A stretch of 64,000 nucleotides of DNA, taken from contig NZ_QEHR01000004.1 of assembly GCF_003095375.1 (NCBI RefSeq), forward strand, positions 124,001 to 188,000. The letters are read 5' to 3'. The DNA comes from Marixanthomonas spongiae (lineage in GTDB: Bacteria; Bacteroidota; Bacteroidia; Flavobacteriales; Flavobacteriaceae). Positions within the stretch are counted from its first letter, which is position 1, and the number at the start of each line of letters is the position of its first letter. Positions 1 through 64,000 of the stretch are shown piece after piece. The position numbers and the translations under genes are program-made. The notes beneath the pieces are model-generated. The model did not search any database and had not been told where the DNA came from. It worked only from the letters and a program-made list of their open reading frames with translations.

Positions 1-932
1 TTGGATTGTGAGATGACGGAAGCAAACAATTCGTTCGATTTTGGACCCACGTCCAAGCCCATCCAGCCTTCGGGAATGGTATCTATGTCGTTTACGTCGG
101 TAGCGGCCATTTCAGAAAAACTATCCGCAATAACCGCATCAGAAGGCAGATGAACCGAAACCCCTTTTTCTTTTGCCTTTTCAAGGATTTCCAGGGCCAA
201 ATCCAGCTTGTCGTCCTCTACCAGTGATGCACCAACGTTTCCGCCCTGGGCTTTTATAAAAGTAAACGCCATTCCGCCACCGATGATCAAATGGTCAATT
301 TTGTCTAATATGTTTTCAATAACCGTGATTTTTGAAGAAACTTTCGCCCCGCCAATAATAGCCGTCACGGGTGGTTTTCCATCGGTCAACACCTTGTTTA
401 CGTGTTCAATTTCCGAAGCCAATAGCAATCCAAAACATTTGTTATCAGGGAAAAAATCAGCGATAATAGCGGTAGAAGCGTGTGCGCGGTGGGCCGTGCC
501 AAACGCATCGTTTACATAATAGTCGCCCAATTTGGCGAGTTTTTCAGCAAACGCACGGTCGCCCTGTTTTTCTTCAGGATGGTACCTTAGGTTTTCCAGC
601 AACAGTATCTCGCCTGATTTTAAATCGGCCACCGCCTGTTCTACGGTTTCACCTACACAATCGTCCACAAATTTGACGTTTACGCCCAAAACCTCGGTGG
701 CGGCCTCGACTACGTGCCGTAAAGAAAATTGGGCTTCTTTGTTTTTGGGGCGGCCAAGGTGCGACATCAATATACAGCTTCCTTCGTCTTCCAGGATGTT
801 GATTATCGTTGGTTTTGCGGCCTCTATTCGGGTGGTGTCGGTCACTTCGCGGTCTTCGTTCAACGGAACATTGAAATCCACGCGTATCAATACCCTTTTC
901 CCTTTAAAATTTATGTCGTTTACTGTTTTCAT
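1..932 (-). CDS. pgk: Phosphoglycerate kinase, C-terminus cut by window edge
   Basis: Cytosolic glycolytic enzyme that transfers phosphate from 1,3-bisphosphoglycerate to ADP. The reverse strand reads in one open frame from the ATG at 932 to the window edge, about 310 of the usual 395 or so residues. The N-terminus carries the substrate-binding signature RVDFNVPL (about 17-24) and SHLGRP (about 57-62), followed by LLENLRYHPEE and the GGAKVSSKI segment, all hallmarks of the family. A TATATTTG box (952-959, minus strand) lies about 20 bases upstream of the start. The gene is divergent from holB. Identification is secure; only the end is missing. Confidence 0.97.
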   Translation of the reverse strand, partial: MKTVNDINFKGKRVLIRVDFNVPLNEDREVTDTTRIEAAKPTIINILEDEGSCILMSHLGRPKNKEAQFSLRHVVEAATEVLGVNVKFVDDCVGETVEQAVADLKSGEILLLENLRYHPEEKQGDRAFAEKLAKLGDYYVNDAFGTAHRAHASTAIIADFFPDNKCFGLLLASEIEHVNKVLTDGKPPVTAIIGGAKVSSKITVIENILDKIDHLIIGGGMAFTFIKAQGGNVGASLVEDDKLDLALEILEKAKEKGVSVHLPSDAVIADSFSEMAATDVNDIDTIPEGWMGLDVGPKSNELFASVISQS

Positions 933-951
933 GCTTAAAATTTTACAGTTG

Positions 952-959
952 CAAATATA
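952..959 (-). promoter_or_regulatory. -7 promoter box for pgk
   Basis: TATATTTG on the minus strand matches the Bacteroidetes sigma-A -7 consensus TAnnTTTG. It lies about 20 bases upstream of the pgk ATG. No clear -33 TTG at the preferred spacing was seen. Confidence 0.55.
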
Positions 960-1064
960 GTTTTTTAAACGGCAACTGCTTACCTGTTTAACAAAGCAGC
1001 GGCCATAGGTTCATTTGACGAAAATTTCCGAAGTCGTGCTTACCGGCAGGCTGGAAAAAAAATG

Positions 1065-1072
1065 TAGCTTTG
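1065..1072 (+). promoter_or_regulatory. -7 promoter box abutting holB start
   Basis: TAGCTTTG fits TAnnTTTG and ends only three bases before the holB ATG, so transcription would begin at or near the start codon (leaderless mRNA). This decides the start at 1076 rather than the TTG at 1070. Confidence 0.5.
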
Positions 1073-1075
1073 CGT

Positions 1076-2230
1076 ATGGATTTTTCTGAAGTTATTGGCC
1101 AAAAACACTTGCAATCGCACTTATTGACCACCATTGAGAACGGGCGGATACCGCATGCACAGTTGTTTATAGGAAAAGCAGGGACCGGCGTGTTGCCTGC
1201 TGCCATTGCCTATGCCAACGCCATTTTGTGCAGTGCCCATACTACAGGTAGCGAAGCGTATTCGGCCTGCACCAAACAAACGGCGAATTTTGCGCATCCC
1301 GACCTTCATTTTGTCTATCCGGTAAACACAAACGATACCATTAAAAAGCATCCGGTTTCTGATAAGTTTAGTGACGAATGGCGGGAATTTTTGAAAGAAA
1401 ATCCTTACGGGTCGTTGTTTCAATGGTTTCAAAAGCTGGGCATTGAAAAAAAGCAAGGGATGATAAGGGTTGATGAGGCCGCAGATATGATGAAAAAACT
1501 ATCCTTGAAATCATACCAAGGCGGTTACAAAGTGATGATCGTTTGGATGGCCGATAAAATGAACACAGAATGCGGCAATAAAATCTTAAAACTCATAGAA
1601 GAACCCCCGAAAAAGACGGTGCTTTTACTGCTTACCGAAGACGAGCAACAAATTATGGGCACCATACAGTCCCGTTGCCAAAAACTGCACTTTCCGTTGC
1701 TTTCTGAAGAAGATACTGCCCATTTTTTAATGAATAAACACCAAATTGATGAAAACACCGCGCTTAAAATAGCGCATCGGGCCAACGGTGACGCCAACAG
1801 GGCCTTGCAACTCGCCAGTGAAGACGGGGACGACCTGGCGTTTGAACGGTTGTTTATAGATTGGGTGCGCACCGCTTTTAAGGCAAAGGGAAACAAAAAT
1901 GCCATCAACAGCTTATTGAAATGGAGCGATACGGTTGCCGCTTTGGGGCGCGAAACGCAAAAAAAATTTTTGGTGTATTGTATTGAAGTCTTCCGTCAAG
2001 CGCTACTGAAAAACTATAAAGCAGAAGACTTATTGTTTTTTGAAGCAGAAGACCCTAAATTTTCCTTAGAAAAATTTGCCCCTTTTGTGCACCAAAACAA
2101 CATTTTTGAAATTACACAAGCTTTGGAAGATGCGGCCTACCATATTGAACGGAATGGCAATGCCAAAATTATTTTTACCGACCTATCCATCTCCTTGACG
2201 AGGTACATTCACAAGAAAGAACTGGTATAA
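1076..2230 (+). CDS. holB: DNA polymerase III subunit delta'
   Basis: Clamp-loader subunit of the replicative polymerase (AAA+ fold). The opening FSEVIGQKHLQSHL...GRIPHAQLFIGKAGTG is typical of delta'. The P-loop region is degenerate (no GKT/S), as expected for this non-hydrolysing subunit. The family's zinc-binding cysteines are only partly present (about C52 and C65), followed by the conserved HPDLHF stretch. EEPPKKTVLLLLTEDEQQIMGTIQSRCQKL covers the sensor and SRC motif. Length 384 residues is normal. The ATG at 1076 is chosen because an upstream TTG at 1070 lies inside the promoter box; this would make the mRNA nearly leaderless. Confidence 0.93.
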   Translation: MDFSEVIGQKHLQSHLLTTIENGRIPHAQLFIGKAGTGVLPAAIAYANAILCSAHTTGSEAYSACTKQTANFAHPDLHFVYPVNTNDTIKKHPVSDKFSDEWREFLKENPYGSLFQWFQKLGIEKKQGMIRVDEAADMMKKLSLKSYQGGYKVMIVWMADKMNTECGNKILKLIEEPPKKTVLLLLTEDEQQIMGTIQSRCQKLHFPLLSEEDTAHFLMNKHQIDENTALKIAHRANGDANRALQLASEDGDDLAFERLFIDWVRTAFKAKGNKNAINSLLKWSDTVAALGRETQKKFLVYCIEVFRQALLKNYKAEDLLFFEAEDPKFSLEKFAPFVHQNNIFEITQALEDAAYHIERNGNAKIIFTDLSISLTRYIHKKELV

Positions 2231-2367
2231 GTAATTTTTATTTTGTTGAAATGACATTATAATTTATAACTATCATCATCAAAGCAAATAAGCAGGGATT
2301 TCTGGAAGAAAGTCGAAAAAATAAAGATAAACCACCTTTAATCCTCTAAAACACGCTTAAAACGGCT

Positions 2368-3225
2368 CTATTTGCTTTTCAGCTCTTTTTTGAAGCAATA
2401 TATGTGCGAAGAATACTCTTTTGATTTCAAAGCGCGTATATTTGACCACAACCCTATTCCAAAAGCTTTTAAGGAAAATTTAGCTCCCGTTTTATATTTT
2501 TCTGAAAGCAAGCTCACATAAAACGAATCGAACAGCATTGGTTTTATTTTTATTAATTCGAGATTTTCTGAAAAAAGTTTCGCCATACTCACTTTTGAAA
2601 AATGCCAAAGGTGTCGTGGTACATCATAAGCCGCCCAAAATTCTTTATAATGTTTTGCGTCGTACGATTTATAATTGGGTACAGCAATTAAAAGAATCCC
2701 TCCAGGTTTCAACAGCTGTTCTATTTGGGTTATTGCTTCGTGTAGCTTTGGAATATGTTCCAAAACATGCCAAAGGGTAATTACGTCAAATTTTTGACCG
2801 GCGAATTCTGTGAAAGATTCCTTTAGCGTTATTCCCTTTTCTTCTGAAATAGTCCTGGCTTTTTTATTGGGTTCGGCACCATATATTTCCCAGCCTTTTT
2901 CTGAAGCTTTTTTTAAAAACTCCCCAGTACCGGCACCAATATCCAAAAGTGAACCTGACCCTTGGTTTAGTTTTGTGATGAGCCCAATTTTCTTTTTGAG
3001 GGCTCTTTGTTTTACTTTCTGGTACAAAAACGGAAGCAATCCATTTTCTGAATCGGTATGCGAAATGTAGGCATCGCTTTCGTAATAATCAGAAAGATTT
3101 TCTGCAGCAGGTTGTGGCGTTGTGACCAACATATCAAATTTGGCATCGAACACCAACTGAAAAGATTCCCCTGACACAAGAAAATCTTTTGTGGTTAAAT
3201 AGGCTGATTTTTGGTTGTTTTTCAA
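2368..3225 (-). CDS. Class I SAM-dependent methyltransferase
   Basis: Probable soluble methyltransferase of the Methyltransf_23/UbiG-like group; the substrate is unknown. Motif I is LLDIGAGTG at residues 93-101, motif II falls at IYGAEPNKKA, and LWHVLEHI plus LLKPGGILLIAVPN are the usual post-motif segments. An N-terminal extension (about 90 residues, SGESFQLVFDAKFDMLVTTPQP) resembles the zinc-ribbon-like leader of related proteins but has no cysteines. The frame opens with TTG at 3225; the next Met is at residue 32, inside what looks like the conserved extension, so the TTG start is kept. It is convergent with holB. Confidence 0.85.
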   Translation of the reverse strand: MKNNQKSAYLTTKDFLVSGESFQLVFDAKFDMLVTTPQPAAENLSDYYESDAYISHTDSENGLLPFLYQKVKQRALKKKIGLITKLNQGSGSLLDIGAGTGEFLKKASEKGWEIYGAEPNKKARTISEEKGITLKESFTEFAGQKFDVITLWHVLEHIPKLHEAITQIEQLLKPGGILLIAVPNYKSYDAKHYKEFWAAYDVPRHLWHFSKVSMAKLFSENLELIKIKPMLFDSFYVSLLSEKYKTGAKFSLKAFGIGLWSNIRALKSKEYSSHIYCFKKELKSK

Positions 3226-3470
3226 ATTGGTTTTTTAAGTTGTTTTATGATGTTTTGTAATGTATAACCACCCCCTCAAACAAAGCTTGACATCCCTTCC
3301 CGCAAAAAAGACGGGACAGGCGCTTGAAAAGTAGGGTAACCTTGTGGTTTATTTTGTAAAAAAGCCGGATTAAAGTATATTATTCAAATCCCTTTCATAA
3401 CAAAGTCGGACGGGAAACCAGGTGATGCAATGAGCCCTTCGACAAATGTTCATGATAAACTACGTCGAAA

Positions 3471-3486
3471 CGTTCCACGTGAAACA
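3471..3486. promoter_or_regulatory. parS-like ParB binding site, downstream of mnmG
   Basis: CGTTCCACGTGAAACA matches the bacterial parS consensus TGTTnCACGTGAAACA at all positions except the first. It sits just past the mnmG stop codon in non-coding DNA. ParB binds such 16-bp palindromes near the origin. A second, better copy lies upstream of mnmG. Confidence 0.75.
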
Positions 3487-3492
3487 CACACC

Positions 3493-5364
3493 CTAACGTC
3501 CCATATACACAAGCATTACTGAAATATCATTGGGCGAAACACCGCTAATGCGCGAGGCCTGTGATACCGTTGCAGGCTGGATATGTTTTAATTTTTCCAT
3601 GGCTTCATACGAGAGGGACTTCAGTTTTGTATAATCAAAATTCTCTGGGATTTTAATGCCTTCCAGCCTATTTAATTTATCTGCATTGTTCTTTTCTTTT
3701 TCAATATAACCCGCATATTTAATCTGGATTTCGGTTTGTTGTAACACTTCACTATCCAGATTGTGCGTTTCAATATAATGCTCCACCTCTTCGATCTTTC
3801 GCATATCGTTCATATCGATTTCAGGTCTTGAAAACATCTTGACCATTTTATCGCTTTGTTTTACAGGCGCAGAATTGTTTTCCTTTAAAATGGGATTTGC
3901 TACTTCATCGCTCACACTGGTATCTTTAAAAAACTGAACAAAAGCTTCCGATTGTTCTCTCTTCTCCTCCATTCTTTGAAGGCGTTTTTCAGAAGCCAAA
4001 CCAATTTCATATGATTTTGGTGTCAACCTAAAATCGGCATTATCTTGTCTAAGCAAGGTTCTGTATTCCGCTCTGGAGGTAAACATTCGGTACGGCTCTT
4101 CAGTTCCTTTGGTAATTAAGTCGTCTATCAACACGCCGATATACGCTTCGTTCCGTTGAAGGGTAAATGGCGCTTTTTCATGCACTTTTAAATGGGCATT
4201 TATACCGGCCATTATTCCTTGCGAAGCAGCTTCTTCATATCCGGTTGTACCATTTATCTGTCCTGCAAAAAACAATCCTGAGACAAGTTTGGTTTCCAAG
4301 GTATGTTTTAGTTGCGTAGGCGGAAAATAATCGTATTCAATAGCATAACCCGGACGGAAGAATTTTACGTTTTTAAAGCCATCACACTGCTGCAAGGCTT
4401 TAAACTGAATGTCTTCTGGAAGGGATGTTGAAAACCCGTTCACGTAATATTCAACCGTGTTCCAGCCTTCAGGTTCTACAAACAATTGATGCCTGTTTTT
4501 ATCGGCGAACCGGTTTATTTTGTCTTCTATGGAAGGGCAATATCTTGGACCGACACTGTCAATAGCACCGTTGAACATGGGAGAACGGTCAAAGCCCTCG
4601 CGTAAAATATCATGGACCAAGGTACTGGTGTGCGACATGTAACAATCCCGCTGTTGGCTTAACGGACTCGTTTCGTCGGAATATGAAAACTTCTCCGGAA
4701 TTTCATCACCCGGTTGGACAGTCATTTTAGAAAAATCTAACGAACGGCCATCGACCCGCGGCGGCGTTCCGGTTTTCATTCTGCCCGATTCGAAGCCCAA
4801 ATCGATGAGGTCTTTTGTAATTCCGGTGGCGGCACGTTCACCTGCCCGGCCCCCACCAAATTGCTTTTCACCAATATGGATCAATCCGTTTAAAAAAGTT
4901 CCGTTTGTCAATATAACCGATTTGGATTTAATGGTTAGCCCCAAAGACGTTTTTACACCCACAATTGTTTCGCCTTCTACCAAAATACCAGAAACCATTT
5001 CTTGGTAAAAATCAAGATTGGGTGTTTGCTCCAACATAGTTCTCCACGATTCAGAGAAACGCATGCGGTCACTTTGCACCCTTGGACTCCACATGGCTGG
5101 ACCTTTCGATTTGTTCAACATCTTAAATTGAATGGCCGACTTATCTGAAACAATTCCACTATATCCGCCAAGGGCATCGATTTCACGAATAATCTGTCCT
5201 TTAGCAATACCACCCATAGCCGGATTGCAAGACATCTGTGCAATGTTTTGTAAGTTCATGGTAATCAGCAATGTTTTTGAACCCAAATTGGCAGCGGCAG
5301 CGGCAGCTTCAGACCCAGCGTGACCGGCACCAACCACTATAACATCATATACTTTTTCAAACAT
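3493..5364 (-). CDS. mnmG: tRNA U34 carboxymethylaminomethyl synthesis protein MnmG (GidA)
   Basis: FAD-dependent enzyme that, with MnmE, modifies wobble uridine 34 of certain tRNAs in the cytosol. The N-terminal dinucleotide-binding loop is VVGAGHAGSEAAAAAANLG (about 10-28), followed by the CNPAMGGIAKGQ segment with its conserved cysteine. The C-terminus has the helical domain with YAGYIEKE and SRISGVSPNDISVM. Length 623 residues is normal. The gene is bracketed by two parS-like sites only a few bases beyond its stop and about 20 bases before its start. mnmG is an origin-proximal gene in many bacteria. Confidence 0.98.
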   Translation of the reverse strand: MFEKVYDVIVVGAGHAGSEAAAAAANLGSKTLLITMNLQNIAQMSCNPAMGGIAKGQIIREIDALGGYSGIVSDKSAIQFKMLNKSKGPAMWSPRVQSDRMRFSESWRTMLEQTPNLDFYQEMVSGILVEGETIVGVKTSLGLTIKSKSVILTNGTFLNGLIHIGEKQFGGGRAGERAATGITKDLIDLGFESGRMKTGTPPRVDGRSLDFSKMTVQPGDEIPEKFSYSDETSPLSQQRDCYMSHTSTLVHDILREGFDRSPMFNGAIDSVGPRYCPSIEDKINRFADKNRHQLFVEPEGWNTVEYYVNGFSTSLPEDIQFKALQQCDGFKNVKFFRPGYAIEYDYFPPTQLKHTLETKLVSGLFFAGQINGTTGYEEAASQGIMAGINAHLKVHEKAPFTLQRNEAYIGVLIDDLITKGTEEPYRMFTSRAEYRTLLRQDNADFRLTPKSYEIGLASEKRLQRMEEKREQSEAFVQFFKDTSVSDEVANPILKENNSAPVKQSDKMVKMFSRPEIDMNDMRKIEEVEHYIETHNLDSEVLQQTEIQIKYAGYIEKEKNNADKLNRLEGIKIPENFDYTKLKSLSYEAMEKLKHIQPATVSQASRISGVSPNDISVMLVYMGR

Positions 5365-5384
5365 AAAATCTATTTATTTTGTAT

Positions 5385-5400
5385 TGTTCCACGTGGAACA
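5385..5400. promoter_or_regulatory. parS site (perfect palindrome) upstream of mnmG
   Basis: TGTTCCACGTGGAACA is a perfect 16-bp palindrome and a canonical parS sequence. It lies 20 bases upstream of the mnmG start. With the copy at 3471-3486 it suggests a centromere-like ParB loading region. No parA or parB gene is in the window. Confidence 0.85.
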
Positions 5401-5612
5401 TTTCGGCTTCGCTCAGTATCACATTTTGGTTAAGAGAGCGTTTTCTGTCTTCCGTGTGTGTGTTCAGCTGCTTATAAGTTTATAAAAATGATGACAAGCT
5501 GTACCACTCACGCAGTATAACCGAAGTATACTGTTTTTTAAAATGGGCGCAAAGATAGTTAAATTACTAATAATCAGCAAGTTAAAAATATAAGGCTTTA
5601 TGAATCAGGTAT

Positions 5613-6029
5613 TTATAAAAAAGGGCGCTTTTTTAAGGCCTCATTTTCTTTGATGCGCATGAGGGATGCTTCGTCTTCGGTTTTGTCCTTATAGCCACAA
5701 TAATGCAAGATGCCGTGGATTATGACGCGGTGCAATTCGTTTTTAAAAGAAACGTTGTAGTGATCTGCATTTTCCTTTACCCGTTCTATTGAGATATAGA
5801 TTTCGCCATTGATTTGTTTTCCCAAAGAATTGTCAAAGCTTATAATGTCCGTCAAAGTATCGTGGTTCAAAAATTGAACATTTAATTTATGCAAATATTG
5901 GTCGTCGCAGAACACGTAAACAAGCTCCCCCACCTTGTATCCTTCTTCAATGATGGTGTTTGTGATCCATTCTGCAATTTGCTTACTGTCCGTTAGCTCA
6001 AAATCGGTTTCAGCATAAAATTCAATCAT
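5613..6029 (-). CDS. ybeY: Endoribonuclease YbeY (16S rRNA maturation)
   Basis: Metal-dependent RNase needed for 16S rRNA processing and ribosome quality control. The motif HGILHYCGYKDK holds His105 and His109, but the position of the usual third histidine (GYDH) is Asp115; this variant is, as I recall, common in Bacteroidetes. Length 138 residues is normal. Its start overlaps the last 8 bases of the DUF4175 gene, so the two are probably translationally coupled. Confidence 0.93.
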   Translation of the reverse strand: MIEFYAETDFELTDSKQIAEWITNTIIEEGYKVGELVYVFCDDQYLHKLNVQFLNHDTLTDIISFDNSLGKQINGEIYISIERVKENADHYNVSFKNELHRVIIHGILHYCGYKDKTEDEASLMRIKENEALKKRPFL

Positions 6030-9000
6030 CAGTTTGCTTAAAATAAGTTTGTACTTTTTCTTTATATTGCGGCTGCAAAGGTAAGGCTTCCCTATTTAAA
6101 ATTTCAGTGGTGTTAAAGTACTTTTTAATATCCTCGGGTGACATCCGCAATTGGTTGGAAAAGCTTTTGCGGTTGGTTTCAGATTCCCTTCGGCTTTCTT
6201 CGCCTTGCTCAAATGAAGCCTTATCCAGTTTCAGTAATTGGTGCTGTAAATTACGCATGCGCTGTAAGGTTTCTTGGTTAAATCCTTTTTCCAAAAGCTG
6301 TTGCTCCACGCCTTCCATTTGCCTTAAAATTTCACCTCCTTTTCCTTTTAACCCTTCTTTGCTCAAACGGTCTTCCAACTGTTGACGGAGCATTTGCTGC
6401 TGTTTGTAAATCTCAAACAAGAGTTTACTGTTTTCTTCGCTGTCGCCATTACCAGATGTTCCGTCCTGGTTTCCTTGATTGCCATCTTGGCCACCTTTGC
6501 CGTTTTGGCCATTTCCGTCGCCTTCACCTTTGCCTTTTCCTTGGCCCTCTCCTTCTCCTTGACTTTCTTTTTTGCCTTTGTCTCCTCCTTTATTTCCGTC
6601 CATGCCTTCTTTCATTTGTTCGGAAAGTCCCTGTTGTTTTTTTATGATGTCGGGCAATTGAAAACCTCTACCCTGGCCTTGACCTTGGCCCTGTCCCATT
6701 CCTTGGCCTTGGCCTTGGCCTGAAGCGTTCATCATCATTTGGTTTTGCATATTTTTCAACAATTCGCTAAGCATGATCGCGAGTTCATTGGCACCCGTTA
6801 CCGTGTATTGCTGGTTTGCGATACCCTGGCGCATTTGGTTCTGTGCCAAACGATCGAGGGATTTGTCTATATTATATTGAATATCGGTAAGGATGCTGTT
6901 TATTTTTACCCCAATCATGGGCTGCCGCAGCGACAGGGCGAAGATGCTGTCGTCCACATGCTCAAAATTAAGTTTCAGGTCGTTCTGGAGGTTCAATTTC
7001 TTTCCAAAATTAGGACTGCCGTAATCGATGGTCTTAAATTCTTCCATCAAGTCTTCTTGACCAAAAGAGAAAACAACAAGGTTGTCCAATATCTGCCGGA
7101 GCATTTTTACATCCTCCTCTATTGTTTCCATTTGTCCTGCCTGCATTTGCATCTGCATTTGCTTGCCCATTTCTTTCATTTTCTTTCCAGCTTTTTGTTG
7201 GCTTTTTTGGGCATCTTGCGGTTGCTGCTGCTCTAATTTTTCCGAAGCATTTTGCTGCTCTTTGTCAACTATTTTCTCCCCTACCTCATCTTTTGGAAGT
7301 TCCATTGGGTTTTTTAAATCCTTGTTGTTCTTCTCCAGTTGTTCCATTTGCTCTTTATATTCTTCAAACTTCTTGTTGAGTTCTTCTTGAGCTTCTTTGG
7401 TGTTTTCTTCCTCGGGTGCTTTTGAAAGTTGTTCTTGCTCTTCTCCCAGCTTATAAAGATCTTCAGCTAATTTCTCAGCTTTTTTGGTAACATAGTAGCG
7501 CTTGGTCAACTCCACCAATTGCTCCAAATTTTTTTCTTGGTTCTTGTTTTGCTTGGCCAGTTGTTCCAGCTTCTCCGTGAGTTCTTCCTTTTGTATTTTT
7601 TCTTGCAGCTTCTCCAACTCATCCAACAGTTTTTCATTTTCTTTTAACCGTTCTTCGTTTTCTTGTAAACGTTCTTCCAATTGCTCTTTAAACGGATCGT
7701 CTTTTTCTTGGGGTTGGAAATTTTCAAGATTTTCTTTCATTTCTTTTGAAAAATCCTTCATCATTTGCTCTTGCTGCTTTTGCCGTTTGATGAAGTTCTC
7801 CAGCTTCTTTTTATCGTTCCAGTTGAGCTCTTTCTTTTCCTTTTGGGTTTTGGACAACTCTTCCAGGCTTTTGTCCTGTTCCTTCATTTTTTTCAAAGTC
7901 TTGTCCAAATCTTTAATATTGGCATCCTGTTGTTTCAATTGTTCGTTCTGAAGTTCCTCATCCGTCAATTTTCTGAAGGAATACACCCCAGACTTACTGG
8001 ATTTAAAATTATGGATGGCATCGTTGTCAAACACTTCAAAATAATAATCGTAGGCTACGCCCTCTTCTAAGGGCAATTCACCGGGAAAGGTATATACAAA
8101 TTGATCGAAATTGCTTTTATTAAGCGAAAGAGACTCTTTTTTTGCATTTTCCTCCTCACCGGTTGGGTAATAGACCAATCGCAACTTCGTCAAGCCGTAA
8201 TCGTCACTTACACGGCCCAAAAAATAGATCAATTGTGTGTTGGTGCTGTCTTGTTTGGACTGCACATCGATTTCAGGATATTCGTCTTTTACCACACCTA
8301 ATGTAAAGGATAGGTTTTCATAATCTTTCAGGTTTTCGTTGGATGTGGTAATGGCATAATCCAATTTACGGTAAATGTTTTTCTGAAACGTGAACTGTTG
8401 TTCCTCTTCAGCAAAACCATAAGCCGTATCTGTTGTTTTTAAATTGACTTCTTCTGTGTTTTTAGTCGCCACTTGCCAAGTTACCTGAGTGCCTTCGGGG
8501 ATGGTGGCGTTCCCCGTACTTTTTAAGGTTTCGTCTTGTTTTCCGGTGTAGGAAGGATAATTTAAAACCATCTCAAACCCCAGTAACGATGGTGTTTTAA
8601 CCACATCTAAGGTGTAATTTCCAGATTGAACTTTATTGGCTTTTAGCTTAAAATCAATTGGTTCTAAAGGTTGTGAAAATGTATATTCAAATAAACCCGG
8701 TGCAGTTTGTTGCAGGTAATAGGTTTCGTTGTTGAATTCGATGCGCGCGTTTTGTGGAATAACGCTTCCTTCGGTTCTTATTTTCAAGGTATAGTCTTTG
8801 CTTTCAATGGCGGACAACTTATCATTCAGCACCACAAAGCTGAACGGAGCCGGCGGTTCGTAAGCGGTGTCGTAATTGACCACACGCTCGTAACTGCTGG
8901 AAAACAGGTCTTTTTCGCCCAACAAGCTAATCACCACAAAAATGAAGACGGGAATAGCGGCGTATTTTAGGTATTTAATGTTCTTTTTAAAATCAACAGC

Positions 9001-9426
9001 CGTTTGAAAAGGGATGGGCTGTAGTTCTGCTGCTTTCTGGTCGATACTGGCGGCTAAAAGTTCGCTTTGGTGCTTGTTTCTGTTTAACTGAATGACATTC
9101 AGTAGCTTATCACTCACATTTGGAAAATGATTTCCGATGATTGCAGAAGCTTCATCATGTGATATTCCATGTTGGAATTTAAACAATTTTGCCGCCGGAA
9201 AGACGATAAAACGTGCAAAAAGCGCTATTTCAACCGTTATGAAAATCCAAAACAGCACGGTTCTGCCCATTGGGCTGAGCCACAGAAAATACTCAACCAA
9301 AAGCGTGATAATAAAGTAAAGCAATCCAATAGAAAAGAACAAAATAGCACCTTTGATCAACTCATTGGTATAGTACTTTTTAATGAACTGTTCCAGCTTA
9401 TTTTGAATGATATTAAAAGTGCTCAT
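6022..9426 (-). CDS. DUF4175 family large membrane protein with coiled coil
   Basis: A 1134-residue envelope protein of unknown function found in Bacteroidetes. Hydrophobic segments lie near residues 25-45, 55-78 and 150-170. A long beta-rich region follows, then a very charged Glu/Lys/Gln coiled coil (about 490-725) and a Gly/Gln-rich low-complexity region (about 902-999, GQGQGQG repeats), ending in another charged helix region. The layout suggests an inner-membrane anchor with a long periplasmic or cytoplasmic rod. It lies directly upstream of ybeY with an 8-base overlap. The low-complexity DNA creates several long antisense open frames that are not genes. Confidence 0.85.
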   Translation of the reverse strand: MSTFNIIQNKLEQFIKKYYTNELIKGAILFFSIGLLYFIITLLVEYFLWLSPMGRTVLFWIFITVEIALFARFIVFPAAKLFKFQHGISHDEASAIIGNHFPNVSDKLLNVIQLNRNKHQSELLAASIDQKAAELQPIPFQTAVDFKKNIKYLKYAAIPVFIFVVISLLGEKDLFSSSYERVVNYDTAYEPPAPFSFVVLNDKLSAIESKDYTLKIRTEGSVIPQNARIEFNNETYYLQQTAPGLFEYTFSQPLEPIDFKLKANKVQSGNYTLDVVKTPSLLGFEMVLNYPSYTGKQDETLKSTGNATIPEGTQVTWQVATKNTEEVNLKTTDTAYGFAEEEQQFTFQKNIYRKLDYAITTSNENLKDYENLSFTLGVVKDEYPEIDVQSKQDSTNTQLIYFLGRVSDDYGLTKLRLVYYPTGEEENAKKESLSLNKSNFDQFVYTFPGELPLEEGVAYDYYFEVFDNDAIHNFKSSKSGVYSFRKLTDEELQNEQLKQQDANIKDLDKTLKKMKEQDKSLEELSKTQKEKKELNWNDKKKLENFIKRQKQQEQMMKDFSKEMKENLENFQPQEKDDPFKEQLEERLQENEERLKENEKLLDELEKLQEKIQKEELTEKLEQLAKQNKNQEKNLEQLVELTKRYYVTKKAEKLAEDLYKLGEEQEQLSKAPEEENTKEAQEELNKKFEEYKEQMEQLEKNNKDLKNPMELPKDEVGEKIVDKEQQNASEKLEQQQPQDAQKSQQKAGKKMKEMGKQMQMQMQAGQMETIEEDVKMLRQILDNLVVFSFGQEDLMEEFKTIDYGSPNFGKKLNLQNDLKLNFEHVDDSIFALSLRQPMIGVKINSILTDIQYNIDKSLDRLAQNQMRQGIANQQYTVTGANELAIMLSELLKNMQNQMMMNASGQGQGQGMGQGQGQGQGRGFQLPDIIKKQQGLSEQMKEGMDGNKGGDKGKKESQGEGEGQGKGKGEGDGNGQNGKGGQDGNQGNQDGTSGNGDSEENSKLLFEIYKQQQMLRQQLEDRLSKEGLKGKGGEILRQMEGVEQQLLEKGFNQETLQRMRNLQHQLLKLDKASFEQGEESRRESETNRKSFSNQLRMSPEDIKKYFNTTEILNREALPLQPQYKEKVQTYFKQTDD

Positions 9427-9754
9427 GGACCGTTATTAGTTTATAGTTGCAGTATTTTTATACCTACAAGGTTTATAAAACCTTGCAGGATGCTGAGAAA
9501 TCCCGCAGGATACCGTTACATTATACAAACCCCTAAAATACAATTTTATTTCAAGAGTTCTGCGAGTTGGTTTAGCATCAAAAATTGCTCCAAAAGACCT
9601 ACAAAAACACTACTCGCTAAGATGTGCTCCAATCAGTTGAAAAAGTTTGCTAAAACCAAGCTCATCTAATTTTATTTGTAAACAATAAAAATGTAAACTA
9701 TATTTGTCATATAGTAAAAATTATTTTACTTTTAATAAAGTTTATTTGTCAATT
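9427..9754. other. Non-coding gap with imperfect repeats
   Basis: This 328-base gap separates two divergent genes. It holds an imperfect inverted repeat ACCTACAAGGTTT / AAACCTTGCAGG around 9463-9489, followed by a related CCCGCAGGATACC copy. A similar ACCTACAAGGTTT sequence recurs near 19633, so this is probably a small dispersed repeat. The right end holds the promoter of the membrane/XRE pair. Confidence 0.5.
9675..9706 (+). promoter_or_regulatory. Promoter of the membrane protein/XRE operon
   Basis: TTTG (9675-9678) and TATATTTG (9699-9706) are separated by 20 bases, matching the Bacteroidetes promoter layout TTTG-N19-21-TAnnTTTG. The first gene starts at 9755. Confidence 0.65.
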
Positions 9755-10198
9755 ATGGATTCAAAAAAAATTATAGAATGTGAGCGCACTAAAATTGAGA
9801 GGTGGTCGCGATTTCAATTACCCAATCATTGGAAGAAAATTGGCATTGTGCTCTGCTTAGCACTGTTTATTACTGGAATAGTTTTAAAGTTTACGGATTT
9901 TGAAGTAGGGTGGCTTAAAGGTGTTTTACGGCGTGGTATTTTAGTTGGTTTGTTGATAATTAGCATATCTAAAGATAAAAACGAGGACGAAATGATTGTA
10001 TCCCTGAGGTCTAAAGCATATACTTTAGCATTTATTTTTGGCGTGGCTTTTACATGTGTTCAGCCGCTATTGGAATATCTAATACACAGTTTTATTTTTG
10101 AACCAAGTCCAAACAACACCTTCAGCTATTTTGAGGTATTGTCATTTATGTTAATGATGCACATTGTGTTTTTTGAAATTTTAAAACGTAATAGGTAA
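9755..10198 (+). CDS. Small four-helix membrane protein, unknown function
   Basis: A 147-residue protein with predicted membrane helices near 29-46, 56-72, 88-111 and 126-142. I do not recognise the family. The frame is open from a TTG at 9704, but that codon lies in the promoter box, so the ATG at 9755 is preferred. Its stop codon overlaps the start of the XRE regulator (TAATG), which implies translational coupling. Pairs of a small membrane protein and a short XRE regulator occur in many bacteria; the membrane partner's role is generally unknown. Base composition is more AT-rich than flanking housekeeping genes. Confidence 0.8.
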   Translation: MDSKKIIECERTKIERWSRFQLPNHWKKIGIVLCLALFITGIVLKFTDFEVGWLKGVLRRGILVGLLIISISKDKNEDEMIVSLRSKAYTLAFIFGVAFTCVQPLLEYLIHSFIFEPSPNNTFSYFEVLSFMLMMHIVFFEILKRNR

Positions 10199-10395
10199 TG
10201 GACAATACAATAAAAGTAGAGCGTGCCATTTTAGACCTAACCCAAGATGAGTTGGCAAAGAGGATAGGTGTATCGCGACAGACCATCAATTCAATAGAAG
10301 CTAACCGCTACGTACCATCAACTGTTTTGGCGTTAAAACTATCTGAGGTGTTCAACAAGCCTGTAAACGATTTTTTTAAATTAACCGATGATTAG
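10198..10395 (+). CDS. XRE-family HTH transcriptional regulator (short)
   Basis: A 65-residue single-domain DNA-binding protein. The helix-turn-helix spans about residues 14-35 (TQDELAKRIGVSRQTINSIE), followed by NRYVPSTVLALKLSEVFNKPVNDFF, the typical tail of the YozG-like compact Cro/CI group. It overlaps the stop of the upstream membrane-protein gene by one base (TAATG). It probably regulates its own operon; targets cannot be read from the sequence. Confidence 0.93.
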   Translation: MDNTIKVERAILDLTQDELAKRIGVSRQTINSIEANRYVPSTVLALKLSEVFNKPVNDFFKLTDD

Positions 10396-10461
10396 TTCAA
10401 TCTACCACAACAGCTATAGAATCACGATCACTTATGGTGTGCATGGGTATAAATAGAATTG

Positions 10462-10469
10462 TATCTTTG
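10462..10469 (+). promoter_or_regulatory. -7 promoter box for gltX
   Basis: TATCTTTG fits TAnnTTTG and lies 26 bases before the first gltX ATG. No good -33 element was seen. Confidence 0.5.
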
Positions 10470-10495
10470 CCCTTCAGAAAAAATGATTCTGCTTT

Positions 10496-12043
10496 ATGAG
10501 TGATATAATGAATACGAAGGCTAAAGATTCCCGCCTTCGCGGGAAAGTGCGGGTACGTTTTGCCCCAAGTCCAACGGGGCCGTTACATATTGGTGGTGTC
10601 CGCACGGCATTGTTCAACTATCTGTTTGCCAAAAAACACGAGGGCGATTTTGTGTTGCGTATAGAAGATACCGATCAAGCCCGCTATGTGGAAGGTGCTG
10701 AAAAATATATTGTTGAAGCGCTTAACTGGTTAAATATCCCATTTGATGAAGGCCCTGGAAAAGATGGGGGTTTCGGGCCGTACCGCCAAAGTGAGCGCAA
10801 GCATGTGTACCGTGAATATGCCAATAAATTACTTGCCTCAGGTCACGCCTATTACGCTTTTGACACGGCCGAAGAACTTACCCAGCACCGAAAAGACCAC
10901 GAAGCCCAAGGGAAAACCTTTATCTACAATTGGCACAATAGATTAAAACTGAAAAACTCTTTATCCCTTTCAAAAGAAGAAGTGCAGCAAAAACTGAATG
11001 CCGGCGAAGATTATGTAATCCGGTTTAAATCGCCTGAAAACGAAACACTATTTTTAAAAGATATGATCCGTGGCGGAATGCAGATCGATACCAACATCCT
11101 GGACGATAAAGTACTCTTTAAAAGCGATGGCATGCCGACCTACCATTTGGCCAATATTGTGGATGACCATTTAATGGAAATTACGCATGTAATCCGTGGT
11201 GAGGAATGGTTGCCTTCCTTGGCATTGCACGTTTTATTGTACCAAGCTTTTGGTTGGCAAGCACCAAAATTCGCACATCTACCCTTGATTATGAAACCGG
11301 TTGGCAAAGGGAAACTGAGCAAGCGGGATGGCGACAAAATGGGCTTTCCTGTATTTCCGTTGGAATGGAAAACCGTTGGTGACGAAGTGTTTTCAGGCTA
11401 TCGTGAAGATGGCTACCTGGCCGAAGCAGTCGTGAACATGCTGGCGTTATTGGGCTGGAACCCGGGAACGGAACAAGAGCTATTCAGTTTGGAAGAATTG
11501 GTCCAGGCGTTCGATTTAAGCCGTGTCAACAAGGCAGGGGCAAAATTTGACCCGGATAAAACAAAATGGTTTCAGCATCATTATCTACAAGAAGTTGACA
11601 ACGGAATTTTAACGGGACAGTTTAAAGAATTGCTGAAAAACAAAGGAGTTGAAACTTCCCTCCCGTTGGAGACCATTGTTGCCCTGTTAAAAGAGCGCGC
11701 CACGTTTGTAGAAGATATCTGGGAACAAGGCAGTTTCTTTTTTGAAGCACCCAAAAATTATGATGAAAAGGCTTCAAAAAAAGCCTTTAAAGAAGGTACC
11801 GGCGAGATTCTTCAAAACGTGATTTCGCTTATGGAGGAAGTAGACGATTTTTCCGCAGCGAATCTTTCCGACAAAATAAAAGGATGGATTACCGATAATG
11901 ACATAGGCTTCGGAAAAGTGATGATGCCGTTGCGACTTTCGCTTGTTGGGGAAATGAAAGGCCCTGATGTGTTTGTGATTGCCTCGCTGCTCGGGAAAGA
12001 AGAAAGTATTGAGCGAATTGAAAGGGCGGTTGCATCAATTTAA
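10496..12043 (+). CDS. gltX: Glutamyl-tRNA synthetase
   Basis: Class I synthetase charging tRNA-Glu in the cytosol. The HIGH motif appears as PTGPLHIGG (about 27-34) and KMSKS as KLSKRDGDK (about 272-280). Length 515 residues is normal. Two in-frame ATGs (10496, 10508) are possible. The first 17 codons do not look like the usual short leader before VRVRFAPSPTG: they are partly encoded by an 18-base perfect palindrome (10528-10545), as though a REP-like hairpin had been inserted in frame. The stop overlaps the convergent outer-membrane gene by 4 bases. Confidence 0.97.
   Translation: MSDIMNTKAKDSRLRGKVRVRFAPSPTGPLHIGGVRTALFNYLFAKKHEGDFVLRIEDTDQARYVEGAEKYIVEALNWLNIPFDEGPGKDGGFGPYRQSERKHVYREYANKLLASGHAYYAFDTAEELTQHRKDHEAQGKTFIYNWHNRLKLKNSLSLSKEEVQQKLNAGEDYVIRFKSPENETLFLKDMIRGGMQIDTNILDDKVLFKSDGMPTYHLANIVDDHLMEITHVIRGEEWLPSLALHVLLYQAFGWQAPKFAHLPLIMKPVGKGKLSKRDGDKMGFPVFPLEWKTVGDEVFSGYREDGYLAEAVVNMLALLGWNPGTEQELFSLEELVQAFDLSRVNKAGAKFDPDKTKWFQHHYLQEVDNGILTGQFKELLKNKGVETSLPLETIVALLKERATFVEDIWEQGSFFFEAPKNYDEKASKKAFKEGTGEILQNVISLMEEVDDFSAANLSDKIKGWITDNDIGFGKVMMPLRLSLVGEMKGPDVFVIASLLGKEESIERIERAVASI
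10528..10545. repeat. REP-like palindrome inside gltX 5' end
   Basis: TTCCCGCCTTCGCGGGAA forms a perfect 7-bp stem with a CTTC loop. Similar hairpins occur between genes in flavobacterial genomes. Here it lies inside the coding sequence and contributes residues SRLRG to the N-terminal extension of GltX. Confidence 0.7.
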
Positions 12044-12696
12044 AAATAAAACACCGCACCCAAAATAATCGTGGAGCTGTTGCCTTTAATATCTTCTATT
12101 TCAGAAATATCTTTATCGTTTAAGTTGTTAAGCATATTGGTAAGCCCGTACTGGTAATGCGCCATAAGCCTAAAGCTTTTCAATCCGGCGGTCAATCCGC
12201 CCATAAGCCTGAAATTAAAGCTGGAAATGTCCTCAATGTCCTGTGCCCTAACGGTATTGTAGCCATCCAAAATATAGTCGTTAAAAGCATCGTCTTTTAG
12301 TTTCATTTTTCCGTTAACGTTTAGAACAGGGCCAAATTCTATGCTTAAATGGTGCTCCACAATATTAAAACTCCCAAGAAAATTGATCTGGGCCGCCAAA
12401 ATGGAGTATTCTATATATTGGTTGTCGGTTAAATTGCTTCCTAAAATCTCGATATTGGATTGCGTAAAATTTATACCGTAAACGAGGTCAAAGCTGTTGC
12501 GGAACGAACCCCTCGTAGTCAACCCGGCCGAAAACCCCTGCCCTTGCTTGGTTGTAAGGTTTGACGTGTTTATATCGAACAGTGTTAACCCCCCGTTGAT
12601 GCCCAAGCGGTTGTATTCATCAAAATTACGCTGGGCCGTAAGCTGTTGAAAAGAAACAACTAAAACGGTAACAATAAACAGGTTTTTAATACTCAT
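12040..12696 (-). CDS. Exported outer-membrane beta-barrel-like protein
   Basis: A 218-residue protein with a signal peptide (about 1-21, ending LTAQ). The rest has alternating hydrophobic strands (SFDLVYGINFTQSNIEIL, YSILAAQINFLGSFNIV) and ends in the aromatic VFYF, a typical outer-membrane insertion signal. This fits the small 'porin family / outer membrane beta-barrel' proteins (OMP_b-brl_2 type) of Bacteroidetes. No substrate can be inferred. It converges on gltX with a 4-base overlap. Confidence 0.78.
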   Translation of the reverse strand: MSIKNLFIVTVLVVSFQQLTAQRNFDEYNRLGINGGLTLFDINTSNLTTKQGQGFSAGLTTRGSFRNSFDLVYGINFTQSNIEILGSNLTDNQYIEYSILAAQINFLGSFNIVEHHLSIEFGPVLNVNGKMKLKDDAFNDYILDGYNTVRAQDIEDISSFNFRLMGGLTAGLKSFRLMAHYQYGLTNMLNNLNDKDISEIEDIKGNSSTIILGAVFYF

Positions 12697-12730
12697 AGTA
12701 TGATAGATTAATAGCGTTTAAAAGTAGCTT

Positions 12731-12738
12731 TATTTTTG
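12731..12738 (+). promoter_or_regulatory. -7 promoter box for SPFH gene
   Basis: TATTTTTG fits TAnnTTTG, 36 bases before the ATG at 12775. Confidence 0.45.
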
Positions 12739-12774
12739 TATCTTCAACCAATTATTCAATAAAAAAAATAACAC

Positions 12775-13776
12775 ATGGGTGGTTTACTTATTCTAATACC
12801 GATAATCATTGTCGGTTTTTTTATTTTGCTTTCGGGCATATTTACCGTAAAACAGCAAACGGCAGCTATTGTAGAACGTTTTGGAAAGTTTTTAAGTATC
12901 CGGAATTCGGGCTTGCATTTTAAAATCCCGGTTTTTGATCAAATTGCAGGCCGTATCAATCTTAAAATACAGCAATTGGATGTTTTGGTGGAAACAAAAA
13001 CAAAGGATGATGTGTTTGTTCGGCTGAAAATTTCGGTACAATTTCAAGTGGTAAGGGAAAAAATTTACGATGCTTTTTACAAATTGCAGGATCCGCATGA
13101 CCAGATTACCTCGTATGTTTTTGATGTGGTGCGGGCCGAAGTGCCTAAAATGAAATTGGACGACGTGTTTGAGCGCAAAGACGATATCGCCATTGCCGTT
13201 AAGGAGGAATTGAACGATGCCATGATCGATTATGGGTACGACATTATTAAAACCCTGGTGACCGATATTGATCCCGACGTACAGGTAAAGGCCGCGATGA
13301 ACCGCATTAATGCTTCGGAACGGGAGAAGGTTGCCGCCGAATATGAAGCCGAGGCCGAACGCATTAAAATCGTAGCCAAGGCCCGTGCCGAAGCCGAAAG
13401 CAAACGCTTACAAGGACAAGGAATTGCCGACCAACGCCGGGAAATTGCCCGCGGGTTGGAGGAAAGCGTCGATGTGTTGAACAATGTGGGTATCAACTCG
13501 CAAGAAGCGTCTGCCTTGATTGTGGTTACACAGCATTACGACACCTTGCAATCCATTGGCGAAGAAACCAATACCAATTTAATTTTATTGCCTAATTCAC
13601 CTCAAGCTGGCAGTAATATGTTGAACGATATGATTGCTTCATTTGTTGCGAGCAATAAAATTGGCGAGGAAATGCGCAAGCAAAATGAAGCAAAAGGCAT
13701 TGGCAATACTCCTAAAACAAAGAAAAAACGGAACCCGCCACCATCATCGAACACGAACGATGATATCAATTTTTAA
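12775..13776 (+). CDS. SPFH/Band 7 (stomatin-like) membrane protein
   Basis: A 333-residue membrane-scaffold protein of the stomatin/prohibitin/flotillin superfamily. One N-terminal membrane segment (about 4-26) precedes the SPFH domain (GIFTVKQQTAAIVERFGKF...GLHFKIPVFD, DVFVRLKISVQFQV). An Ala/Glu/Arg-rich coiled coil (ASEREKVAAEYEAEAERIK, about 183-225) would drive oligomerisation. The C-terminus is low complexity (KTKKKRNPPPSSNTNDD). No NfeD-like partner is adjacent. It is separated from the next, convergent operon by a large palindrome. Confidence 0.92.
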   Translation: MGGLLILIPIIIVGFFILLSGIFTVKQQTAAIVERFGKFLSIRNSGLHFKIPVFDQIAGRINLKIQQLDVLVETKTKDDVFVRLKISVQFQVVREKIYDAFYKLQDPHDQITSYVFDVVRAEVPKMKLDDVFERKDDIAIAVKEELNDAMIDYGYDIIKTLVTDIDPDVQVKAAMNRINASEREKVAAEYEAEAERIKIVAKARAEAESKRLQGQGIADQRREIARGLEESVDVLNNVGINSQEASALIVVTQHYDTLQSIGEETNTNLILLPNSPQAGSNMLNDMIASFVASNKIGEEMRKQNEAKGIGNTPKTKKKRNPPPSSNTNDDINF

Positions 13777-13786
13777 ACTTAAAAAA

Positions 13787-13913
13787 GGGCGTCTAAAAAG
13801 TAAAAATAGATTGGGTTGTCTGGTCGAGCGCAGTCGAGACCTTATGGGGGCTTAACGGTCTAGAATTCTCGACTGCGCTCGAACGGACAGCTAAAGTTAC
13901 TTTTTAGACACCC
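13787..13913. repeat. 127-base nested palindrome (REP pair / bidirectional terminator)
   Basis: Outer arms GGGCGTCTAAAAAGTAA (13787-13803) and TTACTTTTTAGACACCC (13897-13913) enclose a perfect 16-bp inner inverted repeat, TCGAGCGCAGTCGAGA (13824-13839) with TCTCGACTGCGCTCGA (13867-13882). It fills the gap between two convergent genes. The inner unit recurs elsewhere in the window (34270-34302, 47285-47300), so it is probably a REP/MITE-like element also acting as a terminator. Confidence 0.75.
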
Positions 13914-13938
13914 ACTTTCTATTTATTCTTGAGGTTTT

Positions 13939-14190
13939 TTAAGCGTCTTTATCTTCTACCTCTTTTACTTTCTTTACTCCCAATATGGAATTGGCAATTT
14001 TTACCACCAATGCTTTTTGAAGGATAGAACCAACCATACTGGCCACGATATTTAAGGGCGAAAAGGTTTCTTTAAACGAGGTCTTGGTATTGCTTACGCT
14101 TAACTTTAACTCTTCCTTATCTATTTCCGATTTAAGCTTCAAATATTTAAGGTCGCGGTCTATTTCATCAAAAGTAGTGTATCGCTTCAT
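13939..14190 (-). CDS. DUF6327 family small protein
   Basis: An 83-residue protein. The opening KRYTTFDEIDRDLKYLKLKSEIDKEELKL is typical of the DUF6327 family, which accompanies YtxH and holin-like genes in Bacteroidetes. A moderately hydrophobic stretch (NIVASMVGSILQKALVVKIAN) follows, perhaps an amphipathic membrane-associating helix. Its start overlaps the stop of the upstream holin-like gene (ATGA, 4 bases). Function unknown; by position it is the third gene of an envelope cassette comparable in layout to YqjD-YqjE-YqjK. Confidence 0.8.
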   Translation of the reverse strand: MKRYTTFDEIDRDLKYLKLKSEIDKEELKLSVSNTKTSFKETFSPLNIVASMVGSILQKALVVKIANSILGVKKVKEVEDKDA

Positions 14191-14621
14191 ACGGTCTCGT
14201 CTTCAATGGTTTCGTGAAATTCTTCTTTTTGCGCTTCGGCTTGTTGTTCTACCGTCTTTTTGGCATAATCATCATCATCGTACAATAAGGCCGAAAACTT
14301 TGTCAATAGCGTTCTTTCTATCATTTTCTTTCCAAATAGTACTAAGAATACCATCACGACAGCATAAAATCCGCCAACGATTAAGAAACCAGCATAACTG
14401 CTTTCCATTACGATGCCCAAATACAAGGCAACAGCAATAGAAATAAACAGCATAACAAAAAGTGAAAAACTACCAAAAACCAAGAGGTTAACGAGGGAAA
14501 TGGCACCTTTCATCGAAGATTTGAACAGCTTGAGTTTATAATACTCAGCCGTACTGGTTCCAAAATCTTTGAATTTATCGCTTACGGTGTGTAAACTGTC
14601 GGTAAGACGATCAAATGCCAT
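14187..14621 (-). CDS. Phage-holin-family (YqjE-like) membrane protein
   Basis: A 144-residue protein with two hydrophobic segments (about 41-68 and 75-98) and charged ends, matching the Phage_holin_3_6/YqjE superfamily. Despite the name these are usually chromosomal envelope proteins, not lysis holins, and no phage genes are nearby. It lies 2 bases after the YtxH gene and overlaps the DUF6327 gene by 4 bases, so the three form one operon. Confidence 0.85.
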   Translation of the reverse strand: MAFDRLTDSLHTVSDKFKDFGTSTAEYYKLKLFKSSMKGAISLVNLLVFGSFSLFVMLFISIAVALYLGIVMESSYAGFLIVGGFYAVVMVFLVLFGKKMIERTLLTKFSALLYDDDDYAKKTVEQQAEAQKEEFHETIEDETV

Positions 14622-14623
14622 AT

Positions 14624-15001
14624 TTATGAAGTTGCTTTTTTAGCTTTCGTTTTCGTTTGCTCTTTTTGGGCTTCCAGTTGCAATTTAGCGTTTTGTTTGC
14701 GCAACGCTTCCAGTTTGTCTTCCATGGCCGAAAGAATGTCGTCAGCTTTGTAGCTCGCCGAAGAGAGGGTGCTTTCCAGCTTTTCTTCAAAATTCAATCG
14801 GGCCTTTTGTGCTTTTTCGCTAAGGGTGTTTGATGTTTCCTTAACTTGCTTGTCCAGTTGTTTTCGGGCTTTTTTGGCCTCTTTGCTAATTTGCTTTCGG
14901 GTTTTCGATCCTTTATCTGGAGCGTAAAGAATACCTATTCCCGCTCCAATGGCGGCTCCTGTTAATAAAGCCAAAAGTGTTTGTCCAGTGTTCGATGCCA
15001 T
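14624..15001 (-). CDS. YtxH domain-containing protein
   Basis: A 125-residue protein with one glycine-rich N-terminal membrane helix (about 8-27, LLALLTGAAIGAGIGILYAP) followed by KGSKTRKQISKEAKKARKQL and a long charged coiled coil. This is the YtxH (general stress protein) pattern. It is the first gene of the YtxH-holin-DUF6327 operon. Homologous cassettes are often stress-induced, but no regulatory site is evident here. Confidence 0.9.
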   Translation of the reverse strand: MASNTGQTLLALLTGAAIGAGIGILYAPDKGSKTRKQISKEAKKARKQLDKQVKETSNTLSEKAQKARLNFEEKLESTLSSASYKADDILSAMEDKLEALRKQNAKLQLEAQKEQTKTKAKKATS

Positions 15002-15177
15002 AATATTTGTTTATTGGTTAATAATTTACTCAAAATTACATAAGCAACCGTATAGTCGCTGTTAACAACCGGTTAATACTGAAAAAATTACTAATAAAAT
15101 ATTCTTAAAATGAAGTTTTTATTGCCAAAAGTTCTTAAAGTTCGATACTTCTGAAACCGTATTTCTTAAAATGGAAC

Positions 15178-16857
15178 CTATCCTGATATTTTTCCCCAAG
15201 AATCCCGTAGCGGAACCGTACGGTTAAAAACGATTTTTTCTTCGGAAGAATCTTTGTCCACCACAAAATAACCCAATCGTTGAAACTGGACTTTATCCTC
15301 CACTTTTAAATTTTTCAAACTTGGCTCTGCATAAGCAGTAATAACCTCTAATGAATTGGGATTGATAAACTCCATGAAATCTTTTTCTTTGTCGGCATCT
15401 GGGATTGCTTCGGTAAATAAACGGTCGTACAGCCTAACTTCAACAGGGAGTGCATCTTTAATCGAAACCCAATGCAGGGTGCCTTTTACTTTGCGTTTAG
15501 AGGCTTCGCTGCCACTGCCGCTTTTGCTATCGGGATCGTAGGTGCAATGGATTTCGGTGATGTTGCCTTCGGCATCTTTAACCACGCTTTCGCCTTTAAT
15601 GATATACGCATTTTTTAACCGGACTTCTTTGTTTAACGTCAACCGGAAAAACTTTCGGTTGGCTTCTTCTTTAAAATCTTCGCGTTCAATATACAGCTCG
15701 CGCGAAAACGGAATGTCGCGGTAGCCGGCGTTTTCATCTTCGGGATTGTTTTCAGCCTCGAGCATTTCGGTTTCACCTTCGGGATAATTGGTAATGACCA
15801 GTTTTATAGGGTTCAAGACAGTGAATACCCGTGGGGCACGTTTATTGAGGTCTTCGCGTACATTGAACTCCAAATGCGATACATCAATCACGTTTTCACG
15901 TTTGCCCACCCCAATGCTGTTGACAAAGTTTTTGATGGATTCTGGTGTGTAACCTCTTCTTCTTAATCCTGAAATAGTAGGCATCCTGGGGTCGTCCCAG
16001 CCGTTTACAATACCTTCTTCAACTAATCGAGCCAATTTGCGTTTGCTCACCACTGTATGGCTTAGGTTTCTACGGGCAAATTCGCGCTGTTTGGGGCGCA
16101 AGGTATTTTCTTCATGCACTTGGTCCAAAAACCAATTGTAAAGCTCTCTATGCGGTAAAAATTCAAGCGTACAGAGCGAATGCGACACCCGTTCTATGTA
16201 GTCGCTTTCGCCATGGGTCCAATCGTACATTGGGAAAATTTTCCAGTCGGTGCCCGTTCTATGATGGCTTTTGTGCAATACCCGGTACATAACCGGGTCG
16301 CGCATCAACATATTTCCAGACGCCATATCGATTTTGGCCCGTAACGTATGTTTGCCTTCTGGCAGTTCGCCATTTTTCATTTTTTCAAATAAATCTAAAC
16401 TTTCATCAACCGGACGATTTCTGTACGGGCTTTCTGTTCCAGGTTCGTTTGGGGTTCCTTTTTGCTTGGCGATTTCTTCGGAAGATTGCGAATCGACATA
16501 CGCTTTTCCATCTTTTATAAGTTGTACGGCCCAATCGTACAATTCCTGAAAATAATCGGATGCATAGCATTCTTTGGCCCATTCAAAGCCCAACCACGAG
16601 ATATCGCGTTTTATGGCATCGACAAATTCCTGTTCTTCTTTTATGGGGTTGGTATCGTCAAAACGTAGGTTTACCGGGGCGTTATAGCGTTTTCCTAAAC
16701 CAAAATTCAAGCAAATGGAAGACGCATGGCCAATGTGCAAATACCCGTTGGGCTCTGGTGGGAACCGAAACCGAAGTTGATCTGGGGTATGGGTTTTGGT
16801 AAGGTCTTCTTCTATAATATGCTCGATGAAATTAAGCGGTGCTTCTTCTTTTGCCAT
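15178..16857 (-). CDS. glnS: Glutaminyl-tRNA synthetase
   Basis: Class I synthetase charging tRNA-Gln directly. HIGH is at 41-44 (PNGYLHIGHAS) and the KMSKS loop reads VVSKRKL (about 266-272). The N-terminal TRFPPEPNGY-type segment, GTDWKIFPMYDWTHG and the C-terminal beta-barrel anticodon domain (EEKIVFNRTVPLRDSWGK) are present; 559 residues is normal. Having both GlnRS and GltX in one window argues against a need for the GatCAB indirect route for Gln. Confidence 0.97.
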   Translation of the reverse strand: MAKEEAPLNFIEHIIEEDLTKTHTPDQLRFRFPPEPNGYLHIGHASSICLNFGLGKRYNAPVNLRFDDTNPIKEEQEFVDAIKRDISWLGFEWAKECYASDYFQELYDWAVQLIKDGKAYVDSQSSEEIAKQKGTPNEPGTESPYRNRPVDESLDLFEKMKNGELPEGKHTLRAKIDMASGNMLMRDPVMYRVLHKSHHRTGTDWKIFPMYDWTHGESDYIERVSHSLCTLEFLPHRELYNWFLDQVHEENTLRPKQREFARRNLSHTVVSKRKLARLVEEGIVNGWDDPRMPTISGLRRRGYTPESIKNFVNSIGVGKRENVIDVSHLEFNVREDLNKRAPRVFTVLNPIKLVITNYPEGETEMLEAENNPEDENAGYRDIPFSRELYIEREDFKEEANRKFFRLTLNKEVRLKNAYIIKGESVVKDAEGNITEIHCTYDPDSKSGSGSEASKRKVKGTLHWVSIKDALPVEVRLYDRLFTEAIPDADKEKDFMEFINPNSLEVITAYAEPSLKNLKVEDKVQFQRLGYFVVDKDSSEEKIVFNRTVPLRDSWGKISG

Positions 16858-17033
16858 GGTCTGGAATTAGTTTATACCCGCAAATTTACCAAAATTATCG
16901 GTGTCTATAACAACTGGTATAAAATAGGTGTTTCAAAAAAAAGAGAGCCTCCCAAAAATTTTTATGAACACAAAACCTTAATACACTTGCAATTTTTTTA
17001 ACTTTAAACATCTTTTCTTGAATAAGGTGTACT

Positions 17034-18308
17034 ATGGGAAACAATTCGAGTACTCAATTAAGCCCGGTTTCGGTTTGGGCACTTGCTGCCGGTGGCATGG
17101 CCGGTGGCGGTATTTACACCGTTTTGGGCGTGGTCATTGCCGTTTCGGCGCAATGGAGCTGGTTAGCTTTTGTGGTTACCGGCATTGTAGCGTTGTGCTC
17201 GGCGTACAGTTATGTGTTTTTAACCAATAAATTCCACGAAGAAGGCGGTGCGTTTATCTTTCTTGAAAAGGTAAACGACAAGAAAATGGCAGGCAATCTA
17301 AGCTGGTTGTTAATTTTAGGGTATGTGCTCACCATATCGGTCTATGCATTTGCCTTTGGACACTATGTTTCGTATGCTTTTCACGGAAACCCGTTGCTTA
17401 CGCGCATACTTGCTGCGGGAGTGGTCACGGTGCTAATTTTATTGAACCTTGCCGGAGTAGGCAAACTCACCAGGGTTGAAATCGTGATCGTTTCGATAAA
17501 CTTGTTGGTCCTTGTGGCTCTTGGAGCTTATGGCGTTTCGCAATGGGATCCCGTGCAATTGGTAGCGGGCATTGAACCCCGGCCGGCTTGGTCTGTTTTT
17601 TTTGGCGGGGCCGCTATTTTTATGGGATATGAAGGATTTCAGCTGCTGACCTACGAATACGACAAAATTAAAAACCCAAAGAAAACCTTTATGCCGGTTA
17701 TGCTAAGTGCCGTGATATTTGTAATCTTGGCCTATGTTTTGGTTGCTCTGGGCGCCACCATGCTCGGCGGTGCCGTTTCCATGATCAGTTTTAAGCAGAT
17801 AGCGCTTTCGGTGGCTTCCAAGAGTGCGTTTGGATTGCCGGGGCTCATTGTGATGACCATTGCAGCAGCGTTTGCCACTGCAGCAGCCATTAATTCCACT
17901 TTGTTTTCTACGGCAAATTTATCGAAACGGATTGCCAGCCAGAAGGAGCTTCCCGCTTGGTTTAACCACACCAACGGCAACGGTATTCCAGATCGGTCCA
18001 TTGTGCTGTTGGGCACTTTGGCGGGTACTTTGGCCGTCATTGGTTCGTTATCGTCTTTAGTTGAAGCTGCCAGTTTGGTGTTCCTGTTTACTTTTGGCGT
18101 GGTCAATTATATTGCTTTTAGGGAGTCCAACCATCGGAAATGGATACCAGCAACCGGAATGGTCGTGGCAGCCTTGGTCATGCTGTCGTTGGTATTTCGC
18201 TTGGCCATCTCGAAACCTATTGCCCTTTCGGGTATTGTATTGCTAATTGTATTGATTGTTTTAGGAAGGCCTTTGCTTCTGAAAAGCAATAACAAACAAG
18301 AAAAATGA
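17034..18308 (+). CDS. APC superfamily amino-acid permease
   Basis: A 424-residue inner-membrane secondary transporter with roughly 12 hydrophobic segments. The start LSPVSVWALAAGGMAGGGIYTVLGVV contains the glycine-rich TM1 break typical of APC amino-acid transporters, and GYEGFQLLTYEYDKIKNPKKTFMPVML is the TM6-to-TM7 signature. Substrate cannot be read. A lipoprotein gene follows one base after its stop, so they may be cotranscribed. Confidence 0.88.
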   Translation: MGNNSSTQLSPVSVWALAAGGMAGGGIYTVLGVVIAVSAQWSWLAFVVTGIVALCSAYSYVFLTNKFHEEGGAFIFLEKVNDKKMAGNLSWLLILGYVLTISVYAFAFGHYVSYAFHGNPLLTRILAAGVVTVLILLNLAGVGKLTRVEIVIVSINLLVLVALGAYGVSQWDPVQLVAGIEPRPAWSVFFGGAAIFMGYEGFQLLTYEYDKIKNPKKTFMPVMLSAVIFVILAYVLVALGATMLGGAVSMISFKQIALSVASKSAFGLPGLIVMTIAAAFATAAAINSTLFSTANLSKRIASQKELPAWFNHTNGNGIPDRSIVLLGTLAGTLAVIGSLSSLVEAASLVFLFTFGVVNYIAFRESNHRKWIPATGMVVAALVMLSLVFRLAISKPIALSGIVLLIVLIVLGRPLLLKSNNKQEK

Positions 18309-18309
18309 T

Positions 18310-19059
18310 ATGAAAAAACAGCTGCTGCTTTTTATTTTCACAGTGTTTACAATATTTGGATGTGCTGTGCCAAAAGAACCCGCTTCCTTGCGCATAGGAC
18401 AGTTTTTGGTTTCTGAAAAGGCTGTTGAAATCACTTTTCAGCATCAAGGAAACAAAGCTGTTTCAAAAATAATGACGTATGGCGATCTTACCGAATATAT
18501 GACGTTAACGCCCGGAAAATATACGGTTACCGTAAAGATAAATGAGACTGTTATTCTGGAAAAAAAATTAGGTTTTGGCAGCAAAGGAACCTATACGCTA
18601 TTTGTGTGTGGAATCCCTTCAGAAAAAGGAAAAACCAACCAAACTACCCTAAACAACAAACTGCACAACATAGTAGCGGGGGAAGAAGGCATAACGACCA
18701 ATGGAAATTTACCCCAATTAAGGGTGTTGAACGATACGTTTGAAAGCAAGGATACCGAAGCCAAAATACGTTGGATCCACGCCGTTCCGGGATTACAACC
18801 CCTTTCTGCCACGTTATGGAACAAAAAAACAAATACAAAAACCAGTTTGGCTACCTTATCCTATCCGCTTGCATCAAAAAGTAAAGGGGTTTCATCGGGT
18901 GCTTACAGTTTAACTTGGAAGTTGAAAGGCAAACAGTTGACCACCGTTTCAAAAAACGTGGTGTGCAAACCCAAACACCTGTATACCTTTTTTGTTATAG
19001 GAAAACGCAACGATTTTGTCAATGAACTACAGGTGGTACAAGGTGTTTCGGAAAAATAA
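18310..19059 (+). CDS. Lipoprotein with DUF4397-like repeats
   Basis: A 249-residue exported lipoprotein: signal peptide with lipobox FGC (Cys18). Two similar halves (about 25-120 and 145-245) each contain a strand pattern ending in a YTLFVCG or YTFFVIG element, and the second begins KIRWIHAVPGLQPLSATLW, which resembles DUF4397. Function unknown; probably a surface or periplasmic beta-sandwich protein. It begins one base after the permease gene. Confidence 0.7.
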   Translation: MKKQLLLFIFTVFTIFGCAVPKEPASLRIGQFLVSEKAVEITFQHQGNKAVSKIMTYGDLTEYMTLTPGKYTVTVKINETVILEKKLGFGSKGTYTLFVCGIPSEKGKTNQTTLNNKLHNIVAGEEGITTNGNLPQLRVLNDTFESKDTEAKIRWIHAVPGLQPLSATLWNKKTNTKTSLATLSYPLASKSKGVSSGAYSLTWKLKGKQLTTVSKNVVCKPKHLYTFFVIGKRNDFVNELQVVQGVSEK

Positions 19060-19091
19060 ACCCATATTTGCAGTAGAAACTTTTATAAAGA

Positions 19092-19448
19092 ATGGACACC
19101 ATAACGCTTAAAAATATCCGCATTTTCGCCAATCACGGCTGCTTGACCGAAGAAGAAAAAATAGGGAGCGACTACCTAGTTAACGTATCGGTTACCGCAG
19201 ATCTTTCTAAAGCTGCCCAAACCGATGCTTTAGCTGACACGGTGGACTACGTACAGCTTCAAAAAATAGTGCGTGAACAAATGGCCATCCGCTCTAAATT
19301 ATTAGAGCAAGTGGGACAGCGCATTATAGACCAAATTTTAAAGGAAATTGCAATGGTTGATACCGTAAAAGTACGGGTTTCCAAGATCAATCCGCCTATT
19401 GGCGGGGATGTGGGCGAAGTGAGCGTAACGATGTTTTCGAGACGGTAA
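19092..19448 (+). CDS. folB: Dihydroneopterin aldolase
   Basis: Folate pathway enzyme that cleaves 7,8-dihydroneopterin to 6-hydroxymethyl-dihydropterin and glycolaldehyde. At 118 residues the length is standard. NIRIFANHGCLTEEEKIGSDYLVNVSV is the FolB N-terminal signature, DTVDYVQLQKIV and the C-terminal KVRVSKINPPIGGDVGEVSVTM complete the family. An ATATTTGCAG sequence about 25 bases upstream is a degenerate -7 box. The tRNA-Cys gene follows. Confidence 0.95.
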   Translation: MDTITLKNIRIFANHGCLTEEEKIGSDYLVNVSVTADLSKAAQTDALADTVDYVQLQKIVREQMAIRSKLLEQVGQRIIDQILKEIAMVDTVKVRVSKINPPIGGDVGEVSVTMFSRR

Positions 19449-19485
19449 TTTCAATTTAATTTAGGAAAATTCGGTTTAATTTTTT

Positions 19486-19493
19486 TACCTTTG
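19486..19493 (+). promoter_or_regulatory. -7 promoter box for tRNA-Cys
   Basis: TACCTTTG fits TAnnTTTG, 11 bases upstream of the tRNA 5' end. The -33 region is poorly conserved. Confidence 0.55.
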
Positions 19494-19504
19494 CAAATCT
19501 TACT

Positions 19505-19575
19505 GGCATCGTGGCCGAGTGGCTAGGCAGAGCTCTGCAAAAGCTTGTACAGCGGTTCGAATCCGCTCGATGCCT
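19505..19575 (+). tRNA. tRNA-Cys (GCA)
   Basis: Acceptor stem GGCATCG (19505-19511) pairs with CGATGCC (19568-19574). The anticodon stem GAGCT/AGCTT encloses loop CTGCAAA with anticodon GCA. The T-arm reads AGCGGTTCGAATCCGCT. The discriminator is U and CCA is not encoded. A terminator hairpin follows. Confidence 0.96.
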
Positions 19576-19580
19576 CAACA

Positions 19581-19613
19581 AAACCTTCTTTCTTAATTGA
19601 TGGAAGGTTTTTT
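19581..19613 (+). terminator. Terminator after tRNA-Cys
   Basis: AAACCTTC (19581-19588) pairs with GAAGGTTT (19603-19610), followed by a T run. Fits a rho-independent terminator. Confidence 0.7.
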
Positions 19614-19674
19614 ATTTGTTCTTTTTGTTTATACCTACAAGGTTTCTAAAATCTTGCTGGATAAATCCGTAACG

Positions 19675-20409
19675 CTATTGTACTGGTTCTTCTACGGGTG
19701 GGATGGGTTTTTCGAGTGGGTGTTTTTGACCAGGAATGCGGTCGAGATTAGATTGCATTTCACCCGGAAATATGCCTTGTAACAGTAATAAAACACCAAA
19801 TCCAACTATTAATACACTGACCCATTTTTTTGTTTTAATGACAAAGCGGGGCGTCATTTTGTTTTTGAGTTTTTTGGCCAAGGTAATTTTTAGTAAATCG
19901 GTGCAGAAAAAAGTGACCAAAACCGTCAATAGAAAGAAAAACACCCCATTTTCTGAATCGGTCAAGGCATTGGCCATAATGATGGTGCCTATCCATCCAG
20001 CCAAGACTCCAAAATTCACGAAATTGAGCAAAAACCCTTTTAAGAAAAGGCTGCCCAGTTTCTTTTTTACCTTAATGGCGTGGTGCTCGCGCACAATTTT
20101 ATAAAACGAACGGTTGGTACGTATATAGGAAATTATACCGTAAGCTATTAAAACCACCCCTCCAAATATGAGCAAACCCGGGTCATCTTTTACCTTATCC
20201 AATATTTTACTGGTACTGAAATAGGCAATGATTATAAAAATAATATCGGCAAAAATTGCACCCAAATCAAAAAACAACCCTGATTTAAAACCTTTGGTGA
20301 TGCTGGTTTCAATGAGGGTAAAAAAGACAGGGCCTACCGCAAAAGCCAGTAGGAACCCATAAAAAGCTGCATATCCAATACCATCGAACATAGTATTGTA
20401 AAAGTACAA
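19675..20409 (-). CDS. LysE family exporter-like membrane protein
   Basis: A 244-residue inner-membrane protein of the LysE/RhtB translocator superfamily. FYGFLLAFAVGPVFFTLIETSITKGFKSGLFFDLGAIFADIIFI is the conserved N-terminal half with the G-P loop. About six hydrophobic segments are seen. The C-terminus is a Pro-rich soluble tail (HPLEKPIPPVEEPVQ). Family members export amino acids or related small molecules; the substrate is unknown. It lies downstream of rnr on the same strand with a 67-base gap. Confidence 0.87.
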   Translation of the reverse strand: MYFYNTMFDGIGYAAFYGFLLAFAVGPVFFTLIETSITKGFKSGLFFDLGAIFADIIFIIIAYFSTSKILDKVKDDPGLLIFGGVVLIAYGIISYIRTNRSFYKIVREHHAIKVKKKLGSLFLKGFLLNFVNFGVLAGWIGTIIMANALTDSENGVFFFLLTVLVTFFCTDLLKITLAKKLKNKMTPRFVIKTKKWVSVLIVGFGVLLLLQGIFPGEMQSNLDRIPGQKHPLEKPIPPVEEPVQ

Positions 20410-20476
20410 ATAAGTTTATACTTGAAAATAGTTTGAAAGACTATGTTTTAAAAAGCCTTAAATTAATAAGATCACC

Positions 20477-22684
20477 TTACTGTTCAATTTCTTTTCGGCT
20501 TCCCAACATCTTAAAATCCAAATGTTTGCGAACCAAGTCGGCATTTTTTACTTTTACATACACTTCATCGCCTAAGGTATATTTGTTGTGGGTACGTTGC
20601 CCGATAACGGCAAATTCGTCCTTATCAAACACATAATGATCGTCGCGCAGGTCGTTAAGGCGCACCATCCCTTCACATTTATTGGAAATGATCTCTACGT
20701 AAATCCCCCATTCGGTAACACCTGAAATAACGCCTAAAAACTCCTCGTCTTCATGATCCATCATGTATTTAACCTGCATGTATTTAATGCTGTCACGCTC
20801 GGCATTGACGGCTAAATTTTCCATTTCGCTGGAATGGCCACATTTTTCTTCGTATTCATCTTGGTTGGCCGACTGTTTTTTATCCAGATACCGCTGTAAT
20901 AACCGGTGTACCATAACATCGGGATACCGACGTATGGGCGAGGTAAAGTGCGTATAATAATCGAAAGCCAAACCGTAATGCCCAATATTATTGGTGGTAT
21001 AGACCGCTTTGCTCATGGTCCTTATGGCCAAAACATCGACTAGATTTTGTTCTTTTTTACCCACCACGTCTTTCAATAGTTTATTGATGGAATTGGCCGT
21101 TTTTTTAGGGTCCCGGGTGTCCAATTTATAGCCAAACCGTTTTATAATGCGTTCCAGTGCGGCTATTTTCTCGTCATCGGGTTCGGCGTGCACTCGATAC
21201 ACGAACGTTTTTTCGGGCTTTTGCTTGCCGATGAATTCAGCAACATTTCGGTTGGCCAAGAGCATAAATTCTTCAATCAATTTATTGGCGTCCTTGCTTT
21301 CCTTGAAATATACGCCTTCCGGTTCGTTGTTTTCATCTAATTTGAATTTTACTTCCACTTTATCAAATGAGATGGCTCCTTGACGCATACGTTTGGTGCG
21401 CAGTATTTTTGCCATGCGGTCCATTTCTAAAATGGCTGAAGCAATATTGGAATCGACCGTATATTTTTTATCGGTAATGGATATTTCCGAAGGGATTTCG
21501 TGTGACTTTCTATCTGGATTTTCAATAATGTGCTGTGCTTCTTCATACGCAAAACGGGCATCACTGTATGTTACCGTACGACCAAACCATTGTTTTTTAA
21601 CCTTGGCTTGGTTATCTATTTCAAAAACAGCCGAGAAGGTGTATTTTTCTTCGTTAGGGCGTAAGGAACACGCCTTGTTTGAGAGTACTTCAGGCAACAT
21701 GGGTACTACACGATCTACTAAATATACAGAGGTGGCACGCTCGTAGGCTTCATCGTCCAATACCGTTCCCGGTTGTACGTAGTGGGACACATCGGCAATG
21801 TGGATGCCTATTTCGTAATTTCCGTTTTCCAATTTCTGAAAAGACAACGCATCATCAAAATCCTTGGCGTCTTTCGGGTCTATGGTAAACGTGAGCACAT
21901 CGCGCATATCGCGGCGTTTTTTAATTTCACTTTCTTGAATGGACGTGTCCAGTTGGTTGGCATAGTCCTCCACTTCTTTTGGAAATTCATACGGCAATCC
22001 ATATTGTGCCAAAATGGCATGGATTTCGGTATGGTGCTCTCCGGGTTTACCAAGTACTTTTTTAATTTGGCCAAGTGGCGAATCGGCTTTTTGGGGCCAA
22101 TCGATGATTTCTACCAATACTTTTTCGCCGTTTTTGGCTTTACCAATATTGCTTTTTGGCACAAAAATATCGGTGTACATGCTGCTGTCGTTTATTTCAA
22201 CAAAAGCAAAATTTTCATGGATATCTATGGTACCTACAAATTCGGTACGTTTGCGTTGCAGGATGTTGGTAATTTCGCCTTCGGCTTTGCCACGTTTTTT
22301 GCGTTTAAACACATACACTTCAACTACATCGCCGTTTAGGGCTTTGTTGAGGTTTTTGTTGCTTACGAAAATATCGTCTTCCAGATCGTCAACAATAATG
22401 TAGCCTTGACCACGGCTGGTAATATCGACCACGCCGGTATAATGGTTTTTTGATGGGGCAATGATGTATTTTCCCCGTTCTACTTCTTCGATGGTGCCTT
22501 TAGCCGTTAACTGTTTGAGTTTTTTGGTGATTTGGTTTCGGCTATTGGGGTCGTCTAAACCTAATTTGGCCGCAATCTGTTTGTAGTTATAGGGTTTGGA
22601 ATTTGCTTTGCGCAGTATTTTTATGATGCTTTCTCCAAGCCCCTTTATTTTGTTATTTTTCTTCTTCGTATTTCTTTTTGGCAT
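20477..22684 (-). CDS. rnr: Ribonuclease R
   Basis: Processive 3'-5' exoribonuclease that degrades structured RNA. Order: N-terminal winged-helix (residues 15-75), cold-shock domains (KNHYTGVVDITSRGQGYIIV, about 77-200), RNB catalytic domain with the acidic motif DPKDAKDFDDALS (about 269-281) and HFTSPIRRYPDVMVH, then a C-terminal S1 domain (GVISGVTEWGIYVEI). At 735 residues it is full length. Lys/Arg-rich N-terminus fits RNA binding. It is divergent from DUF2007 and sits beside the candidate origin region. Confidence 0.97.
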   Translation of the reverse strand: MPKRNTKKKNNKIKGLGESIIKILRKANSKPYNYKQIAAKLGLDDPNSRNQITKKLKQLTAKGTIEEVERGKYIIAPSKNHYTGVVDITSRGQGYIIVDDLEDDIFVSNKNLNKALNGDVVEVYVFKRKKRGKAEGEITNILQRKRTEFVGTIDIHENFAFVEINDSSMYTDIFVPKSNIGKAKNGEKVLVEIIDWPQKADSPLGQIKKVLGKPGEHHTEIHAILAQYGLPYEFPKEVEDYANQLDTSIQESEIKKRRDMRDVLTFTIDPKDAKDFDDALSFQKLENGNYEIGIHIADVSHYVQPGTVLDDEAYERATSVYLVDRVVPMLPEVLSNKACSLRPNEEKYTFSAVFEIDNQAKVKKQWFGRTVTYSDARFAYEEAQHIIENPDRKSHEIPSEISITDKKYTVDSNIASAILEMDRMAKILRTKRMRQGAISFDKVEVKFKLDENNEPEGVYFKESKDANKLIEEFMLLANRNVAEFIGKQKPEKTFVYRVHAEPDDEKIAALERIIKRFGYKLDTRDPKKTANSINKLLKDVVGKKEQNLVDVLAIRTMSKAVYTTNNIGHYGLAFDYYTHFTSPIRRYPDVMVHRLLQRYLDKKQSANQDEYEEKCGHSSEMENLAVNAERDSIKYMQVKYMMDHEDEEFLGVISGVTEWGIYVEIISNKCEGMVRLNDLRDDHYVFDKDEFAVIGQRTHNKYTLGDEVYVKVKNADLVRKHLDFKMLGSRKEIEQ

Positions 22685-22792
22685 TGTTATATTTTAATTG
22701 ATGTAAATGTACCATTATTAAGACAATAGCACGGTTTCTTTAGCAAAGATTTAGTACCTTGATACGGTTTAAAACGCAACACATTAAAAGCA

Positions 22793-23032
22793 ATGGAGAA
22801 TTTTGTGATCATAGCAACCTTTACCTACCAGAGCGAATATGCCGTCTTGGCCTTGCTTTTAGAGCAACACGATATCCCGCACGTATTTTTAAACGAAACG
22901 ATGGCCAGTGTTTTTCCCTTCTACTCAAATGCTATTGGCGGCATTAGGTTACAAGTGCATAAAAAGGACGAAGCCCGTGCCAAGAAAATTATCGAGGATT
23001 TTTTCAATACGTCAAAAATGCGGATTGTTTGA
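22793..23032 (+). CDS. DUF2007 family small protein
   Basis: A 79-residue protein, MENFVIIATFTYQSEYAVLALLLEQHDIPHVFLNETM..., which matches the DUF2007 pattern (putative signal-transducing, GlnB-like ferredoxin fold). Function unknown. It is the last gene before the gene-free 23.0-23.6 kb gap. Confidence 0.85.
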   Translation: MENFVIIATFTYQSEYAVLALLLEQHDIPHVFLNETMASVFPFYSNAIGGIRLQVHKKDEARAKKIIEDFFNTSKMRIV

Positions 23033-23555
23033 GTTTTCAACCTTATCAACAATATAATAATCATCTTTTTTCTTTTTTAAAATTTTAAAATAAATAATGA
23101 TGGTTATTATAGGCTGTTAATATGTAGCATAACTTTTTGAAGTTTTATTTTGTTTTTAAGTTATCGATTGTTTTGTACCAGTTGTTAACAAATTTTTAAG
23201 AACGTTTAAGGTTGAAAAATAACAACATAAAGACTAATATCAACAGCTGTCAACAATCCTTGTTAACAACGTATTTTTAATATGTATTTCTGAAATGGCT
23301 GTTTGCAACCAACATTTTATTGCTCATAACTCGCTTAAAAAAGATGGACTTAAAATTTGCTTTTGAATATTTAAAAACCATATTTAAATTTCGATTCAAT
23401 TCCGCAACTTTATTTTTATTTAACTATCAACAATTATAAACATAGTTGTTAACTTTAATGTGAAGGAATCTTTAACAAAAGGTAACCATTTGATTTTTAA
23501 TTCTAAAGGTTAATTTACTCAATATTACCCCTATCTTTGTAGTAAAACAAACACC
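23033..23555. other. AT-rich gene-free gap; candidate replication origin (oriC)
   Basis: No gene is visible in 523 bases. The gap holds a cluster of related 9-10-mers: TTATCAACA (23043-23051), ATATCAACA (23237-23245), CTGTCAACA (23247-23255), CTATCAACA (23424-23432), two perfect TTGTTAACAA palindromes (23182-23191, 23260-23269) and GTTGTTAAC (23445-23453). TTATCAACA differs from the DnaA box TTATCCACA by one base. AT-only tracts (about 23077-23100, 23365-23400) could be unwinding elements. Mostly minus-strand large genes lie left and rpiB and others diverge right. Two parS-like sites lie 18-20 kb away. The role is inferred. Confidence 0.5.
23532..23539 (+). promoter_or_regulatory. -7 promoter box for rpiB
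   Basis: TATCTTTG fits TAnnTTTG, 16 bases upstream of the rpiB ATG. No good -33 element at the preferred spacing. Confidence 0.55.
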
Positions 23556-23987
23556 ATGAAAATAGCCATAGGAAACGACCACGCCGGGACCGAATACAAA
23601 AAAACGATTGTATCTTATTTAAAATCAAAAAATTACGAAGTTATTAACTACGGGACCGATAGCGAAGAAAGTGTAGATTATCCAGACTTTGTTCACCCAG
23701 TTGCAGACGATGTGGAAAACCAAAAAGTAGATTTTGGAATCATTATCTGCGGAAGCGGAAACGGAGCAAATATGACAGCCAATAAGCACCAAAAAGTACG
23801 TTCGGCTTTATGTTGGACCAAAGAAATTACCGCTTTGGCCAGGGAGCACAACGATGCCAACATTTTAAGTATTCCTGCGCGTTTTACCAGCGAGCCCCAA
23901 GCCTTGGAGATGGTAAAAACGTTTCTTTCAACAAAATTTGAAGGCGGTCGCCACAAACGTAGGGTTGACAAGATAGCTTGCTCCTAA
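23556..23987 (+). CDS. rpiB: Ribose-5-phosphate isomerase B
   Basis: Interconverts ribose-5-phosphate and ribulose-5-phosphate in the pentose phosphate pathway. GNDHAGTEYK (6-15) and the active-site segment IICGSGNGANMTANK with Cys65 define the RpiB/LacAB family, followed by RSALCW and ARFTSEPQALEMVKTFLSTKFEGGRH. Length 143 is normal. The CDF gene follows 15 bases later. Confidence 0.96.
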   Translation: MKIAIGNDHAGTEYKKTIVSYLKSKNYEVINYGTDSEESVDYPDFVHPVADDVENQKVDFGIIICGSGNGANMTANKHQKVRSALCWTKEITALAREHNDANILSIPARFTSEPQALEMVKTFLSTKFEGGRHKRRVDKIACS

Positions 23988-24002
23988 TTTGTTGTACTAT
24001 AC

Positions 24003-24914
24003 ATGAACGAAGCGCACACACATACCCACGACCATGCCGATTTAAAAGGAAGGAAGTTGTTGATAACAATTATCTTAAATATCGTTATCACGGTTTCTCA
24101 AGTTATCGGCGGATTGGTATCTGGCAGTCTTTCGCTGTTGAGCGATGCGTTGCACAATTTTAGCGATGTTGCTTCTTTGGTCATTAGTTATGTGGCCGAT
24201 AGATATTCAAAAAAAGAAGCTTCGTTCGATAAAACGTTTGGTTATAAACGTGCTGAGATTATCGCTGCCTTCGTTAATGCCGCTACGCTGTTGGTGGTTG
24301 CGGTGTACCTTATTTATGAAGCTGTAAAACGGTTTATCAATCCGCAGGAAATTGAAAGCGGGTTGGTAATTTGGTTGGCCGTGTTGGGGATTGTAGCCAA
24401 TGGTTTCAGTGTGCTGTTGCTCTACAAAGATTCTAAAGAAAACATGAACATGCGATCGGCCTATGTTCATTTATTGACCGATATGTCGGCTTCGGTAGCC
24501 GTGTTGATCGGTGGCTTGTTGATGAAATATTTCGGTTGGTTTTGGATCGATAGCGTCCTTACTGTGTTAATTGCCATTTATTTGCTGGTGGTTGGGTACG
24601 ATCTTTTAAAAAATTCGTTTAATGTATTGATGTTGTTTACGCCAAAAGACATTAAATTGGAACGCATCAGCAAAAAAATAACGACCATTTCTGAAGTAAA
24701 GAGCATCCACCACATTCACGTATGGCAACTCAATGAACAAGAAACACATTTGGAAGCGCATATCGATTTTTCAAAGGATTTGACCCTTTCAGAATTTGAT
24801 GAAATTTTGGAAAAAGTGGAAAAAATATTGTTTGATGACTTCGGAATAAATCACGTTAATATTCAACCGGAATATCAAAAAGACGATCCGAAAGAAATTA
24901 TTGTTCAGGATTGA
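24003..24914 (+). CDS. Cation diffusion facilitator (zinc-type) exporter
   Basis: Inner-membrane metal/proton antiporter of 303 residues with six predicted helices and a C-terminal cytoplasmic ferredoxin-like domain (about 205-290). Metal-site residues in TM2 (SDALHNFSD, about 47-55) and TM5 (HLLTD, His155/Asp159) give the HxxxD pair typical of zinc transporters of the CzcD/ZitB type. The His-rich N-terminus (HTHTHDH) may bind metal. It follows rpiB closely and is ended by a hairpin. Confidence 0.92.
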   Translation: MNEAHTHTHDHADLKGRKLLITIILNIVITVSQVIGGLVSGSLSLLSDALHNFSDVASLVISYVADRYSKKEASFDKTFGYKRAEIIAAFVNAATLLVVAVYLIYEAVKRFINPQEIESGLVIWLAVLGIVANGFSVLLLYKDSKENMNMRSAYVHLLTDMSASVAVLIGGLLMKYFGWFWIDSVLTVLIAIYLLVVGYDLLKNSFNVLMLFTPKDIKLERISKKITTISEVKSIHHIHVWQLNEQETHLEAHIDFSKDLTLSEFDEILEKVEKILFDDFGINHVNIQPEYQKDDPKEIIVQD

Positions 24915-24923
24915 TTATTTGTT

Positions 24924-24964
24924 AGACCTCAAAGGTTTTTAAAATCTTTAAATCTTTGAGGTCT
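24924..24964. terminator. Hairpin after CDF gene
   Basis: AGACCTCAAAG (24924-24934) pairs perfectly with CTTTGAGGTCT (24954-24964). The GACCTCA arm is shared with the hairpin at 32310-32341, suggesting a dispersed palindrome used as a terminator. Confidence 0.6.
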
Positions 24965-24987
24965 GTATTATTGATTAAATTTATTCT

Positions 24988-25428
24988 ATGGAAATATCCA
25001 TCAAAAAATTTGAAGAGCTATCCATTTACGAACTGCATGATATATTACAGCTTCGTTCTGAAGTATTTGTGGTAGAACAAGATTGCGTGTATCAAGATAT
25101 TGATGGGAAAGACGCAAAAGCACTTCATATTATCGGGAAAAAAGATGGTAAAATAATTGCGTACACCCGTTGTTTCCCACCTGGGTTTTATTTTGAAGAA
25201 GCTGCCATTGGCAGGGTGGTGGTAGCAAAAAATCAACGAAAATGCAATTATGGGCACGCCATAATGGAAGCTTCAAAAACGGCCATTAAAAAGCACTATC
25301 AAACCGAAAACATTAAACTTTCGGCCCAACAGTATTTAATAAAATTTTACCAATCGCACGGTTTTCAACCCATTGGCGAAGGATACTTAGAAGATGGCAT
25401 CCCACACATTGCTATGGTTACAGCTTAA
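24988..25428 (+). CDS. GNAT acetyltransferase, ElaA-like
   Basis: A 146-residue acetyl-CoA-dependent N-acetyltransferase. LRSEVFVVEQDCVYQDIDGKDAKALHII is the ElaA-type beginning and AAIGRVVVAKNQRKCNYGHAIMEAS contains the RxxGxG/A-like coenzyme A loop (variant RKCNYGHA). The C-terminus YLIKFYQSHGFQPIGEGYLEDGIPH is also typical. Substrate unknown. It converges with the next gene, overlapping it by 11 bases. Confidence 0.9.
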   Translation: MEISIKKFEELSIYELHDILQLRSEVFVVEQDCVYQDIDGKDAKALHIIGKKDGKIIAYTRCFPPGFYFEEAAIGRVVVAKNQRKCNYGHAIMEASKTAIKKHYQTENIKLSAQQYLIKFYQSHGFQPIGEGYLEDGIPHIAMVTA

Positions 25429-25789
25429 TGAGCTTTTTGTCCATATTAAGGTGGTCCAGCATTTCGTTGGTGAACTTGTAATGCCCCCGGCGGGTAATGA
25501 TTTTAAAACGCTCGTTGCGCATGCGTGTCAGTACGTCCAAAAAGCGCCACTTGGACTTTAGTAAATTTGTTCTGTCAGACTTTAAACTCACTTCAAAATA
25601 ATGCTTAATGCCTGCTCGTTCCGCTACAATATCAGGGGTGATGCTTACATCACTTCCTTTTTTATTGTACGACTTAGGGGTCTCATAGCCTTCAATATCG
25701 GCTTTAATGTTCTCAAATCCTTTGTTTTCCAAATATGCAACAGATTCTTTAAGAACTTCGTCGTTTTCCTGCTTGTCTGTTTGTACCAT
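25418..25789 (-). CDS. Conserved-looking hypothetical protein, possible nuclease-like fold
   Basis: A 123-residue soluble protein not recognised by family. The segment SDVSITPDIVAERAGIKHYFEVSLK (about 46-70) has PD followed by E-x-x-x-K (Asp53, Glu66, Lys70) and resembles, loosely, restriction-endonuclease-like cores. This is suggestive only; spacing after E is longer than the canonical ExK. Its 3' end overlaps the GNAT gene by 11 bases on the opposite strand. Confidence 0.65.
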   Translation of the reverse strand: MVQTDKQENDEVLKESVAYLENKGFENIKADIEGYETPKSYNKKGSDVSITPDIVAERAGIKHYFEVSLKSDRTNLLKSKWRFLDVLTRMRNERFKIITRRGHYKFTNEMLDHLNMDKKLIKL

Positions 25790-25957
25790 AACCCATATTA
25801 TACGGAAATTTGACCAATTTCGCTATTAAAATAATGTTAATAAATGGTTCAACCTACTGTAAAAGCATTTAATGATACGGTATTTTCATCTCATTAATTA
25901 AACTATTGATAACGCATTCAACCCTGCATTATATATCATTCAGTTCTTTGTCAAATA

Positions 25958-26794
25958 TTAAAACTCCTTAACTTCTTTCCCTTTTGAAACCACTGTTTTA
26001 TTGAATGGAATTCCCAATTGGATGCTAATATTTTCATCGTCAGTATGATCAGCCAGATCGACACCGTATTGAATTTTTGAAACATCGTCATACACAAACG
26101 TGTCGAACAACCGGTCCCAAATGGAGAACATATTACCAAAATTGCTGTCGGTCCAAGGCATTTGATAATGATGGTGAAATTTGTGCATGTTGGGTGTTAC
26201 AAATAGGTAACTGATCGCTTTGTCCAACTTTGGTGGAAGGCTGATGTTGGCATGTGTCCAATATGTAAACAGCACGCTTAAAATTCGGTAAAACAAATAA
26301 AAGGCGATAGGCATTCCCATGATGAGTACGGCAAGTAGCGCAAAAGTTTCCCGAATAATAAAATCGAACGGATGGTGGCGTGTGCCGGTGGTAACATCTA
26401 CGTTTTTGTCGCTGTGGTGTACTATATGCAACCGCCACATAGCGGGAACTTTGTGCAATAGGTAGTGTACGCCGTATTGCGCGATAAAATCCAATACCAA
26501 GAGCGAAAGCAGCAATTCCACCCAGATAGGCGCTTTAAACAGGTGCAGCAATCCAAATTGCGAATCATTCAGCCAAATAAAAACGGCGGCGGTCGCAATC
26601 CCGAACACGGCATTAATAATCATGACAAAAGCCAACAAAATTAGGTTGGTCTTGGCGTGTTTCCACTTTTTGTATTTTAAAACTACCAAGCTGTAATACC
26701 CCTCCAATATCCAAAAAAACGCCAACACAACGAACACCCAGCCGGCTTTCATCCAGATGGGCATGGTTTCGAAGAAGTTTAGGAAAGGTTCCAT
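25958..26794 (-). CDS. Sterol desaturase / fatty acid hydroxylase superfamily protein
   Basis: A 278-residue membrane protein with a diiron site. Histidine clusters: HxxxH at 110-114, HxxHH at 123-127 and HxxHHH at 204-209, with extra His140/141. Four or more hydrophobic segments surround them. Bacterial relatives hydroxylate lipids or carotenoids; the substrate here is not evident. The gene stands alone. Confidence 0.9.
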   Translation of the reverse strand: MEPFLNFFETMPIWMKAGWVFVVLAFFWILEGYYSLVVLKYKKWKHAKTNLILLAFVMIINAVFGIATAAVFIWLNDSQFGLLHLFKAPIWVELLLSLLVLDFIAQYGVHYLLHKVPAMWRLHIVHHSDKNVDVTTGTRHHPFDFIIRETFALLAVLIMGMPIAFYLFYRILSVLFTYWTHANISLPPKLDKAISYLFVTPNMHKFHHHYQMPWTDSNFGNMFSIWDRLFDTFVYDDVSKIQYGVDLADHTDDENISIQLGIPFNKTVVSKGKEVKEF

Positions 26795-26915
26795 TTATTT
26801 TAAAAGCAATATTTATTATTAAATCAAATATATTAAAACAATTATAGATTAATAACTAAACCTGTTATCCACGGTTGATTTTCGTAGCGTTTATTCAAAA
26901 ATTAACATTGAACTG

Positions 26916-26923
26916 TAAGTTTG
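26916..26923 (+). promoter_or_regulatory. -7 promoter box for HTH/PIN pair
   Basis: TAAGTTTG fits TAnnTTTG, about 48 bases before the ATG at 26972. Sequence between is AT-rich and could hold autoregulatory operator sites. Confidence 0.4.
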
Positions 26924-26971
26924 TTTCGTTTATTTCGTTTAATATTGTGTTACCATAAGCAAATTACACTC

Positions 26972-27427
26972 ATGAAAACATTTAAGAATAGTATTAAACC
27001 ATCTAAAGATGAGCAAAAAATTGCAATAGAATCTTATGATGCTTTAGCTTCTGTAATAGAACAATTAAGATCTGACAATCCAGAAATAGAGATTGAAGAA
27101 ACACAAGAAAGAATTAAAATCCCTTTAAGTGCTTTAAAATTATTAGGGGATATTTTAAAAGCAATGAGCGAAGGCAAACCTTTTTCACTTGTTCCAATAG
27201 CAACCGAAGTTACAACCCAAAAAGCTGCTGAAATTTTAGGTTGCTCAAGACCACATTTGGTTAAACTATTGGAAGATGGAAAAATAGATTTTACCAAAGT
27301 TGGAAAACATAGAAGAGTTAGGTTTGAAGATGTTATGAAGTATAAAAAGCACATGAAGAAGATACAGAAGCAGCACATTATCGATATCATGAAATCTGAT
27401 GAAGAATTAGGAGTATATGATTCATAG
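26972..27427 (+). CDS. Excisionase-family HTH protein, probable antitoxin of PIN pair
   Basis: A 151-residue DNA-binding protein. A C-terminal excisionase/MerR-like helix-turn-helix (about 80-125, TTQKAAEILGCSRPHLVKLLEDGKIDFTKVGKHRRVRFEDV) follows an N-terminal helical region. The frame is open from a TTG 51 bases earlier, but the ATG MKTFKNS is the natural start. It overlaps the PIN gene by 11 bases, a typical antitoxin-first layout of type II toxin-antitoxin modules, and is AT-rich relative to neighbours. Confidence 0.85.
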   Translation: MKTFKNSIKPSKDEQKIAIESYDALASVIEQLRSDNPEIEIEETQERIKIPLSALKLLGDILKAMSEGKPFSLVPIATEVTTQKAAEILGCSRPHLVKLLEDGKIDFTKVGKHRRVRFEDVMKYKKHMKKIQKQHIIDIMKSDEELGVYDS

Positions 27428-27980
27428 TGTACGGTTTAAGTGTGTTTTGGACACAAATGTGATATATCCCATTGAAATAAGGGATTTACTTTTTTGGTTT
27501 GCTTTTTATGATATGTTTACCCCAAAATGGAGTGAACACATATTCGATGAATGGAAGGATGTGATGAAACGAAAAGGCATTGATGAAAAGGAGGCAAAAA
27601 AGAGAATCGGGAAGGCAAATTTAGCATTCCCCGATGCATTGGTTACAAACTATTCGGGACTTATTGAAGGGTTGGAATTACCAGATATGAAAGATTGCCA
27701 CGTATTGGCTGCTGCCATAAAAACCAATGCTAACGTTATAGTTACCAATAATATTAAAGATTTTCCAAAAGACTATTTGGCTTCTTTTGGATTATCTGCT
27801 AAAACAGCAGATGATTTTTTAACAGACATCATAGATTTAAACCCAGAACAAGCTGTTAAAGCCTTTAAAGATATGGTATTGAACAGAAGAAACCCAGATT
27901 TGGATGAATTTGAAGTTCTTGAAATTCTAAGAAAAAGAGGTTTAAAAGAAACAGCTGATTTTCTGCATTCTCAATTATAA
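27417..27980 (+). CDS. PIN-domain ribonuclease, probable toxin
   Basis: A 187-residue PIN-domain protein. The catalytic acidic set is visible: Asp12 in VLDTNVIYP, Glu45 in IFDEWKDV, Asp93 in PDMKDCHVLAAA, and the VTNNIKDFP segment (Asn111/Asp115). PIN toxins cut RNA, often tRNA or mRNA. The C-terminal 60 residues are an extra helical region beyond a minimal PIN domain. Coupled to the upstream HTH gene by overlap. Confidence 0.88.
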   Translation: MIHSVRFKCVLDTNVIYPIEIRDLLFWFAFYDMFTPKWSEHIFDEWKDVMKRKGIDEKEAKKRIGKANLAFPDALVTNYSGLIEGLELPDMKDCHVLAAAIKTNANVIVTNNIKDFPKDYLASFGLSAKTADDFLTDIIDLNPEQAVKAFKDMVLNRRNPDLDEFEVLEILRKRGLKETADFLHSQL

Positions 27981-28019
27981 TAAAGGACGATACTAATTTT
28001 TTTAAAAGGTTATGAGTGG

Positions 28020-28037
28020 TCCCGATGATAATCGGGA
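28020..28037. terminator. Hairpin between convergent PIN and S41 genes
   Basis: TCCCGATGATAATCGGGA is an 18-base palindrome (7-bp stem, GATA loop), enclosed by weaker GTGGT/ACCAC arms (28016-28020, 28049-28053). Likely bidirectional terminator or REP-type hairpin. Confidence 0.55.
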
Positions 28038-28061
28038 TCGTATCGAAACCACCGACTTTTC

Positions 28062-29684
28062 TTACTTCAAAATCTTCTCATACCGATTACCATCGGTCAA
28101 TACTGAAACCGCTTCCAATATTTCGGGATTGTGGTCTAAATGGTAATTGTACATACCGTTCCGGTAAAAAAAGCGTTTTAAAATTTCGTCGCTGAGCAAG
28201 GATTTTATTTCGGCTTTTTTTGAAACTAAGGCTTTTTCCTTGGCTTTATCTATAGAAGTCATTAATTGGTTGTACCCTTGCTGTATTTCGTCTTTAAGGT
28301 CGTCATCTTCCGCTCTTCGAAGGGCTTCAGCAAATTCTTTTTCGGTTTCGGTTTCGTATTCAAAACCATTTTTCTTTAAATAGGTTACAAAATTTTGGAA
28401 ATCAGTATCGGTAAATTTAAATGTATGGTAATCTTCCAATTGATTCGAATAGTAATACTGCGTAGCATAATCAAAAATTGCCATATCTTTTAGCAAGGCT
28501 GTAGTAATTGGACTGAATTTCGCCGTTTCCACTTCCACATCGGGCATTATGCCACCGCCGTCATACACCGTTCTACCGCCTTTGGTTTTAAACTCGTTGT
28601 ATTCTTCGGTATCTACCCGTATAGGATCGCCATTTTCGTCCCGGTTCCAATAATCCAATGCCTGGATACAACGACCGCTTGGTGTATAATAACGGGAAAT
28701 CGTTACTTTTAACTGGGTGCCATATGTAAGCTTTTTAGGGCGCTGTACAAGACCTTTTCCAAAACTTCGCGCTCCAACCACCACGGCACGATCTAAGTCT
28801 TGCAATCCGCCCGAAACAATTTCGCTGGCCGATGCACTGCGGCCATTGACCAGCACGACGATAGGAATATTGGTATCAACTGGATTGGATTTGGTTTTAT
28901 AGACCTTGTTGTACTTTTCGATTACCGATTTGGTGGTGGTGATCACTTCGCCTTTGTCCACAAAAAGATTGACGATTTTTATGGCTTCGTTTAAAAGACC
29001 GCCGGGGTTGCCGCGCAGGTCCAATATTAATTTATCGGCGCCTTGCAGCTTGAGGTCTTCTAAAGCAGATTTGGTTTCGGCAGCAGCTTTTCGGTTGAAC
29101 TTGCTCAACACAATGTACCCAATGTTGTCGTCCATTAAAGTGTAAAACGGAACCGCTTTTATTCCTACTTTTTCGCGTTTTAAGGTGGTTGTTTGGGTTT
29201 TTCCTTGGCGTTTATAGGTAATTTCTACAGCGCTTCCGTTAGAACCTTTTAGCAGCTCCCCGGCATCGCCATCAAATCCAGCGACCGAAGTGTTGCCTAT
29301 TTTCACGATCTCATCGCCCGCTTTTAACCCAGCTTTGTCGGCCGGATAATCCTGAAACGGTTCTATGATGGTAATTTTATCTTTGGTGGTTTTAACCGAA
29401 GCGCCAATCCCGGTATATGTACCGGAATTTTGGATGCGGGCATCTTCCACTTCCTGTTCGTTCCAATAGACGGTGTAGGGATCCAAGTCTTCCAGCATGC
29501 CATTAATGGCTTTGTCCATCAAGGTTGCTGGTGTCACCTCATCCACATAATTCATGTTCAGCTCTTTGTAGAGGGTGGTGAAGATTTCTATCTGTTTCGC
29601 AATTTCAAAGAAATCACTTTTAAAACTCACCGTTGTAAATAGAATAACCACGGCGATTATTGGGATAAATATTTTCTTTTTCAT
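28062..29684 (-). CDS. S41 family carboxy-terminal (tail-specific) protease
   Basis: A 540-residue exported serine protease. An N-terminal hydrophobic segment (about 5-20) acts as signal or anchor; a PDZ domain (about 90-165, GIGASVKTTKDKITI...DKAGLKAGDEIVKIG) precedes the S41 domain. The catalytic dyad is Ser285 in GRSASASE and Lys310 in FGKGLVQ, 25 residues apart as in Prc. The start at 29684 (MKKKIFIP) is preferred over an in-frame Met 63 bases earlier because it places the signal sequence at the N-terminus. Confidence 0.94.
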   Translation of the reverse strand: MKKKIFIPIIAVVILFTTVSFKSDFFEIAKQIEIFTTLYKELNMNYVDEVTPATLMDKAINGMLEDLDPYTVYWNEQEVEDARIQNSGTYTGIGASVKTTKDKITIIEPFQDYPADKAGLKAGDEIVKIGNTSVAGFDGDAGELLKGSNGSAVEITYKRQGKTQTTTLKREKVGIKAVPFYTLMDDNIGYIVLSKFNRKAAAETKSALEDLKLQGADKLILDLRGNPGGLLNEAIKIVNLFVDKGEVITTTKSVIEKYNKVYKTKSNPVDTNIPIVVLVNGRSASASEIVSGGLQDLDRAVVVGARSFGKGLVQRPKKLTYGTQLKVTISRYYTPSGRCIQALDYWNRDENGDPIRVDTEEYNEFKTKGGRTVYDGGGIMPDVEVETAKFSPITTALLKDMAIFDYATQYYYSNQLEDYHTFKFTDTDFQNFVTYLKKNGFEYETETEKEFAEALRRAEDDDLKDEIQQGYNQLMTSIDKAKEKALVSKKAEIKSLLSDEILKRFFYRNGMYNYHLDHNPEILEAVSVLTDGNRYEKILK

Positions 29685-29923
29685 GATTTTTATTTTAAAA
29701 TGGCTACGGTAGACAGTAAAAATATCAGTTACTAGTTTAAAGTACAAAACATTTTCTCAAAACAAAAAGTATGTTTGGAGACGATAATTTTGATTATATA
29801 TAGTTTGGCTTGGTTTTTCTTTTCAATTAATACTTCAATCAAGATAATCCTAGGAAATATTACTTTCACATTATGGTTCGGTAGAACTATTCTTCAAGGA
29901 AACATAGCGATCATTATACTCAC

Positions 29924-31051
29924 TCAAGGGCTAATATTTATCTCAAATTCATTCAAGTTATCATTTATTCCAATTTCAATTGCAGATTGTACAAATTCAT
30001 ATATTGATTTGCGCAATAAGGTGATATTATCATACATTTTATGAAACTCTGCTATGCTTCTTGTTGGTGATGGATGAATTAATTTATTTCTAATTTTAAG
30101 AAAATCTTTAAGTAAGTCTAAGGGAACATGACTATTTGGGGTGTTTTGATTAAGTAATGTATTCTTTATTAGTCTAGCTTGAACTATAGTCTTATGTAAA
30201 TTTTGCTTTTGGGATATTGATTTAATAGTTGGATCATTTTTGGATAAAAAAGGGTCGATCATAGATCTCAAGAAGACAATATTTTCGAAAATATGTTTAG
30301 AAGTATACTCACTTTGAATTATTAATCTATAGTAAAGCTTGTTCTTCAAGAAATTCATTAAGGTTTTAATCTTTATAAGGCTTTCTTGTTTAATATCATT
30401 GAGTAAGATAGAATGTTTAGAATTAGACCAAGATACCCCTGCAAATGGAAAATTATCCGAAGATATAGAAGTTAATTTGCTTAGGTTATCAGAATAATGA
30501 AATTGTAAAAGAAAAGCTAAAGTTAAATGGTTTGAATAAATTTCATCGAGTTTGTCAAACCAAATATGTCTGTTGTGATGCTGTGCTTTATCGCTTTCTA
30601 TAACTACTTCGCTAATTATAATAGTTGAATTATTTTTTAGACACGAATTTTGTTCAATGGTGTGATCGCTTATTCGGTATTCTTTTGCAATTGATTGGAA
30701 TTCATTCGTGTTTAGTGATGATATATAAATATTATCAACTTTAAAATCATCAGCACTCATTTTCAATGGTACAATAGACCAATGATAAATGGTCAATTTT
30801 GATACATCACCATTTAAAAAATTTAAAAATTCTTTTAAAACATCGTTTGTATTACGACTGACCCTAATACCTATGTGCTTAAATCGCTTTATAAAATCTT
30901 CTAAATATAGAGAAAGATTGTTTGCTGGAATAAAGTTACTGGGTCTGTCTAGTAGATGGTAATCTAATTTAGGGTTACGAATATATTTATTGTGATCAGT
31001 TAGATATGAGTTATCTTCATTTATTTTTTTTAGAATATACTCTTTATCCAT
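29924..31051 (-). CDS. Unrecognised AT-rich orphan with C-terminal HEPN-like Rx4H motif
   Basis: A 375-residue soluble protein, clearly richer in A+T, Asn, Ile, Lys and Ser than its neighbours. I do not recognise the N-terminal part. The C-terminal ~100 residues are helical and carry KIRNKLIHPSPT, an R-x4-H motif (Arg321, His326) like HEPN domains and ApeA-type HEPN proteins, many of which are RNases in defence systems. A TATATTTG -7 box (31074-31081) precedes the ATG. No partner gene adjoins it. The function is inferred only; similar RN..IH motifs also occur by chance. Confidence 0.8.
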   Translation of the reverse strand: MDKEYILKKINEDNSYLTDHNKYIRNPKLDYHLLDRPSNFIPANNLSLYLEDFIKRFKHIGIRVSRNTNDVLKEFLNFLNGDVSKLTIYHWSIVPLKMSADDFKVDNIYISSLNTNEFQSIAKEYRISDHTIEQNSCLKNNSTIIISEVVIESDKAQHHNRHIWFDKLDEIYSNHLTLAFLLQFHYSDNLSKLTSISSDNFPFAGVSWSNSKHSILLNDIKQESLIKIKTLMNFLKNKLYYRLIIQSEYTSKHIFENIVFLRSMIDPFLSKNDPTIKSISQKQNLHKTIVQARLIKNTLLNQNTPNSHVPLDLLKDFLKIRNKLIHPSPTRSIAEFHKMYDNITLLRKSIYEFVQSAIEIGINDNLNEFEINISP

Positions 31052-31073
31052 TTTTTATTTTAATTGGGCATAA

Positions 31074-31081
31074 CAAATATA
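31074..31081 (-). promoter_or_regulatory. -7 promoter box for the HEPN-like orphan
   Basis: TATATTTG on the minus strand fits TAnnTTTG, 22 bases upstream of the ATG. It indicates that the orphan has its own promoter. Confidence 0.45.
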
Positions 31082-31097
31082 TACATTCAATTCACAA

Positions 31098-31940
31098 CTA
31101 ATTATTTTTCTTCCTCCTAACCAACCAACGCACTACCAACAGCACAATAATAATCACGATAAATAGTGGCCATAAGTACAACAATCCTAAAAAGAACACC
31201 GAAACGCCGTTCCAGCCGCCTTGTAAGGCGTTTTTAATTTTTTGTCCGTAGGAAACGGTGACGCCGCTTTTAGCGGTGTATTTGTAAAATTCTAAATTAA
31301 TTGTGCTAACGGAAACTCGGTTTTGCAAATATTTCAACCGGCCTTCTTTGGCCTCGATCTCTTCGCGGATGTTAGAGAGCTCGCGTTCAATTTCGAGCAT
31401 TTCCTTGACGTTTTTTGCTTTGGAAAGTAGTTCTAAATAGCGGTTTTCGAGCTTGCGTTTGGCTTTTAAGCGCGCTTGCAAATCGACAAACTCTTCGGTT
31501 ACGTCTTGCCGTGAAATGTCTCGTTGATCGAAATACTCCACCCCTTCGGAAACCGAATTGATAAACGCTTGAAAGTTTTTAGTCGGTACACGAATCGTCA
31601 TATTTTTATAGATACGATTGTAACTTTTCCCAGAATTGTCATTGGCTACAAAGCCTTCATACTGTGATGTGAGTTGTAATATTCTTTTGTGGGTTTCTTC
31701 GGGTGAAGGTGTTTCAAAAGCTAGCCGAGCGGTTTTAATGATTTTCTGTTCTTGTTGAGGAGCAGGTGGCGGAGGTGGTGTTAGTTGTTGCGTGATGGGC
31801 ACTTCTTCAGCAAATTCTTCACTTTCCACTATTTCAGATTCATAACTTGGCTGAGGACTTGTAGATACCGTATCGGCACTCCGATTTCCATCTGAACACG
31901 CTAAGGCAAACAAGAAAAAAAATAGGCTAATTGCTTTCAT
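31098..31940 (-). CDS. DUF4349 domain lipoprotein
   Basis: A 280-residue membrane-linked protein. The signal peptide ends at a lipobox ALAC (Cys15), followed by a Pro-rich stretch (PPPPPAPQQEQ), a DUF4349 core beginning KIIKTARLAFETPSPEETHKRI, a coiled coil (LENRYLELLSKAKNVKEMLEIERELSNIREEIEA) and a C-terminal membrane helix with a KKNN tail. Function unknown. Its start overlaps the end of rnpA by 14 bases. Confidence 0.9.
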   Translation of the reverse strand: MKAISLFFFLFALACSDGNRSADTVSTSPQPSYESEIVESEEFAEEVPITQQLTPPPPPAPQQEQKIIKTARLAFETPSPEETHKRILQLTSQYEGFVANDNSGKSYNRIYKNMTIRVPTKNFQAFINSVSEGVEYFDQRDISRQDVTEEFVDLQARLKAKRKLENRYLELLSKAKNVKEMLEIERELSNIREEIEAKEGRLKYLQNRVSVSTINLEFYKYTAKSGVTVSYGQKIKNALQGGWNGVSVFFLGLLYLWPLFIVIIIVLLVVRWLVRRKKNN

Positions 31941-32292
31941 CTGTTAGTTTTTTAAGGAGCGAAACAACCGAAGCTTCAGCAGCTGTATAGGTTGGTTTTT
32001 CTCTTCCAAGATACAAAAACAACAGCGCAAATTTCTTGCCGCTTTTTTCCAGATGTGCTTCTTTGTTGATTCTGTAGGCTTCGCGAAGCTTTCTTTTTAT
32101 GTGATTTCGGCTTACGGCCAGCTTAAAATTGCGCTTTGGCACGGCAAAAGTAGCTTGATTGGTTTCGGCATCTTCCATTTCAATAAAAAATACTTTTACT
32201 GGATATTTTTTATAAAATTTCCCTTCAGAAAAAAGCCGAGCGATCATTTTTCGGCTTTTTAGTTTTTCTTTTTTTGGGAATTTTTGGCTCAT
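31927..32292 (-). CDS. rnpA: Ribonuclease P protein component
   Basis: Basic protein subunit of RNase P, which trims tRNA 5' ends. KKEKLKSRKMIARLFSEGK starts the family and AVSRNHIKRKLREAYR is the RNR signature (about 58-73). Length 121 residues is normal. The usual neighbour rpmH is absent; instead DUF4349 follows with overlap. rnpA is often near the origin, which fits the parS-like sites elsewhere in the window. Confidence 0.95.
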   Translation of the reverse strand: MSQKFPKKEKLKSRKMIARLFSEGKFYKKYPVKVFFIEMEDAETNQATFAVPKRNFKLAVSRNHIKRKLREAYRINKEAHLEKSGKKFALLFLYLGREKPTYTAAEASVVSLLKKLTDESN

Positions 32293-32309
32293 AGCGTAAA
32301 GATATAAAA

Positions 32310-32341
32310 AGACCTCACAAGTTTACTAAACTGTGAGGTCT
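32310..32341. terminator. Hairpin between M1 peptidase and rnpA
   Basis: AGACCTCACA (32310-32319) pairs with TGTGAGGTCT (32332-32341), extended inward by GTTT/AAAC with one bulge. It lies downstream of the M1 peptidase stop and just upstream of rnpA. The arm resembles the hairpin at 24924-24964. Confidence 0.6.
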
Positions 32342-32368
32342 GTTCTTTAAATGAGGTTTCAGAAAAAA

Positions 32369-34204
32369 TTACTCTACGCCCCAGGTATTGTTTTCCAAAT
32401 TGATATCGGCCATAAGGTTGGAAGCATCGATCTTCATGCTTTTTACTTTTTTGCCGTCCGTTATTTCAAATTGGTAGGTAGGGTAGGCCCACGCCCAATC
32501 TGGCAATACCCGGCGTTTCATATTTGGGTACGGATTCGGTTTTTCGGCACGCGCCATTTGCAACGGGATGTAGAAGTACTCTTCTGTTCCGTCTTCGTAG
32601 GTTACAAATAAATCGATGGGCATCGGCATTAAACCAATGCGCTCCAGTGTTATGGTTGTTGTGTTTCCAACAGATTCAACTCCTTTGATTCCGTAGTCAA
32701 TCGTATTGGTGGTTTGGGCAAAGTCGGTTAAGTACCAATCCAGTTCAAAACCGGAAACTTTTTCGGCCACACGTATAAAATCGTTGGGTGTTGGGTGTTT
32801 AAAAGCCCAATCGTCAAAATACTTTTTAAGTGTTTTGTCCAAATTTTCTTTACCAATTACGTAACCTAATTGTGCCAAAAATACAGCGCCTTTGCTGTAG
32901 GCGTTAATGCCGTATGAACGGTTGGTAGCGTAGCGGTCTGCGTGGGTGGTTAGCGGTTGTTCTTGGCCGCTCAACGCCATAAACCGGTAGCCACGGTACG
33001 ATCCGCTGAACGGATTGGGCTTTTGCTGGTCCATCACCTCATTCATGGCCGCTGCGGAAATATAACTCGTAAACCCTTCGTCCATCCATTCGTGCTTCGA
33101 CTCGTTGGTGGCCAATAAAAACTGAAACCATGTGTGCGCCAATTCGTGAGCGGTAACGCCTACAAGACTTTCAAATTTGCGTTCGCCGGTAATGAGGGTG
33201 CTCATGGCATATTCCATACCGCCGTCGCCACCTTGAATTACCGAATATTGTTTATACGGATACTCCCCAATGTGCTTATTGAAATAGTTCATCAATTCGG
33301 CTGTTTTGGGCTGAAGGTTTTTCCAGTTTTCCTGTATTTCGGGATTGTTTTTATACAAAAAATGAAGCGTTACACCGTTGGGTCCTTCATATTTGTCGTG
33401 AATATAGTTATCATCTGCCGCCCAAGTAAAATCGTGTACTTTTGGGGCTTTAAAATGCCAAGTGTATTTCCCGTTAACAGGCTTCATGTTTTTCAACCCT
33501 TTTGGTCCATAGCCGTGCCCCACTTGTTCCGGGTTTTGCACATATCCGGTTCCGCCAAGGGTGTATGCGGCATCGATGGTTATTTTTACATCGTAATCGC
33601 CCCACACACTGTGAAACTCACGTCCTATATATGGATCGGCATGCCAGCCTTGAAAGTCGTATTCGGCTATTTTAGGGTACCATTGAGTCATGGACAAGGC
33701 AACTCCTTCAGCGCTGTTTCTGCCCGAACGACGAATTTGTACAGGCACCTGTGCATCCCATTCCATATTAAAAGTAGTGCTTTCGCCGGGTTGGATGGGT
33801 TTGTTCAGTTCTACTTCCAAAACGGTCCCCACCACTTCATAGTTAAGCGTTTGCCCGTCTTGAGTGAGCAGGGTTGGTTTAATGTAGCCAATTTCAGAAG
33901 GGGAAAGCTTTGAAATACGATCGCCCACACGGCTATCTGGGTCTGCTATGGTACGTGAACGCACGTCCATTTCGCTGCCCGGTTGAAAGGCATTGAAATA
34001 TAAATGGTAAAAAACCCTATCCAGCACATCGGGGGAGTTATTGGTATAGACCAATTCCTGTTTCCCTTTGTATTGATAGTTTTCCACATCCATATCGATT
34101 TCCATTTTATAATCTACTTTCTGCTGCCAATAGCTTGTATTGTTTTGTGCTGCAACCGAAGCCACCATAAAAAAGATGAGGATGTTTCCGAAGAAATAAT
34201 TCAT
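32369..34204 (-). CDS. M1 family zinc metallopeptidase, exported
   Basis: A 611-residue aminopeptidase-like protein. Signal peptide about 1-19 (ending VAAQ). The zinc site is HELAH (His353, Glu354, His357) with Glu376 18 residues beyond the second histidine, as in M1 enzymes; the upstream GGDGGMEYAMSTLITG replaces the classical GAMEN exopeptidase motif. Probably periplasmic or surface peptidase. It forms a same-strand block with the S8 peptidase but with a REP hairpin between. Confidence 0.93.
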   Translation of the reverse strand: MNYFFGNILIFFMVASVAAQNNTSYWQQKVDYKMEIDMDVENYQYKGKQELVYTNNSPDVLDRVFYHLYFNAFQPGSEMDVRSRTIADPDSRVGDRISKLSPSEIGYIKPTLLTQDGQTLNYEVVGTVLEVELNKPIQPGESTTFNMEWDAQVPVQIRRSGRNSAEGVALSMTQWYPKIAEYDFQGWHADPYIGREFHSVWGDYDVKITIDAAYTLGGTGYVQNPEQVGHGYGPKGLKNMKPVNGKYTWHFKAPKVHDFTWAADDNYIHDKYEGPNGVTLHFLYKNNPEIQENWKNLQPKTAELMNYFNKHIGEYPYKQYSVIQGGDGGMEYAMSTLITGERKFESLVGVTAHELAHTWFQFLLATNESKHEWMDEGFTSYISAAAMNEVMDQQKPNPFSGSYRGYRFMALSGQEQPLTTHADRYATNRSYGINAYSKGAVFLAQLGYVIGKENLDKTLKKYFDDWAFKHPTPNDFIRVAEKVSGFELDWYLTDFAQTTNTIDYGIKGVESVGNTTTITLERIGLMPMPIDLFVTYEDGTEEYFYIPLQMARAEKPNPYPNMKRRVLPDWAWAYPTYQFEITDGKKVKSMKIDASNLMADINLENNTWGVE

Positions 34205-34269
34205 AAGTGTAGTATTAGATTTTTTAAAAAAAGGGTGTGTCTGCCAATTATCCCTTTGTCAGCAGACAG

Positions 34270-34302
34270 GCGCAGTCGAGAACAATAAGGTTTCGACTGC
34301 GC
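34270..34302. repeat. REP-like hairpin, GCGCAGTCGA family
   Basis: GCGCAGTCGA (34270-34279) pairs with TCGACTGCGC (34293-34302). The same core forms the inner arms of the palindrome at 13824-13882 and a half-unit near 47285. It lies between the S8 and M1 peptidase genes and may act as a terminator of the S8 transcript. Confidence 0.65.
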
Positions 34303-34317
34303 TCAATTTGACATGGT

Positions 34318-35997
34318 CTATTTTAATCGCGACCGTTTATCTGCCAAGATCAAGGCATTGTACATATTTACCATTTTCCCCGATGTTGAAATGTTCCCAA
34401 AATTATCGGTGTTCGATGCATCGCCGCCCAGCACAACAGGACTTTTGGTAGTCAGACCGCTGTCCATGATTATCTGTTTTACTTCGTATGCCGAAAGATT
34501 TGGATAGTACGAGCGGATAGTCGCTGCCACCCCAGCCGCTTCAGGCGCGGCCATAGAGGTTCCTTGTAAATATTCGTAGTTGTTCAAAGGCGTGGTAGAC
34601 CATATTTTTACGCCGGGCGCAAATACGTCCACGTTGCTTTTTCCGTAGTTAGAAAAAGTGGCCACCAATTCTCCGCCATAGGTAAAGTTAAGCGCGCCTA
34701 CGGTCAACACGTTGTTTGCATACTCGGCGTCGGTTTTGGTCTGGTCGTTTGGATAGACTTCGGTGTCGTCGAGGTCAATGCCTTCATTACCAGCAGCATT
34801 TACGATCAACACATCTTTTGATGCGGCATATTTAATGGCGTCGCGAACCCATTCAGGATGGGTGCTGTAATATTTTCCGAAACTGGTGTTGATTACCTTT
34901 GCACCATTATCTGCGGCATAGCGAATGGCCAAAGCGATGTCTTTATCGTACTCGTCGCCATCTGGCACGGCACGGATTACCATAATCTCAACATTGTTGG
35001 CCACGCCGTCCACGCCAATACCATTATTACGCTCGCCTGCAATTATACCAGCTACGTGGGTTCCGTGCTTGGCATCTTCTTTTTTAGGGTCGGGACCATC
35101 TACATCGTTGTTGCCATAACCAATATCGGTAATATCGTCTGGGTTATCGCCCAACACGCCACGGAAATCTTTTTCAAGATTGAAATGGGTGTCCATTTTT
35201 CCACTGAAATAGTCAATACCGCTCTTTAAGCGATCTAAGGCTTCGGGTACTGTATCAAAATTTTGAAGGATCTGCGAAAGCATGCCAATTTGTTGCTGTT
35301 CGGTTTGTGTGGGGTTTTCAAGCCCCCTTAGGTCTTCGGCCGTGTAGTCTTCTTTACCCAGTTTTTTGGCCATAGCTTCGTGAGCCGGTTCCATTTGCCC
35401 ATAAATTTGCTCGTACCGGGCTTTGTTGGCAACGGCTTCCTGTTTTTCTTTTTCAAATTCGGCTTTGGCTTTTTGGTACAAGGCGTACGACGGACGTTCG
35501 GCTGCACTGATGGAAGCTTCGCTCTTGCCTTCGAATTTTGGGCCAAATTTTCTAACGATACGAACATATTCCATGTTTTCGCCTACAATATCACCAAGGA
35601 AGTTCCACCCGTGGATATCGTCTATATAGCCATTGTTGTCATCGTCTATTCCGTTCCCGGCAATTTCATCTTCGTTGGTCCAGATTACGTTTTTAAGGTC
35701 TTCATGTTCAATATCGATCCCACTGTCTATAACACCAACAATAACGGTTTTTCCTTTTTTCCTTTTTGAAATGATTTCTTCATAAGCCTTGTCCACGCTC
35801 ATCCCGGGGATGGTATCGGTAACCAGATCGGCCGCAGCCCAGTTTTTGTACTGCTCTTCGGTAAGCGGGGTTGTTTTTAAGGGTAAGGTGTCTATGTTTT
35901 CAATTGGTGTTGAAACAATTGGGGCCGTGCTGCTCCCGCAACTAGCCAACACTACTGCTGAAGCAGCAGCCATAAGGGATGTTTTTAAAATGTTCAT
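34318..35997 (-). CDS. S8 subtilisin-like serine protease, lipoprotein
   Basis: A 559-residue exported protease. Signal peptide with lipobox LASC (Cys20). Catalytic triad: Asp91 (VIDSGID), His311 (HGTHVAG) and Ser481 (GTSMAAP). Between Asp and His lies an unusual insert of about 170 residues (130-300) that is rich in charged helical sequence (FEKEKQEAVANKARYEQIYGQ). Such inserts occur in Bacteroidetes subtilases. Oxyanion-hole Asn is in NAAGNEG. Likely surface- or periplasm-anchored. Confidence 0.93.
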   Translation of the reverse strand: MNILKTSLMAAASAVVLASCGSSTAPIVSTPIENIDTLPLKTTPLTEEQYKNWAAADLVTDTIPGMSVDKAYEEIISKRKKGKTVIVGVIDSGIDIEHEDLKNVIWTNEDEIAGNGIDDDNNGYIDDIHGWNFLGDIVGENMEYVRIVRKFGPKFEGKSEASISAAERPSYALYQKAKAEFEKEKQEAVANKARYEQIYGQMEPAHEAMAKKLGKEDYTAEDLRGLENPTQTEQQQIGMLSQILQNFDTVPEALDRLKSGIDYFSGKMDTHFNLEKDFRGVLGDNPDDITDIGYGNNDVDGPDPKKEDAKHGTHVAGIIAGERNNGIGVDGVANNVEIMVIRAVPDGDEYDKDIALAIRYAADNGAKVINTSFGKYYSTHPEWVRDAIKYAASKDVLIVNAAGNEGIDLDDTEVYPNDQTKTDAEYANNVLTVGALNFTYGGELVATFSNYGKSNVDVFAPGVKIWSTTPLNNYEYLQGTSMAAPEAAGVAATIRSYYPNLSAYEVKQIIMDSGLTTKSPVVLGGDASNTDNFGNISTSGKMVNMYNALILADKRSRLK

Positions 35998-36009
35998 GTG
36001 CTAAAAAAA

Positions 36010-36870
36010 TTAATTAAATAGTTCGTTAAAAGTAAAAACCCGGTCTAAGCGTACGCCTTTTTCGGTGTGTTTTACGGTAATTATTTGGTTATGGGCGTCA
36101 TGCTCCAAAAAAAGATAATAATTGTTATCTGCCGCTTCGTTTAAAAACTTCTCTTTTTCGGGCAGTGTCAACAACGGTCTTGTGTCATAGCCCATTACAT
36201 ACGGTAGTGGCAAATGGCCGGCCGTGGGTAATAAATCGGCCATAAAGACCAGTTTTTTTCCTTTGTAATCAATGTGCGGTATCATTTGTTTATCGGTATG
36301 GCCATCTACAAATAGCATACCGAAGTCCATTTCGTTGGGCTGGGCAAAATCCCCAGAAGGTTTATCCACAAAATGCAATTGACCGCTCTCTTCCATAGGG
36401 AGGATGTTTTCTTTTAAAAATGAAGCTTTTTCACGGGCGTTGGGGTGTACGGCCCACTCCCAATGGTCTTTGTTGCTCCAAAATTTGGCATTTTTAAATG
36501 CGGGCTCGTAGCCGGTCTGGTCTTTGTTCCATTGTATAGCGCCCCCACAATGGTCAAAATGAAGGTGGGTTAAAAAAACATCGGTAATGTCATCGCGGTG
36601 AAAACCGTGCTGTTTTAGCGATTTGTCTATGCTGTGGTCGCCCCAGCGGTAATAATAACCAAAAAACTTATCGCTTTGCTTATCGCCCATTCCGGTGTCG
36701 ATGAGGGTTAGACGGTCGCCGTTTTCAACAAGCATGCAACGGGCAGCCATATCGATCATGTTATTACTGTCTGCGGGGTTGGTTCGGTTCCAAAGGGATT
36801 TTGGCACTACGCCGAACATAGCACCGCCATCCAGCTTAAAATTTCCAGATTCAATGGGGTACAACTTCAT
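36010..36870 (-). CDS. MBL-fold metallo-hydrolase
   Basis: A 286-residue metallo-beta-lactamase-fold enzyme. The metal-binding motif HLHFDHCGG gives His102, His104, Asp106 and His107; later ligand candidates are in GHTDKQMIPH and LLPTAGHLPLPYVMGYDT. No signal peptide. Family members include lactonases and thioesterases; the substrate is not evident. The gene is divergent from the antiporter gene. Confidence 0.92.
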   Translation of the reverse strand: MKLYPIESGNFKLDGGAMFGVVPKSLWNRTNPADSNNMIDMAARCMLVENGDRLTLIDTGMGDKQSDKFFGYYYRWGDHSIDKSLKQHGFHRDDITDVFLTHLHFDHCGGAIQWNKDQTGYEPAFKNAKFWSNKDHWEWAVHPNAREKASFLKENILPMEESGQLHFVDKPSGDFAQPNEMDFGMLFVDGHTDKQMIPHIDYKGKKLVFMADLLPTAGHLPLPYVMGYDTRPLLTLPEKEKFLNEAADNNYYLFLEHDAHNQIITVKHTEKGVRLDRVFTFNELFN

Positions 36871-37008
36871 AAGTCACATTTAAAATGTGCAAAATACTAA
36901 AAGCGTTGCAGTCCCTTGGTGGCAGACTGAAATATTTGTACTATTTTTAACAAAAAGTTAGCTTTTGGAAAATTTCAAAACTACTTATTTTACAAAAAAA
37001 AGAAATAT

Positions 37009-38883
37009 ATGGTTGAATTGGCAGGGATTATCGTTTTAGGAATATTGGCACAATGGGTTGCCTGGAAGTTTAAAATCCCCGCCATTTTACCGTTAATACT
37101 CATCGGGCTGTTTGTAGGCCCTATTTCCACCTTGTTTTCTGAAGACGGCCAGCAATGGATACAGCCCATCTACAATGGCGAAAAAGGGCTGTTCCCCGGG
37201 GAAAACCTGTTTTATTTTGTTTCCTTGGCCATTGGTATCATCCTTTTTGAAGGCGGCTTAACCCTTAGGCGCGGTGAAATTACCAAAGTTGGCGGGGTTA
37301 TAGGAAAACTCATCAGCTTAGGCTCTACTGTTACGTTTATTGGTGCCGGTGTGGCGGCCCACTATGTTTTTGGGCTCGATTGGCGTATGTCGTTTTTGTT
37401 TTCGGCTTTGATCATCGTTACCGGACCTACGGTGATCACTCCTATTTTACGCAACATCCCATTAAAAAAGCACGTTTCCGCAGTATTGAAATGGGAAGGT
37501 ATTTTAATAGACCCTATTGGTGCCCTGGTAGCGGTTTTGGTGTTCGAGTTTATAAGCGTTGAAGGAGATGCCGGTTACACTAAACAGGCCTTGATTGAAT
37601 TTGGTAAGATTATTTTGATTGGTTTTTCTTTTGGTATTACGGCAGGATACGCGCTTTATTTCACGATTAAAAAGAAATGGGTGCCACACTACCTCCTAAA
37701 TGTGGTTTCGCTTTCCTTGGTTTTGATGATTTTTGTGCTCAGTGATCAATTTGCGCACGAATCTGGACTTTTGGCGGTGGTCGTGATGGGTATGTTTTTA
37801 GGAAACAGCGATTTGCCAAGTTTAAAAGAGCTGTTGTATTTTAAAGAATCCTTGAGTGTTTTATTGATATCCATCTTGTTCATCCTTTTGGCGGCCAATA
37901 TTAGCTTAGAAGATTTATTGCTGGTGTACAATTGGAAAACCGCCATTTTACTCGGAATCATCATTTTTGTACTACGGCCACTTGCAGTTTTCTTGAGTAC
38001 CACCGGGTCGAGCTTAAAGGTGAATGAAAAAATCTTCATCAGTTGGGTAGGGCCACGGGGTATCGTTGCTGCGGGTATTGCCTCGCTTTTTGGTACGAAG
38101 TTGGTAAACGAAGGGGTGCCTGGAGCCGAATACATTACCCCATTGGTTTTTGCAGTGGTATTGGTTACCGTACTGTTAAATGCAGCTTCCGCGCGGTTGG
38201 TTGCTTCGGCTGTGGGGGTTTTCTTAAAAACTTCGGAAGGGATTATGATTGTGGGCGCTTCAAAAGTTTCCAGATTGATTGGTACCTATCTACAAAAAAA
38301 CAACCGTCACGTGGTCTTGGTCGATACCAACCGATTGAACATTGAAAAAGCAAAAGAATTAGGCCTTGAAGCCATAAACGCCAACATCTATTCCGACGAC
38401 CTTACCGACAATATCGAACTGAACGACGTAGGTTATCTATTGGCCATGACGGGTAACGACGAGATCAATAAACAGGCCATTTCCCGTTACGGAGATACCT
38501 TTGGTGAGAATGGTTCATTTCGATTGATGAATTCTGAAGAACGGAAAGTTAAAAACACCCTTTCTTCAAGAGAATTGTTTTCTACCACTCACGATTATGT
38601 TCGCTTTACCGAAGTGGCGCGCGATTTTCCTTCCATACAAGAACTGCCCATTGAAACCCAATCCAAGTTTTTGAAACTGTTGGGCTATATTGAAGAAGAA
38701 GAAAATGCAGTTGCCCTGTTTTTAAAAGACGATAAAAACAACATAGAACTTATTGAAAACCCACAGGAAATGGAAATTTCCGAAGGCAGTCACCTCGTCT
38801 ATCTTGGAAAACCAATCGATTTTGAAGACGTGATGAACGCCACCAAAGAAGAAGAGAATGAAATACAGAACCAGAAATCATAA
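37009..38883 (+). CDS. Cation:proton antiporter (CPA family) with RCK/TrkA-N domain
   Basis: A 624-residue inner-membrane antiporter. About 12 hydrophobic segments span residues 1-395 (IGIILFEGGLTLRRGEI, GPTVITPILRN, WVGPRGIVAAGIASLF). A TrkA-N nucleotide-binding domain begins near residue 409 (GIMIVGASKVSRLIG) and ends about 520, followed by a TrkA-C-like tail (MEISEGSHLVYLGKP). This domain order fits Na+ or K+/H+ exchange gated by NAD(H) or a nucleotide. Ion preference cannot be read. Confidence 0.92.
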   Translation: MVELAGIIVLGILAQWVAWKFKIPAILPLILIGLFVGPISTLFSEDGQQWIQPIYNGEKGLFPGENLFYFVSLAIGIILFEGGLTLRRGEITKVGGVIGKLISLGSTVTFIGAGVAAHYVFGLDWRMSFLFSALIIVTGPTVITPILRNIPLKKHVSAVLKWEGILIDPIGALVAVLVFEFISVEGDAGYTKQALIEFGKIILIGFSFGITAGYALYFTIKKKWVPHYLLNVVSLSLVLMIFVLSDQFAHESGLLAVVVMGMFLGNSDLPSLKELLYFKESLSVLLISILFILLAANISLEDLLLVYNWKTAILLGIIIFVLRPLAVFLSTTGSSLKVNEKIFISWVGPRGIVAAGIASLFGTKLVNEGVPGAEYITPLVFAVVLVTVLLNAASARLVASAVGVFLKTSEGIMIVGASKVSRLIGTYLQKNNRHVVLVDTNRLNIEKAKELGLEAINANIYSDDLTDNIELNDVGYLLAMTGNDEINKQAISRYGDTFGENGSFRLMNSEERKVKNTLSSRELFSTTHDYVRFTEVARDFPSIQELPIETQSKFLKLLGYIEEEENAVALFLKDDKNNIELIENPQEMEISEGSHLVYLGKPIDFEDVMNATKEEENEIQNQKS

Positions 38884-38926
38884 TAATACCGCTATGGTTC
38901 CGTTTTTTCAGTAAAGCTTCTTATTT

Positions 38927-39163
38927 ATGGTAAAAAAATATTTCCTGAAATCGATTGTCCTGCTCACCGTGGCAGCACTTTTTTCGTGCGAGGACGATCC
39001 AGCCATTTCGTGCGTAACCTGCAACTCTCCCGAAACGACTGCTTTTGAAGTATGCCGCGACCAAAACGGAAATGCTACGGTAAATGGTGAAAATACCGAC
39101 ACCAATTATGATGTATATATCGCCGGCTTAGAAGAGTCTGGTGCTACTTGTGGCGGCGGTTAA
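38927..39163 (+). CDS. Small cysteine-rich lipoprotein
   Basis: A 78-residue exported protein. The signal peptide ends in a lipobox FSC (Cys21), followed by [28 protein letters not shown] with further cysteines at about 29, 32 and 43 and near the end (ATCGGG). The Cys-x2-Cys-x10-Cys spacing could form disulfides or bind metal. Function unknown. Its 3' end overlaps the convergent lepA by 4 bases. Confidence 0.75.
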
Positions 39164-40956
39164 TCATTCAACTTGAGCACTGCCATAAAGGCTTCCTGCG
39201 GAATTTCAACATTGCCCACGGCACGCATACGCTTTTTACCCTTTTTCTGCTTTTCCAACAGCTTACGCTTCCGGGAGATATCGCCTCCATAACATTTTGC
39301 CGTCACATCTTTCCGAAGGGCTTTTACCGTTTCCCTGGAAATGATTTTAGAACCAATGGCCGCTTGAATTGGGATGTCAAACTGCTGCCTGGGGATCAAT
39401 TCTTTTAATTTTTCGCACATACGCTTGCCTATATCGTAGGCATTGTCGCGGTGCAATAAAGCTGAAAGGGCATCGACGGTGTTCCCGTTTAACAGCACAT
39501 CTACTTTTACTAAATGCGACTCGCGCATCCCTATTGGGGCATAATCGAAAGAGGCATAGCCCCTGGAAACAGTTTTTAGGCGGTCGTAAAAATCGAAGAC
39601 GATTTCGGCCAAAGGCATATCAAATGTAAGCTCTACCCGTTCGGTGGTCAAATAGGTTTGGTTTACTATCTCCCCGCGTTTCTCGATACAGAGCGACATG
39701 ACTGGGCCTACAAACTCGGCTTTGGTAATGATCGTGGCTTTTATAAACGGTTCTTCCACGCGATCTAAGGTGGAAGGCTCTGGAAGGTCCGATGGGTTGT
39801 TCACCAAAATCACCTCATCCGGTTCCTTATTGGTGTATGCGTGGTACGATACGTTGGGAACGGTCGTGATGACCGTCATATCAAACTCGCGTTCCAGGCG
39901 TTCTTGAATAATCTCAAGGTGCAACATTCCCAAAAACCCACAACGGAACCCAAAACCAAGCGCCGCCGAGCTTTCCGGCTGGAATACCAAGGAAGCATCG
40001 TTGAGCTGCAGTTTTTCCATGGACGTGCGCAGTTCTTCGTATTCTTCGGTGTCCACGGGATAGATTCCGGCAAAAACCATGGGTTTTACGTCTTCAAACC
40101 CTGCAATCATATTGGTGGTGGGGCTTTCGGCATCGGTTATGGTATCGCCCACCTTTACTTCGCGCGCATCTTTAATACCGGTGATCAAATACCCCACATC
40201 GCCGGTTTTAATTACTTGTTTTGGCAATTGTTTTAGCTTTAACGTACCCACTTCATTGGCATCGTAACTTTTTCCAGTAGCCATGAATTTTACGTGTTGC
40301 CCTTTCTTTATCTCGCCGTTCAATACCCTAAAGTAGGTTTCCACCCCACGAAAAGGATTGTAAACCGAATCGAAGATCAAGGCCTGCAAAGACTCGTCTG
40401 GGTTTCCTTTTGGTGCTGGAATTCGTTTAATGATGGCTTCTAAAATTTCGTCAATCCCCAAACCTGTTTTGGCACTGGCCGGGATTATTTCTTCTGGATC
40501 GCACCCTAAAAGATCGACAATGTCATCGGTAACTTCTTCTGGGTTTGCCGATGGAAGGTCTATTTTGTTGAGCACGGGGATGATTTCCAAATCGTTTTCC
40601 AATGCCAAATATAAGTTTGAAATGGTCTGTGCCTGAATGCTCTGCGCAGCATCGACCACCAACAAAGCACCTTCGCAAGCGGCAATGCTTCGGGAAACCT
40701 CATACGAGAAATCCACGTGGCCTGGGGTGTCGATAAGGTTCAAAGTATATTTTTCGCCTTCAAATTCGTAGTCCATTTGCACGGCATGGCTTTTAATGGT
40801 AATGCCGCGCTCCCGTTCCAGGTCCATGCTGTCCAATAACTGTTCTTGCTTTTCGCGAGCGGTCACCGTGGCTGTGGTATCCAATAAGCGGTCTGCCAAG
40901 GTGCTCTTACCGTGGTCAATATGGGCAATGATGCAAAAGTTGCGAATGTTCTTCAT
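39160..40956 (-). CDS. lepA: Elongation factor 4 (LepA) GTPase
   Basis: Ribosome-associated translational GTPase. G1 loop [16 protein letters not shown]3 DTPGHVDF, G4 NKIDLPSA are visible; the C-terminal CTD ends [35 protein letters not shown], typical of LepA rather than EF-G. Length 598 residues is full. TATATTTG (40985-40992, minus strand) precedes the start by about 28 bases. Convergent with the small lipoprotein. Confidence 0.98.
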
Positions 40957-40984
40957 AGTGTTTTCTTCCGTAGCGAATGAACTG

Positions 40985-40992
40985 CAAATATA
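40985..40992 (-). promoter_or_regulatory. -7 promoter box for lepA
   Basis: TATATTTG on the minus strand fits TAnnTTTG about 28 bases upstream of the lepA ATG. Confidence 0.5.
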
Positions 40993-41168
40993 GCGTAAAT
41001 TGAAAGGAAAGAAAGGGATATAAGTATTTCATCGAAAAAATTGTTTTGGTTTTTGTATTTTATAATAATATTAACATATTTGTAACAATCGCGTCTTAAA
41101 TTGAAGCAAGCTTCATCTCCCCTTAAAACGCAGCGATAGATCGATATAACAACCCTAACAATCTACCT

Positions 41169-43583
41169 ATGAAAGGACTGTATTTGCTATACGCCTTGCT
41201 TTTTGGTGTTGCCTCCCTTCAGGCTCAAGACTATTCACTTTCAGGAACTGTTGTTAATGCTGATGTAAAACCGCTTTCTTATGTAAATGTGCTTGTTTTT
41301 GAAGAAGAAGCTACTGAGCCTATTAAAGGAACGACCACCGGTGAAGACGGAACATTTGTACTGAACAACCTTGAAGCCAAAAAATATAAGCTCACATTCA
41401 GTTTTGTAGGATATGAAACAGTAGAAAAGCGGATTGCTGTTTCTTCCGAAAAAAACATGGGAAACATACTATTAACTGAAGCCACCGAAACCCTTGACGA
41501 AACGATAATCTCCGCAAAAAAGCCCACCATAGAAAAAACAGCCGGGAAACTGGTGTTCAATGTAGAAAACACCTCGCTTTCTGTGGGAAGCACTTTCGAT
41601 TTGCTGAAAAAAACCCCTGGTGTAGTGGTGATTGACGACAATATCCAAGTTAAGTTTCAAACCCCTGAAATTTACATTAACAACAAGCGGGTGTATCTAA
41701 GCCCTTCTGAAGTGGTTTCCCTGCTCGAAAACACCGACGCCGCAAATATTAAATCGGTCGAGGTGATTACCAGTCCTTCGGCCAAATATGATGGTGCAAC
41801 AGGGACAGTATTAAATATCAATACCTCAAAGGCAATTTCCATTGGGTACAAAGGTTCGGTTAATGGTTCGTATAAGCAAGGAACCTACCCTAAATATCGA
41901 TTGGGTACCTCACATTTTTATAAAAACAACTGGATTAACTTTTACGGAAGCTATGGTTTTAACACACGTAAGAACCTTAAGGAAGATGATAATTTCACCC
42001 GTTTTTTTAATCCGGATGGCAGTACCAATTCTATTTGGAATTCAGATTTCAAAAAAATTACCCGTACCAACGCTCACCAAGCAAATTTAATTAGCGATTT
42101 CACCTTGGATGATAAACAGACCATTAGCCTCGCCGCTACGTTTTCTATAAACCCTAATGAAACGTACGATAATACTGGTTTTGCTGTAATACGTAACCCC
42201 CAAAAGGTTATCGACAGCACCTTTACTACCTTGAGTGACCGGAAAACAGATACCCATACCTTATCTATAACAGGTGATTATAAGGTACGGTTGAATGCTG
42301 AAAATTCTGATATAACGGTTTCTGCCAATTATACCGATTATAATAACGAGCGGCTGCAGAATGTGGGCACCACGTATCGTGATCCGGCAGGAAATTTACT
42401 GCGTGAAAACAGTTTTTTAACCGATGCCGACCAAACCACCACTATTTTTACCGGACAAGCAGATTTGACGCATTCTTTTTGGAAGGGAAGTCTGGAAGCT
42501 GGTGTAAAGTACAGTAATATAGACAGCAACAGCAAACTTGACTTTTTTGATACCGATATGGGCGGGATGCAGTTTAACGCTTCCTTATCAGACGACTTCA
42601 ATTATCGTGAGAAAGTGTTTGCCGAATATATTAATTTTGACCAGGCGTTTGGCGATTTCAGCCTTGTTGTAGGGCTTCGGGGTGAATATACCGATGTGGA
42701 AGGCCAGTCAAGAACCTTGGGTGAAACCAATACGGACGATTATTTTAAACTGTTTCCCAGGGTTTTGGGCCAATACGATTTCAATGAAAAACACAGTGCC
42801 GGATTTTCGTACACCAAAAGTATTTCCCGGCCCCACTATCAAAACCTGAACCCGTTTAAGTATTTTATTAACGAGAACAATTTCAATGAAGGAAACCCGC
42901 GTTTGGTACCCGCCATTTCAGATAAAATCGCATTGAATTATTCTTATAATGGAGTTTGGTCTTTTGAAGCTTATTACGAAACCATCGATAACTCTTTGAG
43001 CGCTTTGACATTTCAGGATAATGAAAACAGAACGCTTAGAAATAGTGAGGCAAACCTGTTGCGCGATTTTCAGTATAGCCTTGATATTTCCTATACCCCA
43101 AGAAACTTGCCCAATTGGCTGTATCTTTATGTGGTTACTTCCACGTTTTATCTGGAAAACGAATTTTTGGCCGTAGAAAGCGTGCCACGGACCTATAAAA
43201 ACCATACCGCTGGGTTTTATGGGTATGTGTATTCCAATTTTACACTTTCAAAAGATAGGTCTTTGACGGCGGATCTGTCTTCTTTGTATATTTCAAATGT
43301 AATCCAAGGCTCTTCAAGCTATAAAAATAAGTTTTTCCTTAACCTATCTGTCCGAAAATCATTTTGGGACAATGCTGCCAGTATAACTGTAGGGGTTGAT
43401 GATATTTTCAATACCGCGTTAAACTTCCCTGTGGTGTCAAAATACTACAACCAAGACAATTATTATACGGCACAATCTGAAACCAGATTGTTTACGGTAG
43501 GGTTTAAATACAACTTCGGAAATGCGCGCTTAAGGGATAATAATCGCGCTACAACCACAAAAGAAGCGGCACGTATCAATTAA
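41169..43583 (+). CDS. TonB-dependent-receptor-like outer membrane beta-barrel protein
   Basis: An 804-residue outer-membrane protein. Signal peptide about 1-20 (ending LQAQ), a CarboxypepD_reg-like domain (about 23-105, LSGTVVNADVKPLSYVNVLV), a plug-like region (FDLLKKTPGVVVIDDNIQVK...VEVITSPSAKYDG) and a C-terminal barrel of the OMP_b-brl_3 type. No SusD partner and no obvious regulator are adjacent, so it is not a polysaccharide locus. Ligand unknown. The preceding 212 bases have no gene and no clear TAnnTTTG box. Confidence 0.93.
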   Translation: MKGLYLLYALLFGVASLQAQDYSLSGTVVNADVKPLSYVNVLVFEEEATEPIKGTTTGEDGTFVLNNLEAKKYKLTFSFVGYETVEKRIAVSSEKNMGNILLTEATETLDETIISAKKPTIEKTAGKLVFNVENTSLSVGSTFDLLKKTPGVVVIDDNIQVKFQTPEIYINNKRVYLSPSEVVSLLENTDAANIKSVEVITSPSAKYDGATGTVLNINTSKAISIGYKGSVNGSYKQGTYPKYRLGTSHFYKNNWINFYGSYGFNTRKNLKEDDNFTRFFNPDGSTNSIWNSDFKKITRTNAHQANLISDFTLDDKQTISLAATFSINPNETYDNTGFAVIRNPQKVIDSTFTTLSDRKTDTHTLSITGDYKVRLNAENSDITVSANYTDYNNERLQNVGTTYRDPAGNLLRENSFLTDADQTTTIFTGQADLTHSFWKGSLEAGVKYSNIDSNSKLDFFDTDMGGMQFNASLSDDFNYREKVFAEYINFDQAFGDFSLVVGLRGEYTDVEGQSRTLGETNTDDYFKLFPRVLGQYDFNEKHSAGFSYTKSISRPHYQNLNPFKYFINENNFNEGNPRLVPAISDKIALNYSYNGVWSFEAYYETIDNSLSALTFQDNENRTLRNSEANLLRDFQYSLDISYTPRNLPNWLYLYVVTSTFYLENEFLAVESVPRTYKNHTAGFYGYVYSNFTLSKDRSLTADLSSLYISNVIQGSSSYKNKFFLNLSVRKSFWDNAASITVGVDDIFNTALNFPVVSKYYNQDNYYTAQSETRLFTVGFKYNFGNARLRDNNRATTTKEAARIN

Positions 43584-43611
43584 ATAGAAACCGCACTTCT
43601 TTAACTCAAAA

Positions 43612-43641
43612 TTGTTTACCAGACTATTTTACGTAATTTTG
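43612..43641 (+). promoter_or_regulatory. Promoter of dusB
   Basis: TTG (43612-43614) and TAATTTTG (43634-43641) are separated by 19 bases, matching the Bacteroidetes promoter layout. The leader of about 140 bases includes a palindrome (CTCCC 43764-43768 / GGGAG 43777-43781) that abuts the 43782 ATG. Confidence 0.6.
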
Positions 43642-43787
43642 CAGTCAATAAAACCTTAAAATTTCGCAGAAAGCATGGTGTCATGCTGAGGGAAGATGAA
43701 AAGAGAACAATAAAAAAGAGATTCCTGCCGAAGTTTATCGAAAAGCAGAATTGAATAAAGAGACTCCCATTTGCACGGGAGATGAAT

Positions 43788-44780
43788 ATGGCAAAAATAG
43801 GAAACATAGACGTTGGCGATTTTCCGCTGTTGCTTGCACCCATGGAAGATGTGAGCGACCCGCCGTTTCGTGCCCTTTGCAAAGAGCAAGGTGCCGATGT
43901 GGTCTATACAGAATTTATCTCTTCAGAAGGATTGATTCGCGATGCGGCAAAAAGCGTGATGAAGCTGGATATTTATGAAAAAGAACGTCCCGTGGGCATT
44001 CAGATTTTTGGTGCCAATCTTGATTCCATGTTGCAAAGCGTGGAAATCGTGGAGGCCAGCGGCCCGGACATTATCGACATCAACTTTGGCTGCCCGGTAA
44101 AAAAAGTGGTGAGCAAAGGTGCAGGGGCCGGAATTTTAAAAGATATCGATTTAATGGTTTCCTTGACCGAAGCCATGGTAAAACACACCAAATTGCCGGT
44201 TACCGTAAAAACCCGCTTGGGTTGGGACGAGAACACCATTATGATTAAAGAAGTGGCCGAACGTTTGCAAGATGTAGGCTGCCAAGCCATTTCCATTCAT
44301 GGCCGTACCCGTGCCCAGATGTATAAGGGGAATGCCGATTGGAAACCGATTGCTGAGGTTAAAAACAACCCACGCATGCACATCCCGGTTTTTGGCAATG
44401 GCGATGTGGATACTCCTGAAAGAGCTATGGAAATGCGTGATAAATATGGTTTGGACGGAGCTATGATAGGTCGTGCCAGTATTGGCTATCCGTGGTTTTT
44501 CAAAGAAGTGAAGCATTATTTTAAAACCGGCGAACACGCATTGCCGCCAACGATGGAAGAACGCGTAGAAGCCGCCCGCCGTCATTTGCAAATGGCTATT
44601 GATTGGAAAGGCGAAAAACTGGGCGTTTTTGAAACCCGCCGCCATTACACCAACTATTTTAAGGGCATCCCAGACTTTAAGCCCTACCGAATGAAAATGG
44701 TAACCAGCGATGACAGTGCCGATGTTTTTGCCGCTTTTGATGAGGTGTTGCAAAAATTTGGGGATCATCAGTTTGTATAG
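43788..44780 (+). CDS. dusB: tRNA-dihydrouridine synthase (DusB-like)
   Basis: FMN-dependent enzyme reducing uridines in the D-loop of tRNAs. LLLAPMEDVSDPPFRALC begins the TIM barrel; the catalytic cysteine is in NFGCPVKKVV (about residue 101), and VTVKTRLGWD plus ISIHGRTRAQMYKG are FMN/RNA-binding segments. Two ATGs are in frame (43782, 43788); the second gives MAKIGNIDVGDF, the usual N-terminus. A hairpin in the leader ends exactly at 43781. Length 330 is normal. Confidence 0.95.
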   Translation: MAKIGNIDVGDFPLLLAPMEDVSDPPFRALCKEQGADVVYTEFISSEGLIRDAAKSVMKLDIYEKERPVGIQIFGANLDSMLQSVEIVEASGPDIIDINFGCPVKKVVSKGAGAGILKDIDLMVSLTEAMVKHTKLPVTVKTRLGWDENTIMIKEVAERLQDVGCQAISIHGRTRAQMYKGNADWKPIAEVKNNPRMHIPVFGNGDVDTPERAMEMRDKYGLDGAMIGRASIGYPWFFKEVKHYFKTGEHALPPTMEERVEAARRHLQMAIDWKGEKLGVFETRRHYTNYFKGIPDFKPYRMKMVTSDDSADVFAAFDEVLQKFGDHQFV

Positions 44781-44806
44781 TCCCCTAACCGCTAAGTCCT
44801 CCCCAA

Positions 44807-44823
44807 CCCCTCCAAAGGAGGGG
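44807..44823. repeat. REP-like hairpin (CCCCTCC/GGAGGGG), first copy
   Basis: CCCCTCC (44807-44813), AAA loop, GGAGGGG (44817-44823). This CTCCCCAACCCCTCCAAAGG type hairpin is common between Bacteroidetes genes. A related inverted copy follows at 44861-44879. Confidence 0.65.
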
Positions 44824-44860
44824 CTCAGGTCTAAAAATATTCCTTGAAAGCTTAACTTCT

Positions 44861-44879
44861 CCCTCTCCTTTGGGGAGGG
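44861..44879. repeat. REP-like hairpin, second copy in opposite orientation
   Basis: CCCTCTCC, TTT loop, GGGGAGGG form an 8-bp stem with one T-G pair. Together with 44807-44823 it fills the gap between convergent dusB and the LolC/E-like gene; it may terminate both. Confidence 0.6.
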
Positions 44880-44893
44880 CTAGGGTGGTGACA

Positions 44894-46099
44894 TTACTGC
44901 AACAATTTCTTCCGCACCCTACTCGAAGCGATTTTTGAAGCAATGAGCCCCAAAACGGTAATCGTCACAAAAACCACTACCACGTTTATTAATTTGAATT
45001 TCACGGGATACGGCAGGGTTTGGGTAATGTTCACAAACCCAAACTGCAGTTGCGCCCACACCAGTAAAATGCCCAAACCAATACCCAACAAGCCGCCAAG
45101 GGTGGTCATGAGCGTGCCTTGTAAAAAGAATATTTTCCGGATGTCTTTAACCGTGGTTCCTAGGTTGTAAAGAGTTTTAATATCTTTTCGTTTGTCGAGA
45201 ATCATCATAATAATGGAACCTATTACATTGAATAGTGCAATAATAAGTACCAAGGTAAAAATGAGGTATACGGCAATGTTTTCAGTATTCAGCATTTTGT
45301 AGAGCGCATCGTTTTGCTGAATGCGATTTTTAATGAGGACTTTTTCTGAAAAAATAGGTTGAATTTCTGCTCTAATGGCTTCTTCTGAAACATTAGGCTT
45401 CAATTTCAACTCAATGGAAGAAACGGTGGTGCTGTCCAATTTCAGTAAATCACGTGCAAAACCAATATCGCTGAACACGTATTTGCTGTTCAATTCTTCG
45501 TTTACGTCATAAATTCCTGAAACCACGGCATTTTTTTTGGTAAAGGCGTTGGCAACATCGGTCGCAACTATTTGTCCGGTTCCCGGGCGTGGTACGTAAA
45601 TATTCAACAAATCGGAATAATCATTGACCCCCAAGGACAGTTTATGGGCAATGTTAAAACCAATCACCACTTCTTGTTGGCCGGGCGTAAACCAATTGCT
45701 TAAAAATAAAATACTATCGGTTGGGTTTACCGCATTATAGTTTTCGTCCACGCCTTTTATGTAAGCAATATGGTTTCTTCCTTTATACTGAAGAAAAACA
45801 CGTTCTTCAATGACTTTTGAAAAGCTTTCAATTCCATTGATTTTTTTTAGTTGTGCTTCAGAAGCTTCAGAAAAAGTGATGGTTTTTCCGCTTTTTGGGT
45901 AGATTTTTAAATCACTATCGAAAACAGTTGTAAACTGAAGGCTGAAATCTTTCAGGCCTGAAAAACCCGAAAGCACGATAAACAATGACATTGCACCTAC
46001 TATAACCCCCACAGCGGCAATACCGGTAATGATATTAATGGCATTATTGCTGCTTTTTGAAAACAAATACCGCTTAGCGATGTAGAGCGGAAATTTCAA
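44894..46099 (-). CDS. FtsX/LolC-E-type ABC transporter permease
   Basis: A 401-residue membrane protein. TM1 lies near 21-45 (NIITGIAAVGVIVGAMSLFIVL), followed by a MacB-like periplasmic domain (about 50-260) and three C-terminal helices (FtsX domain, about 270-395). The opening MKFPLYIAKRYLFSKSSNNAINIITGIA is the LolC/E signature, so it likely takes part in lipoprotein release from the inner membrane. No LolD ATPase is adjacent. It begins 2 bases after rbfA. Confidence 0.88.
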   Translation of the reverse strand: MKFPLYIAKRYLFSKSSNNAINIITGIAAVGVIVGAMSLFIVLSGFSGLKDFSLQFTTVFDSDLKIYPKSGKTITFSEASEAQLKKINGIESFSKVIEERVFLQYKGRNHIAYIKGVDENYNAVNPTDSILFLSNWFTPGQQEVVIGFNIAHKLSLGVNDYSDLLNIYVPRPGTGQIVATDVANAFTKKNAVVSGIYDVNEELNSKYVFSDIGFARDLLKLDSTTVSSIELKLKPNVSEEAIRAEIQPIFSEKVLIKNRIQQNDALYKMLNTENIAVYLIFTLVLIIALFNVIGSIIMMILDKRKDIKTLYNLGTTVKDIRKIFFLQGTLMTTLGGLLGIGLGILLVWAQLQFGFVNITQTLPYPVKFKLINVVVVFVTITVLGLIASKIASSRVRKKLLQ

Positions 46100-46101
46100 G
46101 C

Positions 46102-46503
46102 TTACAGTTTTTTTCTTTTCGGGAGCAAATCTGGGTTATCAATAGGGTTTTCTTGATCCTTTACCGCTTTTTCTATATTGTCGATGTATTCCATAGAATC
46201 ATCGTTGTAAAAAATGAGATCAGGCATTTTCCGAAGCTGGTGTTTGGTGAGCTGCGCAACTTGGTGCTTAATTTTTGGGGTTAGTTGTTTTAGCTCCTTG
46301 ATTAAAGCCTCGGCTTTATCGGAAGGGAAAACGCTCACATATACCTTGGCAATGGAAAGATCGACCGTCACCGAAACTTTAGATACGGTTAAAATGGTGC
46401 TCAGTTGTCCCGACTCGCGGAGCAGTTCCTGTAATACTTTGGCCAGGTCGTTTTGCAGCACGCCTGCTATTTTTTTTTGTCTGTTGCTTTCTGTTGTACT
46501 CAT
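46102..46503 (-). CDS. rbfA: 30S ribosome-binding factor RbfA
   Basis: Small KH-fold protein that assists 16S rRNA maturation and 30S assembly. NRQKKIAGVLQNDLAKVLQELL and KVSVTVDLSIAKVYVSVFPSDKAEALI are family segments, with LRKMPDLIFYNDDS at the end. The start at 46503 (MSTTESNRQ, 133 residues) is chosen because a longer frame (to 46521) runs into the promoter box; the mRNA would then be nearly leaderless. The LolC/E-like gene follows directly. Confidence 0.93.
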   Translation of the reverse strand: MSTTESNRQKKIAGVLQNDLAKVLQELLRESGQLSTILTVSKVSVTVDLSIAKVYVSVFPSDKAEALIKELKQLTPKIKHQVAQLTKHQLRKMPDLIFYNDDSMEYIDNIEKAVKDQENPIDNPDLLPKRKKL

Positions 46504-46507
46504 AATG

Positions 46508-46515
46508 CAAAAATA
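46508..46515 (-). promoter_or_regulatory. -7 promoter box abutting rbfA start
   Basis: TATTTTTG on the minus strand fits TAnnTTTG and ends only four bases before the rbfA ATG, so transcription would start at or next to the start codon. This argues for the 46503 start. Confidence 0.55.
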
Positions 46516-46623
46516 GGACAATTAAAACGAACACTTGCTTAATTAACAGTTCCTTCTGTTTAAAATATGAAAAAAGAATTTTTTTCTTCTGAAATTTACA
46601 AAGAAGCTACTGTAAAGATTTAG

Positions 46624-46631
46624 TAATTTTG
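46624..46631 (+). promoter_or_regulatory. -7 promoter box for methylmalonyl-CoA epimerase
   Basis: TAATTTTG fits TAnnTTTG, 22 bases upstream of the ATG. Confidence 0.45.
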
Positions 46632-46653
46632 AAATAGAAAAAGAGTTTAAGAG

Positions 46654-47055
46654 ATGGATAAAATTGAACATATAGGCATTGCCGTTAAAAATATCAGTGA
46701 AGCAAATAAGGTGTATACCCGTTTGTTAGGATATGAGCATTATAAAACCGAAAATGTGGAGCGGGAAGGCGTAACCACTTCTTTTTTTAAATGTGGTGAA
46801 AGCAAAATTGAACTTTTGGAAGCTACCAATCCCGATAGTCCCATTGCAAAGTTCATTGAAAAAAAAGGCGAGGGGATCCACCACATCGCGTTTTCCGTAA
46901 AAAATATAGAGAAAGAAATTGAACGGCTAAAACAAGAAGGTTTTACAGTAATCAATGAAGCCCCTAAGAAAGGAGCCGATAATAAATTAGTGGTTTTTTT
47001 ACACCCAAAATCGACCAACGGCGTGCTAATTGAGCTGTGTCAAGAAATGGAATAA
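46654..47055 (+). CDS. mce: Methylmalonyl-CoA epimerase
   Basis: VOC-fold, metal-dependent enzyme interconverting (R)- and (S)-methylmalonyl-CoA in propionate metabolism. MDKIEHIGIAVKNISEANKVYTRLLGYE and GEGIHHIAFSVKNIEKEIERLK show the two halves with metal ligands His6 and the HH pair, plus Glu at VLIELCQE. Length 133 is normal. The mutase genes are not in the window. The CAU tRNA follows. Confidence 0.94.
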   Translation: MDKIEHIGIAVKNISEANKVYTRLLGYEHYKTENVEREGVTTSFFKCGESKIELLEATNPDSPIAKFIEKKGEGIHHIAFSVKNIEKEIERLKQEGFTVINEAPKKGADNKLVVFLHPKSTNGVLIELCQEME

Positions 47056-47087
47056 TGTCTTAAAATTGTAATAATCGTAAAAAAATG

Positions 47088-47118
47088 TTTGCAATAACTA
47101 CAAAGTGTTTTACATTTG
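47088..47118 (+). promoter_or_regulatory. Promoter of the CAU tRNA
   Basis: TTTG (47088-47091) and TACATTTG (47111-47118) are separated by 19 bases, an excellent match to the Bacteroidetes consensus. The tRNA begins 10 bases downstream. Confidence 0.75.
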
Positions 47119-47128
47119 CAGGCAGTCC

Positions 47129-47202
47129 GGTCCCATAGCTCAGCTGGTTAGAGCACCTGACTCATAATCAGGGGGTCCATGGTTCGAGCCCATGTGGGAC
47201 CA
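47129..47202 (+). tRNA. tRNA with CAU anticodon (elongator Met or Ile2)
   Basis: Acceptor GGTCCCA (47129-47135) pairs with TGGGACC (47195-47201), discriminator A. Anticodon stem CCTGA/TCAGG with loop CTCATAA gives anticodon CAU. The T-arm is CCATGGTTCGAGCCCATG. CCA is not encoded. Acceptor pairs C4-G69 and C5-G68 are those that TilS uses to recognise tRNA-Ile2 in E. coli, so Ile (lysidine-modified) is as likely as elongator Met. It is not an initiator. Confidence 0.93.
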
Positions 47203-47612
47203 CTTTTTTTTGAAATAGCTTTGAAATTCAAGTATTGCGGAAAGTTATTAATTGTAAATCTGTTTCTTGGGCGAGAAGTTTATGCTGAGCGCAGTCGAAG
47301 TGAGCCCATGCGATGTGCTGAGCAGCGTCGAAGTATGGAACCACTTTTTTTATACAGCCTATAACGTTCATAATTTACTGATAGCTATTTACACTGCGAC
47401 TGTCGATTCTCCAAGAATCAAGGCTGTGCTTTTTTCGGGAAAAGCTTGTTGTTATAGTGTTTACTTTGGACAAGCTGTTAAATTTTGGCTTTATATAAAA
47501 ACTCAAAAACAATCTTTCTTAGTTAATTTGAAATACTATTATAGAAGAAAATGAGTTAATAAATACTCGATGACTTTGATTTTAATAAAAAAATAGTATT
47601 TTAGCCCCCTAT
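47203..47612. other. 410-base gap with REP half-units; no gene supported
   Basis: Two half-units of the GCTGAGCGCAGTCGAAG family (47284-47300 and a variant at about 47317-47333) lie head-to-tail. Just beyond, a copy of the tRNA's 3' flank (ACCACTTTTTTTT, 47340-47352) repeats that at 47199-47211. An open frame 47267-47554 crosses these repeats and is judged spurious. The rest is AT-rich with no clear signal. Confidence 0.5.
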
Positions 47613-47852
47613 ATGTATATGCGACCCCAAATCGTTTTCATAGTATCCCTTGCACTCAGCTTGTTTAGCAACGTGGCTGGTTTTGGTCAGTCCATATCTG
47701 AACGTTCTGGGCCTCCAACACCTCCTCCTCCTGGACCTCCTCCTCCTGGACTGTCAGTCGATAACAATATACTTTTACTTATAGCAATTGGATTGATGCT
47801 AGGAATCTATTTCCTCATTAAAAAATACCGTTCTAACGATATCCCTGCGTAA
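47613..47852 (+). CDS. Small exported proline-rich protein with C-terminal membrane helix
   Basis: A 79-residue protein with a signal peptide (about 1-25, ending GFGQ), then SGPPTPPPPGPPPPGLSVDN (32-51), a hydrophobic helix (52-69) and a basic tail (KKYRSND). The signal - PPPPGL(x)(V/I)D - TM - basic layout resembles short flavobacterial proteins with a C-terminal PID-CTERM-like sorting signal. Function unknown. Its 3' end overlaps the convergent ribE by 20 bases. Confidence 0.75.
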   Translation: MYMRPQIVFIVSLALSLFSNVAGFGQSISERSGPPTPPPPGPPPPGLSVDNNILLLIAIGLMLGIYFLIKKYRSNDIPA

Positions 47853-48423
47853 TACGGTTTACGTATTTCCCCACGACATCAAATTCCAAATTAACCGTCG
47901 TACCTACATTAATGGTGTTAAAATTGGTGTTCTCGTAAGTATAAGGGATTATGGCCACGCTAAATTCGTTTTCTTTAGAGTTTACCACTGTTAAACTTAC
48001 CCCATTGATGGTAATGGAGCCTTTTTCAATAGTTACGTTTCCTTTTTCTTCTTTGTAAGTAAAAGTGAATACCCAACTTCCATCTGCTTCGGTAACCGAT
48101 GTGCAAACCCCGGTTTGGTCCACGTGACCCTGAACGATATGGCCGTCTAAGCGGTCGCCGAGTTTCATGGCACGTTCTAAATTTATGAAATCGCCCTCAG
48201 CAAGTTGACCAAGGTTGGTTTTTTGCAGGGTTTCGTCAATGGCCGTGACCACGTAGCTGTTGCTTTTTACCTTTATAACAGTTAGGCAGACGCCATTGTG
48301 TGCGACACTTTGGTCTATTTTTAATTCCGAAGCCAGGCTGCTTTTTATTTCAATATGGAGGTTGCTGCCTTCTTTGGTCAGTTTTTTAATTTTTCCAAGC
48401 TGTTCAATAATTCCTGTAAACAT
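47833..48423 (-). CDS. ribE: Riboflavin synthase
   Basis: Makes riboflavin from two 6,7-dimethyl-8-ribityllumazine molecules. The protein (196 residues) starts MFTGIIEQLG and has two lumazine-binding halves, the second starting at GHIVQGHVDQTG; ATAIDETLQKTNLG and GSITINGVSLTV mark them. A longer open frame to 48867 exists only because it runs antisense to pdxA; the conserved MFTG start at 48423 is right. It diverges from pdxA with overlapping promoters. Confidence 0.95.
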   Translation of the reverse strand: MFTGIIEQLGKIKKLTKEGSNLHIEIKSSLASELKIDQSVAHNGVCLTVIKVKSNSYVVTAIDETLQKTNLGQLAEGDFINLERAMKLGDRLDGHIVQGHVDQTGVCTSVTEADGSWVFTFTYKEEKGNVTIEKGSITINGVSLTVVNSKENEFSVAIIPYTYENTNFNTINVGTTVNLEFDVVGKYVNRITQGYR

Positions 48424-48435
48424 CCTTAAATTGGT

Positions 48436-48456
48436 TACATTTGTATTGCAAAAATA
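48436..48456. promoter_or_regulatory. Divergent -7 boxes of pdxA (+) and ribE (-)
   Basis: TACATTTG on the plus strand (48436-48443) serves pdxA and TATTTTTG on the minus strand (48449-48456) serves ribE. The boxes lie within 21 bases, so the two cofactor genes may compete for RNA polymerase. Confidence 0.5.
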
Positions 48457-48481
48457 GAAATTAAAAACCGCATTGACCGTT

Positions 48482-49546
48482 ATGGCGAAGAAGGAAAAAA
48501 CAATTGTAGGCATTTCAATAGGCGACCTTAATGGAATAGGCAGCGAAATCGTTTTAAAAACCTTCCAAGATCCTCGAATGTTGGAGTTTTGTACGCCGGT
48601 TATTTTTGCTTCGGTCAAGCTGATGTCTTTTTTTAAAAAGAAATACAAGCTCGACCTTAGCCTGCACGGGATCGATTCGCTCGATAAAATTGCCCATAAA
48701 AAAATAAACGTGTACAATGTATGGCAAGAACACGTGGACATCAATTTTGGGACAGCAGATAAAAAAATTGGGGAATACGCCATAAAATCTCTTAAGACAG
48801 CCGTTTCAGCATTAAAAGAAAAAAAAATAGCGGTCTTGGTAACGGCGCCAATCAACAAATCGAACATTCAATCGGAAACGTTCAATTTCCCCGGCCATAC
48901 CGATTATTTGGCGCAGGAACTTAAAGGCGACAGCTTGATGTTGTTGATTTCAGGAAACCTGCGCGTCGGGTTGCTCACCGATCATGTGGCGGTAAAAGAC
49001 GTGGTTAAAAACATCACTTCCGAAGTAATAGAGAAAAAAATAAACACGGTCCATGCGACTTTAAAACAGGACTTTGGCATACGAACGCCCAAAATAGCCG
49101 TGTTAGGGATCAACCCGCACACAGGCGACAACGGGGTGATTGGCGATGAAGACGATACGGTTTTAAGGCCCAGCCTGGAAATTTTGCGGGAAAACGGCAA
49201 ACTGGTTTTTGGCCCTTATGCTGCCGACAGCTTTTTTGGCTCGGGCAACTATAAAAATTTCGATGCCATTATAGCCTCGTACCACGACCAAGGCTTAATC
49301 CCCTTTAAAACACTTGCTTTTGGAAAAGGGGTTAATTATACAGCAGGTCTCAACCGGGTGCGTACCTCCCCAGACCACGGTACGGCTTATGATGTAGCGG
49401 GTAAAAATGAAGCCGATCACGAGTCGTTCAAAGAAGCTGTGTTTGCTGCCATTGCAATTTATAAGAAGCGCAAAGAGTATAAAAAACTCACTAAAAACCC
49501 GTTAAAAGACCACTCTAAAAAGGGGTTTTCAAAAAAGAAACGCTAA
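48482..49546 (+). CDS. pdxA: 4-hydroxythreonine-4-phosphate dehydrogenase
   Basis: NAD-dependent step of pyridoxal phosphate synthesis. IVGISIGDLNGIGSEIVLK opens the family; metal ligands fall in FPGHTDYLAQEL, IASYHDQGLIPFK and RTSPDHGTAYDVAG. Length 354 residues. The ATG at 48482 is preferred over an upstream TTG. The C-terminus is a basic tail (KKRKEYKKLTKNPLKDHSKKGFSKKKR) longer than usual for PdxA. Confidence 0.95.
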   Translation: MAKKEKTIVGISIGDLNGIGSEIVLKTFQDPRMLEFCTPVIFASVKLMSFFKKKYKLDLSLHGIDSLDKIAHKKINVYNVWQEHVDINFGTADKKIGEYAIKSLKTAVSALKEKKIAVLVTAPINKSNIQSETFNFPGHTDYLAQELKGDSLMLLISGNLRVGLLTDHVAVKDVVKNITSEVIEKKINTVHATLKQDFGIRTPKIAVLGINPHTGDNGVIGDEDDTVLRPSLEILRENGKLVFGPYAADSFFGSGNYKNFDAIIASYHDQGLIPFKTLAFGKGVNYTAGLNRVRTSPDHGTAYDVAGKNEADHESFKEAVFAAIAIYKKRKEYKKLTKNPLKDHSKKGFSKKKR

Positions 49547-49572
49547 ATTAATTCACTATTCAAATAATTTTT

Positions 49573-49580
49573 TATCTTTG
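49573..49580 (+). promoter_or_regulatory. -7 promoter box for DUF177-rpmF operon
   Basis: TATCTTTG fits TAnnTTTG. It is followed within two bases by the leader hairpin. Confidence 0.55.
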
Positions 49581-49582
49581 CA

Positions 49583-49604
49583 CCCGCCTTACAAGTAAGG
49601 TGGG
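49583..49604 (+). promoter_or_regulatory. 5' leader hairpin of the DUF177-rpmF operon
   Basis: CCCGCCTTAC and GTAAGGTGGG form a near-perfect stem (nine stable pairs including one G-T) at the predicted 5' end of the mRNA, immediately after the -7 box and about 20 bases before the start codon. It may stabilise the transcript or act in feedback control; this is inferred. Confidence 0.5.
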
Positions 49605-49624
49605 AATGAGAAATTGGTGTGATT

Positions 49625-50164
49625 ATGAAGGAATTGAAAGAGTTTACCATCCCTTTTGTAGGGTTGAAAATAGGCGAACACTGGTTTGAGTTTACAATAG
49701 AAAAACCGTTCTTTGAGCATTTTGAGTACAACGAGTTTAACGATGCCGGTGTAAAACTGAACGTGTTGTTGGTAAAAAAAGCAACGCTTTTGGAATTTAC
49801 CTTGTATTATAAAGGCACGGTTAACGTAAATTGCGATGTTAGCAACGAACCGTATGACCAAAAAATAGATGGCCAATACAGATTCGTGGTAAAGTTTGGC
49901 GAAGACAATAATCTTGAAGATGAAGATTTACTGGTCTTGCCCTACGGAAGCCACGAAGTTAACATACAGCAGTTTGTGTATGAATCCATTATCTTGGCGG
50001 TACCAATAAAAAAGGTGCATCCCGGCATAGAAGATGGAACGTTGAAAAGCGACATACTCGATAAACTTGAAGAATTGCGCCCAAAAGCAAAAAACGAAAA
50101 TCCAGAAGGCGATCAAATTGACCCGCGCTGGAACGAATTAAAAAAACTATTAACGGATAAATAA
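49625..50164 (+). CDS. DUF177 (YceD-like) protein
   Basis: A 179-residue protein linked to rpmF in most bacteria; the E. coli relative YceD affects 23S rRNA levels. KELKEFTIPFVGLKIGEHWFEF and the middle KFTLYYKGTVNVNCDVSNEP region fit DUF177; EESILAVPIKKVHPG lies late. The usual C-terminal cysteine motif is missing. ATG at 49625 is preferred over GTG 49619. rpmF begins 9 bases after its stop. Confidence 0.85.
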   Translation: MKELKEFTIPFVGLKIGEHWFEFTIEKPFFEHFEYNEFNDAGVKLNVLLVKKATLLEFTLYYKGTVNVNCDVSNEPYDQKIDGQYRFVVKFGEDNNLEDEDLLVLPYGSHEVNIQQFVYESIILAVPIKKVHPGIEDGTLKSDILDKLEELRPKAKNENPEGDQIDPRWNELKKLLTDK

Positions 50165-50173
50165 TATAGAGCG

Positions 50174-50371
50174 ATGGCACATCCTAAAAGAAAAATCTCA
50201 AAAACAAGAAGGGATAAGAGACGAACACATTACAAAGCTACTGCCCCTCAAATAGCTACCGATCCAACAACGGGCGAAGCGCACTTGTATCACAGAGCAC
50301 ACTGGCACGAAGGTAAGTTATACTACCGCGGACAGATTGTAATCGATGCTGTAGAAGAGGTTGAGGCGTAG
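50174..50371 (+). CDS. rpmF: 50S ribosomal protein L32
   Basis: Small basic ribosomal protein of 65 residues. [23 protein letters not shown] is the L32 N-terminus, and [20 protein letters not shown] replaces the zinc-finger cysteines (cysteine-free form). It forms the usual DUF177-rpmF pair and is followed by a terminator, so fabH downstream may be read separately. Confidence 0.97.
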
Positions 50372-50393
50372 TACATTCAAACTTAAAACAAGC

Positions 50394-50421
50394 AACTCTC
50401 ACATACCAGTGGGAGTTTTTT
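50394..50421 (+). terminator. Terminator after rpmF
   Basis: AACTCTCAC (50394-50402) pairs with GTGGGAGTT (50409-50417) with one T-G pair; six T's follow. A good rho-independent terminator between rpmF and fabH. Confidence 0.8.
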
Positions 50422-50541
50422 GTTTTTAAACTCCCAAACGTTAAAAACACCCCATTTTACCCTCCATTTTGATGAATTTTTAGTAATTTTCACTTCCTTT
50501 AGAAGGTTCTCAAGCCTTTTAAGTGAATTTAATTCAAATCT

Positions 50542-51540
50542 ATGAACAAAATCACAGCAGCAGTTACCGCTGTAGGTGGCTATGTACCGGACTACGTCCT
50601 TACCAATGAGATCCTCGAAACCATGGTAGAGACCAACGATGAATGGATCACAGCCCGTACCGGAATTAAAGAACGTAGAATTTTAAAAGATAAAAATAAA
50701 GGAACCTCTTTCCTAGCGATTAAAGCGGCAGAAGATCTTCTTAAAAAAAGCAAAACCGACCCCAAAGATATCGATATGGTGATTATGGCAACCGCCACAC
50801 CCGATATGCCGGTAGCGGCAACAGGCGTTTACGTGGCCACCCAAATAGGTGCCGTAAACGCTTTTTCGTATGATTTGGTGGCAGCTTGTTCCAGCTTTCT
50901 ATATGGTATGTCAACCGCCGCTAGGTATATCGAGTCTGGAAGGTATAAAAAAGTGTTATTGATAGGTGCCGACAAAATGTCTTCGATAATTGATTATGAA
51001 GACAGGACTACTTGTATTATCTTTGGCGATGGAGGGGGAGCCTTGCTTTTTGAACCTAATGAAGAAGGGTACGGCCTCCAGGATGAAGTGTTAAGGAGCG
51101 ACGGAATAGGAAGGCAAAGCCTGAAAATTGACGCTGGAGGCTCTATATTACCCGCTTCGGCAGAAACAGTCGCAAACAAACAACATTATGTATTTCAAGA
51201 TGGAAAAACAGTGTTTAAATTTGCGGTTTCAAACATGGCCGATGTAAGTGAAAAAATAATGAACCGTAACAACCTTTCCGGGGAAGATGTGGATTGGCTG
51301 GTGCCGCACCAAGCCAATAAACGCATTATCGATGCGACTTCGAAACGGATGAACCTTCCTTCAGAAAAAGTGATGATGAACATCCACAAGTACGGCAATA
51401 CCACCTCGGCCACCTTGCCGTTGTGCATCTACGACTATGAAAAACAATTAAAAAAAGGGGATAACCTGGTATTTGCTTCCTTTGGGGGCGGTTTTACCTG
51501 GGGCGCTATTTATTTAAAATGGGCCTACGATCCTAAATAA
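50542..51540 (+). CDS. fabH: 3-oxoacyl-ACP synthase III
   Basis: Initiates fatty-acid synthesis by condensing acetyl-CoA (or branched acyl-CoA) with malonyl-ACP. Catalytic triad: Cys116 (AACSSFLYG), His256 (VPHQANKR) and Asn286 (YGNTTSA). Length 332. It lies between rpmF and accB, the common fatty-acid cluster; the preceding terminator suggests partial uncoupling from rpmF. Confidence 0.97.
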   Translation: MNKITAAVTAVGGYVPDYVLTNEILETMVETNDEWITARTGIKERRILKDKNKGTSFLAIKAAEDLLKKSKTDPKDIDMVIMATATPDMPVAATGVYVATQIGAVNAFSYDLVAACSSFLYGMSTAARYIESGRYKKVLLIGADKMSSIIDYEDRTTCIIFGDGGGALLFEPNEEGYGLQDEVLRSDGIGRQSLKIDAGGSILPASAETVANKQHYVFQDGKTVFKFAVSNMADVSEKIMNRNNLSGEDVDWLVPHQANKRIIDATSKRMNLPSEKVMMNIHKYGNTTSATLPLCIYDYEKQLKKGDNLVFASFGGGFTWGAIYLKWAYDPK

Positions 51541-51567
51541 ACAAGAACGATTAAACCAACGAACGAT

Positions 51568-52074
51568 ATGAAGCTAAAAGAAATTCAAAATTTAATCAAG
51601 TTTGTGGCAAAATCTGGAGCCAGTGAAGTAAAACTTGAAATGGACGATGTAAAAATCACCATCAAGACTGGCACCGAAGACGGGAAAGAAAAAACCACGT
51701 ATATTCAGCAAGTGCCCGCTATGCCCGCCCAACCACAGCAACCGGCACCAGCGGCAGCTCCACAACAAACCGAAGCCCCAGCCGCCTCGGCTCCAGAAAG
51801 CCAAGAAGCTGCCGGTGGAGACGATAACTCTAATTACATTACCGTAAAGTCGCCTATCATCGGGACATTTTACCGCAAACCCTCTCCAGACAAAGCTGTA
51901 TTTGTTGAAGTGGGCGACACCGTAAAAGAAGGCGACGTGCTGTGTGTTATTGAAGCGATGAAACTGTTCAACGAAATTGAAAGTGAAGTTTCCGGTAAAA
52001 TAGTAAAAGTATTGGTGGACGATGCCTCACCGGTAGAGTTCGACCAACCACTTTTCTTAGTAGATCCATCTTAG
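51568..52074 (+). CDS. accB: Acetyl-CoA carboxylase biotin carboxyl carrier protein
   Basis: Carries biotin for acetyl-CoA carboxylase. An N-terminal helical region (1-45) is joined by a Pro/Ala/Gln linker (about 50-85) to the biotinyl domain; biotin is attached to Lys132 in [10 protein letters not shown] (AMKL instead of AMKM). Length 168. It starts 28 bases after fabH and is separated from accC by a hairpin with a T run. Confidence 0.97.
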
Positions 52075-52075
52075 T

Positions 52076-52135
52076 ACAAATTCCAAAGTTCAAATCACAA
52101 ATCCCAAAAGGGTTGGAATTTGTTTTTTGTTTTTT
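52076..52135 (+). terminator. Hairpin with T run between accB and accC
   Basis: ACAAATTCCAA (52076-52086) pairs perfectly with TTGGAATTTGT (52113-52123), followed by two T tracts. It looks like an intrinsic terminator or attenuator inside the accBC pair, which could set the BCCP to biotin-carboxylase ratio. The long loop (26 bases) makes it less strong than a classic one. Confidence 0.6.
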
Positions 52136-52153
52136 GATATTTCAGAAAAAGTT

Positions 52154-53509
52154 ATGTTTAAAAAGATATTGATTGCCAATAGGGGAGAGATCGCACTTCG
52201 AATAATCCGTACCTGTCGCGAAATGGGCATTAAAACGGTAGCCGTTTACAGCAAAGCAGATGAAGAAAGCCTTCACGTGCGTTTTGCCGACGAAGCGGTA
52301 TGCATTGGTCCTGCCCCAAGTAATGAAAGCTATTTAAAGATTTCAAATATTATTGCAGCGGCCGAAATAACCAATGCCGATGCCATTCATCCGGGATATG
52401 GGTTTTTGTCTGAAAATTCCAAATTCTCGAAAATATGTGAAGAACACGACTTTAAATTCATAGGTGCCTCGCCCGAAATGATCGATCGTATGGGCAACAA
52501 GGCAAAAGCCAAAGCTACGATGAAAGAAGCGGGAGTACCTTGTGTCCCAGGTAGCGATGGCGTAATCCCAGATTTTAAGACTTGTAAAAAAATTGCCAAA
52601 GAAACCGGTTATCCCGTTATGCTTAAAGCCAGTGCAGGAGGCGGAGGAAAAGGAATGCGCGCCGTTTGGAAAGAGGAAGACCTCGAAGCCGCTTGGGAGT
52701 CGGCCCGTCAAGAAAGTAAGGCCGCTTTTGGCAATGACGATATGTATATGGAAAAACTTATTGAAGAGCCACGCCATATCGAAATACAGATTGTGGGCGA
52801 CAGCAAAGGCAAAGCCTGCCATTTAAGTGAGCGCGATTGCTCCATACAACGCCGTCACCAAAAACTCACCGAAGAAACCCCAAGTCCGTTCATGACCAAA
52901 AAGTTGCGGGAAGAAATGGGAAAAGCAGCCGTAAAAGCCGCAGAATACATAAAATACGAAGGAGCCGGTACCATCGAGTTTTTGGTGGATAAACACCGCA
53001 AGTTCTATTTTATGGAAATGAACACCCGTATTCAAGTTGAGCACCCAATTACCGAGCAAGTAGTGGATTACGATTTGATTAGGGAACAGATTTTAGTGGC
53101 TGCAGGTGTGCCTATTTCTGGTAAAAACTACCTGCCAAAACTCCATGCAATTGAATGCAGGATCAATGCCGAAGACCCTTACAACAACTTTAGGCCTTCC
53201 CCGGGAAAAATAGAAGTATTGCACGCTCCCGGCGGGCACGGTGTGAGACTCGACACCCACGTATATGCAGGCTATATCATTCCGCCTAACTACGACTCCA
53301 TGATCGCAAAATTGATTACAACAGCGCAAACCCGGGAAGAAGCGATCAACAAAATGAAACGGGCATTGGACGAGTTCGTAATCGAAGGCATAAAAACCAC
53401 CATTCCTTTCCATAGGCAGTTAATGGACGACCCGGCGTATGTAAGCGGAAACTACACCACAGCTTTTATGGACGACTTTAAAATGAACGAACCGGAAGAG
53501 GAAGAGTAG
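52154..53509 (+). CDS. accC: Acetyl-CoA carboxylase biotin carboxylase subunit
   Basis: ATP-grasp enzyme that carboxylates BCCP-biotin. [25 protein letters not shown] is the standard N-terminus, which decides the start at 52154 over a TTG at 52127. [15 protein letters not shown] is the ATP-binding glycine loop and [19 protein letters not shown] and [14 protein letters not shown] the active-site segments. Length 451. It ends the fatty-acid cluster and is followed by a strong terminator. Confidence 0.97.
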
Positions 53510-53527
53510 ATAATTTTATACTAAGTT

Positions 53528-53582
53528 AAAAGCATCAAATTCTAGAAAGAATTTAATTTCTTTGGAGTTTGATGCTTTTTTT
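53528..53582 (+). terminator. Terminator after accC
   Basis: AAAAGCATCAAA (53528-53539) pairs perfectly with TTTGATGCTTTT (53568-53579), continuing into a T run. Confidence 0.75.
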
Positions 53583-53680
53583 ATTGACATTTACTGAATT
53601 TAACAAATATAGGTAAAGGTTGCTGAGTGTTTCGAGGAACGAGAAACGTATCGAAGTGACCGATACTAACTTCAATATAA

Positions 53681-54802
53681 ATGACCTTATCCTATTGGGA
53701 ACATAAAATGTGGCTTCAAAACATCGATTATGCCATTGTCGGCAGCGGGTTGGTGGGGCTTAACTGTGCTTTAGCTTTAAAAGAAAAACACCCAACGGCA
53801 AACATCACGGTTTTTGAAAAAGGCATGTTACCCAGCGGCGCCAGTACTAAAAATGCAGGTTTTGCCTGTTTCGGTAGTCTTTCAGAAATACTGGACGATC
53901 TTTCAACACATTCCGAAGAAGAAGTCATCAACCTCGTAAAAGAACGTGTGCAAGGCTTACAATTGCTTCGGAAGAACATAGGCGATAAACAGCTTGACTT
54001 GAAACATTGCGGCGGGTATGAATTGTTTACGGAAGAAGATGGCGAACTCTTTAAACAATGTAAATTACAATTGCACACCATCAACCGTCTTTTAATACCT
54101 ATTTTTAATGACGATGTGTTTTCAATTACCGAAAATGCTTTTCAGTTTAAAAAAATTCAACCGCAACTAGTGTTCAACAAATTTGAAGGGCAAATAGATA
54201 CGGGAAAAATGATGCACGCTTTGCTTCAGAAGGTTTACAAAGCTGGGATTACCGTTTTAAATTGCGCTGAGGTTACGTCGCTTTCGCAAGATAATGAGTC
54301 CGTTTCCTTTCAGCTTAACAATTCAATAAATGTATCGGCAAAGAAAGTCTGTATTGCCAACAACGGTTTCGCCAAACAGTTATTGGACGAAGCAGTGCAA
54401 CCGGCCCGTGCCCAAGTTTTAATTACCAATCCCATTGAAAACTTGCATATTAAGGGAACATTTCATCTGGACAAAGGCTATTATTATTTCAGGAATATCA
54501 ATGACCGAATCCTTTTTGGCGGCGGCAGAAACCTGAATTTTAAAGGAGAAGAAACCACTGAAATGATAACTACAAATCAAATTCAGAATAAATTAGAAGA
54601 ACTTTTAAATACCACCATTTTACCGAAAACCACTTTTGAAATCGATAGACGGTGGAGCGGTATTATGGGTGTTGGAAAACAGAAGAAGCCAATTGTCAAA
54701 GAAATTTCCCCAAATATATTCTGTGCGGTCCGCCTTGGCGGCATGGGCGTGGCTATTGGCACTGCAATGGGATATAATTTAGCAAAACTGGCGAGCAGAT
54801 GA
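53681..54802 (+). CDS. FAD-dependent oxidoreductase (DAO family)
   Basis: A 373-residue flavoprotein of the D-amino-acid-oxidase/GlpD-like fold. The dinucleotide motif is IVGSGLVGLNCAL (GxGxxG at 21-26), with the ribose-binding Glu in VFEKG; GASTKNAGFACFGS follows. The C-terminal RWSGIMGVGKQKKPIVKEI and RLGGMGVAIGTAMG complete FAD binding. A later ATG (53708) is possible. The substrate is unknown. The stop overlaps mtgA (ATGA), so they are cotranscribed. Confidence 0.88.
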   Translation: MTLSYWEHKMWLQNIDYAIVGSGLVGLNCALALKEKHPTANITVFEKGMLPSGASTKNAGFACFGSLSEILDDLSTHSEEEVINLVKERVQGLQLLRKNIGDKQLDLKHCGGYELFTEEDGELFKQCKLQLHTINRLLIPIFNDDVFSITENAFQFKKIQPQLVFNKFEGQIDTGKMMHALLQKVYKAGITVLNCAEVTSLSQDNESVSFQLNNSINVSAKKVCIANNGFAKQLLDEAVQPARAQVLITNPIENLHIKGTFHLDKGYYYFRNINDRILFGGGRNLNFKGEETTEMITTNQIQNKLEELLNTTILPKTTFEIDRRWSGIMGVGKQKKPIVKEISPNIFCAVRLGGMGVAIGTAMGYNLAKLASR

Positions 54803-55500
54803 AACGGTTCTTCAAATTTATTTTAAAACTAGTAATCTGGTTTATCGTTATTACGGTTGTATGGGTCGTGGCATATAAATTTGTTCCGGTTCCCTACACG
54901 CCTTTAATGGCAATACGCTCCTATAACGGAGGTGAAAACTATGAGACCAAACACCAGTGGAAATCCATGGACGGCATCTCCGCCTACTTACAATTGGCCG
55001 TAATCTGTGCCGAGGATCAAAACTTTATGGCCCACAATGGTTTTGATTACGATGCCATTGAAAAAGCCTATAAAAAGAACCAAGCGGGCAAAAAACTACG
55101 CGGTGCCAGCACCATTTCGCAACAAACGGCAAAAAACGTTTTTTTATGGCCAGAGCGGAGTTGGTTCCGGAAAGGAATGGAAGTGTATTTCACGTTTTTA
55201 ATCGAAACCCTTTGGAGCAAGGAGCGCATCTTAGAAGTGTACCTCAACAGCATTGAAATGGGTGACAGTGTTTTCGGGGCAGAAGCTGCCGCACAGTATT
55301 GGTTCAACAAAAACGCCAAAAACCTATTAAAACGTGAAGCTGCCGCCATTGCCGCTATTTTGCCCAACCCCCGGAAATATCGCGCATCCCCAGCTTCAGC
55401 TTATATTGAAAAAAGAACCTCTTGGATTGTACAACAAATGCGTTATTATGGTACTTTTACCTTAGAAGAACGAAAAGAAGATGAATGGACAAAGATTTAA
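54799..55500 (+). CDS. mtgA: Monofunctional biosynthetic peptidoglycan transglycosylase
   Basis: Inner-membrane glycosyltransferase (GT51) polymerising lipid II into glycan strands. One N-terminal helix (about 7-26), catalytic Glu72 in ICAEDQNFMAHNGFD, GASTISQQTAKNVFL and second acidic segment RILEVYLNSIEMG, then FGAEAAAQYWFNK. No transpeptidase domain; 233 residues. It overlaps the upstream oxidoreductase by 4 bases and the downstream gene by 16 bases. Confidence 0.96.
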   Translation: MKRFFKFILKLVIWFIVITVVWVVAYKFVPVPYTPLMAIRSYNGGENYETKHQWKSMDGISAYLQLAVICAEDQNFMAHNGFDYDAIEKAYKKNQAGKKLRGASTISQQTAKNVFLWPERSWFRKGMEVYFTFLIETLWSKERILEVYLNSIEMGDSVFGAEAAAQYWFNKNAKNLLKREAAAIAAILPNPRKYRASPASAYIEKRTSWIVQQMRYYGTFTLEERKEDEWTKI

Positions 55501-55940
55501 AAACTGCCTTGTTGAACCAGTGCAAAAATGTTGTTGAAAACCGTTACAACAAAATAAAACAAACCATCGCCGGTATTGAAGAATCGCTTTTTGAAGAATC
55601 TAAAAGCAGCGCGGGCGACAAACATGAAACTGGCCGAGCGATGCTGCAAATAGACCGCGAAAACGCAGGGAAGCAATTACAAGAGATTGAAAAACTGCAG
55701 CAGTTGGTTCGTAAAATTGACGTCAACTCAAAGTCAGATTACGTTCGGTTGGGAAGTTTGGTGTACACCAATCAAGCCACCTATTTTATGGGTATTTCAA
55801 TTGGTGCGGTAACGGTTGGGAAAACTTCTTATATATGCGTGGCGTTAAATTCGCCCATCGGGCAATTGCTTTCCGGGAAGAAAAAAGGCGAAAACTTTAT
55901 GTTCAATGAAAAAGAATACACCATTAAAAGTGTGGTGTGA
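55485..55940 (+). CDS. GreA-like-fold protein of unknown function
   Basis: A 151-residue protein with an N-terminal coiled-coil hairpin (about 1-78, VENRYNKIKQTIAGIEESLFEESK...) and a C-terminal globular part (about 84-151, VRLGSLVYTNQATYFMGISIGAVTV...SPIGQLLSGKKKGENFMFNEKEYTIKSV) that matches the transcript-cleavage factor GreA/B C-terminal fold. It lacks the acidic tip pair expected of GreA, so RNA-polymerase cleavage activity is doubtful. Third gene of the oxidoreductase-mtgA operon by overlap. Often misannotated in Flavobacteria. Confidence 0.75.
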   Translation: MDKDLKTALLNQCKNVVENRYNKIKQTIAGIEESLFEESKSSAGDKHETGRAMLQIDRENAGKQLQEIEKLQQLVRKIDVNSKSDYVRLGSLVYTNQATYFMGISIGAVTVGKTSYICVALNSPIGQLLSGKKKGENFMFNEKEYTIKSVV

Positions 55941-55955
55941 TTTTTCTCATAAAAA

Positions 55956-58193
55956 TCAACCGAAATGAACCTTTTCAGTAATCTGAAGCATTTTCTTGCT
56001 TATGGAAAACAACCAATGCAACTGTTCCCGAACCAAATGGGCTTCTTGAAATTGCCGCTCCAATTTTGGATGTACCGATGCGGGCAGGTCTGGATTTTCG
56101 GTGGTGAACTTTGGGAGTTCTTGTTTAAAAAATTGAGTTTTTTTGGTTACATCAATTGCTGTCGGATTATGTTCTTTCCGCTGTAAAACCGATATAATAT
56201 GCCCTAAATATTCATCATTATGTTTTGCAGCTGTGGTAAACCGGCTAGAGGCTTCGGTCGTGGGATTGTTTTGAATATAGGTGCTCAACGAGGCCAAAGA
56301 CGATAAAAAAGTATGGTTCAGCACGACCAGCTCATAAATTTTTTCCAAGTTTTTTTGTTTCGATTTTGGATCCTGCGTCATTCGCTGAAAGGAAGCACTG
56401 AGGTTAGACATTTCTAAAAACGCCTTTTTTCGGGAAAGCTTAAAACTGGTGGGCAACTTTCCTTTTTCTTCATAATAAGCTGTGATTTCCGAAAGGAATT
56501 CCCTGTTTGCCGTAACGCTTTTTTCAATACTTCCCTTAATGTCCATAAACTCCCAAGCCGGCCACAATAAAAAGGTAGCAGCTGTGGCCAAGCCGGCACC
56601 AATCAAGGTGTCCACTACCCTAAACTGAATGACCGTCAACACATCTGGACTGATGAGTGCATAGATAAAAACCACACTCAACGTAATAAAAGTAGCGCCA
56701 GTTTTATAGTTTTTTTGGATCATGGCAAGTGCCAGCACCAACGAGCCTATACCCAATATGGCATATACGTAGGTGTTTTGGGTAATTAAAACTACAGCCA
56801 CGGCAATAACGCCACCAATTAATGTCCCAATAGTACGCTCTTTGGTACGGGTTTTTGTAAGTCCGTAGCTTGGTCGCATGATCACGATCAAGGTCAACAT
56901 AATCCAATACGGGTTTTGAAAATCGAAAAACACCCCAATTAAATACCCTACGATCATCGTTACGGCCAAGCGGAGAGAATGCTTAAAGATGGCCGATTTA
57001 AAACTGAAATTGCGCACCAACAGTTTAGGGTCGTAATCTTGTGTAGTTACAAAGCGCTTTGCAACATCGTTTTTAATAAAGGTGAGTTCCCGTGGATTGG
57101 GATTGCGCAACAACCATTTTATTTTCTGAATTTTTTCAATTTGGTTTTCCTGATATTCCAACAAGTTTTGTAGCATTAAATACCCTTCATACTCTTCGGG
57201 TTTACCACTCGATTTCAGTAGCGCAATGTCTTTTTCTATGTTTCTGAAGAGGGGAAGTAATGCATTGTTCTTCGGAATTTTTTTAGTGTTTTGCCCTGCT
57301 TCAGAAATAAGGCGCATCTGTTTGGACATTTCAAAAAGCAGCTCTTGGAAGTCTTTTATAAATTCCGGATGGTGCTGCAAAAGCGCATCCATTTTGTTGT
57401 AGTTCACTGGGTTTGCCAGTGCCGCTTCCATAATGTCCACCAGCTCTACAAATACCAACAGCCGTTTGCTTTGGTACCCTGACCGTCCGGAACTTTTACG
57501 CGAAGAAATCAATATTTCGCGCAGGGTTTCGTGGGTGTCGTTCATGTCGTTTTGCAGTTCTAAAAGCTGGGATTGCAATTGGTCCCTGTCACAATTTGGC
57601 CCTACCAATTTTCCGCGTATTTCCAAAAACTCGGCAGTTTGTTGGTAGATTTCTTTGAACAGTTCTTCCGTTTGGCCTTTTGGGTTTATATAGTGCCATA
57701 AAGTTGCCAATAGTAAATACCAAAGACCTCCCAGTCCAATATAAAGGGCGTATTCATAAATTTCCAACCGGTCCACTTCATGGGCGAAACTCAACACCAA
57801 TGCCAGTAGGCCCGAAAAACTGATAAGCGAAGCCCGAAACCCAAAAATTGAAATATATGAAATAGCAAAAGCCAATACCCCTAACACCAATAAAAGCAAC
57901 CACATAGTGAACGTTGTAAGGTATTCGCCAACAAAACTCACCACCATAATAAGCACGATGGAAAACAAAATACCGATGGTTTTGTGCCTAAAACTGCCAC
58001 TTATGTCGCTGGGCGAGCTCCAAAAAGCCCCAAAAGCGAGAGCGAGGGCTATTTCAGAAAAATCAAACTTCAATCCGATGATAATGGGCAGCGTGAGCGA
58101 TATGCCCACCAAAATGGCTTTTGAAAAGTTGGTGCTTTTCAAAAACTCCATAAAATCGTTTAAGTTGGCCGAAATGGTTTTTGTTAGGTTCAA
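55956..58193 (-). CDS. FUSC family inner-membrane protein (YccS-like)
   Basis: A 745-residue integral membrane protein. N-terminal hydrophobic block (about 20-165) and a second membrane block (about 400-515) flank a cytoplasmic helical region, the two-fold layout of FUSC/AaeB-YccS transporters. RTKERTIGTLIGGVIAVAV is the FUSC signature in the second block. Likely exporter or envelope-stress protein of unknown substrate. It converges on the mtgA operon with a 15-base gap. Confidence 0.9.
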   Translation of the reverse strand: MNLTKTISANLNDFMEFLKSTNFSKAILVGISLTLPIIIGLKFDFSEIALALAFGAFWSSPSDISGSFRHKTIGILFSIVLIMVVSFVGEYLTTFTMWLLLLVLGVLAFAISYISIFGFRASLISFSGLLALVLSFAHEVDRLEIYEYALYIGLGGLWYLLLATLWHYINPKGQTEELFKEIYQQTAEFLEIRGKLVGPNCDRDQLQSQLLELQNDMNDTHETLREILISSRKSSGRSGYQSKRLLVFVELVDIMEAALANPVNYNKMDALLQHHPEFIKDFQELLFEMSKQMRLISEAGQNTKKIPKNNALLPLFRNIEKDIALLKSSGKPEEYEGYLMLQNLLEYQENQIEKIQKIKWLLRNPNPRELTFIKNDVAKRFVTTQDYDPKLLVRNFSFKSAIFKHSLRLAVTMIVGYLIGVFFDFQNPYWIMLTLIVIMRPSYGLTKTRTKERTIGTLIGGVIAVAVVLITQNTYVYAILGIGSLVLALAMIQKNYKTGATFITLSVVFIYALISPDVLTVIQFRVVDTLIGAGLATAATFLLWPAWEFMDIKGSIEKSVTANREFLSEITAYYEEKGKLPTSFKLSRKKAFLEMSNLSASFQRMTQDPKSKQKNLEKIYELVVLNHTFLSSLASLSTYIQNNPTTEASSRFTTAAKHNDEYLGHIISVLQRKEHNPTAIDVTKKTQFFKQELPKFTTENPDLPASVHPKLERQFQEAHLVREQLHWLFSISKKMLQITEKVHFG

Positions 58194-58343
58194 AATCGTG
58201 ATGGTTCAACTGCAAAGGTACTGCGTTGTTAAGGTAACTACGTTAATCTTTTCTGAAAAAACCTAAAAATCAATATAACACCCACAGATGTGCATAAACA
58301 AACTTGTAACTTTAATGAAAAGTGATTTTAAAAAAAATATAAA

Positions 58344-59342
58344 ATGATGAACAAGACCATATTACTGAAAAACAGACCAAAAGGAAGACCAACCCTTGAC
58401 GATTTTGAATTTAAGGAAATCGAAAAGCCAAGTCCAAAAGAAGGGGAAGTGTTGTTAAAAACAAAGTATGTTTCCGTCGATCCGTATTTGCGCGGCAGGA
58501 TGCGGGATGAAAAATCGTACATAGAACCGTTTCAACTGAATGAACCCGTAGAATCGGGTATTATCGCTGAAGTAATAGAGAGCAACTCGGAAAATTTTAA
58601 AAAAGGCGATTACGTAAACGGAATGTTGCAATGGAAGCAATTTCAAACCTCTAATGGAAAAGGGCTTCAAAAAGTAGATGGCAGCAAAGCCCCATTATCG
58701 GCGTATTTAGGCGTTTTGGGACTCACGGGAATTACGGCTTATTTGGGTCTAAAAAAAATTGGTGACTTAGAAAAAGGCGAAACGTTGTTGGTTTCTGGCG
58801 CTTCAGGAGCCGTGGGAACGGTTGTTGGCCAAATAGGAAAAATTAAAGGCTGTAAAGTGGTCGGTATCGCCGGAACCGATGAAAAAATAAAAACCATTAA
58901 GGAGAAATTTCATTTTGATGAAGGCATCAACTACAAAACCACCGATAATATGAAGAAAGCCATTGCCGAAGCCTGCCCCAACGGCGTGGATGTGTATTAC
59001 GACAATGTGGGCGGTGAAATATTGGATGCCGCTATGGCGAATATCAATTACAACGGCCGGGTGGTTTGCTGTGGTGCCATTTCGCTGTATAATAAAACCG
59101 AACAGCCCACAGGTCCAAGGCACGAAACCACCTTAATTAAAAAAAGCGTATTGATGCAAGGCTTTACTGTACGTGATTACCAAGAAGAATTTCCAGCCGC
59201 AATTCAACAGTTGGCCACTTGGTTACAGGAAGATAAATTGACGTATTCTGAAACCATCGTGGAAGGATTTGACGAAATACCGCAAGCTTTTATAGATTTG
59301 TTTGATGGGAAAAATAAAGGAAAAATGATTGTAAAAGTATAG
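58344..59342 (+). CDS. NADP-dependent MDR oxidoreductase (enone reductase type)
   Basis: A 332-residue zinc-free medium-chain dehydrogenase/reductase. VSVDPYLRGRMRD is the leukotriene-B4-dehydrogenase/CurA-type segment; the NADP loop is SGASGAVGTVVGQIGK (about 151-166). FTVRDYQEEFPAAIQQL lies near the end. Enzymes of this class reduce alpha,beta-unsaturated aldehydes or ketones. It stands alone with its own terminator. Confidence 0.93.
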   Translation: MMNKTILLKNRPKGRPTLDDFEFKEIEKPSPKEGEVLLKTKYVSVDPYLRGRMRDEKSYIEPFQLNEPVESGIIAEVIESNSENFKKGDYVNGMLQWKQFQTSNGKGLQKVDGSKAPLSAYLGVLGLTGITAYLGLKKIGDLEKGETLLVSGASGAVGTVVGQIGKIKGCKVVGIAGTDEKIKTIKEKFHFDEGINYKTTDNMKKAIAEACPNGVDVYYDNVGGEILDAAMANINYNGRVVCCGAISLYNKTEQPTGPRHETTLIKKSVLMQGFTVRDYQEEFPAAIQQLATWLQEDKLTYSETIVEGFDEIPQAFIDLFDGKNKGKMIVKV

Positions 59343-59380
59343 CCGTCATTTAATTTAAAAGTTTATTAATGACTTGCTAA

Positions 59381-59413
59381 AACCTACGTTAAAAGCCGTT
59401 AACGTGGGTTTTT
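59381..59413 (+). terminator. Terminator after MDR oxidoreductase
   Basis: AACCTACGTTAA (59381-59392) pairs with TTAACGTGGGTT (59399-59410) with one T-G pair, then a T run. Confidence 0.8.
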
Positions 59414-59442
59414 AGTTTCTGTATTATTTGTATTTTACAGCT

Positions 59443-60081
59443 ATGGAAAAAGTATTAGTAGTGGGTGCCAACGGTACCACAGGAAAAAAAATCGTTGATA
59501 TTTTAGATGAATACAGAAATTATGAACCTGTAGCCATGATCCGTCACCAAGACCAAGCGGAGCAATTTAAAAAGAAAGACATTGAAACGGTTATGGGCGA
59601 TCTCGAGAAAAACGTAAGCCATACCGTAACGCGAATTCATAAAATTGTATTTGCGGCCGGATCGGGAGGTGATACGCCCAAAGAAAAAACCACCGCCGTA
59701 GATCAAGAAGGTGCCAAAAAACTGATTGACCTTGCCGAAATTGCAGGGATTAGAAAATTTGTCATGTTAAGCGCCATGGGAACTGATAATCCAGAGGAGC
59801 ACGAGAAGTTGCAACATTATTTAGAAGCCAAACAAAACGCAGACCAACATTTGCGCAATAGTGGTATGGACTATTCCATAGTACGTCCCGGAGCCTTGAC
59901 CAACGAAAATGGGACCGGAAAAATAAAAGCAGCCAAAAAACTGAACGAACGCGGAGAAATCACAAGGGATGATGTGGCCGAAACTTTGGTCGCTGCGCTT
60001 CACGATACGACGGCAACGAATAAAACCTTTGAAATTTTACAAGGCGATACCGAAATTGAGGATGCGTTGAAGGAAATTTAA
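59443..60081 (+). CDS. NAD(P)-binding atypical SDR (NmrA-like)
   Basis: A 212-residue atypical short-chain dehydrogenase family protein. The nucleotide loop is VVGANGTTGKKIVD (GxxGxxG at 8-14), and VFAAGSGGDTPKEKTTAVDQEGAKKLIDLA and SIVRPGALTNENGTGKI are the expected SDR5 segments (YwnB/YhfK-like). ATG 59443 is preferred over an upstream TTG. Substrate unknown. Confidence 0.9.
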   Translation: MEKVLVVGANGTTGKKIVDILDEYRNYEPVAMIRHQDQAEQFKKKDIETVMGDLEKNVSHTVTRIHKIVFAAGSGGDTPKEKTTAVDQEGAKKLIDLAEIAGIRKFVMLSAMGTDNPEEHEKLQHYLEAKQNADQHLRNSGMDYSIVRPGALTNENGTGKIKAAKKLNERGEITRDDVAETLVAALHDTTATNKTFEILQGDTEIEDALKEI

Positions 60082-60095
60082 TGTAGATATTTAAA

Positions 60096-60195
60096 AGACC
60101 ACTGTCATTCAGAACGTAGCGTAGCGAAGTGAAGAATCTTTCCCAAACACGATATAGATTCCTCAGTCGTTCCTTCTTCGGAATGACAACGGTCT
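60096..60195. repeat. 100-base imperfect palindrome between convergent genes
   Basis: Outer arms AGACC..TGTCATTC.GAA and TTC.GAATGACA..GGTCT (60096-60118 and about 60174-60195) enclose an inner AGAATC/GATTC pair. It lies between the SDR gene and the ABC ATPase and may end both transcripts. The GAACGTAGCGTAGCGAAGTGAAGAATC wording is typical of flavobacterial intergenic repeats. Confidence 0.6.
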
Positions 60196-60204
60196 AATTA
60201 TTTA

Positions 60205-61140
60205 CTATTTAATTTCAGTAAGAAACACGCTTTTCCCTGTTTCAATTTCATCAATATGATTAAAAAAGATAGGATTTCCCTTATAAATAGCTTCAATTAA
60301 ATAATGACTTCCTTTAAAGAAAGAAGTGGTGACTTCGACCTTTATTTTAGTTTCTTTTTCAGAAATTGTCAGTTGATGTGGCAAAAAAATTCTATCACCT
60401 GAAGGCACTGTTTCTGGCGGAAGCACGGTAACATCGCCAAAAAAACCGGCTTGATATGCTGTTTTTAGATTGTTGTAAATGGTTTCCGGTTTTCCGAAAC
60501 GTTCCATCTTCCCTTCTTTCAACAATAGTAATTCATCTGAAAAAGCGAGCGCTTCTTCCGCATCGTGGGTGGCCGTGATGCAACTGATGTTTTCTTCTTT
60601 TAAATACCTGAACAGACTTCTGCGCAACTTATTTTTTCGGAAGGTATCGATACTGCTAAATGGCTCGTCCAACAACAACAATTTCGGGGCTTTGGCAAGG
60701 GCTTTGGCCAAAGCAACCCGTTGTTTTTGTCCGCCACTGAGGTTTATAACTTTTCGGTTGCCAAAAGCTTCTAAATCGACTACGTTCAAAAGTGTGTTTA
60801 CCCGATCACTTTCTTCCTCAGGGTTTAATCTAGGCAAATGTTCTGCTATATTTTCTCGAACAGTGATAAAAGGCATCACGTTCAGTTCTTGAGCGACCAA
60901 TTTCATAAACGGCTCGCCAGGGATGAGGGTGTGATGGGGGCCTTTTAATTGTTCCCCTTCCCAAGCAATCCTTCCATTATCCAAATGCAACAACCCATAA
61001 ATTAGATGAAGCAAGGTTGATTTCCCGCAACCGCTTTCGCCTAAAACGGCCAGATGGTTGCCACGTTTCAGCTTAAAATTAATATCCTGAAGGATTGCTT
61101 TTGAAGCATATGAAAATGATTGAATGGAAACGGACAACAT
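60205..61140 (-). CDS. ABC transporter ATP-binding protein
   Basis: A 311-residue ATPase. Walker A GESGCGKST (34-42), signature LSGGQKQRVALAKALA, Walker B LLLLDEPFSSID and H-loop TATHDAEEAL; the C-terminal ~80 residues are a TOBE-like extension. This resembles the ATPases of POT/FbpC-type importers (polyamine, Fe, sulfate), but no permease or binding protein lies next to it. Confidence 0.9.
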   Translation of the reverse strand: MLSVSIQSFSYASKAILQDINFKLKRGNHLAVLGESGCGKSTLLHLIYGLLHLDNGRIAWEGEQLKGPHHTLIPGEPFMKLVAQELNVMPFITVRENIAEHLPRLNPEEESDRVNTLLNVVDLEAFGNRKVINLSGGQKQRVALAKALAKAPKLLLLDEPFSSIDTFRKNKLRRSLFRYLKEENISCITATHDAEEALAFSDELLLLKEGKMERFGKPETIYNNLKTAYQAGFFGDVTVLPPETVPSGDRIFLPHQLTISEKETKIKVEVTTSFFKGSHYLIEAIYKGNPIFFNHIDEIETGKSVFLTEIK

Positions 61141-61218
61141 AAAGTTATATATTGAAAAAGGCTGTCAACTTACATTTTTAATTCAGTTGACAACCTTTTA
61201 TGATTTTGAAAAGTCTGT

Positions 61219-63378
61219 TTACTCTTTTACTTCTTTATTTACTTTTTCAGGCAACACTTCGTAACCCATATTGTAGAGCGTAAAACCGTAAATATCGGCG
61301 TATTGGTCTATGGTTTTGCTTACTGGCGTTCCCGCACCGTGGCCGGCATCGGTTTCAATCCGGATCAATACCGGGTTGTCGCCAGTTTGATGTTCTTGCA
61401 GTTCGGCGGCAAATTTAAAACTGTGCGCTGGCACCACACGGTCGTCGTGATCGCCTGTTGTTATCAAGGTTGCGGGATACTCCACGCCATCTTTAACATT
61501 GTGAACAGGGGAATAACCTTTTAGATATTCAAACATCTCTTTGCTGTCTTCGGCGGTTCCGTAATCGTACGCCCAACCGGCTCCGGCTGTAAAGGTGTGG
61601 TAGCGCAACATGTCCAACACCCCAACGTCTGGTAAGGCCACTTGCATTAAATCTGGGCGTTGTGTCATCGTCGCTCCAACTAATAAACCACCGTTAGAGC
61701 CTCCTCGAATGGCTAAATAATCACTGGAAGTGTAGTTGTTATCTATTAAATATTCGGCAGCGGCAATAAAATCGTCGAACACATTTTGCTTTTTCATCTT
61801 GATTCCTGCTTTGTGCCATTTTTTACCGTATTCACCTCCGCCGCGCAAATTGGGAACCGCATAGATACCGCCTTGTTCCATCCATACGGCATTGGTAATG
61901 CTAAAGCTTGGCGTTAAGCTTATGTTGAAACCACCATAGCCATACAGAATTGTCGGGTTTTTTCCGTTGAGCTCAATCCCTTTTTTGTGGGTAATGATCA
62001 TCGGGATTTTGGTACCGTCTTTCGAGGTATAAAAAACTTGTTCGCTGGTATAATCTTCCGGATTGAAGTCTATTTCAGGTTTGCGGAACAATTCTGAAGT
62101 ACCTTCTTCAATATCATATTTATAGATGCTTCCTGGCGTTACATAATTGGTAAAGTTGTAAAACAGTTCTTTTTCGTCTTTTTTAGCGCCAAAGCCGCCG
62201 GCGCTTCCTACGCCTGGCAGTTCTATTTCACGTACTTTATTTCCGTCGTAATCATATTGATATACTTTTGAAACGGCATCGACCATATAATTGGTAAAAA
62301 TATAACCACCCCCTGTTGATGGGTTCAGCACGTTTTCGGTCTCTGGGATAAAGTCTTCCCAGTTTTCAGGTGTTGGATTTGCGGCATCGACCGTCACAAT
62401 TTTTTTATTGGGCGCGTTGAGGTTGGTAACCAAATAGAGTTTGGTGCCGTCGTTGTCCAATAAATAGGTGTCGCTATCGGTATGGTCTAAAATCGTGACC
62501 AATTCGCTGTCCGGCTTGGTCAAGTCTTTTAAGAAAAGCTTGTTGCCAGAAGTGGAAACACTGGCGAGTATAGTAAGATAGCGATTGTCTTCTGAAACGT
62601 TTCCACGAACGTATCTATGTTTTTCTGCTTCGGTACCACCAAAAACCAATTTATCTTCTTTTTGAGAGGTTCCCAACTTGTGATAATATAATTTATGTTG
62701 GTCGGTTTTTGCCGAAAGCTCGCTTCCTTTTGGTTTATCATAACTGGAATAGTAAAAACCGTCATTTCCATTCCAAGACAGTCCGCTGAATTTTACATCA
62801 ATAATGGTATCCTCTACTATTTCCTTTTTCTCGGTATTCATGACGAGCACTTTTCGCCAATCGCTTCCACCTTCCGAAATACTGTACGCAGCGGTTTTCC
62901 CATCTTCAGAAAAGCTTAGGTTGTCCAAAGAGATGGTACCATCGTCTTTAAAAGTGTTGGGATCCAAAAACACTTCAGCAGTATCGGGGTCTTCCCCGGT
63001 TTTGTAGCGATAGACCACGTATTGATTTTGCAGGCCATCGTTTTTATAGAAATACGTATAATCGCCCTCTTTGAAAGGGGCGCTTACTTTTTCGTAATTC
63101 CAAAGGGTCGATAGTCGTTCTTTTAGAGCATCGCGGTATGGAATATTGTCTAAATATCCGTAGGTGGTTTTGTTTTCACGCTGCACCCAATCGGCCGTTT
63201 CCTCGCTGCGGTCGTCTTCCAACCAGCGGTACGGGTCTTTTACTTCGGTGCCAAAATAGGTGTCAACGGTATCTACTTTTTTAGTTTCGGGATACGTCAA
63301 CGCAGTAGTTTCTTTAGATTCTTCTTTGCAAGCCACAATGGTAAGCCCAACAACAATGGGAATTATAAGTTTTTTCAT
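61219..63378 (-). CDS. Prolyl oligopeptidase family (S9) serine peptidase, lipoprotein
   Basis: A 719-residue exported peptidase. The signal peptide ends in a lipobox VAC (about Cys17). A beta-propeller N-terminal domain (about 60-420) is followed by the alpha/beta hydrolase domain with nucleophile Ser561 (GGSNGGL), catalytic Asp in GDHDDRVVP and His in [19 protein letters not shown] is the oxyanion segment. It cuts peptides after proline. Confidence 0.96.
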
Positions 63379-63509
63379 AATAAAATATTTAGTCCTTATT
63401 CCACTTTTCCATTTTGCAAAGTGAGCATGTAGGACAAGTAATCGGTAAATGTAATAAAAACCGAAATTATAAACTATTTTAGTTTAGGCAGACTTGCTTT
63501 AACGGACGA

Positions 63510-63887
63510 TCAATATTGAAACAACGGTCTATAGACCTTCCAATACTTATAGATTAAAATACCGTTGATTACCGAAATAACGATGGCATTTGCAATGGCC
63601 GGGAGGTCTAAAAACAAATGGAACAACAATATGTTCAAACTTATGGGAGCCAATAACAACAAGGCAAAGGGCACCCATTTTTTGATCAATAAGAGCAGAC
63701 CGATAAAAACTTCAAAAGCTCCAAGAACGGGCAGCACGTATCCAGTGGCTTTTAAAGATTGCATGAAATCTGCCGCATGTGCGGGCAATTGAGGAATGGG
63801 CATAAAACCGATAAATTTATTAAGGCCAAAAACGAGCAGACCCAGCGCAAGGATGATGCGCAGGATGGTAGTAAAAGTTGAGTTCAT
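63510..63887 (-). CDS. DoxX family membrane protein
   Basis: A 125-residue integral membrane protein with four hydrophobic segments (about 6-25, 46-66, 70-88, 97-115). TILRIILALGLLVFGLNKFIGFMPIPQ and GYVLPVLGAFEVFIGLLLLI fit DoxX/DoxD. Function uncertain; relatives act in redox or membrane-protein complexes. It lies 131 bases upstream of the S9 peptidase on the same strand. Confidence 0.9.
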   Translation of the reverse strand: MNSTFTTILRIILALGLLVFGLNKFIGFMPIPQLPAHAADFMQSLKATGYVLPVLGAFEVFIGLLLLIKKWVPFALLLLAPISLNILLFHLFLDLPAIANAIVISVINGILIYKYWKVYRPLFQY

Positions 63888-64000
63888 AAGGTTGGTTGTT
63901 TAGTGTTTTCTTTTTAAATATACTGAAAAATAAAAAACCCCGTCACCAAATTATTGATTACGAGGTTAAGAGACGTTCTTTAGAAAATCTATACTAATTT

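Follow-up and report, generated by a model that had tools for sequence, protein, structure and literature searches.

What are the two 16-bp palindromes that flank mnmG in Marixanthomonas spongiae, and do they mark the centromere of its chromosome? Both lie in a 64,000-nucleotide stretch of contig 4 (NZ_QEHR01000004.1, positions 124,001 to 188,000), referred to here as the window, from a draft genome of 32 contigs that is 99.74% complete. The gene mnmG (gidA; 3493–5364, minus strand; 623 aa, TIGR00136, E 1.3e-255) is bracketed by the two sites. Site 1 (5385–5400), the perfect palindrome TGTTCCACGTGGAACA, was found 20 bp before the mnmG start codon, where an earlier note on this DNA had placed it, and site 2 (3471–3486; CGTTCCACGTGAAACA) lies 6 bp beyond the stop codon. 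The earlier note had described the latter as a one-mismatch copy just past the end of mnmG; the position is right, and the mismatch count holds against the degenerate consensus TGTTNCACGTGNAACA, although relative to the perfect copy TGTTCCACGTGGAACA there are two mismatches.

By the usual definition of parS, a 16-bp palindrome matching TGTTNCACGTGNAACA, the locus thus holds one exact site and one with a single mismatch. Matches at up to three mismatches number 3 in the window against 0.24 expected, and three or more were obtained in 1 of 100 shuffles. No other sites in the 3.4-Mb genome come within one mismatch of the degenerate TGTTNCACGTGNAACA, and these two are 1.9 kb apart; when two mismatches are allowed the count (7, versus 16 for the reversed-pattern control) is at noise level. 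In the draft genome the sites are therefore clustered rather than chromosome-wide. The earlier note had predicted that good sites would gather at this locus, and the genome's only two do so, while the many equally good, evenly spread sites that would have told against it are absent from the draft genome. Both palindromes are very probably canonical parS. Our overall reading, to which we assign a probability of about 0.9, is that the pair are the main chromosome's centromere sites, located in its origin region some 18 kb from a candidate oriC beside rpiB, and that they serve ParABS segregation.

In the known ParABS systems, such as those of Bacillus subtilis Spo0J and Caulobacter ParB, chromosomal parS is likewise a 16-bp TGTTNCACGTGNAACA present in one to few copies in the origin region, and the M. 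spongiae genome likewise has a ParA-ParB pair, with a ParB that keeps the parS-reading residues. The earlier note was correct that no parAB genes are in the window: the genome's single ParB-family protein (299 aa) is encoded next to a ParA gene on contig 5. It contains HTH_ParB, ParB_N and ParB_C domains, and its best sequence matches are solved ParB proteins. In Caulobacter numbering, assigned by motif position rather than by alignment to the Caulobacter chain, it keeps Q162, G170, K171, R173, N178, G201 and R204. PMC7383237 gives R173 and G201 as invariant among ParB proteins and altered in Noc, counts S172 as conserved in ParB, and describes positions 179 and 184 as variable among ParBs and nearly always K in Noc. 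The M. spongiae protein departs from the Caulobacter sequence at S172, which is N, and has Y at 179 and K at 184, the latter as in Noc. With the exception of S172N, the genome encodes a cognate ParB with the parS-specific HTH residues.

By analogy with the known ParABS mechanism, this ParB, made together with ParA from another contig, would bind and load at both sites as a CTP-dependent clamp. The clamp would then slide across mnmG and its neighbours and build a partition complex, and ParA would carry that complex into the daughter cells shortly after replication of the region.

We compared the mnmG loci of 80 named relatives, the top 80 among at least 589, with titles that are mostly Flavobacteriaceae or Flavobacteriales. 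A site with no more than one mismatch is present within 600 bp upstream of mnmG in all 80 loci and downstream in 71, so that 71 of 80 have sites on both sides, and an exact site occurs on one side or the other in 77. Away from mnmG, the 1.44 Mb of these loci contain no exact sites and 20 one-mismatch sites, 12 of which are the same recurrent word; the reversed-pattern control gave no matches in the 80 loci. A site just before the mnmG start codon, and a pair of which both members touch one gene, would also be expected if the palindromes were operators for a transcription factor controlling mnmG. However, the distance from parS to the start codon ranges from 6 to 453 bp among the 80 loci, some of which have as many as six upstream sites, and 71 of the 80 have a second site beyond the stop codon. 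Furthermore, the sequence is that of the universal parS, in a genome that encodes a ParB with parS-reading residues. We consider operators highly unlikely.

The same collection of sites bears on whether the palindromes act in RNA, as hairpins in the mnmG transcript that serve as a terminator or stability element. Both window sites are inverted repeats outside the mnmG coding sequence, as such hairpins could be. However, among 185 sites read along the mnmG sense strand, C-A occupies positions 5 and 12 in 39 and T-G in 37, and this equal use of a non-pairing combination indicates that DNA is recognized, not an RNA hairpin. Rfam at the gathering threshold finds just two tRNAs in the window. Hairpins are scarcely credible on these grounds.

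The association with mnmG extends across the family and the phylum. An exact site is present in 107 of 120 family genomes (reversed control, 0 of 120). Placement covers the 45 of these 107 that were listed, the other 62 being unplaced, and in 44 of the 45 the site is within 600 bp of mnmG, with genome G020 as the exception. Thirteen family genomes lack an exact site. Nine of these carry a one-mismatch site at mnmG; the other four do not: a one-mismatch parS is absent genome-wide in G004 and G014, and absent at mnmG in G107 and G032. The mnmG gene itself gave no match in G004, G032 and G107. G107 is a closed genome in which only a weak parS-like site was seen, far from rpiB, and its centromere may differ from the parS-at-mnmG arrangement.

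In the phylum set, 72 of 99 genomes (9 of the 99 belonging to the window's own family) have an exact site. The tabulated genomes are the 42 of these 72 that were listed, with 28 unplaced and with the query genome itself and G111 (part of the family table) excluded; 39 of the 42 have a site within 600 bp of mnmG, spread across 11 of the tool's numbered families, and the exceptions are G181, G189 and G143. Leaving out the window's own family (5 of the 42) gives 35 of 37, from 10 families. Of the 27 phylum genomes lacking an exact site, 25 have a one-mismatch site somewhere, but since chance matches elsewhere are frequent by the controls, such sites are informative only at mnmG, where 19 of the 27 have a site of this type within 600 bp and 8 do not.

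Is this also the region in which replication starts? Cumulative GC skew along contig 4 (378 kb) traces a V that bottoms out at C4:132,218 (window ∼8,218), 2.8 kb from the perfect parS, in agreement with the earlier note's proposal that the sites and the skew minimum should coincide. Genes on this contig are mainly on the minus strand either side of parS, more strongly so on the left. Between the left and the right side of parS, the third-position skew moves from −0.13 to −0.07 in plus-strand genes and from +0.10 to +0.14 in minus-strand genes, and because it rises on both gene strands, the turn at parS is not the product of gene orientation alone, though it is modest.

Ten closed family genomes are concordant. 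Each was sampled as 10 or 20 stretches of 20 kb to which a first harmonic was fitted, with mnmG as a stand-in for parS, the parS places of G019, G022 and G029 being unlisted. With strand-corrected third-position skew, a coarse fit (r2 0.42–0.91), the mean distances from the fitted origin, in half genomes, are 0.08 for mnmG, 0.75 for dnaA and 0.63 for the best parB, and the origin is no more than 0.14 of a half genome from mnmG in all ten. The raw GC skew, with coarser fits still (r2 0.22–0.74), gives corresponding means of 0.12, 0.73 and 0.57, with mnmG within 0.20 in nine of the ten and at 0.26 in G052. Taking the ori domain as the region within 10% of the chromosome either side of the origin, equal to 0.2 of half a genome, both the skew of the M. 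spongiae contig and the ten closed relatives place parS inside it. The parS-mnmG region is the replication-origin region.

G020 separates the sites from the gene. Between its three exact parS sites and mnmG there are 278 kb, and rpiB is 43 kb from the sites, which adjoin a 52%-identity relative of the SAM methyltransferase gene (2368–3225, minus strand) that lies downstream of mnmG in the window. Since this cluster is near rpiB and far from mnmG, parS appears to have remained on the side of the origin and not to have followed mnmG. The fitted skew origin of G020, from a poor fit, is at 1.24 Mb, nearer to mnmG (1.28 Mb) than to parS (1.00 Mb) or rpiB (0.95 Mb), and the parS sites are 0.18 (third-position) or 0.27 (raw) of half a genome from it. 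This genome speaks against operators of mnmG, and also against the idea that parS is kept here because ParB spreading tunes mnmG or ybeY, so that the sites would combine centromere and gene regulation. The hugging of the same gene throughout the phylum fits such tuning, and overproduced plasmid ParB is described as able to silence its neighbours (PMC7333895), but with parS away from mnmG in G020 we regard it as unlikely. The earlier note's suggestion that the pair marks the centromere region is supported, with the sites tied to the origin region more than to mnmG as such.

Where within this region might oriC be? An oriC at mnmG was ruled out by the classical DnaA-box measure, as none of the 80 loci has a cluster of TTATCCACA boxes closer than 10 kb to mnmG. 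The contig's densest 500 bp for TTATCCACA, with 3 within one mismatch, starts at window 23,678, inside rpiB (23556–23987, plus strand; Pfam PF02502). Directly before rpiB, an AT-rich intergenic stretch (23030–23495; AT 0.76) that follows a DUF2007 gene (22793–23032, plus strand) contains TYAACA words and a conserved block. The densest TYAACA cluster of contig 4 is located here, at 23,046–23,495, with 11 words in 450 bp (next best 4, mean 0.69); these are counted on both strands and occupy 9 distinct places, two palindromic places being counted twice. None of 2000 dinucleotide shuffles of the region, with words counted in the same way, reached 11. The stretch is 15 kb from the skew minimum and ∼18 kb from mnmG. 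We infer that the TYAACA words bind DnaA, and on its sequence features we treat the stretch as an oriC candidate.

The relatives offer some comparison for this candidate. The rpiB gene was found in 4 of the 80 loci, one of which (L083) is cut off upstream of it, and in all three testable loci, L051, L056 and L073, the densest TYAACA cluster of the locus (7, 10 and 7 words, respectively) is just before rpiB. Seven-word clusters are also seen without rpiB in L081 and L025, and in one sampled stretch, so that by count alone only the M. spongiae and L056 clusters stand out. The sequences upstream of rpiB in M. spongiae and in these three loci share a block ending in GGTTATTATAG. Among checked genomes having mnmG, rpiB is 6–55 kb from it in 20 of 21.

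The arrangement also differs from that of Spo0J and Caulobacter ParB. In closed relatives, the distance from the sites to the best parB and to dnaA is on the scale of hundreds of kb up to Mb. Neither the best parB (mean 0.61 half genomes) nor dnaA (mean 0.71) is within 0.2 half genome of rpiB in any of 19 closed genomes, a count that excludes G107 (no mnmG match), G021 (two contigs) and the M. spongiae draft, and for which 9 of the 19 lengths are rounded. The ParB distances rest on the best match per genome only; weaker second ParB-like matches are at 0.095 (G097), 0.126 (G029), 0.201 (G019) and 0.299 (G102) half genomes from rpiB, and the genes in G097 and G029 are thus inside the ori domain, with that of G019 at its edge. 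A par operon in the ori domain is stated as a rule in PMC7022226, as a conserved rather than a defining feature, and unlike this rule the best ParB is outside the ori domain in the 19 closed genomes. Further differences are that the sites are fixed around mnmG and that one of them can also encode protein. The next gene upstream of mnmG is ybeY (5613–6029, minus strand; Pfam PF02130), and in 31 of the 80 relatives' loci the upstream parS site encodes the YbeY C-terminus, as an FHV(E/K)-type ending. In the window the end of YbeY is not encoded by parS. FHVEQ-like YbeY endings that match the parS reading were seen in L022, L024, L026, L029 and 27 further loci.

We lean, somewhat hesitantly, towards a split origin in Bacteroidota, with a centromere held fast at both ends of mnmG (in many relatives also within the ybeY frame), an oriC by rpiB, and dnaA and parA-parB far away; in this reading, selection acting on the sites, and not their linkage to the proteins, has preserved how the sites are arranged. 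The weaker second ParB-like matches lower the probability that we give to this. As to how parS came to be here, chromosomal ParBs tend to neighbour gidA, mnmE, gidB and yidC (PMC10653881). The mnmG gene is shared with that neighbourhood, although here only sites, and no par genes, adjoin it. In light of it, parS at mnmG is probably a relic of an ancestral gidA/gidB/parAB origin cluster whose par operon moved away, leaving the sites behind.

Parts of this picture are already published, including an origin at mnmG and an oriC distant from dnaA. Bacteroidetes oriC is reported to be commonly far from dnaA (PMC4755523). In Mariniflexile and Algorimicrobium the origin was placed at mnmG by Ori-Finder and GC skew (PMC11278836, PMC12843772); the text of PMC11278836 has the origin explicitly not at dnaA, although a figure legend contradicts that text, with mnmG as ter and leuB_2/dnaA as oriC. 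The accessible portions of these two reports put oriC at mnmG without mention of parS, whereas here the best oriC-like sequence is by rpiB, 18 kb off. In gut Bacteroidetes, parS clusters together with GC skew mark the origin, not necessarily at dnaA (PMC10197239), as the sites do here; the gene neighbours of those clusters are unnamed in the available text. A search of the literature, with the key parS survey (Livny 2007) outside its scope and with sources available in part, found no phylum-wide pairing of parS with mnmG, no distant par operon in Bacteroidota, no parS read as the end of YbeY and no oriC at rpiB.

In Bacteroidota, parS at mnmG offers a simple, testable way to mark the centromere and the origin region. 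Certain closed records begin at dnaA, far from the fitted origin; in 6 of the 19 closed genomes the dnaA match begins in the first 130 bases. A ParABS system with its main operon outside the ori domain also bears on how important linkage of par genes to parS is. If oriC is indeed at rpiB, the replication and segregation of this phylum could be studied at defined sites.

Several smaller features of the locus were recorded. The Bacteroidetes −7 promoter consensus is TAnnTTTG, and TATCTTTGC (5549–5557, minus strand) is a possible −7 element of mnmG, in which case parS site 1 would be within the mnmG 5′ UTR. In 64 of the 80 loci, against an expected 2.0, a related octamer, ACCTTTGC, is found in the 700 bp preceding mnmG. 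The Flavobacterium loci L079, L080 and L087 have five to six parS-like sites within ∼470 bp upstream of mnmG, and in L079 and L080 there are GTTTCAAGTTT-type repeats near them. Twelve of the 80 loci have the recurrent one-mismatch word mentioned above, TCTTCCACGTGAAACA, downstream of mnmG at distances of 4.5–9.2 kb (at 4.5 kb in L011, 5.5 kb in L024 and 9.2 kb in L019, and in nine further loci); it is probably a coding coincidence, likely inside conserved coding sequence. Elsewhere in the window, two class I Glx-type tRNA synthetase genes (10496–12043 and 15178–16857, both PF00749) are positioned ∼3 kb apart.
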